A program made the translations under genes and the position numbers. From contig JAJCYD010000033.1 in the NCBI GenBank assembly GCA_029263125.1, forward strand, positions 1 to 64,000: 64,000 bases of DNA, written 5' to 3'. This document shows, one piece after another, positions 1 to 64,000 of the stretch (position 1 is its first letter; every line of letters begins with the position of its first letter). Origin of the DNA: Solirubrobacteraceae bacterium. GTDB lineage: Bacteria > Actinomycetota > Thermoleophilia > Solirubrobacterales > Solirubrobacteraceae. The notes beneath the pieces are model-generated. The model worked only from the letters and a program-made list of their open reading frames with translations, ran no database searches and was not told where the DNA came from.

Positions 1-75
1 CGCCTGCGCCTCGACCAACGCCAGCACCGCGTCGCGACCCGCCGCCCAGACCAGCTCGATCTCATCGCGCCGCAC
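1..75 (-). CDS. Partial CDS at window edge (possible IS66-type transposase N-terminus)
   Basis: A minus-strand reading frame opens with GTG at 75 and runs off the window edge, giving 25 residues. A GAATCT hexamer at 82-87 lies six bases upstream of the GTG, in the leaderless spacing seen elsewhere in this window. The visible peptide includes the stretch RDAVLALVEAQA. This resembles the leucine-rich helix that begins many IS66-type transposases, but 25 residues are too few to assign a family. It could equally be any coiled-coil protein. The assignment is inference. Confidence 0.35.
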   Translation of the reverse strand, partial: MRRDEIELVWAAGRDAVLALVEAQA

Positions 76-137
76 ACCGCAAGATTCCCTGCAAACAAAG
101 GAGATCCTTCAAACGAGCCCGACGACCCCCTGAACGG

Positions 138-965
138 CTACCCGACGACGTCCTCGGTGTCGAGGTGGCCTGAGGTGACGAGGGGGGCAAGTAGGAAGGG
201 ACATTCCGGCCGCCCGTATTTCGAGGCTTTCTCCTTCAGCGCGGCGCGCAGCGCCGCGGTTGTGTTGTCGAAGCCGCCGCTTCCTGGATACAGCCCGACG
301 AGTCGCCGGCCCGCGCGCCCGCGTGCCTCCGCGCGCACGGGGAGCGCCTTGAGCTCGAAGCGCCATCCGCCTGCTCGGCCTGGGAAACGCGGTAGGTCTT
401 GAACTGGCCCGGCAAGAAGATCGTCGGGGTCGAGGCCGTCGAGCCAGTCAAGCACTCCCGCGGTGACAGCGGCGCGGCGCGGACGCTGCGGCTGCCGCTC
501 GAGAATCTTCACGCCAACCATGAAGTTCGGGTGCGTGAGTTCGTCCAGTGGAGCGGTGATCCAATCGTCCCGACCGACTTGACGCTGTCCGGACATGATG
601 CCGGCGGCCACGTGGCGCGCCTCGACGAGAAAGTCGAGGTCGCCTCCGTGGACGCGGAAGTCGGGTCGCGTCGTCACTCCAGGGAGCGCAGGGTGCACCT
701 CAACCTCGAAACCGAGCGACCGAAAGAGGCGGTAGAGGTAGAGCTCCCACCAGGCGCCAATGTGCTCGGGCCAGCGTCGGCTGCGAAAGCGCATCCGGAG
801 CTCTTCAGCGTGTTCGTCGGGATATGACGCGAACGTCTCGTCGACGAAGTCGCGCACTCGTGCCCAATACGGCGTCGCTACGCGGTTGAGAAATGTGAAG
901 CTGTCCTCCTCGTGCGCCGGGCTCGCATCCGTCCGCATGACATCGTCGAAGATTGGCTTGATCAC
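138..965 (-). CDS. Hypothetical protein with a PD-(D/E)XK nuclease-like signature
   Basis: 275 residues from a GTG at 965. That start is chosen because a TAGCGT hexamer (973-978, minus strand) lies seven bases upstream; an ATG at 938 is the alternative. Residues 68-120 show a helix with E74 (HIGAWWELYLYR), then PD102F and LVE115AR117. This order of a helix acid, PD and E-x-R matches the PD-(D/E)XK nuclease core with Arg in place of the usual Lys. It would cut or bind nucleic acid if the fold is right, but no specific family is recognised. It overlaps nothing on its own strand and follows the DUF2321 gene at 1085-1600. The C-terminal half is basic and Gly/Arg-rich. Confidence 0.6.
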   Translation of the reverse strand: MIKPIFDDVMRTDASPAHEEDSFTFLNRVATPYWARVRDFVDETFASYPDEHAEELRMRFRSRRWPEHIGAWWELYLYRLFRSLGFEVEVHPALPGVTTRPDFRVHGGDLDFLVEARHVAAGIMSGQRQVGRDDWITAPLDELTHPNFMVGVKILERQPQRPRRAAVTAGVLDWLDGLDPDDLLAGPVQDLPRFPGRAGGWRFELKALPVRAEARGRAGRRLVGLYPGSGGFDNTTAALRAALKEKASKYGRPECPFLLAPLVTSGHLDTEDVVG

Positions 966-1084
966 GCGCAGGACGCTACGACAGCTAGCGGCCGTGAACA
1001 CCTGGCCGTTCCGTCGAGTGAGCTCCCTCGACGGGGTCCTGACAGGGAACGTCAGCCGGGACGGGAGGCGCTGCGTGTCCTTGG

Positions 1085-1600
1085 TCAGGCTGGCGGAAGT
1101 CCGAGCTGCGCCCGGATTGTTGCGGATACGACCGTCTCCAGGATTGCGCGAGCCCCCGACTTTTCCCAAAGACCCGGCGCAAGCCGCTTAACCCGCTCCC
1201 ACCGCTTACGCTCGTCGTCCTCGTCCAGATCCGCATTCGCCAACGCTCGAAGCTGCTCGCGCACCGCCAGTTCAGCTGCAGCGTCGAGCTCCTCGGCGTC
1301 GAGCAGATTCTCGAGCTCGTAGATTCGGCCCTGCCGATCAAGCCAGGGGAACGGCGCGCCGCACGAGTCGCAAAATCGTGGCGGTTCGTAGTGGTCACCG
1401 AACGAAACGACGCCAGGAATGTCGTAGTGGCCGCGAATGCGGGTTGCGCAGGCTGGACACTCCGTGAGCACGTGAGCGCCGCACTCCGGGCAGCGCTCTC
1501 CGACCTCCCCCAGCGTCAGATCCTGCGTCTGTACGTGGCCGCGCTTGCAGATCGCCGCGGGCTTGTATTTGCTCCGTTCGCTGTCCTCCGAGCCCCACAC
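1085..1600 (-). CDS. DUF2321 family zinc-ribbon protein
   Basis: 171 residues. The GTG at 1600 follows a TACGCT hexamer (1609-1614, minus strand) by eight bases. The N-terminal 85 residues carry paired cysteines: C18 in ICKRGH, C37/C40, C48/C51 and C77/C80, around the motif RGHYDIPGVVSFGDHYEPP. This matches the DUF2321 layout of zinc-binding knuckles. The C-terminal half is a charged helical region without a recognisable domain. Function is unknown; zinc binding is expected from the cysteine pairs. Its 3' end lies 120 bases before the start of the next minus-strand gene (965). Confidence 0.8.
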   Translation of the reverse strand: MWGSEDSERSKYKPAAICKRGHVQTQDLTLGEVGERCPECGAHVLTECPACATRIRGHYDIPGVVSFGDHYEPPRFCDSCGAPFPWLDRQGRIYELENLLDAEELDAAAELAVREQLRALANADLDEDDERKRWERVKRLAPGLWEKSGARAILETVVSATIRAQLGLPPA

Positions 1601-1675
1601 CCAGCCCAGCGTAGACGCCCAGCCGGCGCACTTGACTCACGCCGCCGCCGAATCCATGCCGGGGAGCCGCCGGGG

Positions 1676-2538
1676 TCAGCTCAGCGAAGCGAGGACGGCC
1701 AAAACCTCGTCGTGGATCTTGCAATGTCGCTCGATGACTGGCTCAGCGCCACATGCGCCGTAGCCCTCGAGCTCCTCCGCTACCAACTTGCCCGCCTCCA
1801 CAACTGCACCTGCACAATCGCGCACTGCTTCTAGCAAGTCGCGAAGCACGAGGTTAGGTGCGACATCGACGAGGGCCGCTGACTCCGTGGTGAGTTGACC
1901 GGTCAAATCCAATGCGTAGAGCAGCGCCTCCATGGCAGCCGGGTGGTCGTAGAGGAGGAACGGGCCAATCCGCAGGACCGCGACGGGAACGTCGGAGGTG
2001 ACGCTGCGCCTCATGAAGCCGGTGAGCTGGGCGGCGGCGAATCGGGGATGCGACCGCTCCGAGAACAGACCGTGCAGCTCGTTGTAGGGCGGGCGTTTCA
2101 GCCGGTCCCGAACAGCTCGCGGCGCGAAGTCCCGATGTGGTTTGTCAGAGTTGACCCATTCGGACGCCGCGCCAGCCTCCGCGGACAAGAGATCCCGCAA
2201 CTCATGCCCTCGATCGCCATCCGTAAGGAGTTGTAGGACTGATTCAAGTATCCGTGAAGGGCAAGATGGACCGCGACAACGAGGTCGTTGATGGCGCGGA
2301 CGGTGACCTGCCGGATGGCAAAGTGCCCCTCGCCCGTGCCGCGGCCGCCCGAGCGCAGGAAGATCGCGATCAGCGGGTCAATAGAGCGAACGAAGGCAGC
2401 TTGAATGCGCCCGTGCCGCTCGCGCCATGCCCCAGGCGGGCTCTCCAGTTCCAAGAACATCTTCGCGGCCGAGTAAGGCACGACGACGGCTCCGGGCGCA
2501 TCCTGCGCGTCTGGCGGCAGCGAGCCGTGGTCGTTCAT
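1676..2538 (-). pseudogene. Hypothetical protein gene broken by a one-base frameshift
   Basis: Two minus-strand frames join into one plausible protein. The first starts at ATG 2538 (GATACT at 2545-2550 six bases upstream) and reads through YLNQSYNSLRMAIEG. The second continues as HELRDLLSAEAGAASEW to the stop at 1676. The frames meet at 2204-2211, where only two bases separate the GAG and CAT codons, so one base is missing. The first frame, if unshifted, runs on into Arg/Pro-rich noise and stops at 2098. The repaired product would be about 285 residues and mostly helical, with no family recognised. It could be a real pseudogene or a sequencing error. Confidence 0.6.
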
Positions 2539-2550
2539 CGACCAAGTATC

Positions 2551-3100
2551 TCGCTCGTTCCGGCGGCGCCGTGGTAGACCAGCCGAAGGTCAGGGACCGC
2601 TACTGGCGAACCGAGCAGCGGGTCCCTCAGCGCGTCCAGTCCGGTCGAACGGTAGGTCAGTAGTGCCGGCCGAAAGGTAGGCCACGTAGCTGCGCCGGTT
2701 GAAAATGCACCCCCTTATGGTCGCGGTGTGCGGCGCGGAGGCGGCCCGGAGGGCTTGTCGTCCACCGCCGAGAATGGGGGCGCCGGATCGTGAGCGCCCC
2801 GAGGCGCGCGCGAACGCGCGCGACGCCGCTAGGGTGCGACGACCACGCAAACCCGCACCGGGAGGCCCGGAGATGAAGCGTCCGTTCAGGCGGCAACTGT
2901 AGAAGGGGATGTGACGTTGTCGAGCGGGGCCAAGTAATGGCGCGTCGCCAAAGGAAGACATCAGATCGAGCTTCCAATCGGACCTCTCCGAAGCGTCGCC
3001 GACCAAGCCGAGAGCGCAAGGGTCGCGATGGCGACTCGGCCGATCGGTCACTTTCGCGAAGGGTAAGTCGCGTGCAACTTGGGGCGTCGCCGGCCTCGCA
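2551..3100. other. Gene-poor stretch of about 550 bp with one hairpin
   Basis: I see no coding region with plausible codon use here. A perfect inverted repeat GGGGCGC/GCGCCCC (2777-2783 and 2794-2800, 10-base loop) could be a terminator or a structured element, but it has no T-tract. Flanking genes diverge, so both promoters should lie in or near this region; only that for the minus-strand gene (2545-2550) is clear. Confidence 0.4.
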
Positions 3101-3985
3101 ATGGCTATCGCGAGGGCGGTCTTAGTGGCCCCTGCACTACGGAGCGACCCGGGTCCCCCGGCGCCATGGGCGCTCTGGATCAGCGGCGACCTTCCATACG
3201 ACACTGTCAAGCGCGCTTCCGGGATCGCGATGCTGGACATCGACGGGCCCAGAGATTGCTCCGGGCCAGTTCGGATGAGCGGCCAGATTCGCATCAGCGA
3301 TGGACCGCGGCGGATACGGGTGCGTCGGATGCTCATGTCCGTTCATGGCGCGCGGGTCATCGATGCCAGCGCAAAGCTGCTCGGCGGGCGACGCGTCCAC
3401 CTCCGGACGATCCACTACCGAGGCAGCACGCTCTTGGTCACCGAATCGGCAGGACTAAGCGACGATGAGCCGCTGGTACTGGACATGCACGTTGATGTCG
3501 CGCGAAGGGGGAGCTTCGGCGCCTGCTACGTCGACACGCCGCAGCTTCTTGAGGACTCCACCGACACCGAGAGCTTTGCACCCGCTCAGGACGGGGCGGT
3601 CGACTGGGCGCAGAAGCACGCGAAACCTTTTGAGGTGATGAACGCATTGTTCCCGGAGGCGGTGATAACGACCAGGGTCAATGGAATGATTCCCGATCGA
3701 AGCTCGCTCGTGTCTGATTCGGTCGTACGCCGCAATGCCGTACTAGCAATTTGCGATAGCCGCGTCCCCGAAGCCGATTCGGCCGACACCCGCGCGGACG
3801 AGTTCTATTACGTGCTGAAGACCTTCGCAAAACGAGGTTGCGGGGAGCTTCAACGCTTCCAGGTGATAGGCGCCGCCGAGGCTCTCAACCGACGCGTCTT
3901 CTTGGGCGGGCTGCTCCTGTCAACTGCTCTCGCGATCCTCTTAGAGGCCGCATTCATTGGCAGGGTGGAGGGCTTACGCGAGTGA
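3101..3985 (+). CDS. Hypothetical protein with C-terminal membrane anchor
   Basis: 294 residues from ATG 3101. The start is uncertain, because no ribosome site or -10 hexamer is obvious. The body is soluble-looking and mixed alpha/beta. A strongly hydrophobic segment near residues 265-285 (FLGGLLLSTALAILLEAAFI) is followed by a short polar tail, so the protein should be C-tail anchored with its bulk in the cytoplasm. No family is recognised. It stands alone in an accessory region and its codon use is less GC-biased than that of the core genes, which fits acquisition. Function unknown. Confidence 0.55.
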   Translation: MAIARAVLVAPALRSDPGPPAPWALWISGDLPYDTVKRASGIAMLDIDGPRDCSGPVRMSGQIRISDGPRRIRVRRMLMSVHGARVIDASAKLLGGRRVHLRTIHYRGSTLLVTESAGLSDDEPLVLDMHVDVARRGSFGACYVDTPQLLEDSTDTESFAPAQDGAVDWAQKHAKPFEVMNALFPEAVITTRVNGMIPDRSSLVSDSVVRRNAVLAICDSRVPEADSADTRADEFYYVLKTFAKRGCGELQRFQVIGAAEALNRRVFLGGLLLSTALAILLEAAFIGRVEGLRE

Positions 3986-4005
3986 CCGCCATTCGCATAT
4001 CCCAC

Positions 4006-4018
4006 AGCCGGTCCCTCA
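4006..4018 (+). repeat. 13-bp direct repeat, left copy
   Basis: AGCCGGTCCCTCA occurs here and again at 5465-5477, in the same orientation, flanking the TA pair and the hypothetical gene at 4907. It could be a scar of a mobile segment or chance. Confidence 0.3.
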
Positions 4019-4114
4019 GCGACAACGCCAACAAGCGTCAACGGCCGCGTCGGCTCGTCCCACCGCCGGACCGCAAGCGGGACTCGCCATGGAGGCAGGA
4101 GGTGCGACCCGGCA

Positions 4115-4157
4115 GACAACACTTGTTGACGCTGACGGCGCGACAAGCTAAGTTGTC
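4115..4157 (+). promoter_or_regulatory. Leaderless promoter and operator of the toxin-antitoxin pair
   Basis: TTGACG (4126-4131) and TAAGTT (4149-4154) are 17 bases apart, a good sigma-A-type promoter. The -10 is embedded in the inverted repeat GACAA/TTGTC (4142-4146 and 4153-4157). The -35 overlaps a second, imperfect dyad containing CAACACTTGTTG. The coding GTG is at 4161, where transcription should start, so the mRNA is predicted leaderless. The dyads are likely sites for autorepression by the TA complex. Confidence 0.65.
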
Positions 4158-4160
4158 TAG

Positions 4161-4391
4161 GTGCGGATCGGTGGGCCAGCCCGAAAGCACGGCGTCAGCG
4201 ATGCAGACATCTGGCACGCGGTTCGTCATGCGATCCGTCGCGTCGCGATGGCCGAGGACCTGACCATGCTGATCGGGCCGGCAGCCACCAGCGCGTTGCT
4301 GGAGATCGGTGTCCTTGACATCGAGAGCGACGATCCTGTCGTGATTCATGCCATGGCACTCCGACCGACGTTCCATCGATTCCTTGGATGA
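4161..4391 (+). CDS. Small BrnT/DUF4258-like putative toxin
   Basis: 76 residues from a leaderless GTG. The sequence begins with a R-K-H-G-V-S helix and continues with the strand-rich stretch LTMLIGPAATSALLEIGV. It ends VVIHAMALRPTFHRFLG. This compact beta-sheet layout, with early His and late Arg/His, resembles RelE/BrnT-fold RNases found as actinobacterial toxins of about 80 residues. A helix-turn-helix partner follows 13 bases downstream, which supports a TA role. RNase activity is inferred from fold and context only. Confidence 0.6.
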   Translation: MRIGGPARKHGVSDADIWHAVRHAIRRVAMAEDLTMLIGPAATSALLEIGVLDIESDDPVVIHAMALRPTFHRFLG

Positions 4392-4404
4392 ACAGGTGAC
4401 CACG

Positions 4405-4677
4405 ATGCGCCACACAGACGAAGAGATCGAGCAAGCGGCAGCGCGCTTTGCAGAGCTCGCCGACAGGCTCGACCCGGTGACCGCCGACGTTGACCAGACC
4501 GAGGATCTCAGGCAGATCGCGGCCGCGTGCGACGCCGTGCGGACAGACGAAGCCCGGCTACGAGAAGCAGTCCAGATCGCCCGCGCCCAAGGCCGATCAT
4601 GGAACCAGATCGCGGTCGCCCTCGGCGTCTCGCGGCAGGCAGCGCGCCAGCGATTTGCCGCCAAGACGCTCGCCTGA
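4405..4677 (+). CDS. Helix-turn-helix antitoxin of the toxin-first TA pair
   Basis: 90 residues. ATG 4405 is preferred because AGGTGA (4394-4399) sits five bases before it; GTG 4396 is the alternative. The N-terminal 50 residues are a charged helix (MRHTDEEIEQAAARFAEL). The C-terminus carries a sigma-region-4-like HTH, SWNQIAVALGVSRQAARQRF. The protein should bind the dyads at 4115-4157 and neutralise the upstream toxin. Toxin-first gene order is unusual but occurs in HigBA/BrnTA-type systems. Confidence 0.65.
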   Translation: MRHTDEEIEQAAARFAELADRLDPVTADVDQTEDLRQIAAACDAVRTDEARLREAVQIARAQGRSWNQIAVALGVSRQAARQRFAAKTLA

Positions 4678-4906
4678 CCGGGTATCCGGCGGCGCCCGGC
4701 GACTGAGCCTCGCCGTCTCGCAAGCGAACGACGGCTGCTGGGACGCCCGGCTGCGCCGGCCGGCGCTAGCGCTTTGCCGACAGCCTCAAGCGGAGTTAGC
4801 TCGCCGCCGGTCGGGACGATGCCTTCAGCGTCGGACATCACCGAAGGGGACAAGATCTCCACAGCTAGCCTCAAAAGCAGGAGCGGGCTTCGTCATCATC
4901 GCCGTC

Positions 4907-5398
4907 GTGGAGGAGCTTGAGCGGAGGGTCCGGGGTGCCGAGGGCGAGTGGTGGTTTCGCCACACCGTCAGCCAGGATCTGGCCGGCTTGGCCACGGATG
5001 CGCTCGTCGAGGGGTGGGATAGCCAATCGCTTCGCGTCTTGGCCGGAGAGCCGTCCAACGCGTACGACCTCGATCTCGGCGACCTCTTCGAGAAAGCCAT
5101 CCTGGAACTTGGGCGAAAGCGCCTCACCGAGGAGCAGGCCTTCCGACGATACGTCGGCTATCTCGCATGGCTCATGGTGTCTGGCCGAGTCGGAGTGCTT
5201 GACGGGGTACAGCGCATCGAGCGGATTCCGTGGTACGAGGCGCCCGAGTTGGATGGTCTAGGGCACCTCGCGTTCGTAGCCGACGAGTGGGGAGCCGGCT
5301 GGGGACGCCCTGTGGCCGAGCTTGAGGCCGACTCGCTTCGTTTGGCCTCCGAGCTCTTGGCGCGACTCGACGCGGATGACCCGCCCCCTATCCCCTGA
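4907..5398 (+). CDS. Conserved-looking hypothetical protein
   Basis: About 163 residues from GTG 4907. The frame is open further upstream, but that part is Arg/Pro-rich and does not look coding. The product is acidic, helical and Trp-rich (EGEWWFRHTVSQ, RYVGYLAWLMVSGR, ADEWGAGWGRP), and probably cytoplasmic. I recognise no family. It lies 229 bases after the antitoxin with no promoter that I can support, so it may or may not be co-transcribed with the TA pair. Confidence 0.55.
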   Translation: MEELERRVRGAEGEWWFRHTVSQDLAGLATDALVEGWDSQSLRVLAGEPSNAYDLDLGDLFEKAILELGRKRLTEEQAFRRYVGYLAWLMVSGRVGVLDGVQRIERIPWYEAPELDGLGHLAFVADEWGAGWGRPVAELEADSLRLASELLARLDADDPPPIP

Positions 5399-5723
5399 GC
5401 GCGGCGTCGCAACAACTGCTGCTTTCGCAGGGGCAGTTTCGTCGAGCTCCCGTCAGCGGCCGATAGCCGGTCCCTCACCGTGAACGAGGACCCCTGGCAC
5501 CCCGCCCCCTGCTCGGGTTCACGGCTGTCCCGCTTGACCCGTCCGAATCGAAATCCCGCTCAGCGGCGACATCCGGCACACCCGCACGGGCCGCGTCGGC
5601 GCCCGCTCACCCGTCATGGCTCCGCTCACCCGATCGGCGATTTCCAGCGCCCTCGCGAGACTGCTCCTATTCGACGGTCTCGGCACTCGCAGGTCGGGCT
5701 GTAGGCGCCATCGACACGAGCGC
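5399..5723. other. Intergenic stretch without a supported gene
   Basis: This 325-base region holds only Arg/Pro-rich, non-coding-looking frames. It contains the right copy of the 13-bp direct repeat (5465-5477). It separates the accessory block from the glycan locus. Confidence 0.4.
5465..5477 (+). repeat. 13-bp direct repeat, right copy
   Basis: Second copy of AGCCGGTCCCTCA, exact match to 4006-4018. The two copies bracket about 1.45 kb. Confidence 0.3.
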
Positions 5724-6761
5724 TCACTCCAGCCCGAGCTCGCGTAAGCGCTCCCAGAGCGGCCCGTTGACGGTGCGCGCCGTCTGGCGTAGCGCCCAGG
5801 CTCGCAGCTCCTCGTCCGGGCGCAGCCGAGCCCCGGCATGGGCGCGGAGCGCGGAGACGAACGCGTCGGCGTCGGCGACAGTCGTCACGGCGGCGTCCCA
5901 GGTGTGCACGCCCGCGAGCTCTGGTGAGATCGTGCGCCGGCCCAACCTCGCGTACTTGAGGATCCGGTAGGGCAGCGCCGCATCGTTGAACGGCTCGACG
6001 CGGAAGGGGAGGATGCCGACGTCAGCGCAGAGGATCAGCCGCGCCGCTTCCTCGTCGGAGCGCCGTCCGAGCCAGACGAGGCCGGGCGCGGCCCGGCACC
6101 ATGCGAAGTCGGGGTCCTTGGAGCATTCGTCCTCGTGCCAGTCCCCGACGAGCAGCAGCACGAGCTCGGGCATGCGCTCGGCGACCGCTCGCAACAGCGC
6201 CCAATCGGTGCGCCAGCCGAGGTGTCCAAGCGACACCGCAACGACGGCGGCGCCCGGGTCGGGGGCGGGGAACGAGTCGGCGGCGAGTCCCACGACCTGC
6301 GCGTCGCGGCCGGCCTCGCGCTCGAGCACGGCGAGCTTGTCCGAGGCGACGAAGGTCAATGCCGAGCGCTGCGCGGCACGACCATGAAGGTCATCCAGGC
6401 GCCGGCGCATCGACGGTGAGGCGTCGTAGGCGACCTCGTAGCGATCCCAGCGCCCGTACCACAGCTCCGCGCGCGGTCGCGCGTCCAGCAGCGCCTGCGC
6501 CAGCGGCCACTGGACCGGGTGGAAGATGGCGATCGCCCGCAGGTCGCCGCGCAGCGTGCGCAGCAGGCGCCGCGCGGTGGCGCGCGCGAGCCGGTCGCCA
6601 AGCGCCGGCGGCAGGCGGGCGAGGGCCCCGTAGCGCACGCGGGGCGGGTCCGCCGCGACGACCCCGTCGGCGCTCAGCAGGTCGCGTGCCTGGTCTTCGA
6701 GGATGAAGCCCTCCAGCGGCCGGGGCAGCAGCAGCAGGAGGAGAGGCTGTGGCTCCGGCAC
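5724..6761 (-). CDS. Glycosyltransferase, GT4/GT-B type
   Basis: 345 residues from GTG 6761, six bases after a TACTGT hexamer (6768-6773, minus strand). It would transfer a sugar from a nucleotide sugar to a growing surface glycan, acting in the cytoplasm. The C-terminal half shows the GT-B donor domain: a VSLGHLGWRTDW strand-turn, VLLLVGDWHED, LVWLGRRSDEEAARLILCADVGILPF, then DAALPYRILKYARLGRRTIS. This matches the usual position of the E/D-x7-E region, but the first acid is not obvious. It is divergent from the flippase gene, with overlapping promoters. Confidence 0.75.
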   Translation of the reverse strand: MPEPQPLLLLLLPRPLEGFILEDQARDLLSADGVVAADPPRVRYGALARLPPALGDRLARATARRLLRTLRGDLRAIAIFHPVQWPLAQALLDARPRAELWYGRWDRYEVAYDASPSMRRRLDDLHGRAAQRSALTFVASDKLAVLEREAGRDAQVVGLAADSFPAPDPGAAVVAVSLGHLGWRTDWALLRAVAERMPELVLLLVGDWHEDECSKDPDFAWCRAAPGLVWLGRRSDEEAARLILCADVGILPFRVEPFNDAALPYRILKYARLGRRTISPELAGVHTWDAAVTTVADADAFVSALRAHAGARLRPDEELRAWALRQTARTVNGPLWERLRELGLE

Positions 6762-6767
6762 GCCCGG

Positions 6768-6777
6768 ACAGTAGCGT
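6768..6777. promoter_or_regulatory. Divergent leaderless promoters with overlapping -10 hexamers
   Basis: Minus-strand TACTGT (6768-6773) is six bases from the GTG at 6761. Plus-strand TAGCGT (6772-6777) is seven bases from the ATG at 6785. The two hexamers share bases 6772-6773, so RNA polymerase cannot open both at once. Competition between the two transcripts is inferred. Confidence 0.6.
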
Positions 6778-6784
6778 GGCGCGG

Positions 6785-8242
6785 ATGCGCAGCCTGTTCA
6801 CCCGCCTGCTGACCGGGGGCGCCGCGTACCAGGCTTCGAGCATCGCGTCGGCGGTGCTCGCGCTCGTCACCCTGCCGCTCTACACGCGGGCGTTGACGAC
6901 GGCGGATTTCGGCATCGCCGAGACGCTGCTGACCTTCATCATCCTGGCGTCGATCCTGCTGCGACTCGGTCTGGGGGAGGCGTTCGTGCGCTATTACCAC
7001 GCGCACGAGGCGGGAACTGAGCGCGATCGCCTCGCCGCCACGACGGTCGCGGCCGTGCTGGGGATCACGACCGCCGCGGCGCTCGTGCTCGGGGCCGCGG
7101 CCGGCCCGCTGAGCACGCTGCTGCTCGGCTTCGAGGATGCCGGGATCCTGCGCATCGGCCTGCTCGGGCTGTGGGCGTTCACGAACCTCGAGATCGCCTA
7201 TGCGCTGCTGCGCGTCGAGGAGCGCCGGCGGGCCTACCTGCTGGCGTCGCTGGCCAACGTCCTGCTGACCGTGGGGCTGACGGTCACGCTCGTCGTCGTG
7301 CTCGACACGGGCGCGCGCGGCTACCTGGCCGGCAACTACGTCGGGTCGACGGTCGTCCTGCTCGCGCTGTGGTGGACGCTGCACGACCGCCTCGGCGGAC
7401 AGGTGCCGGGTCCCCGCGTCGCGCTCGCGCCGCTGCTGCGCTTCGGCGTGCCGACCGTCCCCGCCGACGCGACGGTCTTCGCGCTCAACGTCATCGACCG
7501 GGCCTACCTCCTGCGCACGCAGAGCGCCGCTGCGGCCGGGCTGTTCGCGCTGTCGGTGAAGCTCGCGACCGCGGTGATCCTCGCGGTGCGCGGCTTTCAG
7601 CTCGCGTGGCCGCCGCTGGTCTACTCGATCACCGACGACGAGCGCGCGCGGCGCTTCTACGCCGTCGTCACGACGTGGTTCGTCGTCGTCGCGGGACTCG
7701 TGGTCGCGGGCTTGACGCTGCTGGGCCGCTGGGTCGTTCGGCTGCTCGCCGCGCCGGAGTACTTCGAGGCGCACGAGGCGCTGCCGTGGGTCGCGCTCGG
7801 GTGGGCGATGTACGGGTTGTTTCTCGTGCTCGTGACGATCGGCGGCCGCGCGGGCGTCACGACGCGCAACTTCCCCGCGGCGCTGGCGGGCGTCGTGGTC
7901 AACGTCGCGGTGCTCGTGGTCCTCGTCGAGCCGTTGGGGATCGCGGGCGCCGGCATCGCGCTCGTCGCGTCGTACGCGGTGATGCTCGTCGTCCTGCACC
8001 TGCTGACGCGGCGCCTGTTCAGCGTCTCGTTTGAGTGGGGGCGCCTGGCGCACGCGGTCGGCGTGCTGGCGGGCATCGCGGTCGCGGGGGAGCTCCTGCT
8101 GCCGACGGCGGGCCTGCAAGGGTTCGTGCTGCGCGCGCTGGCGCTCGCCGCGATCCCGGTCGCGCTGCTGGGCACGGGCTTCATGCGCCCCGAGGAGCGA
8201 GCGGGGCTGGCGGGGCTCGCCCGTCGCCGGCGGGCAGCTTGA
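6785..8242 (+). CDS. Polysaccharide flippase (Wzx-like, MOP superfamily)
   Basis: 485 residues from ATG 6785, supported by TAGCGT seven bases upstream. The protein has about 12-14 hydrophobic segments across its length. It starts with the typical GGAAYQASSIASAVLALVTLPLYTR helix and TTADFGIAETL, the pattern of oligosaccharide flippases. It would move undecaprenyl-linked glycan units across the membrane. It sits among glycosyltransferases. A piece of its 3' end (8053-8136) is repeated at 11462-11545. Confidence 0.88.
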   Translation: MRSLFTRLLTGGAAYQASSIASAVLALVTLPLYTRALTTADFGIAETLLTFIILASILLRLGLGEAFVRYYHAHEAGTERDRLAATTVAAVLGITTAAALVLGAAAGPLSTLLLGFEDAGILRIGLLGLWAFTNLEIAYALLRVEERRRAYLLASLANVLLTVGLTVTLVVVLDTGARGYLAGNYVGSTVVLLALWWTLHDRLGGQVPGPRVALAPLLRFGVPTVPADATVFALNVIDRAYLLRTQSAAAAGLFALSVKLATAVILAVRGFQLAWPPLVYSITDDERARRFYAVVTTWFVVVAGLVVAGLTLLGRWVVRLLAAPEYFEAHEALPWVALGWAMYGLFLVLVTIGGRAGVTTRNFPAALAGVVVNVAVLVVLVEPLGIAGAGIALVASYAVMLVVLHLLTRRLFSVSFEWGRLAHAVGVLAGIAVAGELLLPTAGLQGFVLRALALAAIPVALLGTGFMRPEERAGLAGLARRRRAA

Positions 8243-8246
8243 TCGC

Positions 8247-9182
8247 CTACAGACGCCGTCCGCGGTTGTGCTCGGACGCCGCCTCGCGCAGGCCCTCGCC
8301 GCGCGACGGACGCAGCGTCGCGGTGACGTGGCGCCAGTAGCGCCGGGCGTCGTGGCGCGGGAGGCCCAGCGCGGCGAGCGAGCGCATCGCGTAGGTGAAA
8401 GCCGTCAGCAGCCGCACCGCCCACGCCGCCGGAGGGCTGTGATGCTTGCGCATGTACAGGTCACGGTTGCGCGACAGCTCGACGATCCGCCTCTCGGGCA
8501 CCGCTCCCGTCGAGAGCTGCTCATGGTGGATCGCGGCGGCGGCGGGCACGTACAGCGTCCGCCAGCCCGCGTCGCGCAGGCGCTTGCAGAAATCGACCTC
8601 GTCGGAGTAGACGAAGAACGCGGGATCAAACCAGCCGATCTGCTCGGCCGCCTCGCGGCGGACCAGCAGGGCAGCGGACTGCGCCCAGTCGATGTCGCGG
8701 GTGGTGTCACCGCGGCTCTGCACGGTGAAGCGGCGATGCAGGAACAGCGCCCCGACGAGCGCCGTCAGCGGGGTCGGGAAGCGCCACGCGGAAGCCTGGC
8801 GCCGGCCGTCGGGACGCAGCAGCCGGGCGCCGGCGGCGGCGGCGTCATCGCGCTCGTGCAGCGCGGCGTGCAGCGCCGCGGTCGCGCCGGGCTGAAGCTC
8901 AGAGTCCTCGTTGAGCAGCAGGCAGTAGCGCCCGGACGCGCGCTGCAGCAGATCGGAGTCGTTCTCGCCCTTGCCGCGGCGGCGCTCCAGGAGGATCAGC
9001 TGCGTCGTCGCGGGGTGTCCGCGTGCGGCGCCTGCCGACCCGTCGCCCGAGGCGTTGTCGAGCACGAGCACCTCGGTCTCGAAGTCCAGCGTGCGCTGCT
9101 CGGCGGCGATCGCATCTAGGCACCGAAGCAGCAGCTCACGCTGCTCGGTGTTCACGACGCAGAAGGAGAGCTCCACCGCCAC
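8247..9182 (-). CDS. Family 2 glycosyltransferase (rhamnosyltransferase-like)
   Basis: 311 residues from GTG 9182, chosen because TATCGT (9191-9196, minus strand) lies eight bases upstream; the frame is open further 5'. The GT-A fold is clear: FCVVNTEQRELLLRCL, VLVLDNASGDGS, GRYCLLLNEDSEL (the DxD position reads NEDSE), then the FVYSDEVDFCKRLRDAGW acceptor motif typical of GT2 rhamnosyltransferases. It converges with the flippase gene, leaving four bases between the stops. A 43-bp piece (9078-9120) reappears at 11546-11588. Confidence 0.82.
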   Translation of the reverse strand: MAVELSFCVVNTEQRELLLRCLDAIAAEQRTLDFETEVLVLDNASGDGSAGAARGHPATTQLILLERRRGKGENDSDLLQRASGRYCLLLNEDSELQPGATAALHAALHERDDAAAAGARLLRPDGRRQASAWRFPTPLTALVGALFLHRRFTVQSRGDTTRDIDWAQSAALLVRREAAEQIGWFDPAFFVYSDEVDFCKRLRDAGWRTLYVPAAAAIHHEQLSTGAVPERRIVELSRNRDLYMRKHHSPPAAWAVRLLTAFTYAMRSLAALGLPRHDARRYWRHVTATLRPSRGEGLREAASEHNRGRRL

Positions 9183-9370
9183 AGGCGGCGACGATACTTC
9201 GCGGCCCCCGGCACGATCTTCGAAGTAGGTCCTTACCGGTGCGTCGTGCGGGCGTTCAGAGATGCAGGACAGAACCTCTCGAACAGGCAACCCCGTCGTG
9301 AGGCGGGCGCGCAACACCAGGGACCTCACGCGATGAGTCCGCCCAGTCGCCGCAGGAGGCAACACTCGAT

Positions 9371-9802
9371 ATGAAGTGCTTCACGAAAACCGCCGCTCTG
9401 ACCGCCGTGCTCGCCCTGGCAGCCGTTCCCGCGTTCGCGCTTCCGCCGCAGGCGCAGGTGCCGACGAACCAGGGCACAGCACACATGCCCGACAACCCGG
9501 GATCGCAGGGCGCCGCCAATCGCCCGGCCACGCCGGGGCCCAACGCAAGCGCGAAGTCCAAGGGCAAGGCCTACGGCAAGCTCTGCGCCGACCAGAGCAA
9601 GAAGCACGTCAAGGGGACCAAGGGCACGCCGTTCAGCGTCTGCGTCACCGCGATGGCCAAGCTCGCCAGCGAGCAGACGAAGTCGCCGCGCAACGCCTGC
9701 AAGTCGGAGAGCAAGAAGCACGTGAAGGGCACGAAGGGCACGCCCTTCAGCCGCTGCGTCAAGGCCGGCGCGAAGCTGCTGAAGGACAAGGCCGACGACT
9801 GA
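9371..9802 (+). CDS. Small secreted protein with two cysteine repeats
   Basis: 143 residues. ATG 9371 is preceded by AGGAGG (9354-9359). Residues 1-23 form a signal peptide (MKCFTKTAALTAVLALAAVP then AFA). The mature part has a Pro/Asn-rich linker and two copies of a unit: C-x6-KKHVKGTKGTPFS-x-C near residues 74-95 and again near 114-135. Each unit has one Cys at either end, suggesting one disulfide per unit. I know of no assigned function; small proteins with this KGTKGTPFS repeat seem characteristic of this bacterial group. A strong hairpin follows the gene. Confidence 0.75.
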   Translation: MKCFTKTAALTAVLALAAVPAFALPPQAQVPTNQGTAHMPDNPGSQGAANRPATPGPNASAKSKGKAYGKLCADQSKKHVKGTKGTPFSVCVTAMAKLASEQTKSPRNACKSESKKHVKGTKGTPFSRCVKAGAKLLKDKADD

Positions 9803-9828
9803 CCGCGGGATCGCCGGTACGTGATGAC

Positions 9829-9858
9829 GGGGCCGCTTGCCGTTTGGCAGGCGGCCCC
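9829..9858 (+). terminator. Hairpin after the small secreted protein
   Basis: GGGGCCGC (9829-9836) pairs perfectly with GCGGCCCC (9851-9858), with a further GCC/GGC extension inside. It starts 27 bases after the stop. There is no T-tract, as is usual for GC-rich actinobacteria. Confidence 0.6.
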
Positions 9859-9946
9859 GGCGCGTTAAGCTCGGTGCGGTCCACGGAGATCAGGCTGCCA
9901 AAGGTCCTGACTTTCGGAGCACTGCCGCGTTGTCGATGAAGAGTGC

Positions 9947-11452
9947 ATGCACACGCTGAGCGCCTCACCTGCCAGCCGCGCCGTACGTCCGCCGGGCGTC
10001 ACGTTCCGGCTGGCCTCCGACGAGCGCTTGGCCCGCTGGGCGGCCGACGGTCGCGATGGGGCGATGGCGGCGATCTTCGAGCGCCATCACCAGGCGCTGC
10101 ACCGCTACTGCCATTCGATTCTCGCCAACGAGAGCGACGCCGCGGACGCGTTGCAGAACACCATGATCAAGGCGCTGCGCTCGCTGCCGGGCGAGACGCG
10201 CCGGATCGCGCTGAAGCCGTGGCTGTACCGGATCGCCCACAACGAGTCGATCTCGATGCTTCGAGCGCGGCGGCCCGAGGACGATCTGGACTCCGCGATC
10301 CATGTCAGCGACACGGCCGCCTCGGGTCGCGTCGAATCCCGCGAGCGGCTGCGGGAGCTGACCGGCGATCTCGGCGAGCTGACCGAGCGCCAGCGCGGCG
10401 CACTGTTGATGCGCGAGCTTGGCGGGCTCGAGTTCGAGGACGTGGCCGCTGTGCTGTCGACGACCCCGTCGGCGGTCAAGCAGTGCGTCTACGAGGCGCG
10501 ACGCGCGCTTCAGTCGATGCAGGAGGGCCGCGCGATGGACTGTGAGGTCATTCGCCGCACGATCTCCGACGGCGACAAGCGCATGCTGCGCGGCATGCGG
10601 ATGCGCGGGCACCTGCGCTCGTGTGCGGGCTGCCGCGATTTCGAGGCGGCGCTGCACCGGCGTCCCGAGCAGCTCGGCGCGCTGATCCCGCCGCTGCCGG
10701 TCGCGGCTGCCGCGGCGATGCTGCACAGCATCCTTGGCGGCGCGGGAGCGGGAGGCGGAAGCGGTGGTGGAGGTCTGCTTGCCGGTCTCGTCGGGTCGGC
10801 CAAGGCGACGACGACGCTGTCGCTGGGATCGAAGGCCGTCGCTGTCGTCGCTGTCGTCGCCGTCGGCGCGACGTTGACTGGCGGCGCGGTGTACGTCGCG
10901 CCCGAACGCGGCAAGGCCAGTCCGGAGCGCCCGGAGGCGTCCTCGCAACGCGCGCTCGACGCGGGCACCGTCGCGGCGCAGAGGGCGGCAGTGTCGCCGG
11001 TCAACGCCGCGCGCCGCGCGCGATCAAGCGCAACAGCGACGAGCACGCCAGGCCTCGTGAAGACCACGACGGTGCCTGGTGCCGCCGCTCGGTCGGGCAT
11101 CCCGGGCGGCATGCCCGCGGGCATTCCTCGCGGCAAGCCCGCAGGGACACCGGGGCGCAGGCCGTCGAGCACGCCGGCCGGCAAGCCAGCCGGCACCCCC
11201 GGCACCCCCGGCACAAAGCCGTCCTCGACTCCCGGCGCCAAGCCCGCGGGAACGCCGAGCGCCAAGCCCGTCAGCCCTTCCGCCGGCGCGCCATCTGCAA
11301 AGCCCACGGTTGCGCCGCCGGGCGCCAAGCCGGACACGATGCCCGTCACCGTGAGCCCCGGTGCCGCAATGCCGGCGCTGCCGGCGACGACCGGCGACCG
11401 TGGTCCCGGCCGTCGGGCCGCGGTCCCGGCCGTCGCACCTGACGGTCCCTGA
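9947..11452 (+). CDS. ECF sigma factor fused to a ZAS zinc finger, membrane helix and repeat tail
   Basis: 501 residues. Residues 40-110 are sigma region 2 (AAIFERHHQALHRYCHSIL, DAADALQNTMIKALRSLP) and residues 140-195 are region 4 (LTERQRGALLMRELGGL and a VAAVLSTTPSAVKQ HTH). A ZAS-type zinc motif follows: C199, H222, C226, C229 (HLRSCAGC). A Gly-rich linker leads to one membrane helix at about 294-318. The outer tail is a Gly/Pro/Lys repeat of GKPAGTP-like units to residue 501. A separate anti-sigma factor is absent nearby. The protein is therefore a sigma factor carrying its own anti-sigma-like finger and anchor; release by proteolysis is a plausible but unproven mechanism. ATG 9947 lacks a clear ribosome site. 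Confidence 0.85.
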   Translation: MHTLSASPASRAVRPPGVTFRLASDERLARWAADGRDGAMAAIFERHHQALHRYCHSILANESDAADALQNTMIKALRSLPGETRRIALKPWLYRIAHNESISMLRARRPEDDLDSAIHVSDTAASGRVESRERLRELTGDLGELTERQRGALLMRELGGLEFEDVAAVLSTTPSAVKQCVYEARRALQSMQEGRAMDCEVIRRTISDGDKRMLRGMRMRGHLRSCAGCRDFEAALHRRPEQLGALIPPLPVAAAAAMLHSILGGAGAGGGSGGGGLLAGLVGSAKATTTLSLGSKAVAVVAVVAVGATLTGGAVYVAPERGKASPERPEASSQRALDAGTVAAQRAAVSPVNAARRARSSATATSTPGLVKTTTVPGAAARSGIPGGMPAGIPRGKPAGTPGRRPSSTPAGKPAGTPGTPGTKPSSTPGAKPAGTPSAKPVSPSAGAPSAKPTVAPPGAKPDTMPVTVSPGAAMPALPATTGDRGPGRRAAVPAVAPDGP

Positions 11453-11461
11453 TTGTCGCTG

Positions 11462-11588
11462 CGCGGTCGGCGTGCTGGCGGGCATTGCGGTCGCGGGGGA
11501 GCTCCCGCTGCCGACGGCGGGCCTGCAAGGGTTCGTGCTGCGCGCCTCGAATTCCAGCGTGCGCTGCTCGGCGGCGACCGCATCCAGG
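11462..11588 (+). pseudogene. Chimeric remnant of flippase and GT2 sequence
   Basis: Bases 11462-11545 match 8053-8136 (flippase 3' region) with two mismatches in 84. Bases 11546-11588 match 9078-9120 (GT2 gene) with three mismatches in 43. Orientation and order are the same as in the parent copies, so the remnant equals a duplicated parent segment with about 941 bases removed between them. It lies between the sigma-factor stop and the 3' end of the next gene and encodes nothing intact. Confidence 0.85.
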
Positions 11589-11590
11589 CC

Positions 11591-12490
11591 TCATGGCTCG
11601 CGCGGTCCGAGGTAGATCCTGTACGGCCCGGCGTACTGCGTCACGCTGTCGAAGACGACTAGGCGGCGGCCGAACATCGCCAGGTGCGCCGGCGCCCGGT
11701 TGGGCCGGGGTCCGGTCCGACGTCGGTCGGAGCGCAGGTCGCGGTAGACGATCCGCCCGTTGACGAGATAGGCGAGCGCGTCGCGGCCGAGGACGAGGCG
11801 GACCCAGTGCCGGGATCCGATGACGCGGCTGCTGCCGCAGCGCTGCACCGCGCCGTACTGCCACACCCAGCGGCCGACGCGCAGGATCGGGTCCGCGCTG
11901 TCGCCCGTTCGCGTGATCGGCTCGCAGAGGCGCCTGACGGGCTCGCGCGCGTCGGGGTTGTAGTACTCCGCCGCCTCGAGCGAAGCGCCGTCGCCGAAGA
12001 GGTACCCGGCGATCTCGGTGGCCCGGCCCGTGCTCCATTGGATGAGGAAGCGGCGCGACTGCCGTGTGTCCCCAGATCGGTTTCCGTGGGCCAGCAGCCA
12101 GTGACGTCCGACCTCGACAGACGTGGAGTCGTATGAGACTCCGGGTGGCGCCGCTACTTGGACGACCACGCCATCGGCCTCGCGCAGCACGGACAGCTTG
12201 AAATGGGATGGGGAATCCGCCGAAGCAGGCGTCCAGCAGGTGAGGGCGACGACGCCGGCACCCATGGCCCCGGGTCGGCACCCCTCGGGCACGGTGTAGG
12301 CGCGGGCGGGCTGACCGGTCCTGCGCACGCGCAGGCTCGTCGAGCTGAGGAGATAGGCCATGCCGCCGGACTTCGCCGAGGTCACCGGCGGCGCGTCGGA
12401 TGTCGCCAGGCGCTTGAGGTGCAGCGGCGATGCGTACGCGGGCACGGCACCGAAGGTCGCGATCGCCACGGCGAGGAGGAAGGTGCGCAC
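11591..12490 (-). CDS. Secreted hypothetical protein
   Basis: 299 residues from GTG 12490. Residues 1-20 (MRTFLLAVAIATFGAVPAYA) form a clean signal peptide with an A-x-A cleavage site. The mature protein is beta-rich with regular hydrophobic/Trp spacing (GRHWLLAHGNRSG, RFLIQWSTGRATEI, GRWVWQYGAVQRC), suggesting an extracellular beta-propeller-like or lectin-like fold. C-x-n-C pairs may form disulfides. No family recognised. It converges with the sigma-factor gene, and its stop lies two bases from the chimeric remnant. Its position inside the glycan locus suggests a cell-surface role, by context only. Confidence 0.65.
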   Translation of the reverse strand: MRTFLLAVAIATFGAVPAYASPLHLKRLATSDAPPVTSAKSGGMAYLLSSTSLRVRRTGQPARAYTVPEGCRPGAMGAGVVALTCWTPASADSPSHFKLSVLREADGVVVQVAAPPGVSYDSTSVEVGRHWLLAHGNRSGDTRQSRRFLIQWSTGRATEIAGYLFGDGASLEAAEYYNPDAREPVRRLCEPITRTGDSADPILRVGRWVWQYGAVQRCGSSRVIGSRHWVRLVLGRDALAYLVNGRIVYRDLRSDRRRTGPRPNRAPAHLAMFGRRLVVFDSVTQYAGPYRIYLGPREP

Positions 12491-12594
12491 GTTCTCTCAG
12501 ACGATCTAATGCCCCGGTTGTTTCTATGGTGATCCGCATCCACGCTGACCGACGCTCGCGCCTTCACCGGCGCCGACGTCGCCGCGGGCTGCCA

Positions 12595-13725
12595 ATGGCC
12601 ACGAACCACCACCCAGCTGCCGAGCCGCGGGTCGACATCGTCGATCCGTCGGCCTACACGCCGCCCTATGACCACGCGCTGTGTGCCGCGCTGGCTCGCG
12701 CGGGCGCGAGCGTTCGGCTTCAGACCAGCCGCTTTGCCTATGGCCCGGTGCCGGCCGCGGACGGCTATGAGCGCGTCGAGCGCTTCTACCGCCGCGGCGC
12801 CGGGGCGGCGGGGTCGCGTCAGCGCTACGTCGCCAAGCTTGCCCAGCACGTCCCGGACATGGTGCGCTACGCCCGCGCGGCGGCGGATGTCGTGCACTTT
12901 CAGTGGCTCACCGTGCAGCCGATCGACGGCGTGCTGATGCCGCGCGGGCGCCCGCTGGTTCTCACCGCCCACGACGTGCTGCCTCGCGAGCCGCGCCGCG
13001 GACAGCTCGCCGCGCAGCGCCGCCTGTACGAGCGCGTCGACGCCGTCGTCGTGCACTCCGAGCACGGGCGCTCGCGCCTCGTCGGAGCGCTGGACGTCGA
13101 CCCTGGGAAGGTCCACGTCATCGGGCACGGCGCGTTCGAGCACCTCACGCGCGTGCCGGGGGCGCTGGCGCTGCCCGCCGAGCTGGCCGCCGTCGAGAAG
13201 CCGGTGGTCCTGTGCTTCGGCCTGCTGCGTCCCTACAAGGGCATCGACGTCCTGCTGGAGGCCTGGCGCGGACTGGATCTCGACGCGGAGCTGTGGATCG
13301 TCGGAAACCCGCGCATGGACATCTCTGCGCTGCGCGCGAGCGCGCCGCCGTCGGTGCGCTGGGTGCCGCGCTTCGTCCGCGACGACGAGATCGCCGCGTA
13401 CTTCCACCGCGCCGATCTCGTCGTGCTGCCCTACCGCGAGATCGACCAGTCGGGGGTGCTGTTCACCGCGCTGGCCTTCGGCGCCCCGCTGCTGCTCAGC
13501 GCGGTCGGCGGCTTTCCCGAGGTCGGTGCGCAGGGAGCGGCGGCGCTCGTCGCGCCCGGCGACCCGAGCGCGCTGGCCGCCGAGCTCGGACGCCTGCTCG
13601 GCGACTCCGACGCGCGCGCCGCGCTCGCGGCGGGGGCCGCCAGCGCGGCGCGGGGCCGCTACTCCTGGGACGCGATCGCGCGGCGCCACCTCGACCTCTA
13701 CGCCACGCTGCAGCGGTCGTCGTGA
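12595..13725 (+). CDS. Glycosyltransferase family 4
   Basis: 376 residues from ATG 12595; upstream in-frame sequence is Arg-rich and not coding-like. GT-B features: an N-terminal domain with DVVHFQWL and PLVLTAHDVLPREP, then the donor domain with VLCFGLLRPYKGIDVLLEAW, LWIVGNPRMD, and EIAAYFHRADLVVLPYREIDQSG. The last part is the E-x7-E-like nucleotide-sugar site. It would add a sugar during surface-glycan assembly. It is followed by two more glycan genes on the same strand. Confidence 0.88.
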   Translation: MATNHHPAAEPRVDIVDPSAYTPPYDHALCAALARAGASVRLQTSRFAYGPVPAADGYERVERFYRRGAGAAGSRQRYVAKLAQHVPDMVRYARAAADVVHFQWLTVQPIDGVLMPRGRPLVLTAHDVLPREPRRGQLAAQRRLYERVDAVVVHSEHGRSRLVGALDVDPGKVHVIGHGAFEHLTRVPGALALPAELAAVEKPVVLCFGLLRPYKGIDVLLEAWRGLDLDAELWIVGNPRMDISALRASAPPSVRWVPRFVRDDEIAAYFHRADLVVLPYREIDQSGVLFTALAFGAPLLLSAVGGFPEVGAQGAAALVAPGDPSALAAELGRLLGDSDARAALAAGAASAARGRYSWDAIARRHLDLYATLQRSS

Positions 13726-13768
13726 CGGCGGGGACGCCGCTGACGCCCGCTACCGGAACAATGCAGGC

Positions 13769-14893
13769 GTGGTGGAGATCGCTTTCTGGACGTGTCTGTC
13801 GCTGCTGGTCTATGCGCAGATCGGCTACCCGCTGCTGCTGGCGGCCCTGGCTCGCGTGCGCGCCGGGCGCCTGGCCGCGACCACCGCGGCCGCGCCGCTG
13901 CCGTCCGTCAGCCTGATCGTCGCGGCCTACGACGAGGGTGCGGTGATCGGTGCGAAGGTCGCAAACGCGCTGGCGCTGGACTACCCGCGCGAGCGCCTGG
14001 AGGTGATCGTCGCAAGCGACGGCTCGGCTGACGGCACCATCTCCGAGTCGCACCGCGCGGGCGCCGACGTCGTGCTCGATCTGCCGCGCGGCGGCAAGAT
14101 CGTCGCGCAGGACGCGGCGGTCGCCCGAGCCCGCGGCGACCTACTGGTCTTCTCCGATGCGAACTCGACCTGGGAGCCCGACGCGCTCTCCAGCCTCGTC
14201 GCTGCCTTCCACGATCCGAACGTCGGTTACGCCTGCGGGCAGGTGACGTTCGTCAACGACGGTGGCACCAACCAGGAGGGGCTCTACTGGCGCTACGAGA
14301 TGGCGCTGCGGTCGCTGGAGTCGCGGCTGTGCTCGATCACCGCCGGCAACGGGGCGATCTACGCCACGCGCGCTGAGGCCTACATCAACGTCGACCCGGT
14401 GATGGGCCACGATCTGTCGTTTCCCTTCAACATGGTCAAGCGCGGGTGGCGTGCCGTGTACGTGCCGGCGGCGCGCGCGACCGAGAAGATGGTGCCCTCG
14501 ATCGAGGGCGAGTTCTCGCGCAAGCGGCGGATGATGAGCCACGCCTGGCCGATCGTCCTGCACGGTGGGCTGCTCTCGCCGCGCGGCTACCCGCCGCTGT
14601 ACGCGCTGATGATCGTCTCCCACCGCATCCTGCGCTACGCGGCGCCGTTCGCGCACGTCGTCCTGCTGGCGGCAAGTGCTGCGCTGATCGGATCGGGCGC
14701 CTTCTACGCCGCGGCGTTCGCGGCACAGATCGCGCTCCTGGCGGCGGCGGTGCTGGCCGGCACGATCCGGCTGCGCCCGCTGCTCGTGGCGCGCTACTAC
14801 GTCCTGACGACGGCCTCCGTCGCGGCCGGGCTGTGGGATCACCTGCGCCACGGAACGTCCGCCGGCTGGGAGCCGGCGGACGGGACGCGCTGA
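13769..14893 (+). CDS. Membrane-bound GT2 glycosyltransferase
   Basis: 374 residues from GTG 13769 (13772 also possible). One N-terminal membrane helix (FWTCLSLLVYAQIGYPLLLAAL) precedes a GT-A domain: VSLIVAAYDEGAVIGAKVAN, VIVASDGSADGT, LLVFSDANSTW (DxD-type DAN), TAGNGAIYATR, and the late RKRRMM motif. Three to four C-terminal helices follow. The layout is that of processive or polyprenyl-type GT2 enzymes at the inner face of the membrane. Its TGA overlaps the ATG of the next gene, so translation is coupled. Confidence 0.85.
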   Translation: MVEIAFWTCLSLLVYAQIGYPLLLAALARVRAGRLAATTAAAPLPSVSLIVAAYDEGAVIGAKVANALALDYPRERLEVIVASDGSADGTISESHRAGADVVLDLPRGGKIVAQDAAVARARGDLLVFSDANSTWEPDALSSLVAAFHDPNVGYACGQVTFVNDGGTNQEGLYWRYEMALRSLESRLCSITAGNGAIYATRAEAYINVDPVMGHDLSFPFNMVKRGWRAVYVPAARATEKMVPSIEGEFSRKRRMMSHAWPIVLHGGLLSPRGYPPLYALMIVSHRILRYAAPFAHVVLLAASAALIGSGAFYAAAFAAQIALLAAAVLAGTIRLRPLLVARYYVLTTASVAAGLWDHLRHGTSAGWEPADGTR

Positions 14894-15483
14894 TGGCGCG
14901 CCGCGCCTTCGACATCGCCGTTGCCGCGAGCGTCCTCGCCCTGACGGCGCCGCTGATCGCGATCGCGATCATCGCGATCCGCCTCGAGTCCCGCGGGAGC
15001 CCGATCTACCGTCAGCGCCGCGTCGGCCTCGACGGCCGCGAGTTCGACGTGCTCAAGCTGCGCACGATGGTCGACGGCGCCGAGCATCTCGGCGCGGGCA
15101 TGGCCGTCGACGCCGGCGACGCCCGCATCACCCGCGTCGGCGCGCTGCTGCGGCGCACGTCGATCGACGAGCTGCCCAACCTCGTCAACGTCCTGCGCGG
15201 CGAGATGGCGATCGTCGGCCCGCGGCCGACGTTGCCCGCGCAGGTCGCCCAGTACACCGAGCGCGAGCGGGGCCGCCTGGCGATCCGGCCCGGCATCACG
15301 GGCTGGGCGCAGGTCAACGGCCGCGCGTCGCTGCCCTGGGCGCAGCGCATCGAGCTTGACCTCTGGTACATCGAGCGCCGCTCGTGGCGCCTGGACCTGC
15401 AGATCCTGTGGCGTAGCGCGCGGATGGTCGTCGGAGGCGACGGGCTCTACAAGGGTGAGACGGGCGGCTGGAATGCGCGCTGA
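14893..15483 (+). CDS. Undecaprenyl-phosphate sugar phosphotransferase (initiating glycosyltransferase)
   Basis: 196 residues from ATG 14893, sharing one base with the previous stop. One N-terminal membrane helix (MARRAFDIAVAASVLALTAP) is followed by the bacterial sugar-transferase core: SRGSPIYRQRRVGLDGREF, LKLRTM, TRVGALLRRTSIDELPNLVNVLRGEMAIVGPRP, and RPGITGWAQVNGR. These contain the conserved DELP and VGPRP elements. It loads the first sugar-phosphate on undecaprenyl phosphate. At about 200 residues it is the short (PglC-like) form. Confidence 0.9.
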   Translation: MARRAFDIAVAASVLALTAPLIAIAIIAIRLESRGSPIYRQRRVGLDGREFDVLKLRTMVDGAEHLGAGMAVDAGDARITRVGALLRRTSIDELPNLVNVLRGEMAIVGPRPTLPAQVAQYTERERGRLAIRPGITGWAQVNGRASLPWAQRIELDLWYIERRSWRLDLQILWRSARMVVGGDGLYKGETGGWNAR

Positions 15484-15588
15484 GCGCGCGCGTCACGCCA
15501 TCGACGGCGCAACCCGATGTCAGCGGCGAACGGCCGCCGATCCTCGACAGCCGTTCGCGGAACCTGCTGCTGCTCGCGGTCAGGGCCG
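15480..15588 (+). pseudogene. Possible 5' remnant of a further glycan-locus gene
   Basis: Directly overlapping the sugar-transferase stop, a frame beginning with CTG at 15480 reads ERPPILDSRSRNLLLLAVRA, which looks like the N-terminus of a membrane protein. It then degenerates at the 3' end of the convergent narK gene. This may be a truncated gene left by a rearrangement. It is short and could be chance. Confidence 0.3.
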
Positions 15589-17097
15589 TCAGACGGCCGC
15601 TCCGGCCATGCTGGGAACGGCCTTGGTCGCAAAGCTCGTGCGCATGTAGAAGAACCACGTCATCAGGCCGAAGACGACGTAGGCGCCCACGAACGCGTAC
15701 AGCGCCGGGACCGACCAGTCGGCGTTGGCCTGGGCGATCGCGAGCTTCTCGGCCGGCGTCTTGGCGGCCGCGACGAGCGCCGAGACGTCGAGGCTGGCCT
15801 GGCGCAGGATCACCTGGACGAGGAACCCGCCGAACGCGCCGGCCGCGCCGACGATCCCGACCACAACGGCGGCACGCCGCTTGTAGTCCAGCGCCGCTTC
15901 CTTGCGGTCGCGCCCGTTCTCCTCGGCATCCTTCTCGCCGAGCGCCCGGAAGATCGACGGGATCATGCGGTAGCACGAGCCGTTGGAGGCGCCGGCGAAG
16001 AAGAAGATCACCATGAACGACCCGAAGAACAGCTCGAAGCTGTGCTGCTTGACACCGATGATCGCGATGATCGTGAAGGCGGCCATGCCGACGAAGCACC
16101 ACAGCGTCACCCGTGCGCCGCCGAGGCGATCGGAGATCCGCCCGCCGAGCGGCCGCGACAGCGAGCCGATCAAGGCGCCCAGGAAGCCGAGGCCCGCGAG
16201 GTACGTCGCGATGAACGGGTGCGACCCGAGAAACTCCGGGAAGGTGTTCTTCGTGACCAGCGGCAGCGCGAACGAGTAGCCGATGAACGAGCCGAACGTG
16301 CCGATGTAGAGGATCGACATGATCCACGTCTGAGGCTCGCGCAGCGACTTGCCGTAGGACTCCTTGTCGGTCTTGGCCTGCGTGAGGCTGTCCATGCGCA
16401 GGAACGCGCCGACCGCCGCGATGATGATGAACGGGATGAAGATCAGGCCGGCGTACGCGAGGTTGACGTCATGGACGGGCAGCTTCACGGCAGCCGCCGG
16501 CACTCCGACGATGATCACGAGCGGCAGGATCAGTTGCGCGACCGCGACGCCCATGTTGCCGCCGGCGGCGTTGAGTCCGAGCGCCCAGCCCTTCTCCTTC
16601 TCGGGGTAGAAGAAGGAGATGTTCGCCATCGACGAGGAGAAGTTGCCGCCACCGAAGCCGGCCGTGGCCGCGCACGCGAACAGGACCCAGAACTGCGTTC
16701 CGCTGGACTGCGCGGCCAGCCAGCCGCTGGGCACGACGGTCGCGAGCAGCACGCATGGGATCAACAGCAGCCCGGCGCTGATCACGGTCCACATCCGTCC
16801 GCCGAATCTCGGAACGGCGAAGGTGTACGGGATCCGCAACGTCGAGCCGACGAGGTTGGGGATCGCGATCAGCCAGAACTTCTGCGACAGCGTCAGCTCA
16901 AGGCCGATGTTGCCCAGGTTGATGACGACGATCGTCCACAGCACGAAGACGTTGAAGCCCAGATGCTCGGCGAAGATCGAGAAGGCCAGGTTCTTCTTGG
17001 CGATCTTCCTGCCGCCGCCGTCCCAGAACTCCTCGTTGTCGGGGTCCCAATCGTCGATCCAGCGGCCGCGACGGCCTGTCGTCACTCCAGCGCTCAT
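15589..17097 (-). CDS. narK: Nitrate/nitrite transporter, NNP family of the MFS
   Basis: 502 residues from ATG 17097, with a strong GAGGAGG site five bases upstream. About 12 membrane segments. Two NNP signature stretches are visible: GFGGGNFSSSMANISFFYP in the first half and GASNGSCYRMIPSIF in the second, both Gly/Asn-rich helices that line the nitrate path. It would import nitrate and/or export nitrite. No nitrate or nitrite reductase genes are in the window. It is monocistronic here, with the PGRP gene 131 bases upstream on the same strand. Confidence 0.92.
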   Translation of the reverse strand: MSAGVTTGRRGRWIDDWDPDNEEFWDGGGRKIAKKNLAFSIFAEHLGFNVFVLWTIVVINLGNIGLELTLSQKFWLIAIPNLVGSTLRIPYTFAVPRFGGRMWTVISAGLLLIPCVLLATVVPSGWLAAQSSGTQFWVLFACAATAGFGGGNFSSSMANISFFYPEKEKGWALGLNAAGGNMGVAVAQLILPLVIIVGVPAAAVKLPVHDVNLAYAGLIFIPFIIIAAVGAFLRMDSLTQAKTDKESYGKSLREPQTWIMSILYIGTFGSFIGYSFALPLVTKNTFPEFLGSHPFIATYLAGLGFLGALIGSLSRPLGGRISDRLGGARVTLWCFVGMAAFTIIAIIGVKQHSFELFFGSFMVIFFFAGASNGSCYRMIPSIFRALGEKDAEENGRDRKEAALDYKRRAAVVVGIVGAAGAFGGFLVQVILRQASLDVSALVAAAKTPAEKLAIAQANADWSVPALYAFVGAYVVFGLMTWFFYMRTSFATKAVPSMAGAAV

Positions 17098-17228
17098 GCG
17101 TCCTCCTCGAAACGGGCGAAGTCAGGATCGCCACGCTTCCAGGGGGCCGTTTCGGCGCCGTGTGCGATCTGTGTCGACTGCGTGAGCCGTCTGTGTCGAC
17201 CGCGTGAACCGCCGGTTGCCGGCGTGCG

Positions 17229-18947
17229 TCAGCGGCGCTTGCGCGTGGCGCGCACCAGCAGGTCCGCGGAGCGCCCCGGAGCGTTGCGTGAGCTGCCCGG
17301 CGCCACGACGCGCAGGCGATGTAGCGCCGGTCGGCGCAGGCGCACCTTCGCTGTGAAGCGACGCGACTTCACGCGCAGCGGGATCCGCGCGACCGTGTGG
17401 TATCTGCGATCAGAGCCCTTACGCGCGATCACCAGCGACAGTCCAGCCGACGACGGGCGAACGCTGCCGCTCACGGTCAGCGAACGTTTCGCGACGACGC
17501 GCTTGGCCGCGTGCACAGAGATCTTCGGGGCGACCTTCACGCGCAGCAACCCCGATGGCACCCGCGCCCCGCCGGGAAGCGTCGCAACCGCCCGCAGCGT
17601 GCGGGTGTAACCGCTGGGGACCTCAGCCGACCAGCTGCCGTCGCCGGCGCTCGTCACCGTTCGCAGCGTCTTGAAGCCGTCGGTCCTGGCGATCTGGATC
17701 GCGATGTCGGCGCCGCGTATCGGGGCGCCGTCGGATGTGCTCACGCGTCCGCGCAGGTCGGCGGGCTGCGGGTAGGAGACCTGGTCGCCGGCCGCCTCCA
17801 GCGTGACCACCGCCGGGGGAGCCGGTCGAGGCGGCAGGGTGGCGACGAGCTCGGCCGTGCGCTGGCGGATCTGCGGCAGCTGGCGATAGAGCCGGTTGCC
17901 GGGGCACGAGGTGCGGTCGGCGTTTCGGTGGCCGCTGATGCGCCGCAGCGCCACCTTGGCACCCGCCCGGCGGCGGTTGGTCGAGCCGCCGCCCGATGTC
18001 ACAAGCGTCCGGCCTACCGGCGGCACGCCATGCAGCGACAGCTTCCAGGCGAGCAGCTGCGATGTCGCCTCGACGGCGGCTGGGCTCGCTGCCACGCCGC
18101 TGAACGTGCCGAGGTTCGCGATGCCGGTGGTCGAGGCGTTGTAGCCCTCCGCCTGCGCGCCGATCACGGGCTGGTCCACGCCGCCGGCGCGTCCTTCGAA
18201 GACCTGCCCGAAGCGGTCGACGAGGAAGTTGTAGCCGATGTCATACCAGCCGCGCGAGTCGCGGTGAAAGCGGCAGATCGCGCGGACGATCGCCGCGCTG
18301 TCCCCGCGCGAGTAGTCGTTGGCATCGACCGTGTGGTGGATGACGGCGGCCTTCACCTCGCCGTAGATCGGGTCGGCGCGCGGCTTGCACTGGTCTGCGC
18401 CCCACGCCTCGCGCGAGATGATCGGCGGTCGCCCGTCGGCGTTGGGGGCTTGCGCGTGCGCCGGCGTCCCCGAGACCGCGAGATATGCCCGGTGGACGGC
18501 GCCGCGCGCCGCGGTCAGCACCCGCGCGGGCAGCGTCGCGGTGCCGGTCGAGTTGACAAACTGCGCGCGCAGGCCGCGCGGATAGCGCGTCATGCGCAGC
18601 TGCAGTGCGTCGGAGCCGCCGTCCCAGACGGGCTCGGATCCGCCGCCGCCCGCGTGGTCTGCGGCCATCGGCGTCCAGGGGCTCCAGCGCCCGCTGGCGG
18701 CATCGCGCACGCGCACGCGTGCGTGGATGTCGGCGTCCGAGCGCCAGCTCAGGCCGACGAGGTCAAAGCGCTTGGGCGCGCCGATCACGCCGCTGCGCCA
18801 TGTCGATGCGCCGGTCGAGCCGTCGGACCGCGAGATGCCGCGTTCGAAGGTGACCGACTGCGCGATCACGGGCTCAGTCGACAGAGCGGGGCCCGCGAGC
18901 CAGGCGGCAAGGCCGGCGGTCACGAGCAGGAGCATGAGCCGGAGCAT
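17229..18947 (-). CDS. Secreted N-acetylmuramoyl-L-alanine amidase/PGRP-domain protein
   Basis: 572 residues from ATG 18947. An N-terminal signal segment (MLRLMLLLVTAGLAAWLAGP) is followed by a beta-rich region. A PGRP/amidase_2 domain spans about residues 172-355: IISREAWGADQC, VKAAVIHHTV, GWYDIGYNFLVDRFGQVFEGR, NLGTFSG, RISGHRNADRTSCPG. The zinc ligands (HH, then H and C in GHR...SCPG) and the Tyr of YDIGYNF are all present, so it is probably active on peptidoglycan. The last 200 residues look like Ig-like or carboxypeptidase-regulatory beta modules, ending in a basic tail. Confidence 0.88.
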   Translation of the reverse strand: MLRLMLLLVTAGLAAWLAGPALSTEPVIAQSVTFERGISRSDGSTGASTWRSGVIGAPKRFDLVGLSWRSDADIHARVRVRDAASGRWSPWTPMAADHAGGGGSEPVWDGGSDALQLRMTRYPRGLRAQFVNSTGTATLPARVLTAARGAVHRAYLAVSGTPAHAQAPNADGRPPIISREAWGADQCKPRADPIYGEVKAAVIHHTVDANDYSRGDSAAIVRAICRFHRDSRGWYDIGYNFLVDRFGQVFEGRAGGVDQPVIGAQAEGYNASTTGIANLGTFSGVAASPAAVEATSQLLAWKLSLHGVPPVGRTLVTSGGGSTNRRRAGAKVALRRISGHRNADRTSCPGNRLYRQLPQIRQRTAELVATLPPRPAPPAVVTLEAAGDQVSYPQPADLRGRVSTSDGAPIRGADIAIQIARTDGFKTLRTVTSAGDGSWSAEVPSGYTRTLRAVATLPGGARVPSGLLRVKVAPKISVHAAKRVVAKRSLTVSGSVRPSSAGLSLVIARKGSDRRYHTVARIPLRVKSRRFTAKVRLRRPALHRLRVVAPGSSRNAPGRSADLLVRATRKRR

Positions 18948-19012
18948 CGCTGTTCGAACACCGTGCCACGGCGGCGGGTGCGGTCCTGCAGGACCGCTTG
19001 CGGCGCCTCAGA

Positions 19013-19684
19013 TCAGGGGATCTGCTCGGGCGCCGTGTCCACGAAGACCTCGCGGAAGGAGTCCAGCGCCGGGATCGCCGCGGGGGTGAACTTCTCGCAG
19101 CCGATGTAGGCCTGCCAGGCGACGGCGGCGACCTCGAAGGGCATCTTGGAGTTGTTCTGCATGAGGACCGAGTGATAGCCGGCGGGGCTGTCGAGCACCG
19201 GTCGGTTGTAGAGCTCCATGAGCTTGGAGATCGTGGTCTTGGAGGTGCCGGGCTTGTACTGGAAGATGATCCGCCCGTGCTCAAGCGTGTGCACCCAGCG
19301 GCCGATGTCCGGCTCGTTGCCGGTCGCATACAGGCCGTCCTGCGCGACCTGGTCGGGCGGCGCGTGGTCGCCTGAGGTCGGCGGGTTGGTCTTGTAGTCG
19401 GCGGCCGTGAGCTTCTTGGTCACGTGCTCCTGTCCCTCGCTGGGAAACTCGCGTACCGTGCATCCGGCTGCCGCGGCGAGGTTCCTCAGGTCACCCTGGT
19501 CGGCCTTGTCGCCCCCGCCGCCGCCCGCGATCACCAGCACGACCGCGATCACGACCACGGCGCCGATCGCCACGCCGCCGATGACCTGCAGCAGGCGCTT
19601 GCGCTTGGCGTCCTTGGCTGCCGCGCGCTCGCGTTCCTCGCGCTCGCGCTTGCGCTGCTCCTTCTCCTCTTGACGGCTGGCCAC
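19013..19684 (-). CDS. DUF3105 membrane-anchored protein
   Basis: 223 residues from GTG 19684, seven bases after TAGGCT (19692-19697, minus strand). A highly charged Glu/Arg/Lys N-terminus (about 28 residues) precedes one membrane helix (LLQVIGGVAIGAVVVIAVVL). The outer domain has TNPPTSGDHAPPD, VHTLEHGRIIFQYKPG and the matching late Cys of the DUF3105 family (CTVREF... YIGC). His residues in SGDH and LEHG suggest metal binding. Function is unknown. It is divergent from transketolase. Confidence 0.85.
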   Translation of the reverse strand: MASRQEEKEQRKREREERERAAAKDAKRKRLLQVIGGVAIGAVVVIAVVLVIAGGGGGDKADQGDLRNLAAAAGCTVREFPSEGQEHVTKKLTAADYKTNPPTSGDHAPPDQVAQDGLYATGNEPDIGRWVHTLEHGRIIFQYKPGTSKTTISKLMELYNRPVLDSPAGYHSVLMQNNSKMPFEVAAVAWQAYIGCEKFTPAAIPALDSFREVFVDTAPEQIP

Positions 19685-19691
19685 GGGCGCA

Positions 19692-19799
19692 AGCCTAGTG
19701 AACGGCCCGTTGATCGGACGCGGTCGCGGGGGCTGCGGTGACCCGTGCGCACGGCGCCAACCACTCCAGAACGCGCGCGAGCATGCTCGTCGGGATACT
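19692..19799. promoter_or_regulatory. Divergent promoter region, DUF3105 gene and tkt
   Basis: Minus-strand TAGGCT (19692-19697) serves the GTG at 19684. Plus-strand GATACT (19794-19799) lies seven bases before the tkt ATG at 19807. Both predict leaderless mRNAs. I see no convincing -35 for either. Confidence 0.5.
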
Positions 19800-19806
19800 A
19801 GGTCCC

Positions 19807-21789
19807 ATGACTTCCGAGACCGACCAGCTCTGCGTCGACACGATTCGAACGCTGTCCATGGATGCGATCCAAAAGGCCAACTCCGGGCACCCGGGCCTGC
19901 CGATGGCGATGGCCCCGGCGGCATTCGTGCTCTTCCGGCGCATTATGAACCACGACCCGGCGGATCCGATGTGGCCCGACCGCGACCGCTTCGTGCTCAG
20001 CGCCGGGCACGGCTCAATGCTCCTGTACTCCGTGCTGCACCTGACCGGCTATGACCTCCCGATGGACCAGCTGAAGCAGTTTCGCCAGTGGGGTTCGATC
20101 ACCGCGGGTCACCCTGAGCGCGACCGCCACGTCGTTACGCCGGGCGTCGAGGTCACGACCGGGCCGCTCGGCCAGGGTTTCGCCAACGGCGTCGGTATGG
20201 CGATGGCCGAGCAGTACCTGCGCGAGCACTACGGCAAGGAGGTCGTCGACCACCACACCTTCGCGATCGTCTCCGACGGCGATCTCATGGAGGGCATCGC
20301 CTCCGAGGCGGCGTCGCTCGCCGGCCAGGTCGGCCTCGGGCGCCTGGTCTACCTCTACGACGACAACGACATCTCGCTGGACGGCCCGACCTCGCTGAGC
20401 TTCGATCGCGAGAACGTCGACCAGCGCTTCGGAGCCTACGGCTGGCAGGTCCTCAACGTCACCGACGCCAACGACATGGACGCGCTCGAGGGCGCCATCC
20501 GCGAGGGGCAGGCCAACGAGGAGCAGCCGACGCTGATCCGCGTGAAGTCGATCATCGGCTACCCGTCGCCCAACAAGCAGGGCAAGAGCGCCGCGCACGG
20601 CGCGGCCCTCGGCGACGACGAGGTCGCCGCGACGAAGGAGGTCATGGGCTGGGATCCCGCGCTGACCTTCCACGTGCCCGATGGCGTCTACGACGCGTTC
20701 GGCATGCAGGACGCGGGCGGCAAGGCTCACGCCGACTGGCAGACGCGCTTTGACGCCTGGCGCGCCGAGGATGCAGACCGCGCGCAGGAGTGGGACCTCG
20801 CCTGGTCTGACCCCGGCCGTCCGCTGCCCGGCATGGCCGACGCGCTGCCCACGTCCTTCGACAAGCCGAAGATCGCCACGCGCGGCGTCGGCGGCGCGGT
20901 GATGAAGGCCTTCGAGCCCTTCACGCCCACGATGATCGGCGGCGCGGCGGACCTCACCGAGTCGACGAAGACGATCTTCCCGGGCTCTGAGCGCTTCACC
21001 AGCGAGAAGGCCGGGCGCAACGTCTTCTTCGGTGTGCGCGAGCACGCGATGGGCGCGTCGGTCAACGGCATGGCGGCCCACGGCGGCATCGTCTGCCCCT
21101 ACGGCTCGACGTTCCTGCAGTTCGCCGACTACATGCGCGGCTCGATCCGCCTGTCGGCGCTCATGGGCCTGCATGTCGCGTGGGTCTTCACGCACGACTC
21201 GGTCGCACTGGGCGAGGACGGCCCGACCCACCAGCCCGTCGAGCACTTCGCCGCCCTGCGGGCGATCCCCGGCCTGGTGGTGCTGCGCCCTGCCGACGCG
21301 CACGAGACCACCGAGGCGTGGCGCGTGATCCTCGAGGATCTCGAGGGGCCCGCCGCGCTGATCCTCTCGCGCCAGGATCTCCCCGTCCTCGACCAGGAGA
21401 CCTACGGCTCGGCGGCGGGCGTCGCGCGCGGCGCCTACGTGCTCGTCGACGACGACGATGCCGAGGCGACGATCGTCGCGACCGGGAGCGAGGTCGAGGT
21501 CGCGCTGGCCGCGCGCGAAGAGCTCGACGTGCCCGTGCGCGTCGTCTCGATGCCCTCGTGGGAGCTCTTTGAGGAGCAGGACGACGACTACCAGGAGTCG
21601 GTGCTGCCGGTCGACCTGCCGACCGTGTCGGTCGAGGCCGGGTGCCGCATGGGCTGGGAGCGCTACGCCGACGCCATCGTCTCGATCGATCGCTTCGGCG
21701 CGTCGGCTCCGGGCGGCAAGGTGCTCGAGGAGCTGGGCATCACGTCGGCGAACGTCGTCGCGAACGTGCTCGAACTGCTGGATGACTGA
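19807..21789 (+). CDS. tkt: Transketolase
   Basis: 660 residues. ATG 19807 is chosen over the open 5' frame because homologues begin here and GATACT is seven bases upstream. It moves two-carbon units between sugar phosphates in the pentose phosphate pathway, using thiamine diphosphate. Visible motifs: [68 protein letters not shown] with DDNDISLDG (TPP/metal site), and [15 protein letters not shown] with the catalytic Glu, then [11 protein letters not shown]. Length is normal. The downstream lipoprotein gene starts 47 bases after the stop. Confidence 0.97.
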
Positions 21790-21835
21790 GACGCTCTCCA
21801 CGATCATCCGCTCATTCGCGAGGGTCGCCAAACCG

Positions 21836-22708
21836 ATGACGCTGCGGCTCGCGGGACGCCATGCATCGAGTCTCGTTCTCGCCGGCTGCGTCCTGCTCGC
21901 CGCCTGCGGCGACGATCAGCCATCCGACACGCAGCAGATTGCCAGCGCCGTCAAGCGCGCCACGGTCGGCGAAAATGTCAAGGACCAGTGCGAGGCGGCG
22001 GTGTCAAGCCGGTACGTCAGGGAGTTCTACGGATCTGTCGCGGTCTGCCGGGAGCAGAACGAGCCCGACCCTGATGACAAGACCCGCGAGAACGCGACGG
22101 TCAGCGATACGCGTATCGACGGCGACAAGGCGACTACGGGCGTCGTCGCCACCGTCGATGGCGAGCAGGTCGGCAAGGGCCGGTTCGCTCTGGTGAAGGA
22201 GAGCGGAGACTGGAAGGTCGACCGGCTGGGTGTCGACTTCCTGCGGTCGGTCATCGCGTATATCGCCAAGCAACCGCAGAGTCCGCCCAACCGCGCGGTG
22301 ACCGAGTGTTTCGCCCGCGCCGCGCGAACGCTCCCCGGCGATGACGTGCGCCACATCGGATATGCCCTGATCAGCAGTCGCATCACCGAAGACGAGGTCG
22401 CCAGCCGCCTGCGGCGCAAGTGCCTCACGGCGATCACCGACGCGACGCTGGTGCGCCAGATCTTCGAGGCGGACATCATCGCGTCGGCGCAGATCGAGCT
22501 CGACAAGAAGCAGCAGCGCTGCGTGAAGCTCGCGCTGCGCCGTGCCATCAGCACCGCTCAGATTCGGACGTTGTTTCGCCGCGGCGCGCCGACACCAGCC
22601 GTCAGAGACGCGATCCAGCGCGCGATCGACCCCTGCGTGCCGGGCCGGCGCGGGGCGCAGCGCCTATCCGGTGTCGACGCGTGGCACGAGCCGTTGCGCG
22701 TCGGATGA
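21836..22708 (+). CDS. Lipoprotein of unknown function
   Basis: 290 residues from ATG 21836; an in-frame ATG at 21782, overlapping the tkt stop, is possible but less likely. Residues 1-24 form a lipoprotein signal with lipobox LAAC24. A middle region (VSSRYVREFYGSVAVCREQN to RFALVKESGDWKVDRLGVDF) resembles the NTF2-like/DUF4878 cone fold. The C-terminal region is helical with repeated Cys (TECF, RRKCL, QQRCV, DPCVP). It would sit on the outer face of the membrane. Its last 45 bases overlap the convergent gene at 22664. Confidence 0.7.
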   Translation: MTLRLAGRHASSLVLAGCVLLAACGDDQPSDTQQIASAVKRATVGENVKDQCEAAVSSRYVREFYGSVAVCREQNEPDPDDKTRENATVSDTRIDGDKATTGVVATVDGEQVGKGRFALVKESGDWKVDRLGVDFLRSVIAYIAKQPQSPPNRAVTECFARAARTLPGDDVRHIGYALISSRITEDEVASRLRRKCLTAITDATLVRQIFEADIIASAQIELDKKQQRCVKLALRRAISTAQIRTLFRRGAPTPAVRDAIQRAIDPCVPGRRGAQRLSGVDAWHEPLRVG

Positions 22709-24094
22709 CACCGTCACATGGATCGCGGCCGGCTCGCGCACCCACGCGATCAGGTTGTGCGATTGCAGGCGCCCCAGCATGAACTCGAACGCGCGCGCCT
22801 GCGAGCGCGTCTGGTAGGAGCGCAGGATGTCGAAGGTCCAGCCGGTCGTGTGCAGCGAGTACCTGCGCGTCGCCTGGCGGTTGCGCCGCACGAGCAGCCG
22901 CTGGTAGCGCTCGTCGCGCACGCTGCTCGTGACGCGCAGCGGCTTGACCTTGGAGATCGCCTCCACGCCGGTGCCGATGTACTGCAACATCGCCAGCGCG
23001 GGTCCGCGCAGCCCGCGGTAGGTCGTCAGCCGCTCGCCGATCTTCGGCGCGAGCTCGCCCATGCCGCCGTCGATCGCCAGGCCGCTCTTCAGCAGCTCGC
23101 CCCGTGAGAGCGCGACGAGGCTGCCGTCGTCGTAGGCGCCGCGGATGTCCTCGCCGGACTCGAACTGGTCGGTTTGGCCCCGCGGATGCAGCACCTCCTC
23201 GGCGGAGTTCTTGTTGTTCTGCAGCTCGGAGATGCGATCGAGCTGATCGGGGTCCTCGCGGTACAGGCGCATGATCTCGCGCGCCGCCCCGATCCGCCAC
23301 AGGTAGGTGGAAGAGTCGTCGCCGAGCGAGGCGAGCTTGTCGTAGGCGGCAACGTGCTTCAGCGGCGTGGAGTCGAAGTACAGCCGCGTGTAGGAGATGT
23401 CGTCCTCGCCGTAGGCGCGCAGGGCGCTCTGCAGGTTGCCGATCCCCATGTGGTAGCTGACGACCATCAGGTCCTCGCGCTCAAGCTCCTTCCGCGCGAT
23501 CTGCAGGTAGCGCGCCGTCGCGGCAAGCGACTTCTGCGGATCGAAGCGCTCGTCCACGCGCTGGCGGCGCTCGACGAGCCGGGCGATCAGCTCGACGTCG
23601 CCCTTGCGTCGTGCGCGCGCCAGCGACCGCCCGATCGCCCGTGCGCCCTTGGGGTCGACCGTCATGGCGAGCAGGTTGCGTCCGGTCTCGGCGAGGATCT
23701 GCGTGAGGCCGACGGCGCCCTGCAGCCGCGCGTCGGCAACCGCGTCGGGGCGCCCGGCGCTCTCCAGCAGCACCAGTGCCTCCAGCGTGTCCGCATCGAC
23801 GCCGGCGGTCGACGCGGCGGCTTCGACGAGCGGCCTGAAGCGCGCGGTGCGCTCGGCGCTGGCACGGGCGCCGCCGGGCGACTTCGCGTAGAGGATGTGG
23901 GCATTCCCCCGCGCGGCCGCCGCCGCGAGCTGCGCTTCGCGGTCCTCGGTGTAGGCCAGGGGGTCGGCCTCCGAGCTCGCCCCGGGCTGAAGCGGCGGTC
24001 GACCGGCGTCGCCGCCGAACAGCGCCACCACGGCGAGAGCCGACAGCGCTGCGATGGCGACCAGCGCGATCGCGCGGCGGGCGAGGGATGACAT
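22664..24094 (-). CDS. Lytic transglycosylase (SLT) fused to an M15/DUF5715-like domain
   Basis: 476 residues from ATG 24094, after which a membrane/signal helix follows at once (ARRAIALVAIAALSALAVVAL). The SLT domain at about residues 80-230 has LEALVLLESAGRPDAV with the catalytic Glu, GAVGLTQIL, and VVSYHMGIGNL. The C-terminus (about 365-470) shows RVTSSVRDERYQRLL and SLHTTGWTFDI, which resembles the Zn-site SxHxxGxxxD of VanY/M15-type and DUF5715 proteins. It is likely a periplasmic wall hydrolase cutting glycan strands, with a possible second peptide-cleaving or binding site. It overlaps the lipoprotein gene tail to tail. Confidence 0.75.
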   Translation of the reverse strand: MSSLARRAIALVAIAALSALAVVALFGGDAGRPPLQPGASSEADPLAYTEDREAQLAAAAARGNAHILYAKSPGGARASAERTARFRPLVEAAASTAGVDADTLEALVLLESAGRPDAVADARLQGAVGLTQILAETGRNLLAMTVDPKGARAIGRSLARARRKGDVELIARLVERRQRVDERFDPQKSLAATARYLQIARKELEREDLMVVSYHMGIGNLQSALRAYGEDDISYTRLYFDSTPLKHVAAYDKLASLGDDSSTYLWRIGAAREIMRLYREDPDQLDRISELQNNKNSAEEVLHPRGQTDQFESGEDIRGAYDDGSLVALSRGELLKSGLAIDGGMGELAPKIGERLTTYRGLRGPALAMLQYIGTGVEAISKVKPLRVTSSVRDERYQRLLVRRNRQATRRYSLHTTGWTFDILRSYQTRSQARAFEFMLGRLQSHNLIAWVREPAAIHVTVSSDAQRLVPRVDTG

Positions 24095-24144
24095 CAGCGT
24101 GAAGGCTCGCAAACTCTGCCTCCCGGCATCGCCGGCGTCGCTGC

Positions 24145-24174
24145 TTGGTCATGCTTGGCCAAGCGCGCTAGCAT
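24145..24174 (+). promoter_or_regulatory. Leaderless promoter with palindromic operator for the Phd/VapC pair
   Basis: TTGGTC (24145-24150) and TAGCAT (24169-24174) are 18 bases apart, with ATG 24181 six bases further on. The spacer holds the perfect 12-bp palindrome GCTTGGCCAAGC (24153-24164), a likely site for the antitoxin. Confidence 0.65.
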
Positions 24175-24180
24175 CGGTCG

Positions 24181-24429
24181 ATGCGCGTCAACGTGGGTCA
24201 GGCCAAGACGGATCTCTCAAAGCTCCTCGCGCGCGTCGAGGCCGGCGAGGAGGTGGAGATCGCGCGCGACGGCGTGCCCGTTGCGCGCCTCGTCGCGATC
24301 GAGCCGGCGCGCGGACCCGGGCTTCGCTTTCTTGCGACTCGCGGGTCGCTCGCCGGACAGATCGCTATCGGCGAGGACTTCGAGCTCACCGACGCCGAGA
24401 TCGACGAGATGCTCGACGACTCACCGTGA
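24181..24429 (+). CDS. Phd/YefM-type antitoxin
   Basis: 82 residues. The N-terminus (MRVNVGQAKTDLSKLLARVE then AGEEVEIARDGVPVARLV) is the Phd/YefM DNA-binding fold. The C-terminus (FELTDAEIDEMLDDSP) is the acidic toxin-binding tail. It should repress its own promoter through the 12-bp palindrome at 24153. It overlaps the toxin gene as GTGA, so the two are translated together. Confidence 0.88.
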   Translation: MRVNVGQAKTDLSKLLARVEAGEEVEIARDGVPVARLVAIEPARGPGLRFLATRGSLAGQIAIGEDFELTDAEIDEMLDDSP

Positions 24430-24806
24430 GGCTGCTACTCGATACGCATGTCGTCCTCTGGACATTTCAGGGAGGACGAACGCTGGGACCCAAGGCCCAG
24501 GATGCGATCCAAGGAGCCGATGACCTGCTGTTCAGCGTCGTGTCGTTCGCCGAGATAGGCGTCAAGGCCGCGATCGGCAAGCTCGCCGTTCCCGAGCATC
24601 TCGACCGGACCGTCATGGCCAGCGGGCTGCGAGTGCTGGGCCTCACCGCCGAGCACGGCCTTGCGGTCGCGGACCTGCCGATGCATCACCGAGATCCCTT
24701 CGACCGCCTGCTCATCTCGCAGGCTCGATGCGAAGGGCTGACGCTGGTGACGGCGGACGCCCGCATCGCTGCCTACGACCTGGCGTTGATCGACGCTCGC
24801 ACGTGA
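24426..24806 (+). CDS. vapC: PIN-domain toxin (VapC family)
   Basis: 126 residues from GTG 24426, overlapping the antitoxin stop. The PIN acids are present: D6 in LLLDTHVVLW, Glu in SFAEIGVKAAIGK, Asp in HHRDPFDRLLISQA, and Asp in VTADARIAAYD. VapC toxins are Mg-dependent RNases that cut tRNA or rRNA; the substrate here cannot be read from sequence. The HHRDPFDR form is typical of the VapC group paired with Phd antitoxins. Confidence 0.88.
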   Translation: MRLLLDTHVVLWTFQGGRTLGPKAQDAIQGADDLLFSVVSFAEIGVKAAIGKLAVPEHLDRTVMASGLRVLGLTAEHGLAVADLPMHHRDPFDRLLISQARCEGLTLVTADARIAAYDLALIDART

Positions 24807-24843
24807 ACCGGGGACGCCGCCTTCGCCCGTAGGCTGAGCGGCG

Positions 24844-25623
24844 ATGCGCACGCACCAGGCCGGCGTGCCGGCGACCCTCGACGACGATCTGCTGATCACC
24901 GGCGACAACCTCGCCGCGATGGCCGCGCTGCCTGCCGCGACGTTCGACATGGCCTACCTCGACCCGCCGTTCAACACCGGCGCGCCCCGGCGCCGCGGAG
25001 CGCTGGGCTACGCGGACACGTTCGCCGACTACGCGGGCTTCCTGGCGCCGCGATTGGAGCGGGTGCGCGAACTGCTGGCTCCGCACGGCACGCTGTATCT
25101 GCACCTGGACTACCGCGAGGCGCACCGGGCGAAGATCCTGCTCGACGAGCTGTTCGGTCCCGAATGCTTCCTCAACGAGCTGATCTGGATCTACGACTAC
25201 GGCGGGCGGCCCAAGCGCCGCTGGCCCGCCAAGCACGACACGATCCTCGTCTACGTGCGCGACCGCGACCGCTACCACTTCGACGACGACGAGGTCGACC
25301 GCGAGCCCTACATGGCGCCGGGGCTGGTCGGTCCGCAGAAGGCGGCGCGCGGAAAGCGCCCGAGCGACTGCTGGTGGCACACGATCGTCCCGACCAACTC
25401 GCGCGAGAAGACCGGCTATCCGACCCAGAAGCCCGAGGGCATCGTGCGCCGGATGGTCGCGGCGTCATCGCGGCCGGGTGGCTGGTGCCTGGACCCGTTC
25501 GCGGGCTCGGGCACGCTCGGCGCGGTCTGCCGCGGCCTGGACCGGCGCTTCGTGCTGATCGAGTCCAACCCGGAGGCGATCGCCGTCTGCGACGCGCGGC
25601 TGGCGCCCGCCGCCGCGGCGTGA
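24844..25623 (+). CDS. Orphan site-specific DNA methyltransferase (N6-adenine or N4-cytosine)
   Basis: 259 residues from ATG 24844, eight bases after TAGGCT (24830-24835). Motif IV DPPFNTG comes first (residues 39-45) and the SAM motif I DPFAGSGT comes last (about 220), the beta-class order. Adjacent to motif IV is the target-recognition region (about residues 50-200) with GRPKRRWPAKHDTIL. Beta-class enzymes with DPPF methylate adenine N6 or cytosine N4. No restriction nuclease is adjacent. It could be a regulatory methylase. Confidence 0.85.
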   Translation: MRTHQAGVPATLDDDLLITGDNLAAMAALPAATFDMAYLDPPFNTGAPRRRGALGYADTFADYAGFLAPRLERVRELLAPHGTLYLHLDYREAHRAKILLDELFGPECFLNELIWIYDYGGRPKRRWPAKHDTILVYVRDRDRYHFDDDEVDREPYMAPGLVGPQKAARGKRPSDCWWHTIVPTNSREKTGYPTQKPEGIVRRMVAASSRPGGWCLDPFAGSGTLGAVCRGLDRRFVLIESNPEAIAVCDARLAPAAAA

Positions 25624-25674
25624 CCGGCGGGCGGGCAGCTTGACAGCGCTCCGCGCCGCCAGGAGGGTTGGGGC

Positions 25675-26613
25675 ATGCCCACCGTCTCAGGCTCGGCGGC
25701 ACTGGACACCGCGATCGGCCTGGCGTTCCTCTTCGCCCTGCTCGCGCTGATCGCCTCTGGGATCAACGAGGCGATCGCCGGCTTCCTCAAGCTGCGCGCC
25801 GCGAACCTGGAGAACGCGCTGCGACACATGCTCGAGCGCACCGACGACCCGGGTGCGGCGAGCCCGGTGAGCATGGATCGGATGATGGCCCAGCCGATGC
25901 TCGATTCGCTTAGCCCCGAGGGCGCCAAGCCGTCCTACATCCCGTCGCCGGTCTTCGCGAGCACGCTGCTGGACATGCTCGACCTGCTCGCGCCGGCAGG
26001 CCCGGCCGAGCGGGATGACCCGGTGGCGGCGCTGACCGCACGGATCGACATGAAGCTGCCCGACGGCAAGCTCAAGGCGGCGCTGCAGGCGCTCGTTCGC
26101 GAAGCGCAGGGCGACCGCGACCGGCTGCGTGTGGGCGTCGAGCGCTGGTACGACGCGACGATGGACCGCGTGTCGGGGTGGTACAAGCGCCGCGCGCAGA
26201 AGGTCCTGCTCGTGATCGGCATCGTGATCGCGGTCTCGATCAACGCCGACGCGATCGGCATCGCGAACACGCTGTGGACGAACCCGTCACAGCGCGCGGC
26301 GGTCGTCGCGGCCGCCGAGCGGGCTGCTGACGCTCGGCCGACCGCCACGGCGGGGGAGACCGACAAGCTCGAGGCGGTGTCCGACACCGTCGGCGACGTC
26401 AACGCGCTGGCGCTGCCGCTCGGCTGGAACAACCAGGAGGGCGACCCGCGTAACGTCCCAGAGGGGGTTGGGGGGATCCTCCTGAAGCTCGCCGGCCTGC
26501 TGCTGACCGCCGCCGCGATCGGGCTCGGCGCGCCGTTCTGGTTTGACCTCATCGGCAAGGGCGCGAGCCTGCGCGCGGCGGGGCGCAAGCCGCCACGGTC
26601 CCAGGAGGCGTGA
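25675..26613 (+). CDS. Hypothetical membrane protein
   Basis: 312 residues from ATG 25675, with AGGAGG about nine bases upstream. One membrane helix at the N-terminus (about 10-30), a second near 175-195 (VLLVIGIVIAVSINADAIGI), and a last one or two near 265-285 (LLKLAGLLLTAAAIGLGAPF). A soluble helical section lies between (about 40-165). No catalytic motif seen. Similar proteins appear in many bacteria without an assigned role. It is preceded by the methyltransferase (52 bases) but has its own ribosome site. Confidence 0.6.
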   Translation: MPTVSGSAALDTAIGLAFLFALLALIASGINEAIAGFLKLRAANLENALRHMLERTDDPGAASPVSMDRMMAQPMLDSLSPEGAKPSYIPSPVFASTLLDMLDLLAPAGPAERDDPVAALTARIDMKLPDGKLKAALQALVREAQGDRDRLRVGVERWYDATMDRVSGWYKRRAQKVLLVIGIVIAVSINADAIGIANTLWTNPSQRAAVVAAAERAADARPTATAGETDKLEAVSDTVGDVNALALPLGWNNQEGDPRNVPEGVGGILLKLAGLLLTAAAIGLGAPFWFDLIGKGASLRAAGRKPPRSQEA

Positions 26614-26635
26614 CGCTTGCCGGCGGGTGGGAGAT

Positions 26636-26727
26636 GACGCGGTACCGCGTTCGCGGACCCGGTTGACGGTGGAGCGTCCGACGTGGAACAGATCTCTGAG
26701 CCCCCTGCCTTCGAGAAGCAGTCGCAC
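26636..26727 (-). pseudogene. Possible serine-recombinase/IS helix-turn-helix remnant
   Basis: A minus-strand frame reads RLLLEGRGLRDLFHVGRSTV then NRVRERG. This looks like the C-terminal HTH of a resolvase or IS481-type transposase (the usual form is LxxLGVGRSTVxR), with a short gap. There is no start or catalytic domain nearby. It may be the last trace of a mobile element. Confidence 0.35.
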
Positions 26728-26896
26728 GCACTACCGAGGTCGCAGGTGTCGCCGCGTGACCCGCGAGATGGACTGACCACGTAAGCAGGCCGACGTCATC
26801 GCCGGTCGGGCTCGGGGTGCTCGCGCTCGTCACCGTCACGACCTCCGGGCGCGACGCTCACCGCGACCTTCGACGCTGCGATCCGGGCGCGGGCGC

Positions 26897-27433
26897 TCAG
26901 CCCAGCAGCGGGTGGACGAGACCGTGCTCGCCACAGAGCCGCGCGACGCTGTCGAGGTCGAACTCCATCGCGTAGCGGGCGTTGAGCTCGGCGGGGTCCA
27001 GGGTGGCGTTCCTGCTGCCGGCATCCCACTCGCGGAAGAAGTGCTCAAAGCCACCGGGCGAGATGATCTCAAGCACCCGGCATGGCTCGTCGCCGGCGTT
27101 CCAGAACGTGTGCCACTGGTCGCGTGGCTTGAACGCCAGCTCGCCCGCCTCGACGTGGACGACGTCGTCGCCGAGCAGTGCTCCCATCCGACCTTCGAGC
27201 ACGAAGCTGTACTCGTCCACGCCGGTGTGGCGATGCAGCGGCGCGCACAGCGAGCGCGGCGGGATCGGGTGCTCGACGAGCGAGAAGCCGCCGCCGGACT
27301 CCTCGCCCCAGACCAGGATGCGCGCGCCGCATCCACCGAGCTGGGCGTAGAGCCCGTCGGCCGGCCCGATCTTGCGCGGGCCCTGAGAGGCGTCGAAGCG
27401 CCGCAGCGCGGTGCCGGGAGACGTGGTGGGCAT
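26897..27433 (-). CDS. Cupin-domain protein
   Basis: 178 residues from ATG 27433, with GAGGACGG as a ribosome site. A single cupin barrel: PLHRHTGVDEYSFVLEGRMG (motif 1: H-x-H, E) and PRDQWHTFWNAGDEPC (motif 2 with H). These residues bind a metal, usually Fe or Mn. It may be a dioxygenase, isomerase or ligand-binding protein. The divergent TetR gene suggests it is induced by a small molecule that the cupin enzyme acts on; this is inference. Confidence 0.82.
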   Translation of the reverse strand: MPTTSPGTALRRFDASQGPRKIGPADGLYAQLGGCGARILVWGEESGGGFSLVEHPIPPRSLCAPLHRHTGVDEYSFVLEGRMGALLGDDVVHVEAGELAFKPRDQWHTFWNAGDEPCRVLEIISPGGFEHFFREWDAGSRNATLDPAELNARYAMEFDLDSVARLCGEHGLVHPLLG

Positions 27434-27518
27434 CAGAACCGTCCTCAATTCGGTTGAACAGTGGTGTGCGATGAACCTAGCGGCCTCCGACGAATCTGTC
27501 AACATTCATCGAACACTG
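27434..27518. promoter_or_regulatory. Intergenic operator region between cupin and TetR genes
   Basis: Contains the inverted repeat CGATGAA (27469-27475) / TTCATCG (27505-27511), and the related motifs TTGAACAGTG (27454-27463) and CGAACACTGA (27510-27519), the latter overlapping the TetR start. These are candidate TetR sites that would repress both genes. Confidence 0.45.
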
Positions 27519-28139
27519 ATGTCCAAGGAAAACGCGCCAGCATCCGCGAGCCGCCCGTATCGCAAGCGCCGCAGGGCCGACAGCGAGGCGGAGACGAGGC
27601 AGCGGATCACCGAGGCCACGGTCGATCTGCACGGCAGCGTCGGTCCGGCGCGCACGACGATCAGCGCCATCGCCGAGCGCGCGGGCGTCCAGCGCGCGAC
27701 CGTCTACCGCCACTTCCCCGACGAGGCGTCGCTGTTCAAAGCGTGCTCGTCACACTGGATCGCGGCCCATCCGCGGCCCGATCTCACCTCCTGGGCGGCG
27801 ATCGAGGACCCGGACGAGCGCTTCGCCACCGCGCTGGGCGAGCTGTACGCTTGGTATGAGCGCGGCGAGTACATGCTCGAGAAGACCACGCGCGACGCCG
27901 CGCTGGTCCCGGCGATGGGGCCCTCGATGGAGGCGTTCGCCGGATGGGTCGACGCGGCCGCGGCAGCGATCCTGGGCGGACGGTCCGAGCGCGGCGCGCG
28001 CCGATGGCGGGTCCGGGCCGCCGTCGGGCACGCGCTGTCCTTTGAGACCTGGCGCTCGCTCGTGCGCCACCAGGGACTGTCTCCGCCGCAGGCGGTCGAT
28101 CTGATGCGGGGCCTGATGGCGGTCGCCCGGGGTGGATGA
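27519..28139 (+). CDS. TetR-family transcriptional regulator
   Basis: 206 residues from ATG 27519. The N-terminal HTH is clear: ETRQRITEATVDLHGSVGPA, TTISAIAERAGVQRATVYRHFPDEASLFKAC. The C-terminal part is a helical ligand and dimer domain. It probably represses itself and the divergent cupin gene. Its stop overlaps the GTG proposed for the SNF2 gene by eight bases. Confidence 0.92.
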   Translation: MSKENAPASASRPYRKRRRADSEAETRQRITEATVDLHGSVGPARTTISAIAERAGVQRATVYRHFPDEASLFKACSSHWIAAHPRPDLTSWAAIEDPDERFATALGELYAWYERGEYMLEKTTRDAALVPAMGPSMEAFAGWVDAAAAAILGGRSERGARRWRVRAAVGHALSFETWRSLVRHQGLSPPQAVDLMRGLMAVARGG

Positions 28140-31100
28140 GCCTGCCCCGGCTTCGGTCGGGGGAGGGTGGTCGCTTGATGACGACGACGGCGGCGAGAGC
28201 AACGAATCGTCCCTGTCCGCCTCGCTGGCTACCGTGAGCGCCGTGATCGGGGTGATCGACGAGCTGAGCGACGTCGCGCTGCGCGACGTCGAGCGGGCGG
28301 TTGGCCCGCAGTCCTTCACGCGCGGGCGCAAGTACTCCAGCGGCAACAGGGTCCTGGCGATGGACTGGGACTCAGACACGGGAACGTTGACCGGCTCGGT
28401 GGTCGGCAGGGGCGGGCTCTATGAGACCGTCGCGTACTTCGTCGATGGTCCGGGCGGTGGCCTGGAGTTCGACGATGGCGAGTGCACGTGTCCGATCGGA
28501 TATGACTGCAAGCACGTCGCGGCGGTCGTGATCACCGCGCTGGACAACAGGCCGCCGGCCCGGGGGCGCCGCGGCGTGGCGCCGGCAGTGCAGCAGCCTC
28601 CGGGGTGGGAATCGCCGCTGCGCGCGCTGATCGAGGCGCCGGCGGCGCGGTCGGCCGGCAAACCGCTGGCCATCGAGGTGGCGCTGCATGAGCACAGCCC
28701 GGGAGCTCCCGGCGCGAGGCGGCTGCTCGCAAAGTTGATGCGGCCCGGCGCGCGCGGCGGCTGGGTCAACGGCTCGCTCTCCTGGAACGGCCTTGACTCC
28801 TGGCATGTGCGCGACAGCCAGCTTCGCGCAGATCACCTCGATCTCGTCCGCGAGCTGTACGCCATTAAGCGCGCTCGCGAGGGCATGGCCTCCTACTACT
28901 ACGGGGCCGATCGCGACAAGGTCCTCGATCTCGGCGAGTGCGACAGCGGCCAGCTGTGGTCGCTGCTCGACGAGGCAGCCCGGATCGGACTGCCGCTCGT
29001 CCACGCGCTCCCGGCGCTTGGCGAGCTGCCGCCCTATCAGCGTGGCGAGGTGCTCCTCGACGTCACCAGCCGAGGCGATCGGGGGTCGACCGTGACCGCG
29101 GTGCTCGGGATCGACGACAGTGACGTCGAGGGCCTGTCGGCAGTGATGTTCCTCGGTTCCAGCGGCCACGGCGTCGTGTGCGTCGAGCCGGGCGAGGCCG
29201 GAACGCTCGACGCTCCCGACAGGCGGCGGTTGCGGCTCGTGCGCCTCGCCCGGCCCGTCCCACCGCAGCTGCGGCGCATGGTTCTGCGCGGGGAGCGCTT
29301 GGAGATCCCGGTGAGCGATGTGCAGCGCTTCGCCGACGAGCACTGCCCGGCCCTTCGCAGCGTCGCCAGGGTGGTGTCGTCGGACGGATCGTTCAGCCCG
29401 CCCGAGATCTCCGCACCGTCGCTCGTGTTGCGGGCGGAGTACGGCGACGGCCATGCTCTCGACGTCGGATGGGAGTGGCGCTATCGCGTGGGCGAGAGCG
29501 ACCGGAGCGCACCGCTGGCCAGCAGCGGCATTGCCCCCGGTTTTCGCGACCTGCAGGCCGAGCGGGCGATCCTCGCCGACGCGCTTCTCGGCGAGTCCGA
29601 TCTCGGGCGTTTCGGCCTGCTTGACGATGCCGGACGGCCCGCCGAGGGGCTGAGCAGCACGCTGGCGGGCCTGGACAGCATGCGCTTCACGACCGACGAG
29701 CTTCCACGGCTCGTAGAGCGCCCCGACATCACCGTCGACGTCGTCGGCGAGCCCGCGGACTATCGCGATGTGGGCGAATCGCTGGCGATCGGCGTATCGA
29801 CCGCCGAGATCGACGGAGATCGTGACTGGTTCGATCTCGGCGTGTCGATCACCATCGAGGGTCACGAGCTGCCGTTCGCCGAGGTCTTCGCGGCCCTCGC
29901 GCACGGCGAATCTCAGATGCTGCTCGACGATGGCGCCCACTTCTCGCTGCTCGAACCGCGCCTGCAGTCGCTGCGGGGGCTCATCGACGAGGCCAGGGCG
30001 CTGGCTGAGTCGCCGTCCTCGTCGCTGCGCATCAGCCGCTATCAGGCCGGGCTGTGGGCCGAGCTCGCCGCGCTCGGCGTCGTGACGCGCCAGGCGCAGG
30101 CATGGCAGCGCCAGGTGGACTCGCTGCTCGCGCTGGACTCGATCACCGATCACGACCTGCCGGGGGCGGTGGACGCGACGCTGCGTCCCTACCAGCAGGA
30201 CGGATTCGCTTGGCTGGCGGCGCTGTGGGAGTTTGAGCTAGGCGGCATTCTCGCCGACGACATGGGGCTCGGAAAGACCCTTCAAGCGCTCGCCCTGATC
30301 TGCCATGCCCGCGAACGCGACCCGCAGGTCGGACCGTTCCTCGTGGTCGCTCCGACGAGCGTCGTCTCAAACTGGGTGCACGAGGCCGCGCGCTTCATCC
30401 CCGGACTGCGGGTGGATGCGGTCACGGAGACGCTCGCAAAGTCGGGCCGCGCGATCGACGCGGTCGCCGGCGGCGCCGATGTCGTCGTCACGACGTACGC
30501 GCTGTTTCGCCTCGACGCCGAGTCCTACGGCACGGTCGCCTGGGCCGGCCTGATCCTGGACGAGGCGCAGGCCGTCAAGAACCACCAGGCCAAGACCTAT
30601 CGCTGCGTGCGCGAGCTGGCCGCGCCGTTCAAGCTCGCGATCACCGGCACGCCGATGGAGAACAACCTCATGGAGCTGTGGTCGCTGCTGTCGATCACGG
30701 CGCCCGGGCTGTTCCCCGATCCGGCGCGTTTCGGCGAGCACTACGCGCGGCCGATCGAGCGCCGCGGCGACGCCGAGCAGCTCGCGCGCCTGCGGCGCAG
30801 GATCAAACCGCTCGTCAAGCGCCGGACCAAGGAGCTCGTGGCCGCCGACCTGCCCGCCAAGCAGGAGCAGACGCTCGAGGTCGACCTGCATCCGCGCCAT
30901 CGCAAGCTCTACGACACGCACCTGCAGCGCGAGCGCCAGAAGATCCTCGGGCTGATCGATGACTTCGATCGCAACCGCTTCACGATCCTGCGTTCGATCA
31001 CGGTGCTGCGCCAGCTCAGCCTGCACCCGGGGCTCGTCGATGCCAAGCACAACGCGGTGCCCTGCGCCAAGCTCGCGGTCCTCGTCGAGCAGCTGCGCGA

Positions 31101-31566
31101 CATGATCGGCGGCGGACACCGCGCTCTGGTCTTCAGCCAGTTCACGGGATTTCTCGCAAAGGTTCGCGAGCGCCTGGATCACGAGGGCATCGGCTACTGC
31201 TACCTCGACGGCAGCACGCGCCGCCGCGATCGCGTGATCGAACGCTTCAGGACCGGCGAGGACCCGGTCTTCCTGATCAGCCTCAAGGCCGGCGGCGTGG
31301 GCCTGAACCTCACCGAGGCCGACTACTGCTTCCTGCTTGACCCGTGGTGGAACCCCGCCACCGAGGCCCAGGCCATCGATCGCACCCACCGCATCGGCCA
31401 GACCCGCCCGGTGATGGTCTACCGGACGATCGCCAGCGACACGATCGAGGAGAAGGTCGTGGCCCTCGCACGCCGCAAGGCCGCGCTGTTCAGCGGCGTC
31501 ATGGACGACGGCGACCTCTTCGCCAGCGGCATCACCGCCGAAGACATCCGCGGCCTGCTCGGCTGA
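28132..31566 (+). CDS. SWIM zinc-finger SNF2 helicase
   Basis: 1144 residues from GTG 28132; GTG 28234, 28243 or 28252 could be the true start because the first 34 residues are low-complexity. A SWIM finger lies at about residues 120-135 (CTCPIGYDCKH, pattern CxCx5CxH). The C-terminal 480 residues are a SNF2 ATPase: DDMGLGKTLQALAL, LILDEAQAVKN, TGTPMENN, AGGVGLNLTEADYCFLLDPW, QAIDRTHRIGQTRPV. This is the bacterial HepA/RapA-like 'SNF2 with SWIM' type, which remodels DNA- or RNA-polymerase complexes. It stands 76 bases before the type I RM operon. All helicase motifs look intact. Confidence 0.93.
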   Translation: MDEPAPASVGGGWSLDDDDGGESNESSLSASLATVSAVIGVIDELSDVALRDVERAVGPQSFTRGRKYSSGNRVLAMDWDSDTGTLTGSVVGRGGLYETVAYFVDGPGGGLEFDDGECTCPIGYDCKHVAAVVITALDNRPPARGRRGVAPAVQQPPGWESPLRALIEAPAARSAGKPLAIEVALHEHSPGAPGARRLLAKLMRPGARGGWVNGSLSWNGLDSWHVRDSQLRADHLDLVRELYAIKRAREGMASYYYGADRDKVLDLGECDSGQLWSLLDEAARIGLPLVHALPALGELPPYQRGEVLLDVTSRGDRGSTVTAVLGIDDSDVEGLSAVMFLGSSGHGVVCVEPGEAGTLDAPDRRRLRLVRLARPVPPQLRRMVLRGERLEIPVSDVQRFADEHCPALRSVARVVSSDGSFSPPEISAPSLVLRAEYGDGHALDVGWEWRYRVGESDRSAPLASSGIAPGFRDLQAERAILADALLGESDLGRFGLLDDAGRPAEGLSSTLAGLDSMRFTTDELPRLVERPDITVDVVGEPADYRDVGESLAIGVSTAEIDGDRDWFDLGVSITIEGHELPFAEVFAALAHGESQMLLDDGAHFSLLEPRLQSLRGLIDEARALAESPSSSLRISRYQAGLWAELAALGVVTRQAQAWQRQVDSLLALDSITDHDLPGAVDATLRPYQQDGFAWLAALWEFELGGILADDMGLGKTLQALALICHARERDPQVGPFLVVAPTSVVSNWVHEAARFIPGLRVDAVTETLAKSGRAIDAVAGGADVVVTTYALFRLDAESYGTVAWAGLILDEAQAVKNHQAKTYRCVRELAAPFKLAITGTPMENNLMELWSLLSITAPGLFPDPARFGEHYARPIERRGDAEQLARLRRRIKPLVKRRTKELVAADLPAKQEQTLEVDLHPRHRKLYDTHLQRERQKILGLIDDFDRNRFTILRSITVLRQLSLHPGLVDAKHNAVPCAKLAVLVEQLRDMIGGGHRALVFSQFTGFLAKVRERLDHEGIGYCYLDGSTRRRDRVIERFRTGEDPVFLISLKAGGVGLNLTEADYCFLLDPWWNPATEAQAIDRTHRIGQTRPVMVYRTIASDTIEEKVVALARRKAALFSGVMDDGDLFASGITAEDIRGLLG

Positions 31567-31598
31567 TCGGCTCCGGAGGAGAGCGAGGCTGACGGCGG

Positions 31599-31604
31599 TA
31601 CGCT
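31599..31604 (+). promoter_or_regulatory. Putative -10 for the type I RM operon
   Basis: TACGCT lies 10 bases before a small ATG frame at 31615 and 38 bases before hsdM. It fits the -10 type used elsewhere in the window. Confidence 0.45.
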
Positions 31605-31614
31605 GACGCCCGCC

Positions 31615-31653
31615 ATGGAGCGCCTGATCGCATCGCCTGTGCATGTCGCCTGA
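31615..31653 (+). CDS. Possible 12-residue leader peptide of hsdM
   Basis: ATG 31615 opens the frame MERLIASPVHVA and stops at TGA 31651-31653. That stop lies just inside hsdM, whose ATG is at 31643. hsdM has no ribosome site of its own. Translation of this short frame could therefore deliver ribosomes to hsdM by coupling. It may also be chance. Confidence 0.35.
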   Translation: MERLIASPVHVA

Positions 31654-33187
31654 CCTCGCCGAACTCGAGCGGCGCCTCTGGGACGCCGCCGACGAGCTGC
31701 GAGCGAACTCCGGGCTCAAGGCGTCCGAGTACGGCACGCCCGTCCTCGGCCTGATCTTCCTGCGCTTCGCCGACGCGAAGTTCGCGGCGGCCAAGGACGA
31801 GATCGAGGCCAAGGCGTCGGCTCGGCGCACGATCGGCCCGCCCGAGTACCACGCTCAGCGGGTGATCTACCTGACCGAGGAGGCGCGCTTTGAGCATCTC
31901 CTCGACCTGCCGGAGGGCGCCGATCTCGGCAAGGCCGTCAACGCGGCGATGCGCGCGGTGGAGAAGCACAACCCCGAGCTCGCGGGCGTCCTGCCGACGA
32001 CCTACACGTCGCTGCGCAGCGACACGGTCGCCTCGCTGCTGCGCCACATCAACAGCTACACGCGCGACCTGGAAGGCGATGCGTTCGGGCTCGTGTACGA
32101 GTATTTCCTGGGGAAGTTCGCGCTCACCGAGGGCCAGGGCGCCGGCGAGTTCTTCACGCCCGAGGCGATCGTGCGGCTCATCGTGGAAATCATCGAGCCC
32201 TACCACGGGCGGATCTTCGACCCGGCGTGCGGATCGGGCGGCATGTTCGTTCACTCGGCGCGCTTCGTCGAGCGCCACCGGCTCTCGCCGGGCGAGGAGC
32301 TGTCGATCTACGGCCAGGAGAAGACCGGCGACACCGTGCGGCTCGCGCGGATGAACCTCGCCGTCCATGGACTGTCGGGCGAGATCCGCGAGGCCAACAG
32401 CTACTACGACAACCCGCACAAGAGCCTCGGGCGCTTTGACTTCGTGATGGCGAACCCGCCGTTCAACGTCGATCGCATCGACAAGGCAAAGCTCGACGAC
32501 GATGCCCGCTTCCCCGATCTGCCACGGGCCGACAACGGCAACTACCTGTGGATCCAGCTGTTCGCGACGGCGCTGGCGACACGGGGCCGAGCGGGGTTCG
32601 TCATGGCCAACTCCGCCTCTGACGCGCGCCACAGCGAGGGCGAGATCCGGCGCAAGCTGATCGAGTCACGGATCGTCGACGTCATGGTCGCGGTCGGCTC
32701 GAACTTCTTCTACACCGTCACGCTGCCGGTGACGCTGTGGTTCCTCGATCGCGGCAAGGCCGGCACGCAACGGGCCGACAAGGTCCTGTTCATCGACGCT
32801 CGCAGCGTCTTTCGCCAGGTCGACCGCGCGCACCGCGACTTCACCGACGAGCAGATCGAGTTCCTCGCGAACATCGTCCGCTGCTACCGCGGCGAGGAGC
32901 TCGAGTTCGCATCGCAGACCAACGACCTGTTCAGCGCTCGCTTCCCCGACGGAACGTACGCCGACGTCAACGGGCTGTGCCGCGTCGCCACGGTCGAGGA
33001 GATCGAGGCGCAGGGCTGGAGCCTCAACCCCGGTCGCTACGTCGGCACCGAGGTCGAGGATCTCGACGACGAGGTCTTTGAGGAGAAGCTCGCAGCAGCC
33101 CACGTCGAGCTTCGCGAGCTCGCCGCTCGCGCCGCCAAGCTCGAAGCGGGTGTCGATCGGGTGCTGTCGCAGCTGCTGCAGCGTTGA
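31643..33187 (+). CDS. hsdM: Type I restriction-modification methyltransferase subunit
   Basis: 514 residues. N-terminal HsdM_N helical domain (LERRLWDAADELRANSGLKA), then the SAM-dependent N6-adenine methyltransferase core at about 165-400: AGEFFTPEAIVRLIVEII, FDPACGSGGMFVHSARF (motif I), and MANPPFNVD (motif IV, NPPF). It modifies the host site with HsdS and forms the core of the M2S complex. Length is typical. It is the first gene of the order M-Fic-S-R. Confidence 0.95.
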   Translation: MSPDLAELERRLWDAADELRANSGLKASEYGTPVLGLIFLRFADAKFAAAKDEIEAKASARRTIGPPEYHAQRVIYLTEEARFEHLLDLPEGADLGKAVNAAMRAVEKHNPELAGVLPTTYTSLRSDTVASLLRHINSYTRDLEGDAFGLVYEYFLGKFALTEGQGAGEFFTPEAIVRLIVEIIEPYHGRIFDPACGSGGMFVHSARFVERHRLSPGEELSIYGQEKTGDTVRLARMNLAVHGLSGEIREANSYYDNPHKSLGRFDFVMANPPFNVDRIDKAKLDDDARFPDLPRADNGNYLWIQLFATALATRGRAGFVMANSASDARHSEGEIRRKLIESRIVDVMVAVGSNFFYTVTLPVTLWFLDRGKAGTQRADKVLFIDARSVFRQVDRAHRDFTDEQIEFLANIVRCYRGEELEFASQTNDLFSARFPDGTYADVNGLCRVATVEEIEAQGWSLNPGRYVGTEVEDLDDEVFEEKLAAAHVELRELAARAAKLEAGVDRVLSQLLQR

Positions 33188-33220
33188 CAAGAACGCCCGC
33201 GTTCCGGTCGTGGCGCGTCT

Positions 33221-33259
33221 CTAACGTCGCTTGCACCTTTCGTTAGGGTCGCGTACGTT
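33221..33259 (+). promoter_or_regulatory. Promoter and dyad upstream of the Fic gene
   Basis: TTGCAC (33231-33236) and TACGTT (33254-33259) are 17 bases apart, and the ATG 33269 follows nine bases later, predicting a near-leaderless mRNA. The inverted repeat CTAACG/CGTTAG (33221-33226 and 33241-33246) flanks the -35, so Fic expression can be uncoupled from hsdM. The Fic protein has a C-terminal winged-helix-like end that might act here; that is inference. Confidence 0.6.
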
Positions 33260-33268
33260 TGCGGTTGC

Positions 33269-34429
33269 ATGGACGCCGCGGATTTCCCACGCACCCCGTT
33301 CGGCGAGGCGCGTCCGACGATCGGGCCGCACGCCTACGTCGCCTACTTTCCGGCGCCGCTGCCGCGGTCACTCGACCTCCCCGCTCGCCTCGTGGCGCTC
33401 CTCGCCGACGCCGAGGCGGCGCTCGGCCGGCTCGCTGGGGTCGGCCAGCTCCTGCCCAACCCGTATCTGCTGATCAGGCCCTACCTCCTTCGCGAGGCCG
33501 TGGCGTCGACGATGATCGAGGGGACCCGGGCGTCGCTCGCCGAGATCTTCGAGCTTGGCGCCGCCGGCGACGACCCGAACGCCGATGTCGAAGAGGTCCT
33601 CGCCTACGTCGACGCGATGGAGTGGGCTGTCAGCGAGGCAGCGCGCCTGCCGCTGAGTATCCGCATGCTCCTGGAGACCCATCGCCGCCTACTCAGCGGC
33701 GTGCGTGGTGCGCAACGTCGGCCGGGTGAGTTCCGCACGACCCAGAACTGGATCGGTCCACCGGGCTCGACGCTCGCCTCCGCGAGCTTCGTGCCACCGC
33801 CGCCCGCGGAGCTCGCGGACGCTCTGGCCGACTGGGAGCGCTTCGCCAACGAGGACCCCGACATGCCGCTGCTCGTCCAGGACGCGCTGCTGCACATCCA
33901 GTTCGAGACGATCCACCCCTTCCTCGACGGCAACGGCCGGCTCGGTCGGCTGCTCCTCGTCCTCTTCCTCATCATCCGGGGACGGCTCAGCGCGCCGTTG
34001 TTGTATCTGAGCGCTGACATCGAGCGCGAGCGCGACCGCTACTACGCGGCGCTGCGCGCCACCCGCACCGACGGCGACCCGCTCCCATGGATCGAGCTGT
34101 TCCTCGAGGCCGCGCGCTCGCAATCGGTCGACGCCGTGCAGCGCGCCGAGCGGATCATCGAGCTGCGGGAGCGCTACCGCGCGACAGCCGCCAAACTCGG
34201 CAGCGTGAATGCCCTCGGAGTCGTCGACCTCATGTGCGAGAACCCAATCGTGACGACCCGCCTCATCGAGGCCCGCCTCGGCGTTGCTCGGCCGACCGCC
34301 CTACGCCTGCTGCGTCAGCTTGAGGCGGCCGACCTGCTGGATGAGGCGCCGCAGGGCGCGCGGGGTCAGCGACGATACGTTGCCCGCGAGCTCATGGATG
34401 TAGTGACGGCAGGCGACCCGGCGGCATGA
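33269..34429 (+). CDS. Fic-domain protein (AMPylase-type)
   Basis: 386 residues from ATG 33269. The active motif HPFLDGNGRLGR (HxFx(D/E)GNGRxxR) lies at about residues 215-226, with the core helices before it. An N-terminal STMIEGT matches the (S/T)xxxE(G/N) inhibitory helix of class II Fic proteins, so it should be self-restrained. Residues 300-380 look like a winged helix (VTTRLIEARLGVARPTALRL). Fic enzymes transfer AMP (or other groups) to Tyr/Ser/Thr of a target. It sits between hsdM and hsdS. hsdS begins one base after its stop. Confidence 0.93.
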   Translation: MDAADFPRTPFGEARPTIGPHAYVAYFPAPLPRSLDLPARLVALLADAEAALGRLAGVGQLLPNPYLLIRPYLLREAVASTMIEGTRASLAEIFELGAAGDDPNADVEEVLAYVDAMEWAVSEAARLPLSIRMLLETHRRLLSGVRGAQRRPGEFRTTQNWIGPPGSTLASASFVPPPPAELADALADWERFANEDPDMPLLVQDALLHIQFETIHPFLDGNGRLGRLLLVLFLIIRGRLSAPLLYLSADIERERDRYYAALRATRTDGDPLPWIELFLEAARSQSVDAVQRAERIIELRERYRATAAKLGSVNALGVVDLMCENPIVTTRLIEARLGVARPTALRLLRQLEAADLLDEAPQGARGQRRYVARELMDVVTAGDPAA

Positions 34430-34430
34430 C

Positions 34431-35612
34431 ATGAGCAATCAGACGCTGGCGGAGCTTTGCATCCTGATCGCAGACTCGGAGCACAAGACAGCACCAAAAG
34501 ATCCCGCGGGCGGCCATCCACTTGTCCGAACGCCGGACCTGGGCCGCGCGCGCATCGACTTCGGCACGGCCCAGCGAGTGAACGCCGAGACGTACGCCGA
34601 GTGGACTCGTCGCGGGCGGCCCCAGACCGGTGATCTGATCCTCGCTCGAGAGGCACCGGTAGGTGGGGTGGGGCGCGTACCTGACGGCGTCCACCCGGTG
34701 TTGGGGCAGCGAACCGTCTTATTGCGTCCCTGCCGCGGCGCTGACAGCCGGTTTCTGATGTACCGGCTTGCCGCCGCCGATCTGCAGGGGCGCATCGCAG
34801 AGATGGCGACAGGCTCGACGGTGCCCCATCTCAACATGAGTGACATCCGCGCGCTTGTAGTCCCTGACCTCCCAGATCTCGAAGAGCAGCGGCGCCGAGC
34901 AGCTGGGCTCGCGGCCTTCGACGAGCTCATCGAGATCAACGAGCGCCGGATCGATCTGCTCGAGGATCTCGCCCGCTCGCTCTACCGCGAGTGGTTCGTG
35001 CGGTATCGCTCCGGCGGGCACGTGCAGGTGTCGCTTCGGCAGTCCAAGCTCGGGCTCGTCCCGTCGTCTTGGGACATCGCTTCCCTTGGGGACGTCGCGA
35101 CTCTCAGGTACGGCAAGGCACTGCCGGCCAGGGCGAGGCGGCCCGGCACGGTGGCGGTTGTTTCGTCTGCCGGCCTGGTCGACGAGCACGACGAAGCGCT
35201 GGTCGACGGCCCGGGCGTGGTGATTGGACGTAAGGGCAACGTCGGATCTGTCTGGTGGGTCCATTGCCCGTTCTTCCCGATTGATACCGCCTACTACCTC
35301 GACACGACCATGCCGCTGGGATTCTTGTACTGGCAGCTGCGCGGCATGACGTTTATCGATTCCCATGCGGCAGTTCCTGGGTTGAGTCGCGAGCAAGCAC
35401 ACGGTATGCCGGTGCTGGTTCCGCCGGAAGATCTGGTCCGCGAGTTTGACGTCGTGCATCGAGCGTGCTTTGGCTTGATCAGCGGGCTTCGCCGAGCCAT
35501 CGACAGGCTTCTTCACACGCGCGACCTCTTGCTCCCGCGTCTCGTCACGGGCCAGCTCGACATCGCCGACATCGACCTCGGCGACCTCCTCCCCGACGAG
35601 GCTGCCGCGTGA
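34431..35612 (+). CDS. hsdS: Type I restriction-modification specificity subunit
   Basis: 393 residues from ATG 34431. Two target-recognition domains of about 150 residues each are separated by a coiled-coil spacer (DELIEINERRIDLLEDLARS), and a second helical repeat closes the protein (RRAIDRLLHTRDLLLPRLVTG). The C-terminal half contains the RPGTVAVVSSAG, IGRKGNVGSVWW style of TRD. GC content is lower here than in neighbours, as usual for TRDs exchanged by recombination. Recognises a bipartite DNA site that cannot be predicted from sequence. GTGA overlap with hsdR. Confidence 0.93.
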   Translation: MSNQTLAELCILIADSEHKTAPKDPAGGHPLVRTPDLGRARIDFGTAQRVNAETYAEWTRRGRPQTGDLILAREAPVGGVGRVPDGVHPVLGQRTVLLRPCRGADSRFLMYRLAAADLQGRIAEMATGSTVPHLNMSDIRALVVPDLPDLEEQRRRAAGLAAFDELIEINERRIDLLEDLARSLYREWFVRYRSGGHVQVSLRQSKLGLVPSSWDIASLGDVATLRYGKALPARARRPGTVAVVSSAGLVDEHDEALVDGPGVVIGRKGNVGSVWWVHCPFFPIDTAYYLDTTMPLGFLYWQLRGMTFIDSHAAVPGLSREQAHGMPVLVPPEDLVREFDVVHRACFGLISGLRRAIDRLLHTRDLLLPRLVTGQLDIADIDLGDLLPDEAAA

Positions 35613-38600
35613 CACCCGCCGGCTTCTCCGAGCTGGGTCTCGTCGAGAAGCCGACGCTCGAACTGCTCGCCCACCTCGGCTACGAGATCGTCGACGCCTA
35701 CGCCGAGCGGTACGGGGCCGACAGCGTCACCAACGGCTCCCCGGGACGCGACGATCGCTCCCAAACCATCCTGCGCCACCGGCTGCGCCCGAAGCTCGCG
35801 CAGCTCAACCCCGACCTGCCACCCGACGCACTCGACCTGGCCGTCGAGCAGCTCGCGCTCGACCGCTCGGCGATGGATCGCGTTCGCGCCAACCAGGCGG
35901 TCTGGAAGCTGCTGCGCGACGGCGCGACGGTCACGTACGCGACGGATGACGGTGGCCGCGAGACCGAGGCGGTCCGCTTCGTCGACTGGCGCGATCCGGC
36001 GGCGAACGACTTCCTCGCCGTCTCGCAGCTGTGGATCACCGGGCCGTTGCACACACGCCGCACGGACATCGTGTGCTTCGTCAACGGGATCCCGCTGGTG
36101 CTGCTGGAGCTGAAGGCGTCGCACAAGTCCGCCAAGGAGGCCTACGACAAGAACCTCACCGACTATCGCGACACGATCCCGCAGCTGTTCACGCCGAACG
36201 GGCTCGTGATCCTGAGCACCGGCTCGGAGACGAAGATCGGCGCGACGTTCGCGCCATGGGAGCGCTTCGGCGACTGGCGCAAGGTCGCCGACGAGGAGGA
36301 GCCGGGCGTCGTGTCGCTGGAGACGGCGTTGCGCGGCCTGTGCGAACCGGCGCGACTGCTCGACGCGATCGAGAGCTTCGTCGGCTACCTCGAGCGACCG
36401 GGAGGCCTCGTCAAGGTCCTCGCGCAGAACCACCAGGTCCTCGGCGTCAACGCGGCGATGCGGGCGCTGCGCGACGAGCGCACCCGCGAGGGCAAGCTCG
36501 GCGTCTTCTGGCACACGCAGGGCTCGGGCAAGAGCCTGTCGATGCTGTTCTTCACCCAGAAGGTCCTGCGCCGTGAGCCCGGCAACTGGACATTCGTGAT
36601 GGTCACCGACCGCGCCGAGCTCGACGACCAGCTCTACGGCGAGTTCAAGGACGCCGGCGTCGTCGACGGCCATCTCCAAGCCGATTCGTCGGCGCATCTG
36701 CGCCAGCTGCTCGGCGAGGAGCACCGCTACGTCTTCACGCTGATCCACAAGTTCCGCACCGAGCGCAACGTGGCGATGGCGGTCTGCTCGCCGCGCGACG
36801 ACATCATCGTCATCACCGACGAGGCGCACCGCACGCAGTACTCCGATCTCGCCCTGAACATGCGCCAAGCGCTGCCGAATGCGAGCTTCCTCGGATTCAC
36901 CGGCACGCCGCTGATCGCCGGCGAGCTGCAGCGCACGCGCGATGTCTTCGGCGACTACGTCTCGACCTACAACTTCCGCGACTCGATCGAGGACGGCGCC
37001 ACCGTCCCGCTGTTCTATGAGAACCGCATCCCCGAGCTACAGATCGTCAACGAGCGCTTCGACGACGAGCTCACCGAGATCCTCGAACGCGCCGAGCTCG
37101 ACGAGCAGCAGGAGCGCGCGCTGTCGCGCCGCTTCGGCGCCGAGTACCAGCTCATCACGCGCCCCGCGCGCCTGAAGCGGATCGCGGCCGACCTCGTGCG
37201 CCACTTCGTCGGCCGGGGATTTCTCGGCAAGGCGATGTTCGTCGCGATCGACAAGGCGACCGCGGTGCGGATGTACGACCTCGTCCAGGAGGCGTGGGCC
37301 GAACATCTCGCCGAGCTGGAGGAGCTCGCCGGCAGGCTGGCTCCGCTGGAACGCGACGGCGTCACGAAGCAGATCGCATTCATGCGCGAGACCGACATGG
37401 CCGTCGTCATCTCGCAGTCTCAGAACGAGATCGCCGACATGCAGGAGCTCGGCCTGGACATCACGCCGCACCGCAGGCGGATGGTGCAGGAGGACCTCGA
37501 CGAGCGCTTCAAGGATCCCGCCGATCGCTTCCGGCTCGTCTTCGTCTGCGCGATGTGGATGACGGGCTTCGACGTCCCGTCGTGCTCGACGATCTACCTC
37601 GATCGTCCGATGCGCAACCACACGCTGATGCAGACGATCGCGCGGGCAAACCGGGTGTTCCCCGACAAGGAGGCGGGCCTGATCGTCGACTACGTCGGCG
37701 TGTTCCGTCACCTGGAGGCGGCGCTGGCGATCTACGCCGCGGGGCCGGCGGGTGAGTCGGCGCGCGACGTGATCCGCGACAAGGCCGCGCTCGTCGGCGA
37801 GCTGGAGGAGGAGCTCGGCGACCTGCTGGAGTTCGCGCAGCGCTGGGACGTCGAGCTTGAGGACCTCGCGGCCGCCGACGGCTTTGAGTTCATCGCGCTG
37901 CGCGACGCGTCGGTCGAAGCGCTGCTCGTCGACGCCGTCACGCGCCGTGCGTACCTCGAGCGTTCCGATCGCGTGCGCCGGTTGTTCGCGGCGATCCTGC
38001 CCGACCCGTCGGCGGCCCCGCGGGCGCGGCTGGTCGGCGTCGCGCGCAACCTCGCCGAACGGATTCGCTCGCTTGACGAGCCGCCCGATGTCTCGCACGT
38101 CGCCGGCGCCGTGAGCGAGCTGCTCGACCGCTCGGTGGGTGCCGAGGAGTACGTCATCCGCGCCGCCGCCGAGGGCGCCGAGCACGACACGTGGATCGAC
38201 CTCAACGCGATCGACTTCGAGACGCTCGCGGCGAAGCTCGCCGGTCGCAAGCGCTCCGGCGCCCAGCGCCTGGCGAGAACGCTCGCCGATCGGCTCGAGG
38301 CCAGCGCTCGCCGTAACCCGTCGCGCCTTGACCTCGTCGCGAGGCTGCGCGCGCTGATCGAGGCCTACAACGCCGGAAGCCTCAACGTCGACGAGCTGCT
38401 GCGCCGCGTGCTGACCCTCTCGCGCGACCTCTCCGAGGACGAGCAGCGGACGGCTCGCGAAGGCCTCAGCGAGCCCGAGCTCGCCGTCTTCGACCTGCTC
38501 ACCAAGCCCGACCCGGTGCTCACGGACGCCGAGCGGGCGCGGGTCAAGCAGGTCGCCCGCAAGCTCATGGAGCACATCACCGATCGGCTCGTGCTCGACT

Positions 38601-39436
38601 GGCGGCGCAAGGCCGAGACCCGCGAGGCGGCGCGTGTGCTCGTGCGCGACGTGCTCGACGAGCTGCCCGACGTCTATGACCCGGAGACGTGGCAGCGCAA
38701 GACGGATGCGGTGTTCAACCACATCTTCGCCAGCTACTACGACGACGGCGGAAGCGTCTACGACGAGCAGGTCGCGGCTTCGAATGCGCCGGTCGCCGTT
38801 GTCGACACGCCGCCGTCGGCTTCACGCGTCGTTTCCGCCGCCGACGTCGATATCGGCGATATCACGCTCGCGGTCGTCGAGCAGATCCGGACCGACCCCT
38901 CCCTCGCAGAGCTGATCGCCGGGCAGCTCAAGGGCAAGGAGGCCTTCTTCGCCGTGCCCAGCCGCGAGCTGATCGACGGCGACGAGACGTTCGAGGTCGA
39001 GTTCAAGTCGACGGCTCGCTGGAACCTCCGCGAGGCCATCAAGGACAAGCGCATGGAGGACGCCGTCGTCAAGACGATCGCGGGCTTTCTGAACACCGAC
39101 GGCGGCACGCTCTTCATCGGCATCGACGACCGGCGCAACGCGATCGGCCTGGAGCACGACACCCCGCTCGTCAAGCCGCCGAACGTCGACGGCCTCGTCA
39201 ACTGGCTCACGACCCATCTCGCAGCAGCGATCACCCACACCGCCGCCATGCGCGCTCGTACCCGGATCGAGCATGTCGACGGCGTCGAGATCTGTCGCGT
39301 CGACGTCGCCCGTTCCTCGCGACCCGTCACGGCGCGCATGAGCGACAAGCGCGAGAGGTTCTGGGTCCGCATGAACAACTCGACGCGCGCGCTGCCGGAG
39401 ATCGAGATCGAGGATTACTGCCGCGATCACTGGTGA
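35609..39436 (+). CDS. hsdR: Type I restriction subunit HsdR with C-terminal AlbA_2 (Schlafen-like) domain
   Basis: 1275 residues from GTG 35609, which overlaps the hsdS stop. N-terminal HSDR_N nuclease (RTDIVCFVNGIPLVLLELKA, PD-(D/E)XK with D and ExK). The ATPase has HTQGSGKSLSML (Walker A), DEAHRTQYSD (motif II) and CAMWMTGFDVPSCSTIYLDRP, then the C-terminal helical region. After about residue 1120, GDETFEVEFKSTARWNLREA, KTIAGFLNTDGGTLFIGIDD and FWVRMNNSTRALP match the AlbA_2/Schlafen-AAA fold. Ordinary HsdR proteins end before this. Domain fusion is read directly; its effect is unknown. Confidence 0.93.
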   Translation: MTPAGFSELGLVEKPTLELLAHLGYEIVDAYAERYGADSVTNGSPGRDDRSQTILRHRLRPKLAQLNPDLPPDALDLAVEQLALDRSAMDRVRANQAVWKLLRDGATVTYATDDGGRETEAVRFVDWRDPAANDFLAVSQLWITGPLHTRRTDIVCFVNGIPLVLLELKASHKSAKEAYDKNLTDYRDTIPQLFTPNGLVILSTGSETKIGATFAPWERFGDWRKVADEEEPGVVSLETALRGLCEPARLLDAIESFVGYLERPGGLVKVLAQNHQVLGVNAAMRALRDERTREGKLGVFWHTQGSGKSLSMLFFTQKVLRREPGNWTFVMVTDRAELDDQLYGEFKDAGVVDGHLQADSSAHLRQLLGEEHRYVFTLIHKFRTERNVAMAVCSPRDDIIVITDEAHRTQYSDLALNMRQALPNASFLGFTGTPLIAGELQRTRDVFGDYVSTYNFRDSIEDGATVPLFYENRIPELQIVNERFDDELTEILERAELDEQQERALSRRFGAEYQLITRPARLKRIAADLVRHFVGRGFLGKAMFVAIDKATAVRMYDLVQEAWAEHLAELEELAGRLAPLERDGVTKQIAFMRETDMAVVISQSQNEIADMQELGLDITPHRRRMVQEDLDERFKDPADRFRLVFVCAMWMTGFDVPSCSTIYLDRPMRNHTLMQTIARANRVFPDKEAGLIVDYVGVFRHLEAALAIYAAGPAGESARDVIRDKAALVGELEEELGDLLEFAQRWDVELEDLAAADGFEFIALRDASVEALLVDAVTRRAYLERSDRVRRLFAAILPDPSAAPRARLVGVARNLAERIRSLDEPPDVSHVAGAVSELLDRSVGAEEYVIRAAAEGAEHDTWIDLNAIDFETLAAKLAGRKRSGAQRLARTLADRLEASARRNPSRLDLVARLRALIEAYNAGSLNVDELLRRVLTLSRDLSEDEQRTAREGLSEPELAVFDLLTKPDPVLTDAERARVKQVARKLMEHITDRLVLDWRRKAETREAARVLVRDVLDELPDVYDPETWQRKTDAVFNHIFASYYDDGGSVYDEQVAASNAPVAVVDTPPSASRVVSAADVDIGDITLAVVEQIRTDPSLAELIAGQLKGKEAFFAVPSRELIDGDETFEVEFKSTARWNLREAIKDKRMEDAVVKTIAGFLNTDGGTLFIGIDDRRNAIGLEHDTPLVKPPNVDGLVNWLTTHLAAAITHTAAMRARTRIEHVDGVEICRVDVARSSRPVTARMSDKRERFWVRMNNSTRALPEIEIEDYCRDHW

Positions 39437-39462
39437 CCTGTTGATCGCTGCTCCGGGGGAGC

Positions 39463-39882
39463 TCAGGGTCGAGGCCACAAGCGCTTCAGGCCGTGCGCGT
39501 AGACGCCGTCGATGAATGGACCTGGCTTGACGGCACGTTGGATGATGCGATGTCGATTGGCGACGAATCGTTCGCTTTGCTCCACGGCCCGCAGGTTGGC
39601 GTTGGTCAGGCAGAAGGCGCGCACGCCCGCGATGCGGAGGGCTTCGATCTCGGCCGGTCGCCGCCGGATTCTGTCGTCCTTCATCAGGACGACCCAGCCA
39701 TGTTCTCCGGCGAACGCCAGCCACTCCTCGTCCGAAACGCTCTGCGCACGCTCCTCCCCGTAGACCGAGGCCAAGGTATGCACCACGAGGTCGCACGCTG
39801 TCAGCGCGACGGCAAGGTGATGCCGGCCGAGGCTTCGATCTATGAAGAACTCAGGCGGCGGGAGCGGCGCGCGTCGCGACAC
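39463..39882 (-). CDS. PIN-like toxin of a VapBC45-type pair
   Basis: 139 residues from GTG 39882, overlapping the antitoxin gene by 32 bases. The fold starts FFIDRSLGRHHLAVALTA (D near the start), then SDEEWLAFAGEHGWVVLMKDDRIRRRP and ends with a basic helix. These match the PIN_12/DUF5615-like ribonuclease group (VapC45-type). It should be the toxin of the preceding DUF433 antitoxin. Codons and overlaps fit co-translation. It converges with hsdR, 26 bases away. Confidence 0.78.
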   Translation of the reverse strand: MSRRAPLPPPEFFIDRSLGRHHLAVALTACDLVVHTLASVYGEERAQSVSDEEWLAFAGEHGWVVLMKDDRIRRRPAEIEALRIAGVRAFCLTNANLRAVEQSERFVANRHRIIQRAVKPGPFIDGVYAHGLKRLWPRP

Positions 39883-40528
39883 GGATGACGTCTTCGACTT
39901 CCTGCTCGGCAACTCCGAAGTCGTACGCGATGTCCGCGAGGTGATCGCCTGCGACGAATCGATCAACGAGATCCTCGACTCGTGCGCCACCACGGACCAG
40001 GAGCGGGAGGCCGAACGCGCGCTGTGGATCGACCACGACCCTGGCATCGCGGTACGCGGGCAGCTCAAGCATCGAAGCCCAGCCGTCGTCTGCGTAGCGG
40101 ATCCGCCGCAGGTAGCCCCGGACGAGCTCGGAGAACTGCTTCTGGCCGGTGCGAATGACCGTGAGCTCGAGGAGGTCGGTCGCGCCACGTTCGGTGGCAT
40201 AGTCGAAGAGGACTTCCGCACCATCGGTGTAGAGGTGCTCCGCCGCTAGCGCGTGCTCGATCCCCATCGTGTTGCGGAGCACTTCCACCGCCGGCCGGAT
40301 GCGCTGCAACGGCACGCCTGCACGGCGGAACGCCGAGAGGACGAACGCCTCTGCGAAGCCGATGAACGGGACCGTCGCCTGTCGACCATGACGGGGGCCG
40401 ACGGTGATCAACGGATCGCTCGATCTTCCCCATTTGTGCAGCGTTGAGGCCGGCATGCCGAGGTAGCCTGCCGCCTCGCGCAACGTGAACACTGGACGTG
40501 ACAGGCGTACGTCTTGGTTTGAGAGCAT
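39851..40528 (-). CDS. DUF433 antitoxin with MerR-like HTH (VapB45 type)
   Basis: 225 residues from ATG 40528. The N-terminus (FTLREAAGYLGMPASTLHKW) is a MerR-like DNA-binding motif and the C-terminus (GLPLLVRGGARVEDLVDRFV then AGDHLADIAYDFGVAEQEVEDV) is a DUF433 domain. These proteins pair with PIN-like toxins and repress their own operon. No close -10 was found (the nearest TACGAT is about 30 bases upstream), so this one may be transcribed with a leader. Confidence 0.82.
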   Translation of the reverse strand: MLSNQDVRLSRPVFTLREAAGYLGMPASTLHKWGRSSDPLITVGPRHGRQATVPFIGFAEAFVLSAFRRAGVPLQRIRPAVEVLRNTMGIEHALAAEHLYTDGAEVLFDYATERGATDLLELTVIRTGQKQFSELVRGYLRRIRYADDGWASMLELPAYRDARVVVDPQRAFGLPLLVRGGARVEDLVDRFVAGDHLADIAYDFGVAEQEVEDVIRVATRAAPAA

Positions 40529-40684
40529 CGGTGGGTTCTGGCTGCGCGCCGCGATGTGCTCGATCGTACCTGCGTCTCCGGCCGCGCCCCTGGGCGAGAG
40601 CGGAGACGTGTTGCTTGGGGCGAGGTTCGCAGCATCCTGCGAACCCGGCGTGCGGTCGGCGTCGGTCAGCCCGGAGACGCCGTC

Positions 40685-40717
40685 GTTGTACAGTGTGGCG
40701 CCAAGCAGTTGTACACT
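40685..40717 (+). promoter_or_regulatory. Leaderless promoter and repeated operator of a VapBC pair
   Basis: TACACT (40712-40717) is six bases before ATG 40724. GTTGTACA occurs at 40685-40692 and 40708-40715, 23 bases apart, each holding the palindrome TGTACA. The right copy overlaps the -10. This is a likely antitoxin binding site on two turns of the helix. Confidence 0.6.
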
Positions 40718-40723
40718 CGTGGG

Positions 40724-40987
40724 ATGGACGTCGCGATCAGCATCCTGCGTGCCGAGCTGTCGAACTGGATCGAGCGGGCCCGAGCCGGCGAGGAGATCGT
40801 GGTGACCGACCGGGGCACACCGGTGGCACGGTTGCTGGCGGTCGACGCGGCCCCGCTGCTTGATCAGCTCGTCGAGCGTGGCGTGCTGAGCAAGCCCCGG
40901 CGTGCCGAGCGTCCCGCCGCGCGGCATGCGGACCGGGTGCTCGCGAGTGGCCCCGTGGCCGACCTCGTGAGCGAGCAGCGTCGCTGA
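40724..40987 (+). CDS. Phd/YefM-like antitoxin
   Basis: 87 residues from ATG 40724. The N-terminal half (SILRAELSNWIERARAGEEI, VVTDRGTPVARLLAVD) is the Phd/YefM fold. The C-terminal half is basic and holds two RRAERPAARHADR-type segments, then a short acidic end. It neutralises the PIN toxin encoded five bases downstream. Confidence 0.85.
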   Translation: MDVAISILRAELSNWIERARAGEEIVVTDRGTPVARLLAVDAAPLLDQLVERGVLSKPRRAERPAARHADRVLASGPVADLVSEQRR

Positions 40988-40992
40988 TCACG

Positions 40993-41415
40993 ATGGCCAT
41001 CGTGTACTTCGACAGCAGCGCGTTCGTCAAGCTGCTCGTTGAGGAGGAAGGAAGCGACCTCGCGGCCGCCCTGTGGGATGGCTGCGATGCCGCGGTGTCC
41101 AGTCGCCTCGCCTATCCCGAGGTCCGCGCCGCGCTGGCAACCGCCGGGCGAGCGGATCGTCTGGACGCTGCCGACCAGCATCGCGCCGAGGCCGCATGGG
41201 AGGACTACTGGGCGTCTACCAGACCAGTCGAGCTCACCGCTCCGGTCACCGCACACGCCGGCCGGCTTGCCGGAGAGCACGCCCTACGCGGCGCCGACGC
41301 TGTCCATCTGGCCAGCCTGCTCGCCATCGGGGCCGCCGAGACCGTGTTCGCCGTGTGGGACCACCGCCTGCGAGCTGGTGCGCACGTCGCAGGCGTGCGA
41401 CTCGCGCCCGCATGA
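40993..41415 (+). CDS. vapC: PIN-domain toxin (VapC family)
   Basis: 140 residues from ATG 40993. PIN acids: D7 in VYFDSSAFVKLL, Glu in YPEVRAAL, Asp in LRGADAVHLASL, and Asp in VWDHRLR. VapC toxins of this subgroup are magnesium-dependent RNases. Partner of the upstream antitoxin. Confidence 0.88.
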   Translation: MAIVYFDSSAFVKLLVEEEGSDLAAALWDGCDAAVSSRLAYPEVRAALATAGRADRLDAADQHRAEAAWEDYWASTRPVELTAPVTAHAGRLAGEHALRGADAVHLASLLAIGAAETVFAVWDHRLRAGAHVAGVRLAPA

Positions 41416-41527
41416 GTCGGACACAGCGGGACGCAGCCCAACGTCCGGTATGGATGTCGCCGGGTGTGAGCAGGTCGGGTAAGAGCACTGTCAGGCGACT
41501 GCTTCATCCCCCGCGCACCCGTGCTGC

Positions 41528-41557
41528 ATACCGTGGTAGGAAATACCGTGGTAGGAT
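41528..41557 (+). promoter_or_regulatory. Tandem operator repeats and leaderless promoter of the third VapBC pair
   Basis: ATACCGTGGTAGGA is repeated exactly at 41528-41541 and 41543-41556 (15-base period). Each copy carries the near-palindrome TACC-GT-GGTA. The second copy contains the -10 TAGGAT (41552-41557), seven bases before ATG 41565. Repressor binding here would block the promoter directly. Confidence 0.65.
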
Positions 41558-41564
41558 CGCGACG

Positions 41565-41819
41565 ATGAAGGTCGACAAACTGAGCGTCTCGTTCGAGGCG
41601 GAACTGGGGGACGCCGTCCGTGCGGCTGCAAGGCGAAGCGGCGCGGGCATCTCCGGCTGGCTGGCGCAAGCGGCCGCCGCGCGGCTTCGCGCCGACGCGC
41701 TGTCTGAGTTCCTGGACGATTGGGAAGTCGAGCATGGACCGCTTACCGCCGAGGAGTTGGCGACGGCCGCCGCCCAGTTGGGTGCGCTGCCGTCGACCAC
41801 CGCTGGGCCCGCAGCGTGA
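41565..41819 (+). CDS. VapB-type antitoxin
   Basis: 84 residues from ATG 41565. The N-terminus (MKVDKLSVSFEAELGDAVRA, ARRSGAGISGWLAQAAAARL) is a ribbon-helix-helix pattern. The C-terminus (DWEVEHGPLTAEELATAAAQ) is the toxin-binding part. Probably represses its own promoter through the tandem repeats. GTGA overlap with the toxin gene. Confidence 0.8.
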   Translation: MKVDKLSVSFEAELGDAVRAAARRSGAGISGWLAQAAAARLRADALSEFLDDWEVEHGPLTAEELATAAAQLGALPSTTAGPAA

Positions 41820-42199
41820 GTGCGCTGGTGCTCGACGCCGGCGCACTGATCGCCGTCGAGCGTGAAGACCGGGCGATGGTTGCCCGCCTGCGCGTGGCCG
41901 AGCGGGAAGGTCTTGAGTTGCGCAGTACCGGCGTCATTGTCACGCAGGTCTGGCGGGACCCCGCCGGGCGACAAGCAACCCTCGCACGGGTCCTCAAGGC
42001 GGTCGACGTCAAGGCCGTTGATGACCGCTTGGGGCGCGAAGCTGGAGTGCTGCTGGGGCGCGCGGGGACCGAAGACGCGGTCGATGCGAGCGTCGTGGCG
42101 GTGTCCGCGACCGGCGACCGGATCGTGACAAGCGATGCGGGGGATATCCGCCGGTTGGTCGCCGCCTCCGAGCGCTCGATCGTCGTCGTAGCTTGTTGA
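41816..42199 (+). CDS. vapC: PIN-domain toxin (VapC family)
   Basis: 127 residues from GTG 41816, overlapping the antitoxin stop. PIN pattern: D7 in LVLDAGALIAVERED, then GVIVTQVWRD, where the usual Glu seems to be Gln, then AVDASVVAVSATGDRIVTSD with two Asp. This E-to-Q form occurs in a subgroup of actinobacterial PIN proteins, so activity is possible but less sure than for the other two toxins. Confidence 0.8.
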   Translation: MSALVLDAGALIAVEREDRAMVARLRVAEREGLELRSTGVIVTQVWRDPAGRQATLARVLKAVDVKAVDDRLGREAGVLLGRAGTEDAVDASVVAVSATGDRIVTSDAGDIRRLVAASERSIVVVAC

Positions 42200-42500
42200 T
42201 CGTCCATCCCGTAGGCAACGGATGACCGCAGTTCATTCTGGACGGTGCAATCGGAATTGTCCGGCATGGGCCGCGCGTCGGCAGCCCGCCCGGGCCGTCC
42301 CCGATTGCGTCAGAGTCAGAGCGCCCCAATGCGCGAATACGGGCACTCTGTCCTGACACCCGAGAAGGCGGGCGGCGGACGGCGGGCGGCTTGCCGTCCT
42401 GAGCGTCCTTGCACCGGACAGAGCACCGGACGGGTCTACGGGCCAACAGCGAATTCGCGACACAGTCGCCGTGGGGCCGGCATTGGGCGAGACTCACGAC
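42200..42500. other. Intergenic stretch of 301 bp with a hairpin
   Basis: No coding frame is supported. The perfect inverted repeat GGACGGC/GCCGTCC (42377-42383 and 42393-42399, nine-base loop) is a terminator candidate for the upstream VapBC pair. Confidence 0.4.
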
Positions 42501-43307
42501 ATGAACATGAACGAGCTCGCGAAGCATTTCCTGGATCTTCATCGCCGCGGCGATCCGCTGCTGATCCCGAACCCGTGGGACGCCGGGTCGGCGAAGCTGC
42601 TGGCCTCGCTCGGTTTCGAGGCGCTGGCCACCACCAGCAGCGGGTTTGCCGCCGCGCTGGGACGGGTCGACAACTCGGTCACTCGCGACGAGGCGCTCGG
42701 CCACTCGGCTGCGATCGTCGCGGCTACCTCGCTGCCGGTGTCCGCTGATCTGGAGAACGGGTTCGCCGACGATGCCGACGGCGTCGCCGAGACCGTGCGC
42801 GGCGCCGTCGAAGCGGGGCTGGCCGGCTGCTCGATCGAGGACTCGACCGGGCGCGACGACGAACCGCTGTATGCGCTGGAGCATGCCGCCGAACGTATGG
42901 CGGCAGCGGCGCAGGCGGCGGACGGACGGTTGGTGCTGACCGGCCGCGCGGAGAACTTCGTCGTTGGACGAGAGGACCTCACCGACACGATCGCGCGACT
43001 GCAGGCCTATCAGCAGGCCGGCGCGGACGTGCTCTACGCACCGCGGCTGACCCGCATCGAGGACATCCGCTCCGTGGTCGAGTCCGTCGACCGTCCGGTG
43101 AACGTGCTCGCCTGGACCGGGCTGCCCGCGGTCTCCGAGCTTGCCGCAGCCGGCGTGAGCCGTATCTCGGTCGGCGGCTGGTTTGCGTTCTCGGCGCTCG
43201 CCGCGCTCATCGAGGCCGCGACCGAACTGCGCGAGCAAGGGACCTACGGCTACATCGACGCCGCACGAGGCGGTGCGGCGGCCGCGGCCAGAGCATTCGC
43301 AGATTGA
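42501..43307 (+). CDS. Isocitrate lyase/PEP mutase family enzyme
   Basis: 268 residues from ATG 42501 (42507 is an alternative). The TIM-barrel is clear: LLIPNPWDAGSAKLLASLGF, ATTSSGFAAALGR, LPVSADLENGFADDA (metal-binding Asp/Glu), AGCSIEDSTGRDDEPLY, TGRAENFVVG, and ISVGGWFAFSAL. The family forms or breaks C-C or P-C bonds in 2-oxo acids. No KKCGH active-site motif is visible, so it is closer to the oxaloacetate-hydrolase/carboxyphosphonoenolpyruvate-mutase-like group than to isocitrate lyase. Substrate unknown. Confidence 0.88.
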   Translation: MNMNELAKHFLDLHRRGDPLLIPNPWDAGSAKLLASLGFEALATTSSGFAAALGRVDNSVTRDEALGHSAAIVAATSLPVSADLENGFADDADGVAETVRGAVEAGLAGCSIEDSTGRDDEPLYALEHAAERMAAAAQAADGRLVLTGRAENFVVGREDLTDTIARLQAYQQAGADVLYAPRLTRIEDIRSVVESVDRPVNVLAWTGLPAVSELAAAGVSRISVGGWFAFSALAALIEAATELREQGTYGYIDAARGGAAAAARAFAD

Positions 43308-43475
43308 GGCTGGCAGGCCACACGGCTCGTCGCGTTCATGCTTCGCGATCATCGCTGACCGCTTGGGGAATGCGCGAGGAGCAGCACCCTCCGAAGCCAG
43401 CGCGGCGCAGCTTCTCCTGGACGTCCGGCGTTCTCGGCGCGCGCTCAATCGTCCAGCGAGGCGTCGGACACGCAG

Positions 43476-43499
43476 CCGCGGCCTTCCACAAGGCCGCGG
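43476..43499. terminator. Bidirectional terminator hairpin
   Basis: CCGCGGCCTT (43476-43485) pairs perfectly with AAGGCCGCGG (43490-43499) across a four-base loop. It lies between the convergent PEP-mutase gene and the DUF1059 gene. Confidence 0.75.
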
Positions 43500-43515
43500 T
43501 GCGCTTGAAGCAAAC

Positions 43516-43740
43516 TCAGGCGGGAAATGGCTCAGGCGCACGCTCGCCTGCGACGTATGCGCTTTCTGGTTCGAGCAAGCTGCGTAGCTGCTCGCGCAGC
43601 TCGGGCGTGTCTTCGTGGCCGTGCGAGGCGGCAGCATGCTGGGCCGCGGCGGCGACTACGTCCTCCTCCGGGCCAATGATCGTCAGCTGGCAGTCGCTGT
43701 CGCTCTCGAAGCGACGGCAGTCAGCTATGAACCGCTTCAA
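43516..43740 (-). CDS. DUF1059 small protein
   Basis: 74 residues from TTG 43740. The start is decided by AAAGGAGGAAAG directly upstream, an almost perfect ribosome site, with the TTG three bases after it. The protein begins MKRFIADCRRFESDSDCQLT and has the pattern of DUF1059: two early Cys, then a helix with His (AAAQHAAASHGHEDTPELRE). Function unknown; the Cys and His could bind a metal. The frame is open further 5' but that sequence is Arg-rich and looks non-coding. Confidence 0.8.
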   Translation of the reverse strand: MKRFIADCRRFESDSDCQLTIIGPEEDVVAAAAQHAAASHGHEDTPELREQLRSLLEPESAYVAGERAPEPFPA

Positions 43741-43946
43741 CTTTCCTCCTTTGACGTCGTCCGAGGCCGATGGTCCCACTGCCGAAGACCCCAAGTCAAC
43801 AGCCGGTCTGGAGCAACCAAGGACACTGTCGTCGAACGTCGCCGCCGGCTTCGGGTGTCCGCGAGCGTCATCCGCGTCTGGGCGGCGCAGTGCATTTTGC
43901 AATGCGAGAATCACGCCGGCCCCACCGCTCGTCTGCCCAGACGCTG

Positions 43947-44210
43947 ATGCTCGCGCCGCGCGCTACGCGGCACGAAGCGAGCTTGAGCCGCGGCGCCGGC
44001 GGCGAGGAGCTCGTCGAGCAGGCGCTGGCAACGCGTTGCCCGAACGTAGCGCTGCTGCATGATCGCCAGGTTCCTGGCTCGCGGGCAAACATCGACCACA
44101 TCGCCGTCGCGGCAACGGGGGTACCTCTACTCTGGGGTCGCACAGGCGCGGTTCGTGAATGCGCTGTCCGGCACTCGCGCTCCGGCGGCCTGCCGATATC
44201 GGTCATCTAG
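43947..44210 (+). pseudogene. Remnant of a NERD-domain protein
   Basis: The frame from ATG 43947 reads GGEELVEQALATRCPNVALL, HDRQVPGSRANIDHIAVAAT and then GV (to 44123). This is the typical first half of the NERD (nuclease-related) domain: GxxGEExV, H-D, and NIDHIAV. The conserved continuation (VIDAKxxxG) is missing; what follows reads PLLWGRTGAVREC, consistent with a frameshift and truncation. NERD proteins occur near defence and recombination genes. A stop closes the frame at 44210, four bases into the convergent ATPase gene. Confidence 0.6.
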
Positions 44211-45364
44211 TTTCGGCGCAGGAACTCGTCAAAGAGAGGTACCGTGAAGGCGGTGTCGCCGTGTGCTGGGCTGTAGATCATGCCCTTGGAGATGAGTCCC
44301 GAGCGCCGGGGAGCGACCGTTTCGACGCGGACGCCCAGCTGACCCGCGATGTCGCCGGAACGATGGGGCCCGGCGCCGAGGTCGGCCATCGCCTTGAGGT
44401 AGAGCTTTTCTGCGGGCGTTAGGCGGTCCATCCGCACCAGGAAGAAGTTCTCGTCGAGTTTGTTGCGAACGAGTGGCTCAGCGCGGTTGACTGCGTCGAC
44501 GTCGATCGGAGAAGCTTGTGTGACGTTCCAGACCTCATAGCCCCATTCCTGGAGGAAGTACGGATATCCGTGGGTGTGGCGAATGAGAAGATCGAGCGCT
44601 TGGCGGGTGTACTTCACGCCGGCATCCAGTACCGGCAGCCTGAGCACGTCGCGGGCTTCGTCATCCCCGAGGGATCCGACGTGCGGAAACCGGAACAATC
44701 GCTCTGCGTAGGACTTGGCGCTACCGGTCAATCCCGGTAGCTGCGGTAGGCCGGCTCCGACGAGGACGATCGGCAAGTTGAGTTGCACTGTCCGGTGAAT
44801 GGCGGCAATCACGGCTGCGAGCTCGGCGGCCGTGAGGTACTGCACCTCGTCGATCGCAAGGACGATCCCGGTCTCGCGATCACGGGCGGCTTCTCCGCAA
44901 GCAACGAGAAGATCGGTGAGATCTTCGGACAGGTCGCCGGAATCGGCCGACCCTGTGAGCGGATCGACTCCCAATGAGATCGACGAGCCGTCTGGCAACG
45001 TATAGGTAAAGGAACGCAGCACGCCGAGAGCTCGACCGACCGCGCGTGAGCGTTTCCCTGCCGTATCGAGCGCAATGAGGATCTTGCGAAGGCGTCTCGC
45101 GAGGAGGGTCGCGATGTCACCTGTTTCCGGAGCTTCGACGTAGCCGACTTGCATCCCCTTGGCCTCGGCCAGGTCGACGAAGCGATTCAGCAGGACAGTC
45201 TTGCCCACGCCTCGCAGGCCAATTGGCATGACGCTCTGTCCCGGACGCCCTCCAAGCGCCCTGCCCACCGTGACTTCGAAGCGGGCCAGCAGCCCATCAC
45301 GACCGACCAGAGCCGGCGGCGGGCTACCGGCACCGGGACGAAAGGGGTTCTCAAGCTCGTCCAT
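44207..45364 (-). CDS. Stand-alone AAA ATPase (AAA_16/ATPase_2 type)
   Basis: 385 residues from ATG 45364, eight bases after TAAGGT (45373-45378, minus strand). Walker A is GLRGVGKT and Walker B is IVLAIDEVQ, followed by a sensor region (IVLVGAGLPQLPGL). The C-terminal 100 residues form a winged helix (MADLGAGPHRSGDIAGQLGV). Such single ATPases are frequent in actinobacterial accessory regions and resemble the STAND/AAA defence type. No partner gene is adjacent besides the NERD remnant. The function is unknown. Confidence 0.82.
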   Translation of the reverse strand: MDELENPFRPGAGSPPPALVGRDGLLARFEVTVGRALGGRPGQSVMPIGLRGVGKTVLLNRFVDLAEAKGMQVGYVEAPETGDIATLLARRLRKILIALDTAGKRSRAVGRALGVLRSFTYTLPDGSSISLGVDPLTGSADSGDLSEDLTDLLVACGEAARDRETGIVLAIDEVQYLTAAELAAVIAAIHRTVQLNLPIVLVGAGLPQLPGLTGSAKSYAERLFRFPHVGSLGDDEARDVLRLPVLDAGVKYTRQALDLLIRHTHGYPYFLQEWGYEVWNVTQASPIDVDAVNRAEPLVRNKLDENFFLVRMDRLTPAEKLYLKAMADLGAGPHRSGDIAGQLGVRVETVAPRRSGLISKGMIYSPAHGDTAFTVPLFDEFLRRN

Positions 45365-45523
45365 GTTGGCGCACCTTAGCAAGCTTATGCGCTACAACGA
45401 TAAGATCCCAAAGCTTGATATGGATGACCCAAGCCCCACAGCCCAGCTACGTTCGGGACCGGCGCGTCCACTTTCGGAACTCGATTCAGTAACGGCCGGC
45501 GAGCGAGCGGCGAGCGGCGGCGA

Positions 45524-45596
45524 TGGAGCTAAGGGGACTCGAACCCCTGACCTCCTGGGTGCGATCCAGGCGCTCTCCCAACTGAGCTATAGCCCC
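45524..45596 (-). tRNA. tRNA-Ala (CGC anticodon)
   Basis: The 73-base minus-strand sequence folds as a full cloverleaf: acceptor GGGGCTA/TAGCTCC, anticodon stem CCTGG/CCAGG with loop ATCGCAC, and T-loop TTCGAGT. The anticodon is CGC, which reads GCG. G3-U70 in the acceptor stem is the alanine identity element. CCA is not encoded. The 3' end (45524) faces the accessory block to the left. Confidence 0.97.
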
Positions 45597-45674
45597 GAGA
45601 CCGGCACAGTGTAGCCGCCTGCCTGGGCGCAGAGCTACGGGAATGAGGGCAACACGCCGATACGCTCCGGACAG

Positions 45675-47540
45675 GTGAGCTTTCGCAATCGTCTGGGGCT
45701 GTTCTTCGTCCTGATCGTGATCGTGCCCATGATGGCCGTCGCGGTGTTGCTGTTCGGCCTCGTCGGCGAGAGCGAGAACTCGATGAGCCAAGCGGATGCG
45801 GGTGCGCGTCAGGAGGTCGCCCAGAACCTGCTGACCTCGCGCCAAGACGCGGCGCAGGAGGCGCTCAAGGCCGTCAAGGCCGCCGATGGCGGCGCCCTGC
45901 TCGACGAGGACGGCGATCGCGCCCGCGCGCGCGCGAAGAAGCTTGTGGAGGCACGTGGCATCGAGCGGCTTGTCGTTACGACCGGTGACAAGGTCACGCT
46001 CGCCGTCGGCGACAAGACGGCGATCGCGCCGGCCTTCCTGAAGCTCGACTCGACGACCGGCACGGACGGCGAGCTCGGCCTGTCGCTGATCGACGCCGAC
46101 ACCTACGCCGGCCAGGTCAAGCAGCTCACCGGCATGGACGTCGTCGTACGAAACGGCGGCAAGGTGCTCGCCAGCACGTTCTCCGACGCGCTCACCAAGA
46201 CGATCGACGCCGGCGCGCAGGGCAGCGTCGACCTCGAGGGCGACAGCTACCAGCTCGACGCGCTGCAGGTCAGCGCCTTCCCCGGACAAAAGATCAGCGT
46301 CACGACGCTCAGCCGGCCGCGGGCCTCCTCGGGCGACGTTCGCGACGGGCGCATCGTCATCGGCGCGATCCTGGCTGGCTTCCTGCTCCTCGCAATCGTC
46401 TGCGCGGTGCTCGTCTCGCGCTCGCTGCAGCAGCAGCTCTCGGGCTTCCTGCAGGCCGCCCGCCGGCTTGCCGGCGGCGACTTCTCCGCGCAGGTGCAGA
46501 CCGTCGGCAAGGACGAGTTCGCCGGCCTCGGCGAGGAGTTCAACAAGATGTCCGAGGAGCTCGAGCGCCGCCTCGTCGAGCTGTCGCAGGAACGACAGCG
46601 CGTGCAGTACTCGATGCGCCGCCTGGGCGAGGCGCTAGCGTCCAAGCTTGACCGCGACGCACTGCTGGAGATCGTCGTGAGGACCGCGGTCGACGGCGTC
46701 GCCGCCGACGCGGGACGCGCCTACGTCAGAGGCCCCGACCGCGTCACCCTTCAGGAGCGCGCCAGCGCGGGCAACATGAATGGCCTCGAGACGGCGGTGC
46801 GTTCGGTCGAGGCCGATGCGATGAGCTCCGGCGGACCCCGCGAAATGTCCTCCGGCGACACGAGCGCGATGGCGCACCCGCTGCCCTCGACCGATGGGAC
46901 CCTCGGCGCCGCCGGCGTCGTCTCCGTCGCGCGCACCGGCCGCACGTTCACCCAGAGCGAACGCGAGCTCTTCCACTACCTGGCCAGCCAGGCGGGCCGC
47001 TCGATGGAGAACGTCGACCGTCACGAGACCGCGACGCGCGAGTCGGTCACCGACGACCTCACCGGGCTCTCCAACCGCCGCGCGTTCGACGACGCGATCT
47101 CCAGTGAGGTCGAGCGCGCCAAGCGCTTCGGCACGACGCTCGGGCTCGTGCTGATCGACCTCGACGACTTCAAGCACGTCAACGACACCTACGGCCATCC
47201 CCAGGGCGACGTCGTCCTGCGCGAGGTTGCCCGCGTGCTGCGCGACAGCTCGCGCGAGATCGATCACGCCGCCCGCTACGGCGGGGAGGAGCTCGCGCTC
47301 GTGTTGCCCGGAACGGACATCGACGGCGCCGTGAACTTCGCCGAACGCGTGCGCGAGCGCATCCAGACGCTGCGCATCCCGCGCCTGGACGGCGCGGGCG
47401 ACATCCAGATCACGGCGAGCTGTGGGGTGGCGGCCGTGCCGCAGACGCCGGCCGATCACAGCGCGCTCCTCGCCGCCGCCGACGGGGCGCTCTACCAGGC
47501 CAAGCGCAGCGGAAAGAACAAGTCCGTGCGCGCTAGGTAG
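45675..47540 (+). CDS. Membrane diguanylate cyclase (sensor-HAMP-GAF-GGDEF)
   Basis: 621 residues from GTG 45675, eight bases after TACGCT (45661-45666). Membrane helices at about 8-28 and 228-255 bracket an outer sensor region, followed by a HAMP domain (SLQQQLSGFLQAARRLAGGD). A GAF-like domain lies at about 330-450. The GGDEF domain at 460-615 has DDLTGLSNRR, LVLIDLDDFKHVNDTYGH and RYGGEELALVL. The active site is GGEEL rather than GGEEF. It should make cyclic-di-GMP in response to an external cue. No inhibitory I-site RxxD is seen in the usual position. Confidence 0.9.
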   Translation: MSFRNRLGLFFVLIVIVPMMAVAVLLFGLVGESENSMSQADAGARQEVAQNLLTSRQDAAQEALKAVKAADGGALLDEDGDRARARAKKLVEARGIERLVVTTGDKVTLAVGDKTAIAPAFLKLDSTTGTDGELGLSLIDADTYAGQVKQLTGMDVVVRNGGKVLASTFSDALTKTIDAGAQGSVDLEGDSYQLDALQVSAFPGQKISVTTLSRPRASSGDVRDGRIVIGAILAGFLLLAIVCAVLVSRSLQQQLSGFLQAARRLAGGDFSAQVQTVGKDEFAGLGEEFNKMSEELERRLVELSQERQRVQYSMRRLGEALASKLDRDALLEIVVRTAVDGVAADAGRAYVRGPDRVTLQERASAGNMNGLETAVRSVEADAMSSGGPREMSSGDTSAMAHPLPSTDGTLGAAGVVSVARTGRTFTQSERELFHYLASQAGRSMENVDRHETATRESVTDDLTGLSNRRAFDDAISSEVERAKRFGTTLGLVLIDLDDFKHVNDTYGHPQGDVVLREVARVLRDSSREIDHAARYGGEELALVLPGTDIDGAVNFAERVRERIQTLRIPRLDGAGDIQITASCGVAAVPQTPADHSALLAAADGALYQAKRSGKNKSVRAR

Positions 47541-47552
47541 GCTCTGTCGAAG

Positions 47553-48500
47553 ATGGGACTGCTGGACGAAGCCATCCGCGAGCATCTCGAGCTCAAGCGG
47601 CGTCGTGGAGCCGACGCCGGTGAGGTTTCGCGCGAGGAGAGCGAGGCTCTCGCACCGATCCGGCGCTCGGACGACGGCGCCCCCGAGATCTCCCCTGCCG
47701 AGCCGCCCCGCGACGAGCACGACGCACCGCGGCCCCCGCCCCCGCAGCCGCCGCGCGATGAGCCGCTGCCCGCCTGGGCGCAGGAGGCCGCGCCCCCCGC
47801 GCCGGCCCCCGCCGCGGAGGACTCCGCGGCCGCCGAGTCCCATCCTCCGATCGCGCCGCCGGCGTTCTACAACGAGCCGACCAGGTCGCAGGCAGCCTTC
47901 GAGCCGCTTCTGCCGCGCTCGCTCACGTCCCCGCCGGCGTCGTCTGCACCGCCGGAGGAGCCGCGCTACGACGAGCCGCAGTTCGACGAGCCGCAGTTCG
48001 ACGAGCCGCAGTTCGACGAGCCGCTGGCGTCCGAGCCGGTCGACGAGCCCGAGCCTGAGCGCGCGAAGTCCCGGTTCGGCGGTGGGCTGTCGCGGCTGCG
48101 CCCGCGCCGGCAGCGCAAGGGGGACCCGCCGCCCGGCGATGCGGACGACACGCCGCCGGACTCGGCGAGCCCGATGTCGCAGATCGAGTCGTTTCACGAT
48201 CGCACGGCTGCGCACGACGCGCCGCCGCCCGCGCCCCCGGTGTTCGAGGACCGGCCGCCCGCACCCCCACCCGCGGGCCACGAGCCTCCGGATGCCGCGT
48301 ACGAACCGCCACGACCGGCCTACCAGCCCCCACCACCCCCGCCTCCGCCCCCGGCCACGGCCGACGACGGCTTCCCGCCGCCGACCGACGAGCCCGAGGA
48401 TCCACTCGAGGAGACCCCCGAGTTCCTCGAGGAAACGCCCGACCACGATCGCCTGTGGTTCGAGCAGCGCCCACCGCGCGACTTCGACTTCGACAAGTAG
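47553..48500 (+). CDS. Proline/glutamate-rich cytosolic protein
   Basis: 315 residues from ATG 47553; TAGGCT (47538-47543) is nine bases upstream. The first 25 residues (MGLLDEAIREHLELKRRRGA) form a helix; the rest is disordered and rich in Pro, Glu and Asp, with three tandem PQFDE units near 145-165. No signal peptide or membrane helix. It lies between the diguanylate cyclase and phzF with 12 and 1 base gaps. Similar low-complexity proteins seem common in this group; function unknown. The last residues FDFDK are conserved in style only. Confidence 0.7.
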   Translation: MGLLDEAIREHLELKRRRGADAGEVSREESEALAPIRRSDDGAPEISPAEPPRDEHDAPRPPPPQPPRDEPLPAWAQEAAPPAPAPAAEDSAAAESHPPIAPPAFYNEPTRSQAAFEPLLPRSLTSPPASSAPPEEPRYDEPQFDEPQFDEPQFDEPLASEPVDEPEPERAKSRFGGGLSRLRPRRQRKGDPPPGDADDTPPDSASPMSQIESFHDRTAAHDAPPPAPPVFEDRPPAPPPAGHEPPDAAYEPPRPAYQPPPPPPPPPATADDGFPPPTDEPEDPLEETPEFLEETPDHDRLWFEQRPPRDFDFDK

Positions 48501-48501
48501 G

Positions 48502-49356
48502 TTGCGTCACCCGGTCACGTGGCTCGACGTCTTCACGTCAACGCCACTCATGGGCAATCAGCTCGCCGTCATCCACGACGCCGACGAGCTGCCGGACGAG
48601 ACGATGCGTGCGTACGCGCGCGAGACGCGGTTGTCGGAGACGACCTTCGTGCAGACCGCGACCAAGCCCGAGGCCGACTACGCCAACAGGATCTGGACGA
48701 TGTCCGGCGAGATCCGCTTCGCCGGGCACCCCTCGCTCGGCACCGCGGTCGCCGTCGCACGGGCGCGCGGGGACGACCACGCGACCTATGTCCAGCAGAC
48801 ACACGCCGGCCAGCAGCCGATCGAGGTGCGCGTGGACGGCGACCGCGCGCGAGCGTCGATGCTCCAGGAGCCGCCGCACTTCGGGGCGGAGGCTTCGCGC
48901 GCCCACGTCATGTCCGCCGCAGGGGTGAGCGAGCGCGACGCGCATCCCGGCCTGCCACCGCAGGTCGTGTGGACCGGGATGGCGAACCTCATCGCGCCGC
49001 TGCGCGACCGCGCGGCGCTGGAGCTCGTGGCCCCGACGGTCATCGCGCTGCGCAACCTGCTCGTGCCGCTGGACGCGCTCGTGCTCTACCTCGTGGCCGT
49101 CGATCCCGACGAGGGCACGGCGTTCGCGCGCGGCTTCTTTCTCGGCCCCGAAGCGATCATCGAGGATCCCGCCACGGGCTCGGCGGCCGGCCCGTTGCTT
49201 GCCTACCTGCGCGAGCGCGCCGGGACCCGCTCGCTGACCGTCCGCCAGGGCGATGAGATCTCTCGCCCCAGCCGCATCGACTGCACGTGGGCCGATGACC
49301 GCCCGCGCGTGGCGGGCGACGTCGTCATCGTCGGCGACGGCCACGTCTCGATCTGA
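48502..49356 (+). CDS. PhzF-family isomerase/epimerase-like protein
   Basis: 284 residues from TTG 48502, right after the preceding TAG. The two-fold PhzF barrel is clear: WLDVFTSTPLMGNQLAVI, RLSETTFVQ (catalytic Glu in LSET), IRFAGHPSLGTAVAVA, and EDPATGSAAGPLLAYL. Related proteins isomerise DHHA in phenazine synthesis or act on other small molecules. No phenazine genes are present, so the substrate is unknown. Length is normal. Confidence 0.92.
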   Translation: MRHPVTWLDVFTSTPLMGNQLAVIHDADELPDETMRAYARETRLSETTFVQTATKPEADYANRIWTMSGEIRFAGHPSLGTAVAVARARGDDHATYVQQTHAGQQPIEVRVDGDRARASMLQEPPHFGAEASRAHVMSAAGVSERDAHPGLPPQVVWTGMANLIAPLRDRAALELVAPTVIALRNLLVPLDALVLYLVAVDPDEGTAFARGFFLGPEAIIEDPATGSAAGPLLAYLRERAGTRSLTVRQGDEISRPSRIDCTWADDRPRVAGDVVIVGDGHVSI

Positions 49357-49416
49357 CCGGCTCCGCTCGCGGTCCCGCGTGAACCTCGGCGAGGACAGCT
49401 TGGCGATGACCATCCG

Positions 49417-50856
49417 ATGACCACGCGCGTGCTCGTGTGCGTCTGCGCGACCGCGGTGGCGCTGGCCGCGCTGTCGCTGGCCCTTCCCTACGAGCTCGTC
49501 TACGACGCCTGGGCGTGGCTCGTCTGGGGTCGCGAGCTCACCACGTTCGCGCTCGACACCTCGCTGGGACCGTCCTTCAAGCCGCTGCCCGTCCTCGTAG
49601 CGGCGCCGCTGTCGCTGGCGGGCGATCTGGCTCCCGAGCTGTGGCTCGTGATCGTTCGAGCATCGTGGCTGCTGGCACCGGTGCTCGCGGGCGCGCTGGC
49701 CTACCGCCTGACCGCGGGTCATGGCCGCCCCCTGCGGGCCGTCGCCGCGGGATTCGCCGCGCTGTCGCTGATCCTGCTGCACGACGACGTCACGCCATGG
49801 ACGCGTCAGGGCGCGGCCGGGATGTCCGATCCGCCGCTCGTCGCGCTCGTCCTCGGGTCGGTGATCGCGGCGCTGCACGGACGCCCGCGCCTCGCCCTCG
49901 GACTCGCCACGGCGGCCGCACTCGTGCGCCCGGAGGCGTGGCCGCTGCTCGCCGCCTACGGGTTGTGGTGCTGGCGCGCGGTCCCGGCGGCGCGGCCGTG
50001 GCTGGCGGCGATCGCCGCCGCTGTGCCGGCGCTGTGGTTCGGGCCTGATCTGCTGGGCTCCGGGTCGACGGGAGCGAGCGGCCGAGCGCTCGGGCGCGAG
50101 GGCGCCGACACGGGGATCGACGCGATCCTCGGGGTCCTGTGGCGCGCGGCGCTGATGCCGCTCGTCGTGGCCTGGCCGCTGGCGGCGTTCGCCGCCGCGA
50201 GGCGCGGAGGGACCGATCGCACGCTTCGGATTCTGGGAGCCGGGGCGCTGGCATGGATCGCGATCGTCGTCGCGATGGCCGCCGCCGGCTTCCCGGGGCT
50301 GCCGCGCTTCATGGCTCCCGCGATCGCGGTCCTCGGCGTCCTGGGCGGCGTCGGCCTGGCGCGGTTGCTGGCGCCGCGACGCCGCTTCGCCGCGCGCGCC
50401 GGCATCGCGCTGGTCTGCGTCGCGCTGCTCGCGCAGATCGCGCTGCGAGCCGGCCGGCTGCATGGCGACATGACGTCCTCGGCGCGCATCGCGCGCTCGC
50501 ACGAGCGCGTGCGCCATCTCGCCGGCGAGATCGGCGCCGCGGCGCTGCTGCGCTGTGGACGCCTGGCGACGAGCGACGTCCTGGTGCGCACCGAGCTTGC
50601 CTGGGAGCTCGATGTCGCGCTGTCGCGGGTCGTGAGCTTCGGTGAGCCGTCGTCGCGGTCAGGGGCGTTCGTGGTCGGTCCGCGGGCCACGCCGCTGGTC
50701 ATCTCCTTCATGCGTGGCCATGGCACGCTGCTGGGGACGCGCGAGGAATGGAGCATCTACTCGATCGGCTGCCCACGCGTCGCGGGGAGCTTCGCCTCGG
50801 TGCTCCGGCGACCGCTGGGCATGATCGCGACACTGCCGCCGGTCGGGCAGCCATGA
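49417..50856 (+). CDS. Polytopic membrane protein, possible GT39/GT-C-type
   Basis: 479 residues from ATG 49417. About 9-11 membrane segments through residue 365, then a soluble C-terminal domain of about 110 residues. Early loop ELVYDAWAWLVWGREL contains an Asp after the first helix, as in GT-C mannosyltransferases that use polyprenyl-sugar donors. It belongs to the second glycan cluster and precedes the oxidoreductase gene. The assignment is tentative. Confidence 0.6.
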   Translation: MTTRVLVCVCATAVALAALSLALPYELVYDAWAWLVWGRELTTFALDTSLGPSFKPLPVLVAAPLSLAGDLAPELWLVIVRASWLLAPVLAGALAYRLTAGHGRPLRAVAAGFAALSLILLHDDVTPWTRQGAAGMSDPPLVALVLGSVIAALHGRPRLALGLATAAALVRPEAWPLLAAYGLWCWRAVPAARPWLAAIAAAVPALWFGPDLLGSGSTGASGRALGREGADTGIDAILGVLWRAALMPLVVAWPLAAFAAARRGGTDRTLRILGAGALAWIAIVVAMAAAGFPGLPRFMAPAIAVLGVLGGVGLARLLAPRRRFAARAGIALVCVALLAQIALRAGRLHGDMTSSARIARSHERVRHLAGEIGAAALLRCGRLATSDVLVRTELAWELDVALSRVVSFGEPSSRSGAFVVGPRATPLVISFMRGHGTLLGTREEWSIYSIGCPRVAGSFASVLRRPLGMIATLPPVGQP

Positions 50857-50902
50857 TGGCGGCGATGCGTCGCTCGTCCCGCTTGACCGCCGGTCCGTGC
50901 CG

Positions 50903-51838
50903 ATGACCGTGCGTCTGGGCATGATCGGTTGCGGCCGGCTGGCCGAAAGCGGGTATGCGCCGGCGGTCGCTCGCGCGCACGATGTCGAGATCGTCGCCGT
51001 CGCAGACCCCGACCGTTCGCGGCGCGGGCTGCTGGCCAACAAGCTCGGGGCGTCGTCGCACGCCACGACGAGCGGTCTGCTGGCCGGCGGCCCGCTGCAC
51101 GGGGTCGTGATCTGCTGCCCGCCGACCGACCACGAAGCTGCGGCGGCGGAATGCGCGGCGGCCGGCCTGCGATCGCTCGTCGAGAAGCCGCCCGCGCCCG
51201 ACGCCGCGGGAGCGTTGCGCCTGGCCGCGCTGAGACCCGCGCCCTTCACCGGCTTCAACCGCCGCTTCGACCAGGGCGCCGAGCTCGCCGGCCGCATCCC
51301 GGTCGACGGCGAGCTGCAGCTGCGCCTCGTGCTGCACTACCGGCGCGCCTCGTGGCGCCCGCTTCAGCGCGGCGAGGACGCGCTGCTGGACCTCGGACCG
51401 CATCTCGTCGATCTCGCGCTGATGCTGACAGGGGCGACGCCGATCGCCGTCCGCGCGCATGCCACGCGCGACCGAGCGGGGGTCGCGCTCGCCACGACGC
51501 GCGGCACCGTGGAGATCGAGTGCGCGACGAACAGGCCCTATCACGAGCTCGTCGAGATCCGCGACGAACGCGGCCGGCGGGTCGCCCGCTCGACGCGCGG
51601 CGGCCATGTCCGGGGGCTGGCCAGCCGGCTGGCGCCGGGAGCCCATCCGCTCGTGCGGTCGCTGACCGCCCAGCTCGAGGCCTACGGCGCGGCTCTGCGG
51701 GGCGAGCGAGCGGGCCTGCTCGCCACGGCCGTCGAGGGCGCTGCGGCCATGTGCGTGCTCGATGCGGCGCGTCGCTCGGATGCGATCGGTGGCGATACGA
51801 CGCCCGTCGAGCCGGACTGCATCGCCCAGCTCGCGTGA
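50903..51838 (+). CDS. Gfo/Idh/MocA-family oxidoreductase
   Basis: 311 residues from ATG 50903 (GTG 50897 possible). The N-terminus (VRLGMIGCGRLAESGYAPAV) is a Rossmann fold with GxGxxx. The EKPPAPDAAGA loop holds the conserved EKP, and the barrel begins at PFTGFNRRFD. The enzyme would oxidise or reduce a sugar, probably during glycan precursor synthesis. It overlaps the phosphodiesterase-like gene as GTGA, so the two are co-translated. Confidence 0.86.
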   Translation: MTVRLGMIGCGRLAESGYAPAVARAHDVEIVAVADPDRSRRGLLANKLGASSHATTSGLLAGGPLHGVVICCPPTDHEAAAAECAAAGLRSLVEKPPAPDAAGALRLAALRPAPFTGFNRRFDQGAELAGRIPVDGELQLRLVLHYRRASWRPLQRGEDALLDLGPHLVDLALMLTGATPIAVRAHATRDRAGVALATTRGTVEIECATNRPYHELVEIRDERGRRVARSTRGGHVRGLASRLAPGAHPLVRSLTAQLEAYGAALRGERAGLLATAVEGAAAMCVLDAARRSDAIGGDTTPVEPDCIAQLA

Positions 51839-53349
51839 TCTGCGTCTTGCAGTTCGACGCGGCGAGCGTCCGCGTCCTCGAGCGCATGCTCGGCGAGGGT
51901 CGGCTTCCCACGCTTGCCGGGCTGATGCGGCGCGGTCGCCACGTCGAGCTCGCGACGCCCGCCGATCACTTCGCGGCCGGCGCCTTCCACACGCTCTACA
52001 GCGGCGTCGAGCTCGGCGACCACGGGCTCTTCTATCCCTTCCAGTGGGACGCGAGCTCCCAGCGCGCGCGGTACATGACGGCGTTTCCTGCGCCGCCGGC
52101 GATCTGGGAGCGCCTCGCTCGCGCCGGGCGGCGCACGCTGGCGATCGATCCCTACGAGAGCCGGCCGCCTCGCGACTGGCGCGGGACGTATGTCTGCGGG
52201 TGGCAGTTCGGCGACCGGGTCGTGCTGCCGCGCTGGTCGCTGCCGAGCACGGCGGGCGACGAGCTCGCCGCGCTTCACGGTGGCCACGGCGCCAATGCCA
52301 CCGAGATCTTTGGCCGGCCGCGGATCGGCGACCTGCTCGCGCTGCGCGAGACGTTGGTGGCCGCTCCCGGACGCGTCGCCGACGCCGCGGTCGGCCTGCT
52401 CGGCCGCGAGCGCTATGACCTGGCGTGGCTGACGTTCAGCGCGGCCCATCTCGCCGGCCACCAGTTCTGGGATCTCTCACAGCTCGGCGCTGAACCCGAG
52501 GGGCGCGAGCGCACGCAGCTGCAGGGCGCCCTGGCAGCGGTCTACCAGGCGGTCGATCACGCCTTCGCGCGCGTGCTGAAGGCGCTGCCCGAGGACGCCG
52601 ACGTGATCGTGACGTCCGCGGTCGGCATGGACGTCAACAGCTCGCGCGCGGACCTGCTGCCGGGCATGCTCGCGGCGGTCCTGGCGGGCGCGCCGATCCC
52701 GTCCGGCGAGTCGCGATCGGGCGCCATCTGGCGGTTGCGCGGCGCGATTCCCACGAGCGCGCGAGGGACGATCGCTCGCGCGCTGCCCGACCGCGTCGCG
52801 CTGGAGCTGACCGCCCGGCTGGAGCTGCGCGGCGTGGACTGGTCGACGACCGTCGCGTTCGCGCACCCGGCCGACAACCAGGGCTACGTGCGCCTGAACC
52901 TGCGTGGTCGCGAGCGTGACGGGATCGTCGATCCCGGCGACGCCGACGCGCTGCTGGAACGCATCGCGGCGGGGCTGTCGACGTTCTGCGATCCCGACGG
53001 CACGCCGGCCGTGGCGGGCGTGGAGCGCGTCGCATCGCATCATCCGGGTGAGCGCTGCGACCAGCTCCCGGATCTCGTCGTGCGCTGGAGCGACCGGCCG
53101 GCGACGACGCTTGCGGGCGTCATGTCGCCGGCGTTGGGCGAGGTCATCCGCAGTGGTGCGGGCAGCGGGCGCTCGGGCAACCACACGCCCGGCGATGCGT
53201 GGGCGGTCGTCGCCGGGGGAGCGTCGGCGCCGCGAGCGGCGGGCGGCGAACCGCGCCTTGCCGATGTCGCCAGCACGATCGCCGCGGTCTGCGGGGTCGA
53301 CGGCGAGGGGCTCTCGGGGCAGCCGCTGCTCGAGCCCGCAGCGGCCTAG
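51835..53349 (+). CDS. Alkaline-phosphatase-superfamily protein with altered metal ligands
   Basis: 504 residues from GTG 51835, overlapping the previous stop. The fold is that of type I phosphodiesterase/nucleotide pyrophosphatases: FDAASVRVLERMLGEGRLPT (first Asp and Ser nucleophile), HTLYSGVELGDHG, and the late RSGNHTPGDAW. The usual SDHG metal site reads TSAVGMDVNSS, and TDHxxH reads SAAHLAGHQFW, so some zinc ligands are replaced. It may be inactive or use another metal set. It converges with the GT2 gene. Confidence 0.8.
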   Translation: MICVLQFDAASVRVLERMLGEGRLPTLAGLMRRGRHVELATPADHFAAGAFHTLYSGVELGDHGLFYPFQWDASSQRARYMTAFPAPPAIWERLARAGRRTLAIDPYESRPPRDWRGTYVCGWQFGDRVVLPRWSLPSTAGDELAALHGGHGANATEIFGRPRIGDLLALRETLVAAPGRVADAAVGLLGRERYDLAWLTFSAAHLAGHQFWDLSQLGAEPEGRERTQLQGALAAVYQAVDHAFARVLKALPEDADVIVTSAVGMDVNSSRADLLPGMLAAVLAGAPIPSGESRSGAIWRLRGAIPTSARGTIARALPDRVALELTARLELRGVDWSTTVAFAHPADNQGYVRLNLRGRERDGIVDPGDADALLERIAAGLSTFCDPDGTPAVAGVERVASHHPGERCDQLPDLVVRWSDRPATTLAGVMSPALGEVIRSGAGSGRSGNHTPGDAWAVVAGGASAPRAAGGEPRLADVASTIAAVCGVDGEGLSGQPLLEPAAA

Positions 53350-54224
53350 TGGATGGCCCACGAGCGCCGTAGCTTCGCCGCTTCGGCCACGGCTCCGACG
53401 ATCACCGCGGCCTGAGCGGCGACGACAAGCGCCGCGACGGCGGGCCCGGCTCGTGCCGCATCGCGTGCGAGCCGCGAGTAGAACGTGCGCCCCGACAGCC
53501 GCCGACCGTTGCCCCCGGCGCGATAGCGCACCGCCCCGCGGCCATAGCGCGCCTGCTGGCGCAGCAGCCCGAGCAGGCCGAGACGCGGATGGTGGCGCAC
53601 CGTCGCGTCCGCCACGAAGCGCAGCGCCACCCCGGCGGCCTGCAGCCGGCTGCACCAGTCGCGGTCCTCACCGGCCGCCAGCGGATAGGACTCGTCGAAG
53701 GGCAGCGTGCGCACGACGTCGCCGTGGCAGGCGATGTTGCAGGTCGGCGCGAACCCGAGCCGGTCCGATGCCGGCCGCAACGAGGCGACCTGCAGCGCAT
53801 GGGTGATCAGCTGCGAGGCGGCCGCCGCGCGGCCGGCCGCGGGATCGGCGACGGTCGTGCCGGCCGCCGCGCCGCCCGTCGAGCACGCCGCCGCCAGGCG
53901 CTGCGCCCAGTGCGGCTCGGGCGCGCAGTCGTCGTCGGTGAAGCAGACGATCACGCTCGCCGCGGCTCGGGCGCCGAGGTTGCGCGCCGTCGCCGGGCCG
54001 CTCCCCGCGCCGGCGATCACCCGAGCCTCGACATCACCCGCGACCTGCGCGACGACAGCGGGCGCCGTCGCGGCGTCCGCCGAGCCGTCGTCGACGACGA
54101 CGATCCGCACCGCCACCGACTGCTTCGCGAGCGCGGCCAGGCAGCGCGCCAATGCGCAAGGCCGGTCGCGCGTCACGACAACGACGCAGATCGCGGCCAC
54201 GTCTCCCCGCTCGTCCACACCCAT
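53346..54224 (-). CDS. Family 2 glycosyltransferase
   Basis: 292 residues. ATG 54224 is chosen over 54236 because TATGCT (54232-54237, minus strand) lies seven bases upstream and itself overlaps the other ATG. GT-A features: ICVVVVTRDRPCALARCLAA, RIVVVDDGSADAATAP, and VIVCFTDDDCAPEPHW (DDD site), then AAGEDRDWCSRLQAAGV. One C-terminal membrane helix (about 260-283). It probably builds a surface glycan. Confidence 0.87.
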   Translation of the reverse strand: MGVDERGDVAAICVVVVTRDRPCALARCLAALAKQSVAVRIVVVDDGSADAATAPAVVAQVAGDVEARVIAGAGSGPATARNLGARAAASVIVCFTDDDCAPEPHWAQRLAAACSTGGAAAGTTVADPAAGRAAAASQLITHALQVASLRPASDRLGFAPTCNIACHGDVVRTLPFDESYPLAAGEDRDWCSRLQAAGVALRFVADATVRHHPRLGLLGLLRQQARYGRGAVRYRAGGNGRRLSGRTFYSRLARDAARAGPAVAALVVAAQAAVIVGAVAEAAKLRRSWAIH

Positions 54225-54343
54225 GGCTTCGAGCATAGGTTGGCTGCGCGCGGCGACGCGCGCTGACCGAGGGATTGACACCACGGTGGGACCCCTCCTG
54301 CGGCGCGCGCTGGGAGGGCTGCTCGGCGCCGGCTGACGGGGCG

Positions 54344-55615
54344 TCACGTCGGGCGCCTCCTCAGCGCGGCGAACGTGCCCACGATCGTGGCGGTCACCCC
54401 GGCAAGCATCGCCGCGGTGGACGCGCTGGCGCCACCATCCGGCAAGGAGAGCGCCGCGACGATCGCGAACGCGACGGCGCCGGTCGCGGCTCCCTGCAAC
54501 ACCGCCTCGGGCCGGTTTCGCAGGGCGGCGAGCTGGGTCGACAGGGCCCACAGCGGCGCGAGCGCCGCGGCGACGAGTGCGATGCGCAACGGCTGCGCGG
54601 CATCGCGGAACCCGTCGCCCAGGCCGGTGGCGAGCAGTGGCTCGGCCATCAGCGCGAGCAGCAGGCAGGCGGGAACGACGACGACCGCCGCGATCGAGGC
54701 GACCCGCCGCAGCGATGTGCCGGCCGCGTTCCGGTTGCCCTCGGCGAGCGCGCGCGCGGCGCCGGGCAGCGCGACGAGCGTCGTCTGCGCGACGGCGTAG
54801 GTGATCGCCACCGCGACGCCGGCGGCGATCGCCGCGTGCCCGGTCGCCACAGCGCCGGCGCCGAACAGCGCGCAGGCCGGCGCGGCGCCACGATGCACGG
54901 TCTGCGTGAGCGCGCCCGCGCCGGCCTGCAATCGTGCGAAGCGCAGCACGTCTGGGGGCACGTGATGCGGCGCGCCGCAGGCCTGGCCCGCGATCGCCCG
55001 CCCAGCGGTGGCGGCGCCCAGCGCAAGCGCGGCCGCCGCGCCCACCGTGATCGCGGCAAGCGCCCCGTCGAGCCCGGCGAGCGGGTAGAGCACGACCGCG
55101 GCGACGACGATCACCCCGTTCTCCAACGGGTAGCGCAGGCTCCATGCGAGCGTGCGCTGTAGCCCGAGCGCGAGTTGCGACAGCAGCGTCGCAGCGGTCC
55201 CCATGCCGGCGGCGGCGAGCACGAGCCCGATCTGCAGCGCGCTGACGCTGCCCGGCGCCAGCGCCGTCGCGACAGCCGTGATCGCGACGAGCGCGGTGAG
55301 CACCGCGGCTCGGACCGCTCCCAGCCTGCGCACGAGCGCGCGTCCGTGGGCGCGTCTGTCGTCGGCGTCCAGCGGCCCCAGCACGCGGGCGAACAGCGCG
55401 GGCCCGCCGATCCCGGTGGCGGTCGCGATGCCGGTGGCCACGGCGAGCCCGACCGCGAACGCGCCATAGTCCGCGGGCCCGAGGGTTCGCGGGACCAGCA
55501 GCACGAGCCCGGCCAGCGTGAGCGCTTCCAGGGCCTTGCCCGCGGCGCTGCCCGCCAGCGCGCGGCGCGGGAGCGCGACCGGCGTGCCGAGCGCGTTCTC
55601 CGCGTCCGCGCGCAT
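54344..55615 (-). CDS. Polysaccharide flippase-like membrane protein
   Basis: 423 residues from ATG 55615, seven bases after TATGCT (55623-55628, minus strand). About 12 membrane segments. It begins with the short basic helix then LAGSAAGKALEALTLAGLVL and LGPADYGAFAVGLAV, as in Wzx/MATE-type flippases. It is likely the exporter of the second glycan cluster. Confidence 0.84.
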   Translation of the reverse strand: MRADAENALGTPVALPRRALAGSAAGKALEALTLAGLVLLVPRTLGPADYGAFAVGLAVATGIATATGIGGPALFARVLGPLDADDRRAHGRALVRRLGAVRAAVLTALVAITAVATALAPGSVSALQIGLVLAAAGMGTAATLLSQLALGLQRTLAWSLRYPLENGVIVVAAVVLYPLAGLDGALAAITVGAAAALALGAATAGRAIAGQACGAPHHVPPDVLRFARLQAGAGALTQTVHRGAAPACALFGAGAVATGHAAIAAGVAVAITYAVAQTTLVALPGAARALAEGNRNAAGTSLRRVASIAAVVVVPACLLLALMAEPLLATGLGDGFRDAAQPLRIALVAAALAPLWALSTQLAALRNRPEAVLQGAATGAVAFAIVAALSLPDGGASASTAAMLAGVTATIVGTFAALRRRPT

Positions 55616-55713
55616 TGAGGCGAGCATACGCGGCGATGCATCATGCTTCTGTGTCCAGTTCGGCGGCGGTCGCTTCAGGACGGGGCGTGCCTCAGCCGAG
55701 CGGATTGCTGGCG

Positions 55714-56109
55714 ATGATGCTGCGACGAAAGCCCACCCCCGAGCCCGACCGCCCGATCGCCGACCGCTCGTGGTCGGCGCGCACGAACATGCACGCCCGC
55801 GACGTCGGCAAGGACCTCGCGCGCTACACCCCGCTTCCAGCCGAGACCGGACCGACGTGGGCGCCCGACGAGCTCTCGATCTGGCCCGTGGAGGGCGGCA
55901 GCTTCGGCATCGATGCCCACTACCACGGCACGACCGGCGCCCAGCGCGCCGAGCACCAGGTGCAGCGCCTGCACGAGGCCGGCCTGTTGGCCAGCGTGCG
56001 CCCCGGCACCGATGGCGGCGCGACCCTGCGCCTCGGTCCGCTGGCCCATGCGGCCGCGTGGCTGGCGATGGAGGCGTTCATCGGCAAGCCGCTGGACGCC
56101 GAGACGTAG
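55714..56109 (+). CDS. Hypothetical protein, probably cut short by a stop codon
   Basis: 131 residues from ATG 55714 (a second ATG at 55717). A basic, Pro-rich N-terminus is followed by a compact region (PTWAPDELSIWPVEGGSFGI, AHYHGTTGAQRAEHQVQRLH). After the TAG at 56107-56109, the same frame continues for 31 codons with normal coding character (ARAETAQSLHWIGRFKITSG) to a TGA at 56203. This suggests that the natural protein was about 163 residues and that the TAG is a nonsense change. No family recognised. Confidence 0.6.
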   Translation: MMLRRKPTPEPDRPIADRSWSARTNMHARDVGKDLARYTPLPAETGPTWAPDELSIWPVEGGSFGIDAHYHGTTGAQRAEHQVQRLHEAGLLASVRPGTDGGATLRLGPLAHAAAWLAMEAFIGKPLDAET

Positions 56110-56213
56110 CTCGCGCGGGCCGAGACGGCGCAGTCGCTGCACTGGATCGGGCGCTTCAAGATCACGAGCGGGACGCAGCGCTACCAACCACTAGCTGCTA
56201 GCTGACAGAGTCC

Positions 56214-56219
56214 TATAGT
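56214..56219 (+). promoter_or_regulatory. Promoter -10 of the PAP2 lipoprotein gene
   Basis: TATAGT is a near-consensus -10, 45 bases before ATG 56265. A GAGGGG ribosome site (56248-56253) follows, so this mRNA should have a leader, unlike most genes in this window. Confidence 0.5.
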
Positions 56220-56264
56220 GTTCGCCCCCGGGTTGTCGTGAAGAACTGAGGGGCGTTGCCACCG

Positions 56265-57695
56265 ATGCGACGGATTCGAGCGACGGGTCTGGTCCTGCTG
56301 GCGGCGATCGCCGCGATGTCCCTCACTGCCTGCGGAGACGGCGATGGTGCGGCGCGGGCGGACGGCGCGGAGCCCGGCGCCGGAAGCTGGGCCACCTGGG
56401 TGCTGTCCTCCGCCGACGAGATCGCGGTGGACGCGCCGCCGTCCTCGGAAAGCGCGGCATCGCGCGCCGACATCGCCGAGCTTCGACGCGCGCAGCGCAC
56501 GCGCACGCCTGCCGCGGCACGCACGGCCGCAGCGTCGGCTCGCCGCTCGCCGCTGGAGCCGTGGATGAACATCAACTTCAAGCTCGTGGCCAATCGGGCC
56601 AAGAACCCGGTCGCGGCGTCCCGTGCCTACGCGTTGCTGAGCGTCGCGATGTACGACGCGACGGTCGCGGCGTGGAAGGCGAAGTACCGCTACGACCGCC
56701 CGGCGCCGAGCGACGTCCAAGCGCTGGCCGAGGCGGGACCGGATCCGTCCTATCCCTCCGAGCACGCGGTCATCGCCGGTGCGGCATCTGGTGTCCTGGC
56801 CTACCTCTACCCCGAGTATCCGCGGGCGCGCCTGGAGGAGATGGCCCAGCGCCTCGCCGGCGAGCGGGTCACCGCGGGGCTGAACTACCCCAGCGACGTG
56901 CGGGCGGGGCTGAAGCTCGGCCGGGAGGTCAGCACGAAGGTCATCGCGTACGCCAAGCGCGACGGCTCGGACCGCAAGTGGAACGGCGATCGTCCGCACG
57001 ACAAGGGCTCCTGGCAGCCGCCGCCGGGGTCCACGGCACGGCCCGTCGCCCCGCTTGGGGGCACCTACCGCACCTGGATCATGACGTCGGGCAGGCAGTT
57101 TCGCCCGCCGCCCTTCCCGCCCTACGGCTCGCCGGAGTACCGGGCCCAGGCCCAGGCCGTCATCGACGCCAAGAAGCACCTGACGGCCGCGCAGCGCAAG
57201 GCGGCCGAGTTTTGGGCAGGCGGGCAGGGCACGCCGCTGCCGCCCGGGATCTGGAACCAGGTCAACCTCAGATATCAGCGCTCCAAGGCCGAGAGCCTGC
57301 CGCGCCAGGTGCGCGTTTTGGCCCTGCTCAACGTCGCGCAGGCAGACGCCGGCGTCGCCGGATGGGACTCGAAATACGCCTACTGGATCGCTCGGCCCGA
57401 GAACGCGATCCGTGACCTCGGCATGGACAAGACGTGGAAGCCGCTGATCGACACCCCGTTCTTTCCGTCCTACGTCTCCGGTCACGCGGTGTACTCCGGA
57501 GCCGCGGGCGACGTGATGGCCTACCTCTTCCCCGAGGACGCGACGTACTTTCGCGCCAAGGCTCAGGAAGCCGCGGACTCCCGCGTGTGGGGCGGGATCC
57601 ACTACCCGCTCGACGGCAGCGAGGGGTTGAAGGTCGGCCGCAAGATCGCCGCGCTGGTCGTCGCACGCGCCCGCACGGATGGCGCCGACAGCTGA
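56265..57695 (+). CDS. Lipoprotein with two PAP2/haloperoxidase-type domains
   Basis: 476 residues from ATG 56265. Lipobox LTAC at about residue 24. Two PAP2-like copies: near residues 155-225 (PSYPSEHAVIAG, then ERVTAGLNYPSD) and near 390-460 (FPSYVSGHAVYSG, then DSRVWGGIHYPLDG). The second has the full phosphatase pattern: KYAYWIARP, SGH and SRx5Hx3D. The first lacks it: Arg becomes ER and the key His is Asn in GLNYPSD. So only the second site should be active. It acts outside the cell membrane on phosphate esters, or as a vanadium-type haloperoxidase; sequence does not decide. Confidence 0.82.
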   Translation: MRRIRATGLVLLAAIAAMSLTACGDGDGAARADGAEPGAGSWATWVLSSADEIAVDAPPSSESAASRADIAELRRAQRTRTPAAARTAAASARRSPLEPWMNINFKLVANRAKNPVAASRAYALLSVAMYDATVAAWKAKYRYDRPAPSDVQALAEAGPDPSYPSEHAVIAGAASGVLAYLYPEYPRARLEEMAQRLAGERVTAGLNYPSDVRAGLKLGREVSTKVIAYAKRDGSDRKWNGDRPHDKGSWQPPPGSTARPVAPLGGTYRTWIMTSGRQFRPPPFPPYGSPEYRAQAQAVIDAKKHLTAAQRKAAEFWAGGQGTPLPPGIWNQVNLRYQRSKAESLPRQVRVLALLNVAQADAGVAGWDSKYAYWIARPENAIRDLGMDKTWKPLIDTPFFPSYVSGHAVYSGAAGDVMAYLFPEDATYFRAKAQEAADSRVWGGIHYPLDGSEGLKVGRKIAALVVARARTDGADS

Positions 57696-57707
57696 GGGCG
57701 CCGCCCG

Positions 57708-57721
57708 GCGCCGCGCGGCGC
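57708..57721. terminator. Small GC palindrome between convergent genes
   Basis: GCGCCGCGCGGCGC is self-complementary and lies between the stops of the PAP2 lipoprotein gene and the next minus-strand gene. It may terminate both. Confidence 0.35.
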
Positions 57722-57723
57722 GG

Positions 57724-58062
57724 TCAGTCCTCGGCGGCGCGGGGAAACAGGGCGATCAGGACGTCGGAGGACTGCACCATCAGCATCGGACCCTTCTCGG
57801 TGGTCTCCCAGTGCGCCGTCGCGAAGTCCTGGCTGGGGATGGTGAACGCCCCGAATGTCTTGTCGTCGGTGCCGACGTACCAGACGTAGTCGGTCTCCCC
57901 GGGTGGCGCGTCGTCCTTGGGCTCGGCCTTCTGCAACGCGCCGCTGAACATCGCGATCAGTGGGGCGCCGGGTCTCGTGGAGCGAACGGTGACCGTCCAG
58001 TAGGCCTTCAGGCGCCGCTGCAGCGCGGCGACCACCGCGTCATGGTCAAGGCTGGCGCTCAT
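57724..58062 (-). CDS. Small conserved-type hypothetical protein
   Basis: 112 residues from ATG 58062. Opening helix (MSASLDHDAVVAALQRRLKA) then a beta-rich body with YWTVTVRSTRPGAP, DYVWYVGTDDKTFGAFTIP and a hydrophobic C-terminal strand (LMVQSSDVLIALF). It could be a small ligand-binding or PPOX-like protein, but I do not recognise it. It shares the strand with the downstream CooC-like gene (51 bases apart). Confidence 0.5.
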   Translation of the reverse strand: MSASLDHDAVVAALQRRLKAYWTVTVRSTRPGAPLIAMFSGALQKAEPKDDAPPGETDYVWYVGTDDKTFGAFTIPSQDFATAHWETTEKGPMLMVQSSDVLIALFPRAAED

Positions 58063-58113
58063 CTCATCATTCCCATCAGGTCGCGACCGGCGGGACGGCA
58101 GAGACGGGTCTGC

Positions 58114-58854
58114 TCAAGCGGGGACTGCCATGCCGGCCAGCCGCTCGGCGAGATCGACGAGCACGCGAACGCCCGGCGCATCGCTGTCGACGTCGATCGC
58201 CGCCCGCCCGTCACGGTCGGCGATGGCGATCGCCGGTTCGTCGGGCACCACGACCATGTCGCACTCCCCGACCGCCTCGCGGATGACCTCGAGGTCCTCC
58301 GCGTCACGCACCCGGTTGGCGATGACGATCACCCGGCCGCCACGATCATCGGCCAACTCGACGGCGCGACGTGCGACGTTCAGGGACTTCGCGGTCGGCT
58401 GCGCGACGACGAGGATGACGTCGGCCTGCCCCTCCTGAAGGCGCATCACCGTGCCGATGCCGGCTTCGAGGTCACCGACGATGATCATGCCCTCTGATTC
58501 AAGCTCGTTCATCAGGCTCTCGGGAGAGACTCCGCAGCAGGAGCAGCCGGGGTTGGCGCGCTCGATGCGCGACGCGACGACGAGGCGCACGCCATCGGGT
58601 GCATCGATGCCGAAGCGCTCGACGAAGCCCTCCGTCGAACGTTCGTGCTCGGTCTCCCCGGTCTCCAGGCCCTGGCGCACGGCGACGAGCAGATCGGTCT
58701 GCTCGGGCCCGACGCCCAGCGAGACGCCCAGCATCGGGTTGGTGTCTGCGTCAAGTGCGAGCACCTTGTGCCCGGCGCGCGCGAAGGCGCGTGAGATCGT
58801 GCCAGACACGGTGGTCTTGCCGACCCCTCCTTTTCCTGCGACGACAATCTTCAT
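58114..58854 (-). CDS. CooC/MinD-like ATPase
   Basis: 246 residues from ATG 58854, six bases after TAACAT (58861-58866, minus strand). Deviant Walker A GKGGVGKTT at residues 7-15, LALDADTNPMLGVSLG switch I, and IIVGDLEAGIG. The cysteine motif GCSCCGV near residue 105 resembles the metal site of CooC, which inserts nickel into CO dehydrogenase. No CODH genes are near. It may serve a different metalloenzyme or membrane target. Confidence 0.83.
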   Translation of the reverse strand: MKIVVAGKGGVGKTTVSGTISRAFARAGHKVLALDADTNPMLGVSLGVGPEQTDLLVAVRQGLETGETEHERSTEGFVERFGIDAPDGVRLVVASRIERANPGCSCCGVSPESLMNELESEGMIIVGDLEAGIGTVMRLQEGQADVILVVAQPTAKSLNVARRAVELADDRGGRVIVIANRVRDAEDLEVIREAVGECDMVVVPDEPAIAIADRDGRAAIDVDSDAPGVRVLVDLAERLAGMAVPA

Positions 58855-58901
58855 GCCTCTATGTTAGGGCCATATACCCGATCCCACAAACGCCCCCGTC
58901 C

Positions 58902-59738
58902 TCAGGGCCTCAGCGACGCGACGGTGTAGACGATCCGTGCCGGCCTGCACCAGATGACCACGGAGCGGACCTTGCGCGGATCGACGCCGGCGGGCAGGAC
59001 GTAGTTCTGCGGTCCCGTCGTCGCCTTCAGGGCGATCAACGGTCCGAGTCGGCGCGCGCGCGTGGCCTGCTCGCTGGTCCGCGGGCGCCTGGCGGTGCTC
59101 AGCCAGACGAACAGATCGGTGTTGGCGGAGGTCGTGAAGGGCGCTAGGCGCAGCGCCCCGCGCCCGTCGGCGAGCCGGTACAGCCGGGCACGGCCGCGCC
59201 CCTCGCGCTCGACGTCATAGAAGCTGCCGCCGGCGAGCCGCTGCGTGCCCGGCGCGCGCATGGCGGCCAGGACCGGCTCGTCGATCGGGCTGTCGATCTG
59301 CTGTTCGAGCACGACGCTCCACGTGCCGCGCGCGTCGATGCGCAGACGCTGTTCTCCCGTTTGCACCCACGTGGCCTCTGCGGAAGCGGGGCAGCGTCCC
59401 GTGGTGTTCTCGGCGGCGGACTTCGGCGTGGGCTTGAGGGTCAGCGCGATGCGCCCCCGCGTACAGCGCCAGCGCGCGCGCCACTGGATCGCGCCCGCGG
59501 CGATCCAGATCGATTGGGTTCGCGGCGACGTTCCCTTGATGCGCGCGAGGTGCTGCCAGCGCGGAGCGGCTCGGGGCTTGGCCGGCGTGGTCGTCTGCTG
59601 GCTGATCTGCGCGAAGGGGTCGGGCCCGGTCCGCGCCTGATCGCCGTCGCCGCCACCGCAGCCGCCGAACGCCAGCAGACCCGCCAATGCCGTGGCGGCG
59701 GGTGCGAGCCGGCGCGCGCTGGCGCCCCGCCGGCTCAT
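58902..59738 (-). CDS. Lipoprotein with C-terminal DM13 domain
   Basis: 278 residues from ATG 59738, overlapping the stop of the DJ-1/PfpI gene. Lipobox FGGC at about residue 27 (AGLLAFGGC). The C-terminus (LFVWLSTARRP, ALKATTGPQNYVLPAGV, SVVIWCRPARIVYTVASL) matches the DM13 pattern of proteins thought to bind redox partners through a conserved Cys. It would be exposed on the membrane surface. The reading ATGA overlap shows co-translation with the next gene. Confidence 0.82.
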   Translation of the reverse strand: MSRRGASARRLAPAATALAGLLAFGGCGGGDGDQARTGPDPFAQISQQTTTPAKPRAAPRWQHLARIKGTSPRTQSIWIAAGAIQWRARWRCTRGRIALTLKPTPKSAAENTTGRCPASAEATWVQTGEQRLRIDARGTWSVVLEQQIDSPIDEPVLAAMRAPGTQRLAGGSFYDVEREGRGRARLYRLADGRGALRLAPFTTSANTDLFVWLSTARRPRTSEQATRARRLGPLIALKATTGPQNYVLPAGVDPRKVRSVVIWCRPARIVYTVASLRP

Positions 59739-60388
59739 CGTCGCGTCGTGGCCGGCGGCTTGGATCGCGCGTAGCCGTCGCGCAATTCGGACACGAGCGA
59801 TGTGTCCGCCCCGGCGGGGTCGCCGGCGCCGGCGAACGGTGGCTCGGGTGCGTACTCGAGCACCAGCTGGATGCGTCGTGCCACGTCCTCGCCCGCGACG
59901 AGCGCGGCGAGTCCCAGAGCCATGTCGATGCCGGCCGACACGCCCGCCGAGGTGACGATGCGACCGCTGACGACGACGCGCCGATCAACGACGATCGCTC
60001 CGTGCTGGGCGAGCTCCTCGCGAACGAGCCAGTGACCGGTGGCCTCGACGTCGCGCAGCAGCCCGGCCGCACCGAGCAGCTCCGAGCCCCAGCAGACCGA
60101 CGTCGTGTAGCGCGTGTGCTCGTGCGCGCCGCGAATCCATGCCAGGACGCGCTCGTCACGGCCGGCCTCGCGCGCGCCCGGGCCGCCCGGGACGACGACG
60201 ATGTCGGGACGTTGCACGGCGTCCAGCGAGTCGGTCGCCACGAGCTTGAGGGGCCCGTCGCTTCGCACCTCGCCCGCCTCGGCGGACACGAGCCGCACAT
60301 CGGCGCCGGGAAGGAGTTTGAGCACGTCGTAGGGGCCGACGGCGTCGAGCGCGACCACACCGTCGAACAGGAGGATCGCGATCTGCAT
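59735..60388 (-). CDS. DJ-1/PfpI-family protein (isonitrile hydratase-like)
   Basis: 217 residues from ATG 60388. IAILLFDGVVALDAVGPYDV, the nucleophile elbow SVCWGSELLGAAGLL with the catalytic Cys, and SAGVSAGIDMALGL follow the family pattern. The FDGVxxLDxxGP motif is typical of InhA/ThiJ-type members. It may detoxify isonitriles or aldehydes. It is the first gene of a two-gene operon with the DM13 lipoprotein. Confidence 0.88.
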   Translation of the reverse strand: MQIAILLFDGVVALDAVGPYDVLKLLPGADVRLVSAEAGEVRSDGPLKLVATDSLDAVQRPDIVVVPGGPGAREAGRDERVLAWIRGAHEHTRYTTSVCWGSELLGAAGLLRDVEATGHWLVREELAQHGAIVVDRRVVVSGRIVTSAGVSAGIDMALGLAALVAGEDVARRIQLVLEYAPEPPFAGAGDPAGADTSLVSELRDGYARSKPPATTRR

Positions 60389-60556
60389 GTCAGCAGCGGC
60401 TCGCCGGGCGTCTACGCCGGCAGCGCATCGCTCGCTCGGCGTCGTGCATCGTCGGTGACGTCCGCACGTCCACTATGTGTGGACGATAGCTACCGACCGC
60501 CCCGGCGGCGACAGCGGTGGCGCGCCCGATGTCCGATCGCCGATTACGCTGACGGT

Positions 60557-60997
60557 GTGGCTGGACCGACCATGCCGACGCGCGCCGAGCCGTCGCTCGC
60601 CCTCGTGCGCCGCCTGATCGCGCTCGCGGTGCTGGCCGCATGGTCGATCACGCCGCCCTACGTCGGGCCGGCCCTGGGGCTGCGCCTCGACGTCGCCTCG
60701 TCGCTGGAGGTCATCGACCACGTGCTGCCCGGCGTGGCCTGCCTGCTCGCCGCCTGCATCGCGACCTTCCGCGCGCGCCGTGGCGCGACGGATGACACGT
60801 TCACGCTGGCGCTGCTGGGCGTGATCGTGCTCGCGTCGCTGTTTCAGACGGTCTCCCACGTGCCCCTGGTCCTGGACGTCGGCAGCCCGGTCGCGCCGGC
60901 CGGGGCCGTCGCGCTGCACGCGTCGCCGGGTCCCGTGCTGCTGGCGCTGTCGCTGTGGCTGCTGCTGCGCCCGGTGCCCGAGGCCGCCTTGCCGTGA
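60557..60997 (+). CDS. Small membrane protein upstream of a cobalamin-type methyltransferase
   Basis: 146 residues. GTG 60557 is chosen because TACGCT (60545-60550) lies six bases upstream; ATG 60572 is possible. Four membrane helices over the whole length, with short loops (RRLIALAVLAAWSITPPYVG, VIDHVLPGVACLLAACIATF). No family recognised. It overlaps the next gene as GTGA, so it may serve as a metal or cofactor transporter for it; that is context only. Confidence 0.6.
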   Translation: MAGPTMPTRAEPSLALVRRLIALAVLAAWSITPPYVGPALGLRLDVASSLEVIDHVLPGVACLLAACIATFRARRGATDDTFTLALLGVIVLASLFQTVSHVPLVLDVGSPVAPAGAVALHASPGPVLLALSLWLLLRPVPEAALP

Positions 60998-61656
60998 GCG
61001 GCGGGCGGGTCGTGTTCGTCGGCTGCGGACCCGGGGCCGCGGACCTGCTGACCCTGCGCGCGATCCGGGCGCTGCGGGACGCCGACGTCGTCATCTGGCA
61101 TGCGGCGCTGCTGGAACGCCGCGTGCTCGACGAGCACCTTCGCGACGGGGCCGAGGTCGTGCAGTGGCCGCCCGCCACGGGCGCGGACATCCTCGCGATC
61201 TTCGACCGGGCCGTCACCGAGGAGCTGCTCGTCGTCCGGCTGAAGGGCGGCGATCCAACCGTGTTCGGCGCGCTGGAGCCGGAGTTGTCGGCGGTTGCGC
61301 AGCGCGGCCTTGGGTGTGCCGTGGTCCCCGGAGTCAGCGCGTTCGCGGCGGGCGCCGCGGCGCTGGGCCTCGAGGTCGCTCGTCCGTCGGCGCCTCTGCT
61401 GCTGGTGGAGGCGGCGGATCTGGACGCGTCGCCCGGCCCCCCGTGGGCCTTCGCGGTGCATGCGCCCAACCGCGACCCCCGCCGCCTTCAGCAGGCGCTG
61501 CTGGATCGGGGATTGGCGGACTCCGCGCCCTGCGTCGTGGTCATCGAGGTGTCGCGCACGGAGCAGACCGCCGTGCCCTGCAGTCTCGGCGAGCTCGCCG
61601 AGACGATCGAGGACTTCGGGCTGGGCGTGCTGACGCTCGTGCTCGCGGGTCCGTAG
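60994..61656 (+). CDS. cobM: Tetrapyrrole methyltransferase, CobM-like
   Basis: 220 residues from GTG 60994. The uroporphyrin-III methylase fold is clear: VFVGCGPGAADLLTLRAIRA, VVRLKGGDPTVFGALEPELS, and VVPGVSAFAAGAAALGLEVA. The VPGVSxFxAxAAAL stretch is closest to precorrin-4 C11-methyltransferase. It is about 30 residues shorter than typical CobM. The usual neighbours of a cobalamin operon are absent, so the exact step is not certain. Confidence 0.7.
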   Translation: MSGGRVVFVGCGPGAADLLTLRAIRALRDADVVIWHAALLERRVLDEHLRDGAEVVQWPPATGADILAIFDRAVTEELLVVRLKGGDPTVFGALEPELSAVAQRGLGCAVVPGVSAFAAGAAALGLEVARPSAPLLLVEAADLDASPGPPWAFAVHAPNRDPRRLQQALLDRGLADSAPCVVVIEVSRTEQTAVPCSLGELAETIEDFGLGVLTLVLAGP

Positions 61657-61664
61657 CCGCGCGG

Positions 61665-61733
61665 TCAGCGCGAGCGCGGCTGAAGCAGCGCGACGACGGC
61701 CAGCGCGAGGAGGCCGCCGAACAGCACGAACAC
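61665..61733 (-). CDS. Possible 22-residue membrane peptide
   Basis: GTG 61733 opens a frame of 22 residues (VFVLFGGLLALAVVALLQPR), a single membrane helix with a basic tail, ending at 61665. The frame is contiguous with the LLM gene after its TGA (61758-61760). It could be a small membrane protein, a readthrough tail, or chance. No ribosome site is visible. Confidence 0.3.
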   Translation of the reverse strand: MFVLFGGLLALAVVALLQPRSR

Positions 61734-61757
61734 GATGATGCTGGCGAGCGGGTCCGG

Positions 61758-62804
61758 TCAGCGCGTGACGCCCGGCAGCGAGAACTCTTCGGCGAGCAGC
61801 TCATACGAGCGCCGGCGCGCAGCGGGATCGTGGGCCACCGTGATCACGAGCAGCTCGTCGGCTGCGTACTCCGCAGCCAGCTCATCCAGGCCCGCTCGCA
61901 CCGTGGCCGGGCATCCGACCACCATGCGCTTGCCCACATCGCCACCCGCGGGCTCTCCGCGGGTGCGCCGTTCGACGAAGCGCAGCGCGGTCTCCACGGG
62001 TGGCACCGCCGTGAACTTCCCGCGGCGCGCGAGCAGTGCCACCATCCGAGCGCTGGCCGCCAGGCGCTCGGCCTCCGCGTCGCTGTCGGCGCACAGCGCC
62101 CAGACGGCCACGGCGGTCTGCGGTCGAGCCGAGCGCATGGAGGGCGCGAAGCGCTCGCGGTAGCGCTGCACGATGTCCACGCCGCCACCCGGGTTGATGA
62201 AGTCGCCGAACGCGTAGGGCAGTCCGAGCTCGGCCGCCCAGATCGCGCTCTGCGGCGAGGATCCCAGCAGCCACGGCTCCGGGCCTCCGGGCCGCCCCGC
62301 CAGGCGCGCCGGCAGTCCCGCGAACAGATGCCCGTCGGGCAGCCGGTCGTCGAGCAGCGCGAGCAGTTCGGAGAGCTGCTCGCCGAAGTCATCGGGCGCC
62401 GGGTGGTTGCGATCGCGCTGCATCGCAAACTGCGTGACCGGATCGTCGGTTCCGTCCGTGCGGCCGATCCCGAGGTCGACGCGGCCGGGGAAGAGGGCGC
62501 TGAGCACGCTGAAGGTCTCGGCGACCTTGAACGGGCTGTAGTGCGGGAGCATGACGCCGCCGCTGCCCACGCGCAGACGCGAGGTGATCGACGCGATCGG
62601 ACCGATCAGGGCCTCGGGACTGGTTCCGGCGAGCATCGGGCTGGCGTGATGCTCGGCCAGCCAATAGCGGTGATAGCCGTGCTCGTCGGCGAGACGGGCG
62701 AGGTCGAGCGTGTCGCGCAACGCCTGCGCGCCCGTCGAACCCAGCGCGATCGGGGATTGGTCCAGCACGCCGATGCGCAGCCGCGATGGCGCTGAAGCGC
62801 TCAT
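61758..62804 (-). CDS. LLM-class flavin-dependent oxidoreductase
   Basis: 348 residues from ATG 62804. Luciferase-like TIM barrel: LRIGVLDQSPIALGSTG, HGYHRYWLAEHHASPMLAGT, RLRVGSGGVMLPHYSPFKVA, FPGRVDLGIGRT and PWLLGSSPQSAIWAAELGL. Uses reduced flavin (FMN or F420) to oxidise a small molecule. Closest in style to the MsnO8 group. It is divergent from the MerR gene. Confidence 0.92.
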   Translation of the reverse strand: MSASAPSRLRIGVLDQSPIALGSTGAQALRDTLDLARLADEHGYHRYWLAEHHASPMLAGTSPEALIGPIASITSRLRVGSGGVMLPHYSPFKVAETFSVLSALFPGRVDLGIGRTDGTDDPVTQFAMQRDRNHPAPDDFGEQLSELLALLDDRLPDGHLFAGLPARLAGRPGGPEPWLLGSSPQSAIWAAELGLPYAFGDFINPGGGVDIVQRYRERFAPSMRSARPQTAVAVWALCADSDAEAERLAASARMVALLARRGKFTAVPPVETALRFVERRTRGEPAGGDVGKRMVVGCPATVRAGLDELAAEYAADELLVITVAHDPAARRRSYELLAEEFSLPGVTR

Positions 62805-62852
62805 CGCGCGAACAGCCGGGGAGCGGGATCAGGCGAGCATGTGCCAAGCCGC

Positions 62853-62884
62853 TTGACCTGACACCACGGTGGCAGGTGTACCTT
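62853..62884 (+). promoter_or_regulatory. MerR-type promoter with 20-bp spacer
   Basis: TTGACC (62853-62858) and TACCTT (62879-62884) are 20 bases apart, as in MerR/ZntR promoters where the regulator untwists an overlong spacer. The dyad ACACC/GGTGT (62861-62865 and 62875-62879) is centred in it. The ATG 62891 is six bases further, so the mRNA is predicted leaderless. Confidence 0.8.
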
Positions 62885-62890
62885 CGATGC

Positions 62891-63307
62891 ATGGGACTCA
62901 CCGTCAAGCAGGTAGCCGATCGTGTCGGGCTGCCGAGCCGCACCGTGCGCTACTACGACCACATCGGCCTGGTGCGCGCCGAGGACCGCAGCGGCACCGG
63001 ATATCGGCTCTACGGAGCGCAAGACGAAGGCCGGCTGCGGTTCGTGCGCAGCGCCAAGCGGCTCGGATTCTCGCTCGACGAGATTCGCGGCCTGATGGCG
63101 GCCGCGGAGAGCGGATGTGGTGGCACCGAACCGGAGCTCCAGCGGTTGCTGGAGCAGAAGGTGCGGGACATCGACACCACGATTATCGAGCTCACGGCCT
63201 TCCGCAGCCGTCTCGTCGAATACCGCGCGGACAGGCGCGTGTTCGAACACCGCCGTTGCGGTCATGGCGCGTTCTGCGGCTGCCTCGACGACGTCCCTGA
63301 CCCGTAG
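62891..63307 (+). CDS. MerR-family metal-responsive regulator
   Basis: 138 residues from ATG 62891. N-terminal winged HTH (TVKQVADRVGLPSRTVRYYD). C76 sits at the start of the dimer helix, as C79 of ZntR or PbrR, where Cu(I) sensors have Ser. The C-terminal loop has C123, C129 and C131 (CGHGAFCGC). This set fits a divalent metal sensor (Zn, Cd, Pb or Hg) rather than copper. It should activate its own overlong promoter and the metallothionein-like gene 30 bases downstream. Confidence 0.9.
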   Translation: MGLTVKQVADRVGLPSRTVRYYDHIGLVRAEDRSGTGYRLYGAQDEGRLRFVRSAKRLGFSLDEIRGLMAAAESGCGGTEPELQRLLEQKVRDIDTTIIELTAFRSRLVEYRADRRVFEHRRCGHGAFCGCLDDVPDP

Positions 63308-63337
63308 TACCAATCGAATCGACGAAAGGTGATCCAT

Positions 63338-63538
63338 ATGTCATGCCAATGCGCCACCCCGACGGCCTCCCCGAGCGACGCCGACAGCACGACCAGCGGA
63401 TGCGGCTGCGTCACGAGCTCGGCCGGCGGATGCCAGTGCGCGAGCTGCGCCCCGTCCCCGTCTGCTGATGCGCCGAGCATCGAGGAGATCGTCTCCGGTC
63501 TCGACGAGCGCCTGCGCAAGCTCGAGGCCGGCGTCTGA
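63338..63538 (+). CDS. Metallothionein-like cysteine-rich small protein
   Basis: 66 residues from ATG 63338, preceded by AAAGGTGAT. Seven cysteines in 37 residues: C3, C5, C22, C24, C32, C34, C37, including three CxC pairs and CxCxxC. There is no signal peptide. The C-terminal 20 residues are helical (SIEEIVSGLDERLRKLEAGV). It is co-directional with the MerR gene and should sequester the metal that the regulator senses. Confidence 0.75.
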   Translation: MSCQCATPTASPSDADSTTSGCGCVTSSAGGCQCASCAPSPSADAPSIEEIVSGLDERLRKLEAGV

Positions 63539-63556
63539 GGCGCGGCGACCTGCCGA

Positions 63557-64000
63557 TCAGGCGGCAACGTCCGCTTGGGCACACGCCGGGCACAGCCTCC
63601 GGCCCGCCAGCTCGCGGATGCGCGGCTGCATCGTGCCCTCTCCGCATCCGTCGCAGACGACGGTCGGGTAGATCTGGGCCTTCTGGGGGATGTCGTCGAG
63701 CGCGACCTGCTCGACGCGTTGCACCTCGGGCTCGGGCGCGTCGAGGATCTCCTGCGAGCGGAGGCGCTGGAGCTCCTTGAAACGTGTCCGGTCGGCCTCG
63801 CCGGCGTCTCCCGATCTCACCTTCGCGAACAGCTCCAGGCGCTCGGGCTCTGATCCCTGCGTCGTCGGCCGGGCGACGATCCGCACCGCCTTGCCATCAG
63901 AACGCCGGACGAAGGTGTAGGCGTTCTTGCCGTGATCGACGTGGATCAGGTTGCCCTTGCCGAAGGTGCACCCCGTCACGAACTGGATCGCGTCGACCGC
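63557..64000 (-). CDS. FmdE-family protein, partial at window edge
   Basis: At least 147 residues, 5' end beyond the window. Visible: AVDAIQFVTGCTFGKGNLIH and VDHGKNAYTFVRRSDGKAVR, the FmdE core, with a CTFGKGN cysteine. The C-terminal part ends in a zinc ribbon (VCDGCGEGTMQPRIRELAGR, then RLCPACAQ). FmdE-like proteins are linked to molybdenum or tungsten formylmethanofuran dehydrogenase and to formate dehydrogenase maturation. The 3' end converges with the metallothionein-like gene (18 bases). Confidence 0.85.
   Translation of the reverse strand, partial: AVDAIQFVTGCTFGKGNLIHVDHGKNAYTFVRRSDGKAVRIVARPTTQGSEPERLELFAKVRSGDAGEADRTRFKELQRLRSQEILDAPEPEVQRVEQVALDDIPQKAQIYPTVVCDGCGEGTMQPRIRELAGRRLCPACAQADVAA

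What the first reader, a model, noticed from the sequence alone, without database searches (positions are those of the whole stretch)
9947..11452. Membrane-tethered sigma factor with its own ZAS finger and repeat tail
One protein carries ECF sigma regions 2 and 4, a ZAS motif (C199, H222, C226, C229), one membrane helix and a 180-residue Gly/Pro/Lys repeat outside. Sigma and anti-sigma are usually separate proteins. The outer tail could feel the cell wall. It sits in a glycan locus.
Basis: partly seen in the sequence, partly recalled or inferred. Interest (0 to 1): 0.6.

Follow-up and report, generated by a model that had tools for sequence, protein, structure and literature searches.

The report
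Self-inhibited membrane sigma factor with private regulon
A soil bacterium's gene switch carries its own brake and probably sits in the cell membrane, and its relatives share a matching promoter with neighbouring secreted-protein genes, some of them also behind an RNA sensor of a kind named for the signal molecule cyclic-di-GMP.

Summary
Window 9947-11452 (+) is one intact 501-aa gene: ECF sigma regions 2 and 4, a ZAS zinc motif (C199/H222/C226/C229), one weak membrane segment and a 183-residue low-complexity tail. It is no frameshift: the order recurs in dozens of homologues, and the four zinc ligands are invariant in 33 of 33 aligned. Sigma/anti-sigma fusions as such are known (ECF48, ECF52, ECF53); this protein lies in a separate Thermoleophilia clade with no carbohydrate-binding module. 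The membrane segment is marginal, and the outside tail is inferred.

The larger result lies outside the coordinates. The sigma gene and the secreted-protein gene 145 bp upstream (9371-9802) share an ECF-type bipartite promoter, TAGnTCCTKAC-N16-CGTT, found at only three places in this 3.75-Mb genome, all in front of such genes. Relatives keep the sigma beside one or two unrecognised secreted families. Many secreted genes carry a c-di-GMP-I-GGC riboswitch (RF03167); all three found in this genome lie beside a fused sigma. A sister sigma clade has its own promoter. Best reading: a tethered, self-inhibited sigma, released by proteolysis, drives itself and its secreted neighbours. Proteolysis, signal and riboswitch ligand are untested.

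The parts
9947..11452 (+). fused ECF sigma / anti-sigma gene, 501 aa
10073..10273 (+). sigma-70 region 2 (aa 43-109)
   Evidence: Pfam PF04542 8.3e-14; pLDDT mostly over 90
10370..10510 (+). sigma-70 region 4 (aa 142-188)
   Evidence: Pfam PF08281 5.9e-9
10541..10633 (+). ZAS-type motif C199-H222xxxC226xxC229
   Evidence: invariant in 33 of 33; helical, pLDDT over 90
10832..10900 (+). probable single membrane segment (aa 296-318)
   Evidence: hydropathy 2.18, 0.005 of shuffles as high; energy +0.85; not modelled as helix
10901..11449 (+). 183-residue low-complexity tail, probably extracytoplasmic
   Evidence: composition; mean pLDDT about 36-60 by 10-residue block
9901..9931 (+). predicted ECF-type promoter of the sigma gene (AAGGTCCTGAC-N16-CGTT)
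9226..9256 (+). predicted ECF-type promoter of the secreted-protein gene (TAGGTCCTTAC-N16-CGTT)
9277..9355 (+). c-di-GMP-I-GGC (RF03167) aptamer-like leader, degenerate (34.1 bits, gathering 59)
   Evidence: E 1.3e-6 in 251 nt; 4.6e-6 in the genome search; aligned with 19 others
9371..9802 (+). secreted 143-aa protein with two Cys-flanked KKHVKGTKGTPFS repeats (family c2)
   Evidence: signal-peptide-like start read by eye; 20 matches in 17 of 61 genomes; no domain above cut-off in Pfam or NCBIfam

Best explanation
A membrane-tethered, self-inhibited ECF sigma factor with a small, private regulon. Sigma regions 2 and 4 lie in the cytoplasm; the ZAS helices that follow hold them away from RNA polymerase; a weak membrane helix anchors the protein; the disordered tail reaches into the wall. 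A signal on the tail starts regulated proteolysis (site-2 protease, then cytoplasmic trimming) and frees the sigma, which reads TAGnTCCTKAC-N16-CGTT in front of its own gene (positive feedback) and of the neighbouring secreted-protein gene, whose mRNA also has a c-di-GMP-I-GGC-type leader next to the ribosome-binding site. Shown by computation: domain order and conservation, co-localisation with secreted genes, shared bipartite promoter, rarity of the motif, aptamers. Inferred: inhibition by the ZAS, outside tail, proteolysis, that this sigma reads that promoter, riboswitch ligand, role of the secreted proteins.
For: Zinc ligands invariant in 33 of 33. Closest folds are ECF sigmas, several crystallised with anti-sigmas: AlgU-MucA, SigE-RseA, SigW-RsiW, SigK-RskA (names partly recalled). 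Hydrophobic peak of at least 1.6 in 49 of 56 fused ORFs against 14% of shuffles, mostly 50-70 residues after the ZAS. Motif log-likelihood 153 against 46-54 in six shuffled sets; CGTT, not used in learning it, at spacer 16 in 18 of 26. Strict promoter in 16 of 71 module upstream regions against 3 of 595 others, Fisher p 4e-14. Genus scan: 16 sites in 7 genomes (6 for the reversed pattern), 11 of the 16 just upstream of a fused sigma or secreted-family gene; in this genome 3 sites, all such (compared). Secreted families within 1 kb of a listed fused sigma: c1 20 of 35, c2 5 of 20, RF03167 16 of 93, against about 0.17, 0.08 and 0.35 expected. Sister clade has its own box, GCATCAC-N16-CGTG. M50 proteases present. 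In ECF52 SCO4117 a truncation lacking zinc finger, membrane segment and carbohydrate module activates its own gene (PMC5826349).
Against: AlphaFold2 gives no helix at the membrane segment and the insertion energy is positive. 17 of 56 homologues have hydropathy peaks reached by 5% or more of their shuffles. Many sigma upstream regions lack the motif (strict pattern present in 6 of 42, relaxed in 11 of 42), partly because other clades are in that set and some starts were called too far downstream. c2 sits by a sigma in only 5-6 of 20 matches and has an aptamer in 2 of 20. The window's aptamer is below the gathering score. Of 93 aptamers, 75 are not within 2.5 kb of a listed fused sigma. Nothing shows cleavage or binding.
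Confidence: 0.6

Rival explanations
1. The promoter shared by the sigma gene and the secreted genes is read by a different sigma or regulator, and the fused sigma is just another target gene of it.
For: The genome has 50 Sigma70_r2 matches; many fused sigmas lack the motif upstream.
Against: The site occurs 3 times in this genome, each in front of a fused sigma or the secreted gene beside one; a sister sigma clade has a different box at the same kind of place; ECF sigmas commonly autoregulate (stated in PMC5826349).
Confidence: 0.2
2. There is no membrane anchor: a soluble sigma whose ZAS senses redox or zinc, followed by a disordered cytoplasmic tail.
For: Marginal hydrophobic segment, unmodelled by AlphaFold2, below 1.6 in 7 of 56 homologues.
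Against: The hydrophobic peak stands at a similar distance after the ZAS in most homologues and beats 95% of shuffles in 39 of 56; long low-complexity tails (median 183 residues over 66 proteins); secreted partner genes.
Confidence: 0.15
3. Segments 245-263 and 297-315 form a membrane hairpin, so the tail is cytoplasmic.
For: Two hydrophobic peaks in the window protein (1.70 and 2.18); ECF48/52/53 are described with one to two membrane helices (PMC8999054).
Against: The first segment is weaker (energy 2.26), contains PPLP, and is modelled as a separate 12-residue helix.
Confidence: 0.1
4. An ordinary ECF52-type factor.
For: Same order: sigma, zinc finger, membrane segment, Pro-rich tail.
Against: No carbohydrate-binding module in this protein or in any of 33 family members scanned; a fused sigma of a large, unnamed phylum relative (L289) falls on a very long branch outside the Thermoleophilia clade.
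Confidence: 0.05

Closest known systems
ECF52 (SCO4117, Streptomyces coelicolor)
   Same: ECF sigma, zinc finger, membrane segment and Pro-rich region in one chain; autoregulation suggested
   Different: ECF52 ends in a carbohydrate-binding module and SCO4117 affects many genes; here no module, a different promoter, very few sites, secreted partners next door
ECF48 and ECF53
   Same: C-terminal fusion with zinc finger and one or two membrane helices, expected to be activated by proteolysis (PMC8999054)
   Different: Fused proteins from other parts of the phylum (L229/L243, L241, L248-L250, L289; no group label confirmed) lie outside the Thermoleophilia clade in the tree
IutY (ECF243, Pseudomonas putida)
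   Same: Membrane-bound anti-sigma fused to the sigma; released by Prc and RseP (PMC8999054)
   Different: Siderophore signalling system of a Gram-negative; sequence relation not tested
c-di-GMP-I-GGC riboswitch (RF03167)
   Same: Leaders of several partner genes score above gathering (L122 65.8, L137 64.5, L139 63.5 bits)
   Different: The window copy scores only 34.1; ligand not tested

Membership tests
ECF sigma factor | Sigma-70 regions 2 and 4, in the ECF superfamily | tested here: met
   PF04542 and PF08281 above cut-off; NCBIfam sigma70-ECF superfamily 68.8 bits against 42.9
Fused ZAS-type anti-sigma | HxxxCxxC with an upstream Cys or His, right after region 4 (motif recalled) | tested here: met
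   C199, H222, C226, C229 invariant in 33 of 33
Fused ZAS-type anti-sigma | Match to Pfam zf-HC2 (PF13490) | tested here: not met
   No match in the window protein; 1 of 33 members matches
Membrane-tethered sigma | One transmembrane helix | tested here: inconclusive
   Hydropathy supports it, energy marginal, AlphaFold2 does not
ECF52 | C-terminal carbohydrate-binding module | tested here: not met
   No Pfam domain after region 4 in this protein
ECF52 | Phylogenetic grouping with SCO4117 | not tested
   SCO4117 itself was not at hand; L289 from an unnamed large phylum relative is only a stand-in
ECF48 / ECF53 | Match to the group's own model | not testable with these tools
   No ECF-group models in the libraries
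Activation by regulated proteolysis | Cleavage by site-1 and site-2 proteases | not testable with these tools
   M50 genes exist; cleavage needs an experiment
c-di-GMP-I-GGC riboswitch (window copy) | Covariance-model score at or above gathering (59) | tested here: not met
   34.1 bits at 9277-9355; keeps the columns invariant in the other 19
c-di-GMP-I-GGC riboswitch (relatives' leaders) | Covariance-model score at or above gathering | tested here: met
   3 of 5 leaders in 4 loci above 59 (L122, L137, one of two in L139); L134 and the second of L139 below

The most novel reading that the evidence does not exclude
A two-input circuit of Thermoleophilia: an envelope signal frees a tethered sigma that transcribes only itself and one or two secreted proteins, while a c-di-GMP-type riboswitch on the secreted protein's mRNA decides whether it is translated; the secreted protein then acts back on the sigma's tail, closing the loop outside the cell. 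The genome carries several such loops in parallel, each with its own promoter.
Probability: 0.2. Interest if true: 0.75.

Novelty: new variant of a known kind. Interest (0 to 1): 0.52.

Why it matters
Single-chain sigma/anti-sigma sensors are described in reviews, but how one is triggered and what it controls is known for very few. Here comparative genomics gives a predicted promoter, a very small predicted regulon and candidate extracellular partners, so the question becomes testable with one reporter. It would also join two signalling routes, sigma release and a c-di-GMP-class riboswitch, on one gene. My searches of the held open-access library found no paper on the combination (listings only, apart from the papers read); most subscription journals are not in it.

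Tried and rejected
Frameshift or gene-fusion artefact: rejected, as the architecture recurs in dozens of homologues and third-position G+C stays high throughout. Glycan locus as functional partner: rejected, not conserved. Known domain in the tail: none in 33 members. Sortase signal in LPATTG near the C-terminus: read by eye and dropped (no LPXTG, no following membrane segment). AlphaFold2 of the secreted protein alone: low confidence (mean pLDDT 53.8), not used. First promoter guess (single box TCCTKAC) gave 4 of 42 sigma, 0 of 16 c1, 6 of 13 c2 against 18 of 592 others; replaced by the bipartite model. Plasmid collection: 273 records match, all under 60% identity, none covering 80% of the query. 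Papers on Thermoleophilia and ECF sigmas: only unrelated papers in the listing. PMC12452182, passages read, names c-di-GMP-I-GGC only as a family member.

Limits of the counts: the fused-sigma list used for distances is the 150 rows printed ('more matches are not listed'), so the neighbour counts are lower bounds; not every one of those rows was checked to be a fused protein. The c1 count of 35 leaves out two fragment rows of the 37 (one search used all 37: aptamer within 200 bp for 23 of 37); one search compared with 28 of the 93 aptamer rows, picked by contig. One search left out 11 outgroup locus numbers. One search aligned 20 of the 22 regular-expression hits; L290 (chance) and L194 (incomplete) were dropped, and the expression finds only aptamers near its own consensus. 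One search left out locus L009 (same DNA as L137). Insertion-energy parameters were recalled from memory. The 82 tree rows are a chosen set: fused ORFs at hand plus the stand-alone sigmas I named. The motif was learned on sequences that are also in the tests; only the CGTT box is independent of the learning.

Full report
Observation. The ORF at 9947-11452 (+) encodes 501 aa. Pfam finds Sigma70_r2 at 43-109 and Sigma70_r4_2 at 142-188. The ZAS-type residues C199, H222, C226 and C229 are as stated. Third-position G+C is 0.77-0.91 along the whole ORF. The tail after residue 318 has 183 residues (A36 P35 G24 T19 S17 R14 V11 K9, net charge +16). Hydropathy peaks at 245-263 (1.70) and 297-315 (2.18). 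With recalled insertion-energy parameters the second segment scores +0.85, within the range of weaker helices of the window's own flippase (up to +1.08), the first 2.26. AlphaFold2 on a 27-row alignment models most of residues 20-110 and 130-250 well, with helices 199-208, 217-225 and 227-246 for the ZAS region; it draws nothing at 297-315 and leaves the tail unordered. Foldseek matches are ECF sigmas, among them several solved with anti-sigmas (AlgU-MucA, SigE-RseA, SigW-RsiW, SigK with its anti-sigma, BldN-RsbN).

Family. The own genome (3.75 Mb, 53 contigs) has 50 Sigma70_r2 matches and 15 protein matches to the query, the nearest paralogue with 53% identity at C1:45292-46755. All 61 genomes of the relatives search have matches at E 0.001 or better; that alone says little, since any ECF sigma can match. 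Scanning ORFs for the ZAS motif and hydropathy shows the full order in dozens of them. In 33 aligned fused proteins only 14 columns are invariant, and four of these are C199, H222, C226 and C229. In 56 distinct fused ORFs of the group, 49 have a hydropathy peak of at least 1.6 after the ZAS, against 14% of shuffles; 39 of 56 beat 95% of their shuffles. Pfam finds only sigma, HTH-like and (in 1 of 33) zf-HC2 matches. Among 246 genomes drawn from the phylum the best scores are all in the same class; fused proteins with weaker scores also occur elsewhere in the phylum. In an 82-row tree the Thermoleophilia fused proteins fall in a 60-row branch (99/95) that also takes in two stand-alone sigmas of this genome; the exceptions are L126 (own genome) and L252 (same class), which are fused but lie outside it. 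The window protein groups with the C1 paralogue and relatives in G002, G003 and G004 (100/99). Fused proteins of other families of the phylum (L289, L248-L250, L243, L229, L241, L245-L247) lie outside, with stand-alone ECFs in between. L289 has a branch of 2.85 and its place is unsure.

Neighbours. The gene 145 bp upstream (9371-9802) encodes a small protein with a signal-peptide-like start and two Cys-flanked KKHVKGTKGTPFS repeats (family c2). Around homologues I found this family again and a second, larger helical secreted family (c1: 18 genes in 12 loci, two of which, L009 and L137, carry the same genes). Pfam and NCBIfam give nothing above cut-off for the members scanned. c1 flanks the sigma on both sides in L122, L134, L135 and L139. 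In G043 the order is sigma, c1, c2. Counting against the 150 sigma places printed, c1 lies within 1 kb for 20 of 35, c2 for 5 of 20; chance gives about 0.17 and 0.08. The window's glycan genes (flippase, glycosyltransferases, sugar transferase) do not recur in the other loci.

Promoter. Upstream regions of c1, c2 and sigma genes (51 sequences, aptamers masked) gave one motif, GATAGnTCCTKACt, log-likelihood 153 against 46-54 in six shuffled sets. Aligning on it showed a second box, CGTT, 16 nt downstream: of 26, 18 at spacer 16, 1 at 15, 2 at 17. This is the layout of an ECF promoter (established knowledge). The strict pattern occurs in 16 of 71 module upstream regions (sigma 6 of 42, c1 4 of 16, c2 6 of 13) and in 3 of 595 others (p 4e-14). 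Over seven genomes of the genus it occurs 16 times (reversed-pattern control 6); by comparison, 11 of the 16 lie just upstream of a fused sigma, c1 or c2 gene. In the own genome there are three: 9226-9256, 9901-9931 and the promoter of the C1 paralogue. A sister sigma clade shows GCATCAC-N16-CGTG in front of its c1 gene (L124, L016, L198, L199; 17 nt in L200), and L201 shows it in front of the sigma gene (read by eye): box and sigma diverge together, which is what self-recognition predicts.

Riboswitch. The leaders of many c1 genes match Rfam c-di-GMP-I-GGC (RF03167): L122 65.8, L137 64.5, L139 63.5 and 53.8, L134 52.2 bits. The window's secreted gene has a degenerate copy at 9277-9355, 34.1 bits, E 1.3e-6 in 251 nt, below the gathering score of 59, so the gathering-level scan did not list it. 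Twenty aligned leaders keep 32 invariant columns, the window's included; 4 of 16 predicted pairs show changes on both sides. In 61 genomes 93 copies are found in 37 genomes; 16 lie within 1 kb and 18 within 2.5 kb of a listed fused sigma (about 0.35 expected within 1 kb), and all three of the own genome are next to a fused sigma. An aptamer lies within 200 bp of 23 of 37 c1 matches but only 2 of 20 c2 matches. Other RF03167 copies stand before, for example, a prepilin-like gene (L297) and a glycoside-hydrolase-like secreted protein (L296), judged by eye. The genome has 8 GGDEF matches, one in this window, so c-di-GMP is probably made; the ligand is taken from the family name only.

Mechanism. 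The parts fit a sensor in one chain: ZAS inhibition, membrane anchor, tail outside, release by proteolysis. The genome has M50 protease matches in 3 open frames, but so have 14 of 14 control genomes, so that is permissive, not evidence. In ECF52 SCO4117 a truncation without zinc finger, membrane segment and carbohydrate module activated the gene's own expression (PMC5826349, section 21), and proteolytic release is proposed for ECF48, ECF52 and ECF53 and shown for IutY (PMC8999054, passages). Positive feedback plus output of one secreted protein is my inference from the promoter pattern. The start codon at 9947 lies 15 nt after the -10 box (9928-9931), so the sigma mRNA is probably nearly leaderless.

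Verdict. The architecture is a known kind; the Thermoleophilia clade with its private promoter, secreted partners and riboswitch is a new variant as far as my searches reach.

Noticed in passing
window 11462-11589: A composite scar just after the sigma gene: 84 nt 98% identical to the flippase gene (8053-8136) joined to 44 nt 93% identical to 9078-9121 in the glycosyltransferase gene. It looks like a partial duplication with an internal deletion, or an assembly effect.
   Followed up: partly
window 8247-9365 (-): The glycosyltransferase ORF overlaps the promoter and aptamer of the secreted gene if it starts at 9365; codon composition favours a start at 9182, which frees the region.
   Followed up: no
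window 47046-47522 (+): GGDEF domain (2e-47), one of 8 in the genome.
   Followed up: no
L124, L016, L198-L201: A sister clade of fused sigmas has a different shared box, GCATCAC-N16-CGTG, before its secreted partner or itself.
   Followed up: partly
L136:7162-7581 (-): A different signal-peptide-like small protein beside a fused sigma in G052 also carries the promoter: partners may be more varied than two families.
   Followed up: no
L297, L296: RF03167 leaders before a prepilin-like gene and a secreted glycoside-hydrolase-like gene.
   Followed up: no
L250:921-2549 (-): A fused sigma elsewhere in the phylum has a BACON-like domain in its tail (Pfam BACON_2 1.5e-6).
   Followed up: no
window 11591-12490 (-): Predicted secreted protein of 299 aa without a Pfam match.
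   Followed up: no

What the first reader, a model, noticed from the sequence alone, without database searches (positions are those of the whole stretch)
62853..63538. Metal-sensing MerR with a metallothionein-like protein
A 20-bp-spacer promoter with a perfect dyad drives a leaderless MerR gene, and a 66-residue protein with seven Cys in CxC pairs follows 30 bases later. C76 and CGHGAFCGC suggest a divalent metal. Bacterial metallothioneins are few; this small, helix-ended form is not one I recognise. Sensor plus trap forms a minimal metal-buffering operon.
Basis: partly seen in the sequence, partly recalled or inferred. Interest (0 to 1): 0.6.

Follow-up and report, generated by a model that had tools for sequence, protein, structure and literature searches.

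The report
Metal-sensor and metallothionein-like protein pair
A soil actinobacterium carries a self-regulated gene pair, a metal-sensing switch followed by a tiny cysteine-rich protein that probably mops up the metal; relatives repeat or fuse the pair, and it is often found beside genes for a nickel-containing hydrogenase, which hints at an undescribed way of protecting or feeding that enzyme.

Summary
It is perfect or nearly so in most relatives. A MerR gene (62891-63307) is driven by TTGACC-20 bp-TACCTT with the start codon 6 bases after the -10, and 30 bases on follows a 66-residue, 7-Cys protein (63338-63538). Across Solirubrobacterales genomes, 15 of 18 orthologous merR loci carry a Cys-rich partner immediately downstream or fused in frame, and the operator is essentially confined to these promoters. 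One extra operator copy drives a lone copy of the small protein, which marks it as the regulon's output. The most likely mechanism is that a ZntR/CadR-like divalent-metal sensor activates its own leaderless operon, and the Cys protein sequesters the metal. It matches no Pfam or NCBIfam metallothionein. Two further findings: (1) in several other actinobacterial families, MerRs of this group have a CxCxCC-type tail fused on; (2) the module repeatedly lies in or beside [NiFe]-hydrogenase/hyp clusters, including just outside this window. The metal is unknown: Zn/Cd is favoured from the ligand pattern, and Ni is raised by the context. All function is inferred; nothing was tested at the bench.

The parts
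62853..62884 (+). MerR-type promoter/operator: -35 TTGACC, 20-bp spacer with near-perfect dyad ACCTGACACC-AC-GGTGGCAGGT (62856-62877), -10 TACCTT
   Evidence: unique in own genome with up to 3 mismatches; conserved upstream of orthologous merR genes, zero hits for the control pattern
62891..63307 (+). merR: metal-responsive MerR-family regulator, 138 aa, C76 plus C-terminal loop C123-GHGAF-C129-G-C131; probably leaderless mRNA
   Evidence: Pfam MerR_1 1e-17, MerR-DNA-bind 2.7e-15; nearest NCBIfam ZntR below cut-off; AlphaFold pLDDT 88; best Foldseek hit CadR-Cd-DNA 6jgx
63338..63538 (+). Small Cys-rich protein, 66 aa, 7 Cys (CxC x3 + C), disordered Cys-rich N-terminal part and amphipathic C-terminal helix 48-65; proposed metal trap
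   Evidence: homologues downstream of merR in relatives; no Pfam/NCBIfam match; helix pLDDT about 96
63557..64000 (-). FmdE-like protein with dksA/traR-type zinc ribbon, convergent with the pair and cut by the window end; first gene of the neighbouring hydrogenase region (CobW, PadR, CooC-like ATPase, NiFe hydrogenase small and large subunits beyond the window)
61758..62804 (-). MsnO8-family luciferase-like oxidoreductase, upstream neighbour on the other strand; the same family neighbours merR in hydrogenase-linked loci L070, L073, L075

Best explanation
An autoregulated metal-responsive operon. Shown from sequence: a MerR protein, a MerR-type promoter with an over-long 20-bp spacer directly in front of it, and a co-oriented Cys-rich small protein 30 bases downstream, all conserved together. 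Inferred: the apo MerR dimer sits on the operator and holds the promoter down. When a soft or borderline +2 metal ion (most likely Zn or Cd class) binds C76' of one protomer plus the C123/C129/C131(/H125) loop of the other, MerR distorts the DNA and the leaderless merR-small gene transcript is made. The small protein then binds the metal through its CxC thiolates, lowers free metal and shuts the sensor off. Its C-terminal helix probably mediates self-association or docking, possibly onto MerR. In several other lineages an equivalent Cys-rich segment is fused to MerR itself, so sensor and trap work as one module. Its recurrent place in hydrogenase clusters suggests that in those genomes it guards or serves nickel-enzyme assembly.
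For: Orthologous MerRs form one clade in 16 of 232 order genomes, and 15 of 18 loci have a Cys-rich protein directly downstream or fused. A conserved operator lies at the merR promoters. It is absent elsewhere except one extra site in G208, which drives a stand-alone homologue of the small protein. In-frame MerR-Cys fusions in G120 and G130, and C-terminal Cys-rich tails in MerRs of other families (L113, L116, L117, L118, L121, L122, L124), are Rosetta-stone evidence for a functional link. C76 and the C-terminal Cys loop match the published +2 selectivity rule (PMC9909328); nearest models and structures are ZntR and CadR. MerR activation of a small Cys4 metal-binding protein has a precedent, CadR to Zrd (PMC12301328).
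Against: No metal induction or binding data. The small protein matches no metallothionein family. It evolves fast (pN/pS 0.5-1.0), and some orthologues have only 4 Cys, or a GS repeat in place of CxC pairs (L040, L041, L042), which is few for a high-capacity trap. Three MerR loci (G130 C39, G206, G207) have no partner beside them. The hydrogenase-operon MerRs of family f23 lack C76, so the sensed signal may differ within the wider family.
Confidence: 0.62

Rival explanations
1. Nickel or hydrogenase module: the MerR senses Ni(II) (or mis-metallating Zn) and the small protein is a metal buffer or donor dedicated to [NiFe]-hydrogenase maturation, working with the CobW GTPase and FmdE-zinc-ribbon proteins beside it.
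For: FmdE, CobW, PadR, CooC-like ATPase and NiFe hydrogenase subunits begin right after the pair. Solirubrobacterales relatives G131, G207 and probably G130 C39 have MerR in hydrogenase/hyp clusters. MerR is directly upstream of CooC-hydrogenase and next to FmdE in family f23. MerR plus a Cys-helix protein is divergent from hypC-hypD-hypE in G718. A lone homologue of the small protein overlaps hypD in G004. Of these, G131, G207, G718, G752 and G574 show no HypA match.
Against: Most genus relatives with hydrogenase have the pair elsewhere (G006 near smpB, G004 C237) or no small protein before hypD. Pairs also exist in non-hydrogenase contexts, for example a P1B-ATPase neighbourhood (G018; L113). 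From general knowledge, many known Ni sensors rely on His ligands, which are scarce in this loop; the one characterised Ni MerR, NimR, controls an uptake transporter. G000 itself has HypA.
Confidence: 0.18
2. Copper(I)/silver operon: the Cys-rich protein is a MymT-like Cu(I) store under a CueR-like sensor.
For: CxC motifs bind Cu(I) well; CueR is among the nearest sequence relatives; two pairs lie near P1B ATPases with HMA domains.
Against: A Cys at the position where CueR has Ser77 argues against +1 ions. The ATPase and HMA genes in L068 have their own, different operator-like promoter.
Confidence: 0.1
3. The small protein is mainly a co-regulator: it docks on MerR through its helix and strips metal from it or displaces it, a MerD-like brake rather than a bulk store. 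(This can be true together with the sensor part of the best explanation.)
For: Fusions to MerR, loss of most Cys in some orthologues with the helix kept (L040, L041, L042), tight co-occurrence with MerR.
Against: Lone copies without an adjacent merR (G208 site, G004 hypD); Cys-richest forms (L047, L111) look like stores; some partners lack the helix.
Confidence: 0.1
4. The MerR carries a [2Fe-2S] or redox/thiol switch (SoxR-like) and the small protein is a thiol redox protein.
For: Four C-terminal-loop Cys in many relatives, and no C76 in the f23 hydrogenase-operon MerRs.
Against: The window protein has only three loop Cys; C76 is conserved in the Solirubrobacterales clade; the loop spacing is not SoxR's CxxCxCxxxxxC; SoxR scores far lower than ZntR/MerR/CueR.
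Confidence: 0.05

Closest known systems
ZntR / CadR / MerR (metal-responsive MerR family)
   Same: HTH plus dimerisation helix plus C-terminal Cys loop; Cys at position 76/77/79; 19-20-bp spacer operator; best model ZntR (8e-21), best structure CadR
   Different: Below every equivalog cut-off; loop CxxxxFCGC is its own; regulates itself and a Cys-rich protein, not an efflux ATPase; leaderless autoregulated operon
CadR-Zrd of Pseudomonas aeruginosa (PMC12301328)
   Same: A MerR-family Cd/Zn sensor activates a small Cys-rich metal-binding protein
   Different: Zrd is a zinc-ribbon protein with two predicted Cys4 mononuclear sites; CadR is best known for driving the efflux ATPase CadA; no sensor-trap fusion
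SmtB-SmtA (cyanobacterial metallothionein operon)
   Same: Metal sensor next to a metallothionein gene it controls
   Different: SmtB is an ArsR-family repressor, divergent from smtA; SmtA belongs to the bacterial metallothionein family, which the small protein does not match
MymT (mycobacterial Cu metallothionein)
   Same: Small actinobacterial Cys-rich protein (from general knowledge)
   Different: No model match here; different regulation; no C-terminal helix known to me
NimR (Ni-responsive MerR, Haemophilus influenzae)
   Same: A MerR protein tied to nickel (PMC7055735)
   Different: Controls a Ni uptake transporter; no paired Cys-rich protein

Membership tests
Metal-responsive MerR family | MerR HTH and MerR DNA-binding/dimerisation domains | tested here: met
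   Pfam PF13411, PF00376, PF09278 over gathering cut-offs; AlphaFold model and Foldseek hits to CadR/CueR/MerR
Metal-responsive MerR family | 19-20 bp spaced promoter with dyad | tested here: met
   20-bp spacer, 9/10 arms; conserved in relatives
Metal-responsive MerR family | Metal-binding Cys: one from the other protomer (77/79) and a C-terminal loop pair | tested here: met
   C76, C123, C129, C131 in the sequence; C129 and C131 invariant in 25 relatives. Binding itself not testable here
ZntR / CadR-PbrR / MerR / CueR equivalogs | Score above the NCBIfam equivalog cut-off | tested here: not met
   ZntR 74.5 vs 168 bits, MerR 71 vs 151, CueR 69 vs 147, CadR-PbrR 60 vs 151
Bacterial metallothionein (SmtA/BmtA family; any Pfam or NCBIfam metallothionein) | Match to a family profile | tested here: not met
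   No metallothionein family among hits at E<=5 for any of 11 members; HMMER's filters can drop weak matches of such short proteins
Metallothionein in the broad sense | Small, Cys-rich with CxC motifs | tested here: met
   7 Cys in 66 residues, three CxC; homologues have 4 or more Cys
Metallothionein in the broad sense | Binds metal in thiolate clusters | not testable with these tools
   Needs purified protein
SoxR | CxxCxCxxxxxC [2Fe-2S] loop and SoxR score | tested here: not met
   Loop is CGHGAFCGC; SoxR 39.9 vs cut-off 116.9 bits
NimR-type Ni sensor | Ni(II) responsiveness | not testable with these tools
   Only contextual link to hydrogenase genes

The most novel reading that the evidence does not exclude
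A previously undescribed actinobacterial module in which a MerR sensor and a metallothionein-like domain, split or fused, are dedicated to [NiFe]-hydrogenase assembly: it senses and buffers nickel (or the zinc that would mis-metallate it) during maturation of hydrogenases like those of H2-oxidising soil bacteria.
Probability: 0.2. Interest if true: 0.75.

Novelty: new variant of a known kind. Interest (0 to 1): 0.5.

Why it matters
Bacterial metallothioneins are few and their regulation is rarely clear. Here a lineage-specific Cys-rich protein is tied by operon, operator and gene fusion to one class of metal sensor, so its inducing metal and function become directly testable. If the hydrogenase link is functional, it would show how soil actinobacteria, an important group of H2 oxidisers, manage metal supply to that enzyme.

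Tried and rejected
Efflux pump as the partner: six E1-E2 ATPase domains in the genome, none next to the pair, and the operator occurs only at this promoter. Assigning the metal from the P1B ATPase near MerR in G018: the ATPase and its HMA gene have a different operator-like site and a second MerR stands nearby, so it does not define the metal. A small Cys protein before hypD as a general feature: only G004 among seven genus genomes, and G001's contig is cut there. PDB search with the small-protein profile: nothing significant. Plasmid carriers: no place at 60% identity or more, and the Rhodococcus MerR has a different extension. Literature: no paper found describing MerR-metallothionein fusions or a MerR regulator of these hydrogenase clusters; subscription papers are not covered, so this is weak.

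Full report
What is there. In G000 (3.75 Mb, contig C33; the window is C33:1-64000) a merR gene (62891-63307) and a 66-codon gene (63338-63538) are co-oriented, 30 bases apart. Nearest named relatives are Solirubrobacteraceae/Thermoleophilaceae MAGs. The promoter reads TTGACC - 20 bp - TACCTT, with the dyad ACCTGACACC/GGTGGCAGGT between the hexamers and the ATG six bases after the -10. There is no room for a Shine-Dalgarno site, so a leaderless mRNA is likely. A start codon about 6 bases after the -10 is kept in 15 other loci, with -10 TATCCT and a perfect dyad in many; three loci of one subclade have a 19-bp spacer.

Is it real. The MerR is over the Pfam cut-offs, and AlphaFold gives a normal MerR fold (pLDDT 88) with CadR-Cd/Zn-DNA as the best structural match. 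The small ORF has homologues at the same place in relatives, most with a ribosome-binding-site-like purine run, conserved N-terminal CxC and C-terminal LDxRxxxLE helix, and mild purifying selection (pN/pS about 0.5-0.6 in most pairs but about 1.0 in one close pair). AlphaFold predicts a confident helix at 48-65 and disorder elsewhere; the helix is amphipathic against shuffles in the window protein (p about 0.004).

Who has it. With a MerR profile, 16 of 232 order genomes (18 loci) have an orthologue; in a sample of 399 class genomes all hits fall in the same order. Fifteen of the 18 loci have a Cys-rich protein directly downstream or fused; for G079 the exact start codon is unclear. In G120 and G130 C2 the merR stop is missing and the Cys protein continues in frame, with an internal ATG preceded by a purine-rich run, so both fused and free forms could be made. 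The partners vary widely: MACQCGCC + helix with four Cys (G208), six or seven Cys + helix (window genus), many CxC without helix (G131).

Regulon. The operator with up to 3 mismatches occurs only once in G000. In 16 carriers a related pattern hits only merR promoters except one site in G208, which drives a lone small-protein homologue (LACQCGC...ACGC...LVKELDQRVRELE). The pattern read backwards gives zero hits. So the small protein is the regulated output, not a bystander.

Wider family. Across 396 phylum genomes, 34 have a MerR matching the profile at E<=1e-22. In family f23, MerRs that are sister to the Solirubrobacterales clade (94/87 and 91/89 support) carry a C-terminal tail CRCGCC or similar; others (L113, L116, L117, L118) have metallothionein-like tails such as CSCGGACGTAGCGCGCMCC; L111 has an overlapping separate ORF with about 16 Cys in under 40 residues. 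Repeated fusion and fission of sensor and Cys-rich segment is the strongest evidence that they work together.

Hydrogenase link. Immediately right of the pair lie FmdE, CobW, PadR, a CooC-like ATPase and the small and large subunits of a [NiFe] hydrogenase. A separately supported MerR subclade (G130 C39, G131, G206, G207; 100/100) lies next to hydrogenase/hyp genes and an MsnO8 luciferase-like oxidoreductase where the contigs are long enough (G131, G207, and in part G130); the window pair also has an MsnO8 neighbour. In f23 the MerR is the first gene before CooC and the hydrogenase small subunit, with FmdE adjacent in several. In G718 a more distant MerR plus a Cys-helix protein is divergent from a hypC-...-hypD-hypE operon. 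In G004 a lone homologue of the small protein overlaps hypD. The linkage is therefore recurrent, but not universal (G006, G208, G120, G079, G211 are elsewhere), I did not test it against a formal null, and shared ancestry of some cases is likely. HypA is not found in five of the linked genomes but is present in G000 and G130, so HypA replacement is only a lead.

Mechanism. Shown: architecture, conservation, operator specificity, fusion. Inferred: metal-dependent activation by DNA distortion, thiolate sequestration, feedback. Metal: C76 plus Cys loop indicates +2 ions by the published rule (PMC9909328), and ZntR is the nearest model; CCGHGSFCGC in G002/G004 recalls the Cys114-Cys115-...-His119-...-Cys124 dinuclear site that the review gives for ZntR. 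My split: Zn/Cd/Pb/Hg class about 60-65%, Ni about 20%, Cu(I) about 10%, other the rest.

Novelty. Sensor-plus-metallothionein is a known plan (SmtB-SmtA; CadR-Zrd). New here are the protein family, the MerR-metallothionein fusions and the hydrogenase association, none of which I found in the open-access library.

Noticed in passing
L002 (G000 C33:63000-82000), right of the window end: A [NiFe] hydrogenase cluster (small and large subunits, two maturation proteases, CooC-like ATPase, PadR, CobW, FmdE) starts with FmdE right after the pair, the structural genes about 5 kb further on; hypD is at C33:124200 and hypA at C33:132959.
   Followed up: partly
L076 / L010 (G208 C1:818000-837500): A stretch of about 5.5 kb with merR, the small gene and neighbours is repeated in tandem, with two nearly identical copies of merR, the small gene and the next gene.
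   Followed up: no
L042 (G004 C237) 1246-1473 minus: In this orthologue of the small protein the middle CxC pairs are replaced by a (GS)n repeat while the N-terminal CQCGC and the helix remain.
   Followed up: no
L070, L073, L075 and window 61758-62804: An MsnO8-family luciferase-like oxidoreductase recurs beside merR in hydrogenase-linked loci; role unknown.
   Followed up: partly
L068 9448-9864 minus and 8082-8294 minus: A second MerR stands near an HMA protein and a P1B ATPase with an unusual YPC motif; a different operator-like site (CTTGACCTTCCACCGCACTGGAAG) precedes the HMA gene.
   Followed up: no
window 31643-39436: ORFs beginning at 31643, 33269, 34431 and 35465 look by eye like a type I restriction-modification or related defence cluster.
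   Followed up: no
window 60955-61656: Tetrapyrrole methylase, nearest to precorrin-4 C11-methyltransferase but below cut-off.
   Followed up: no
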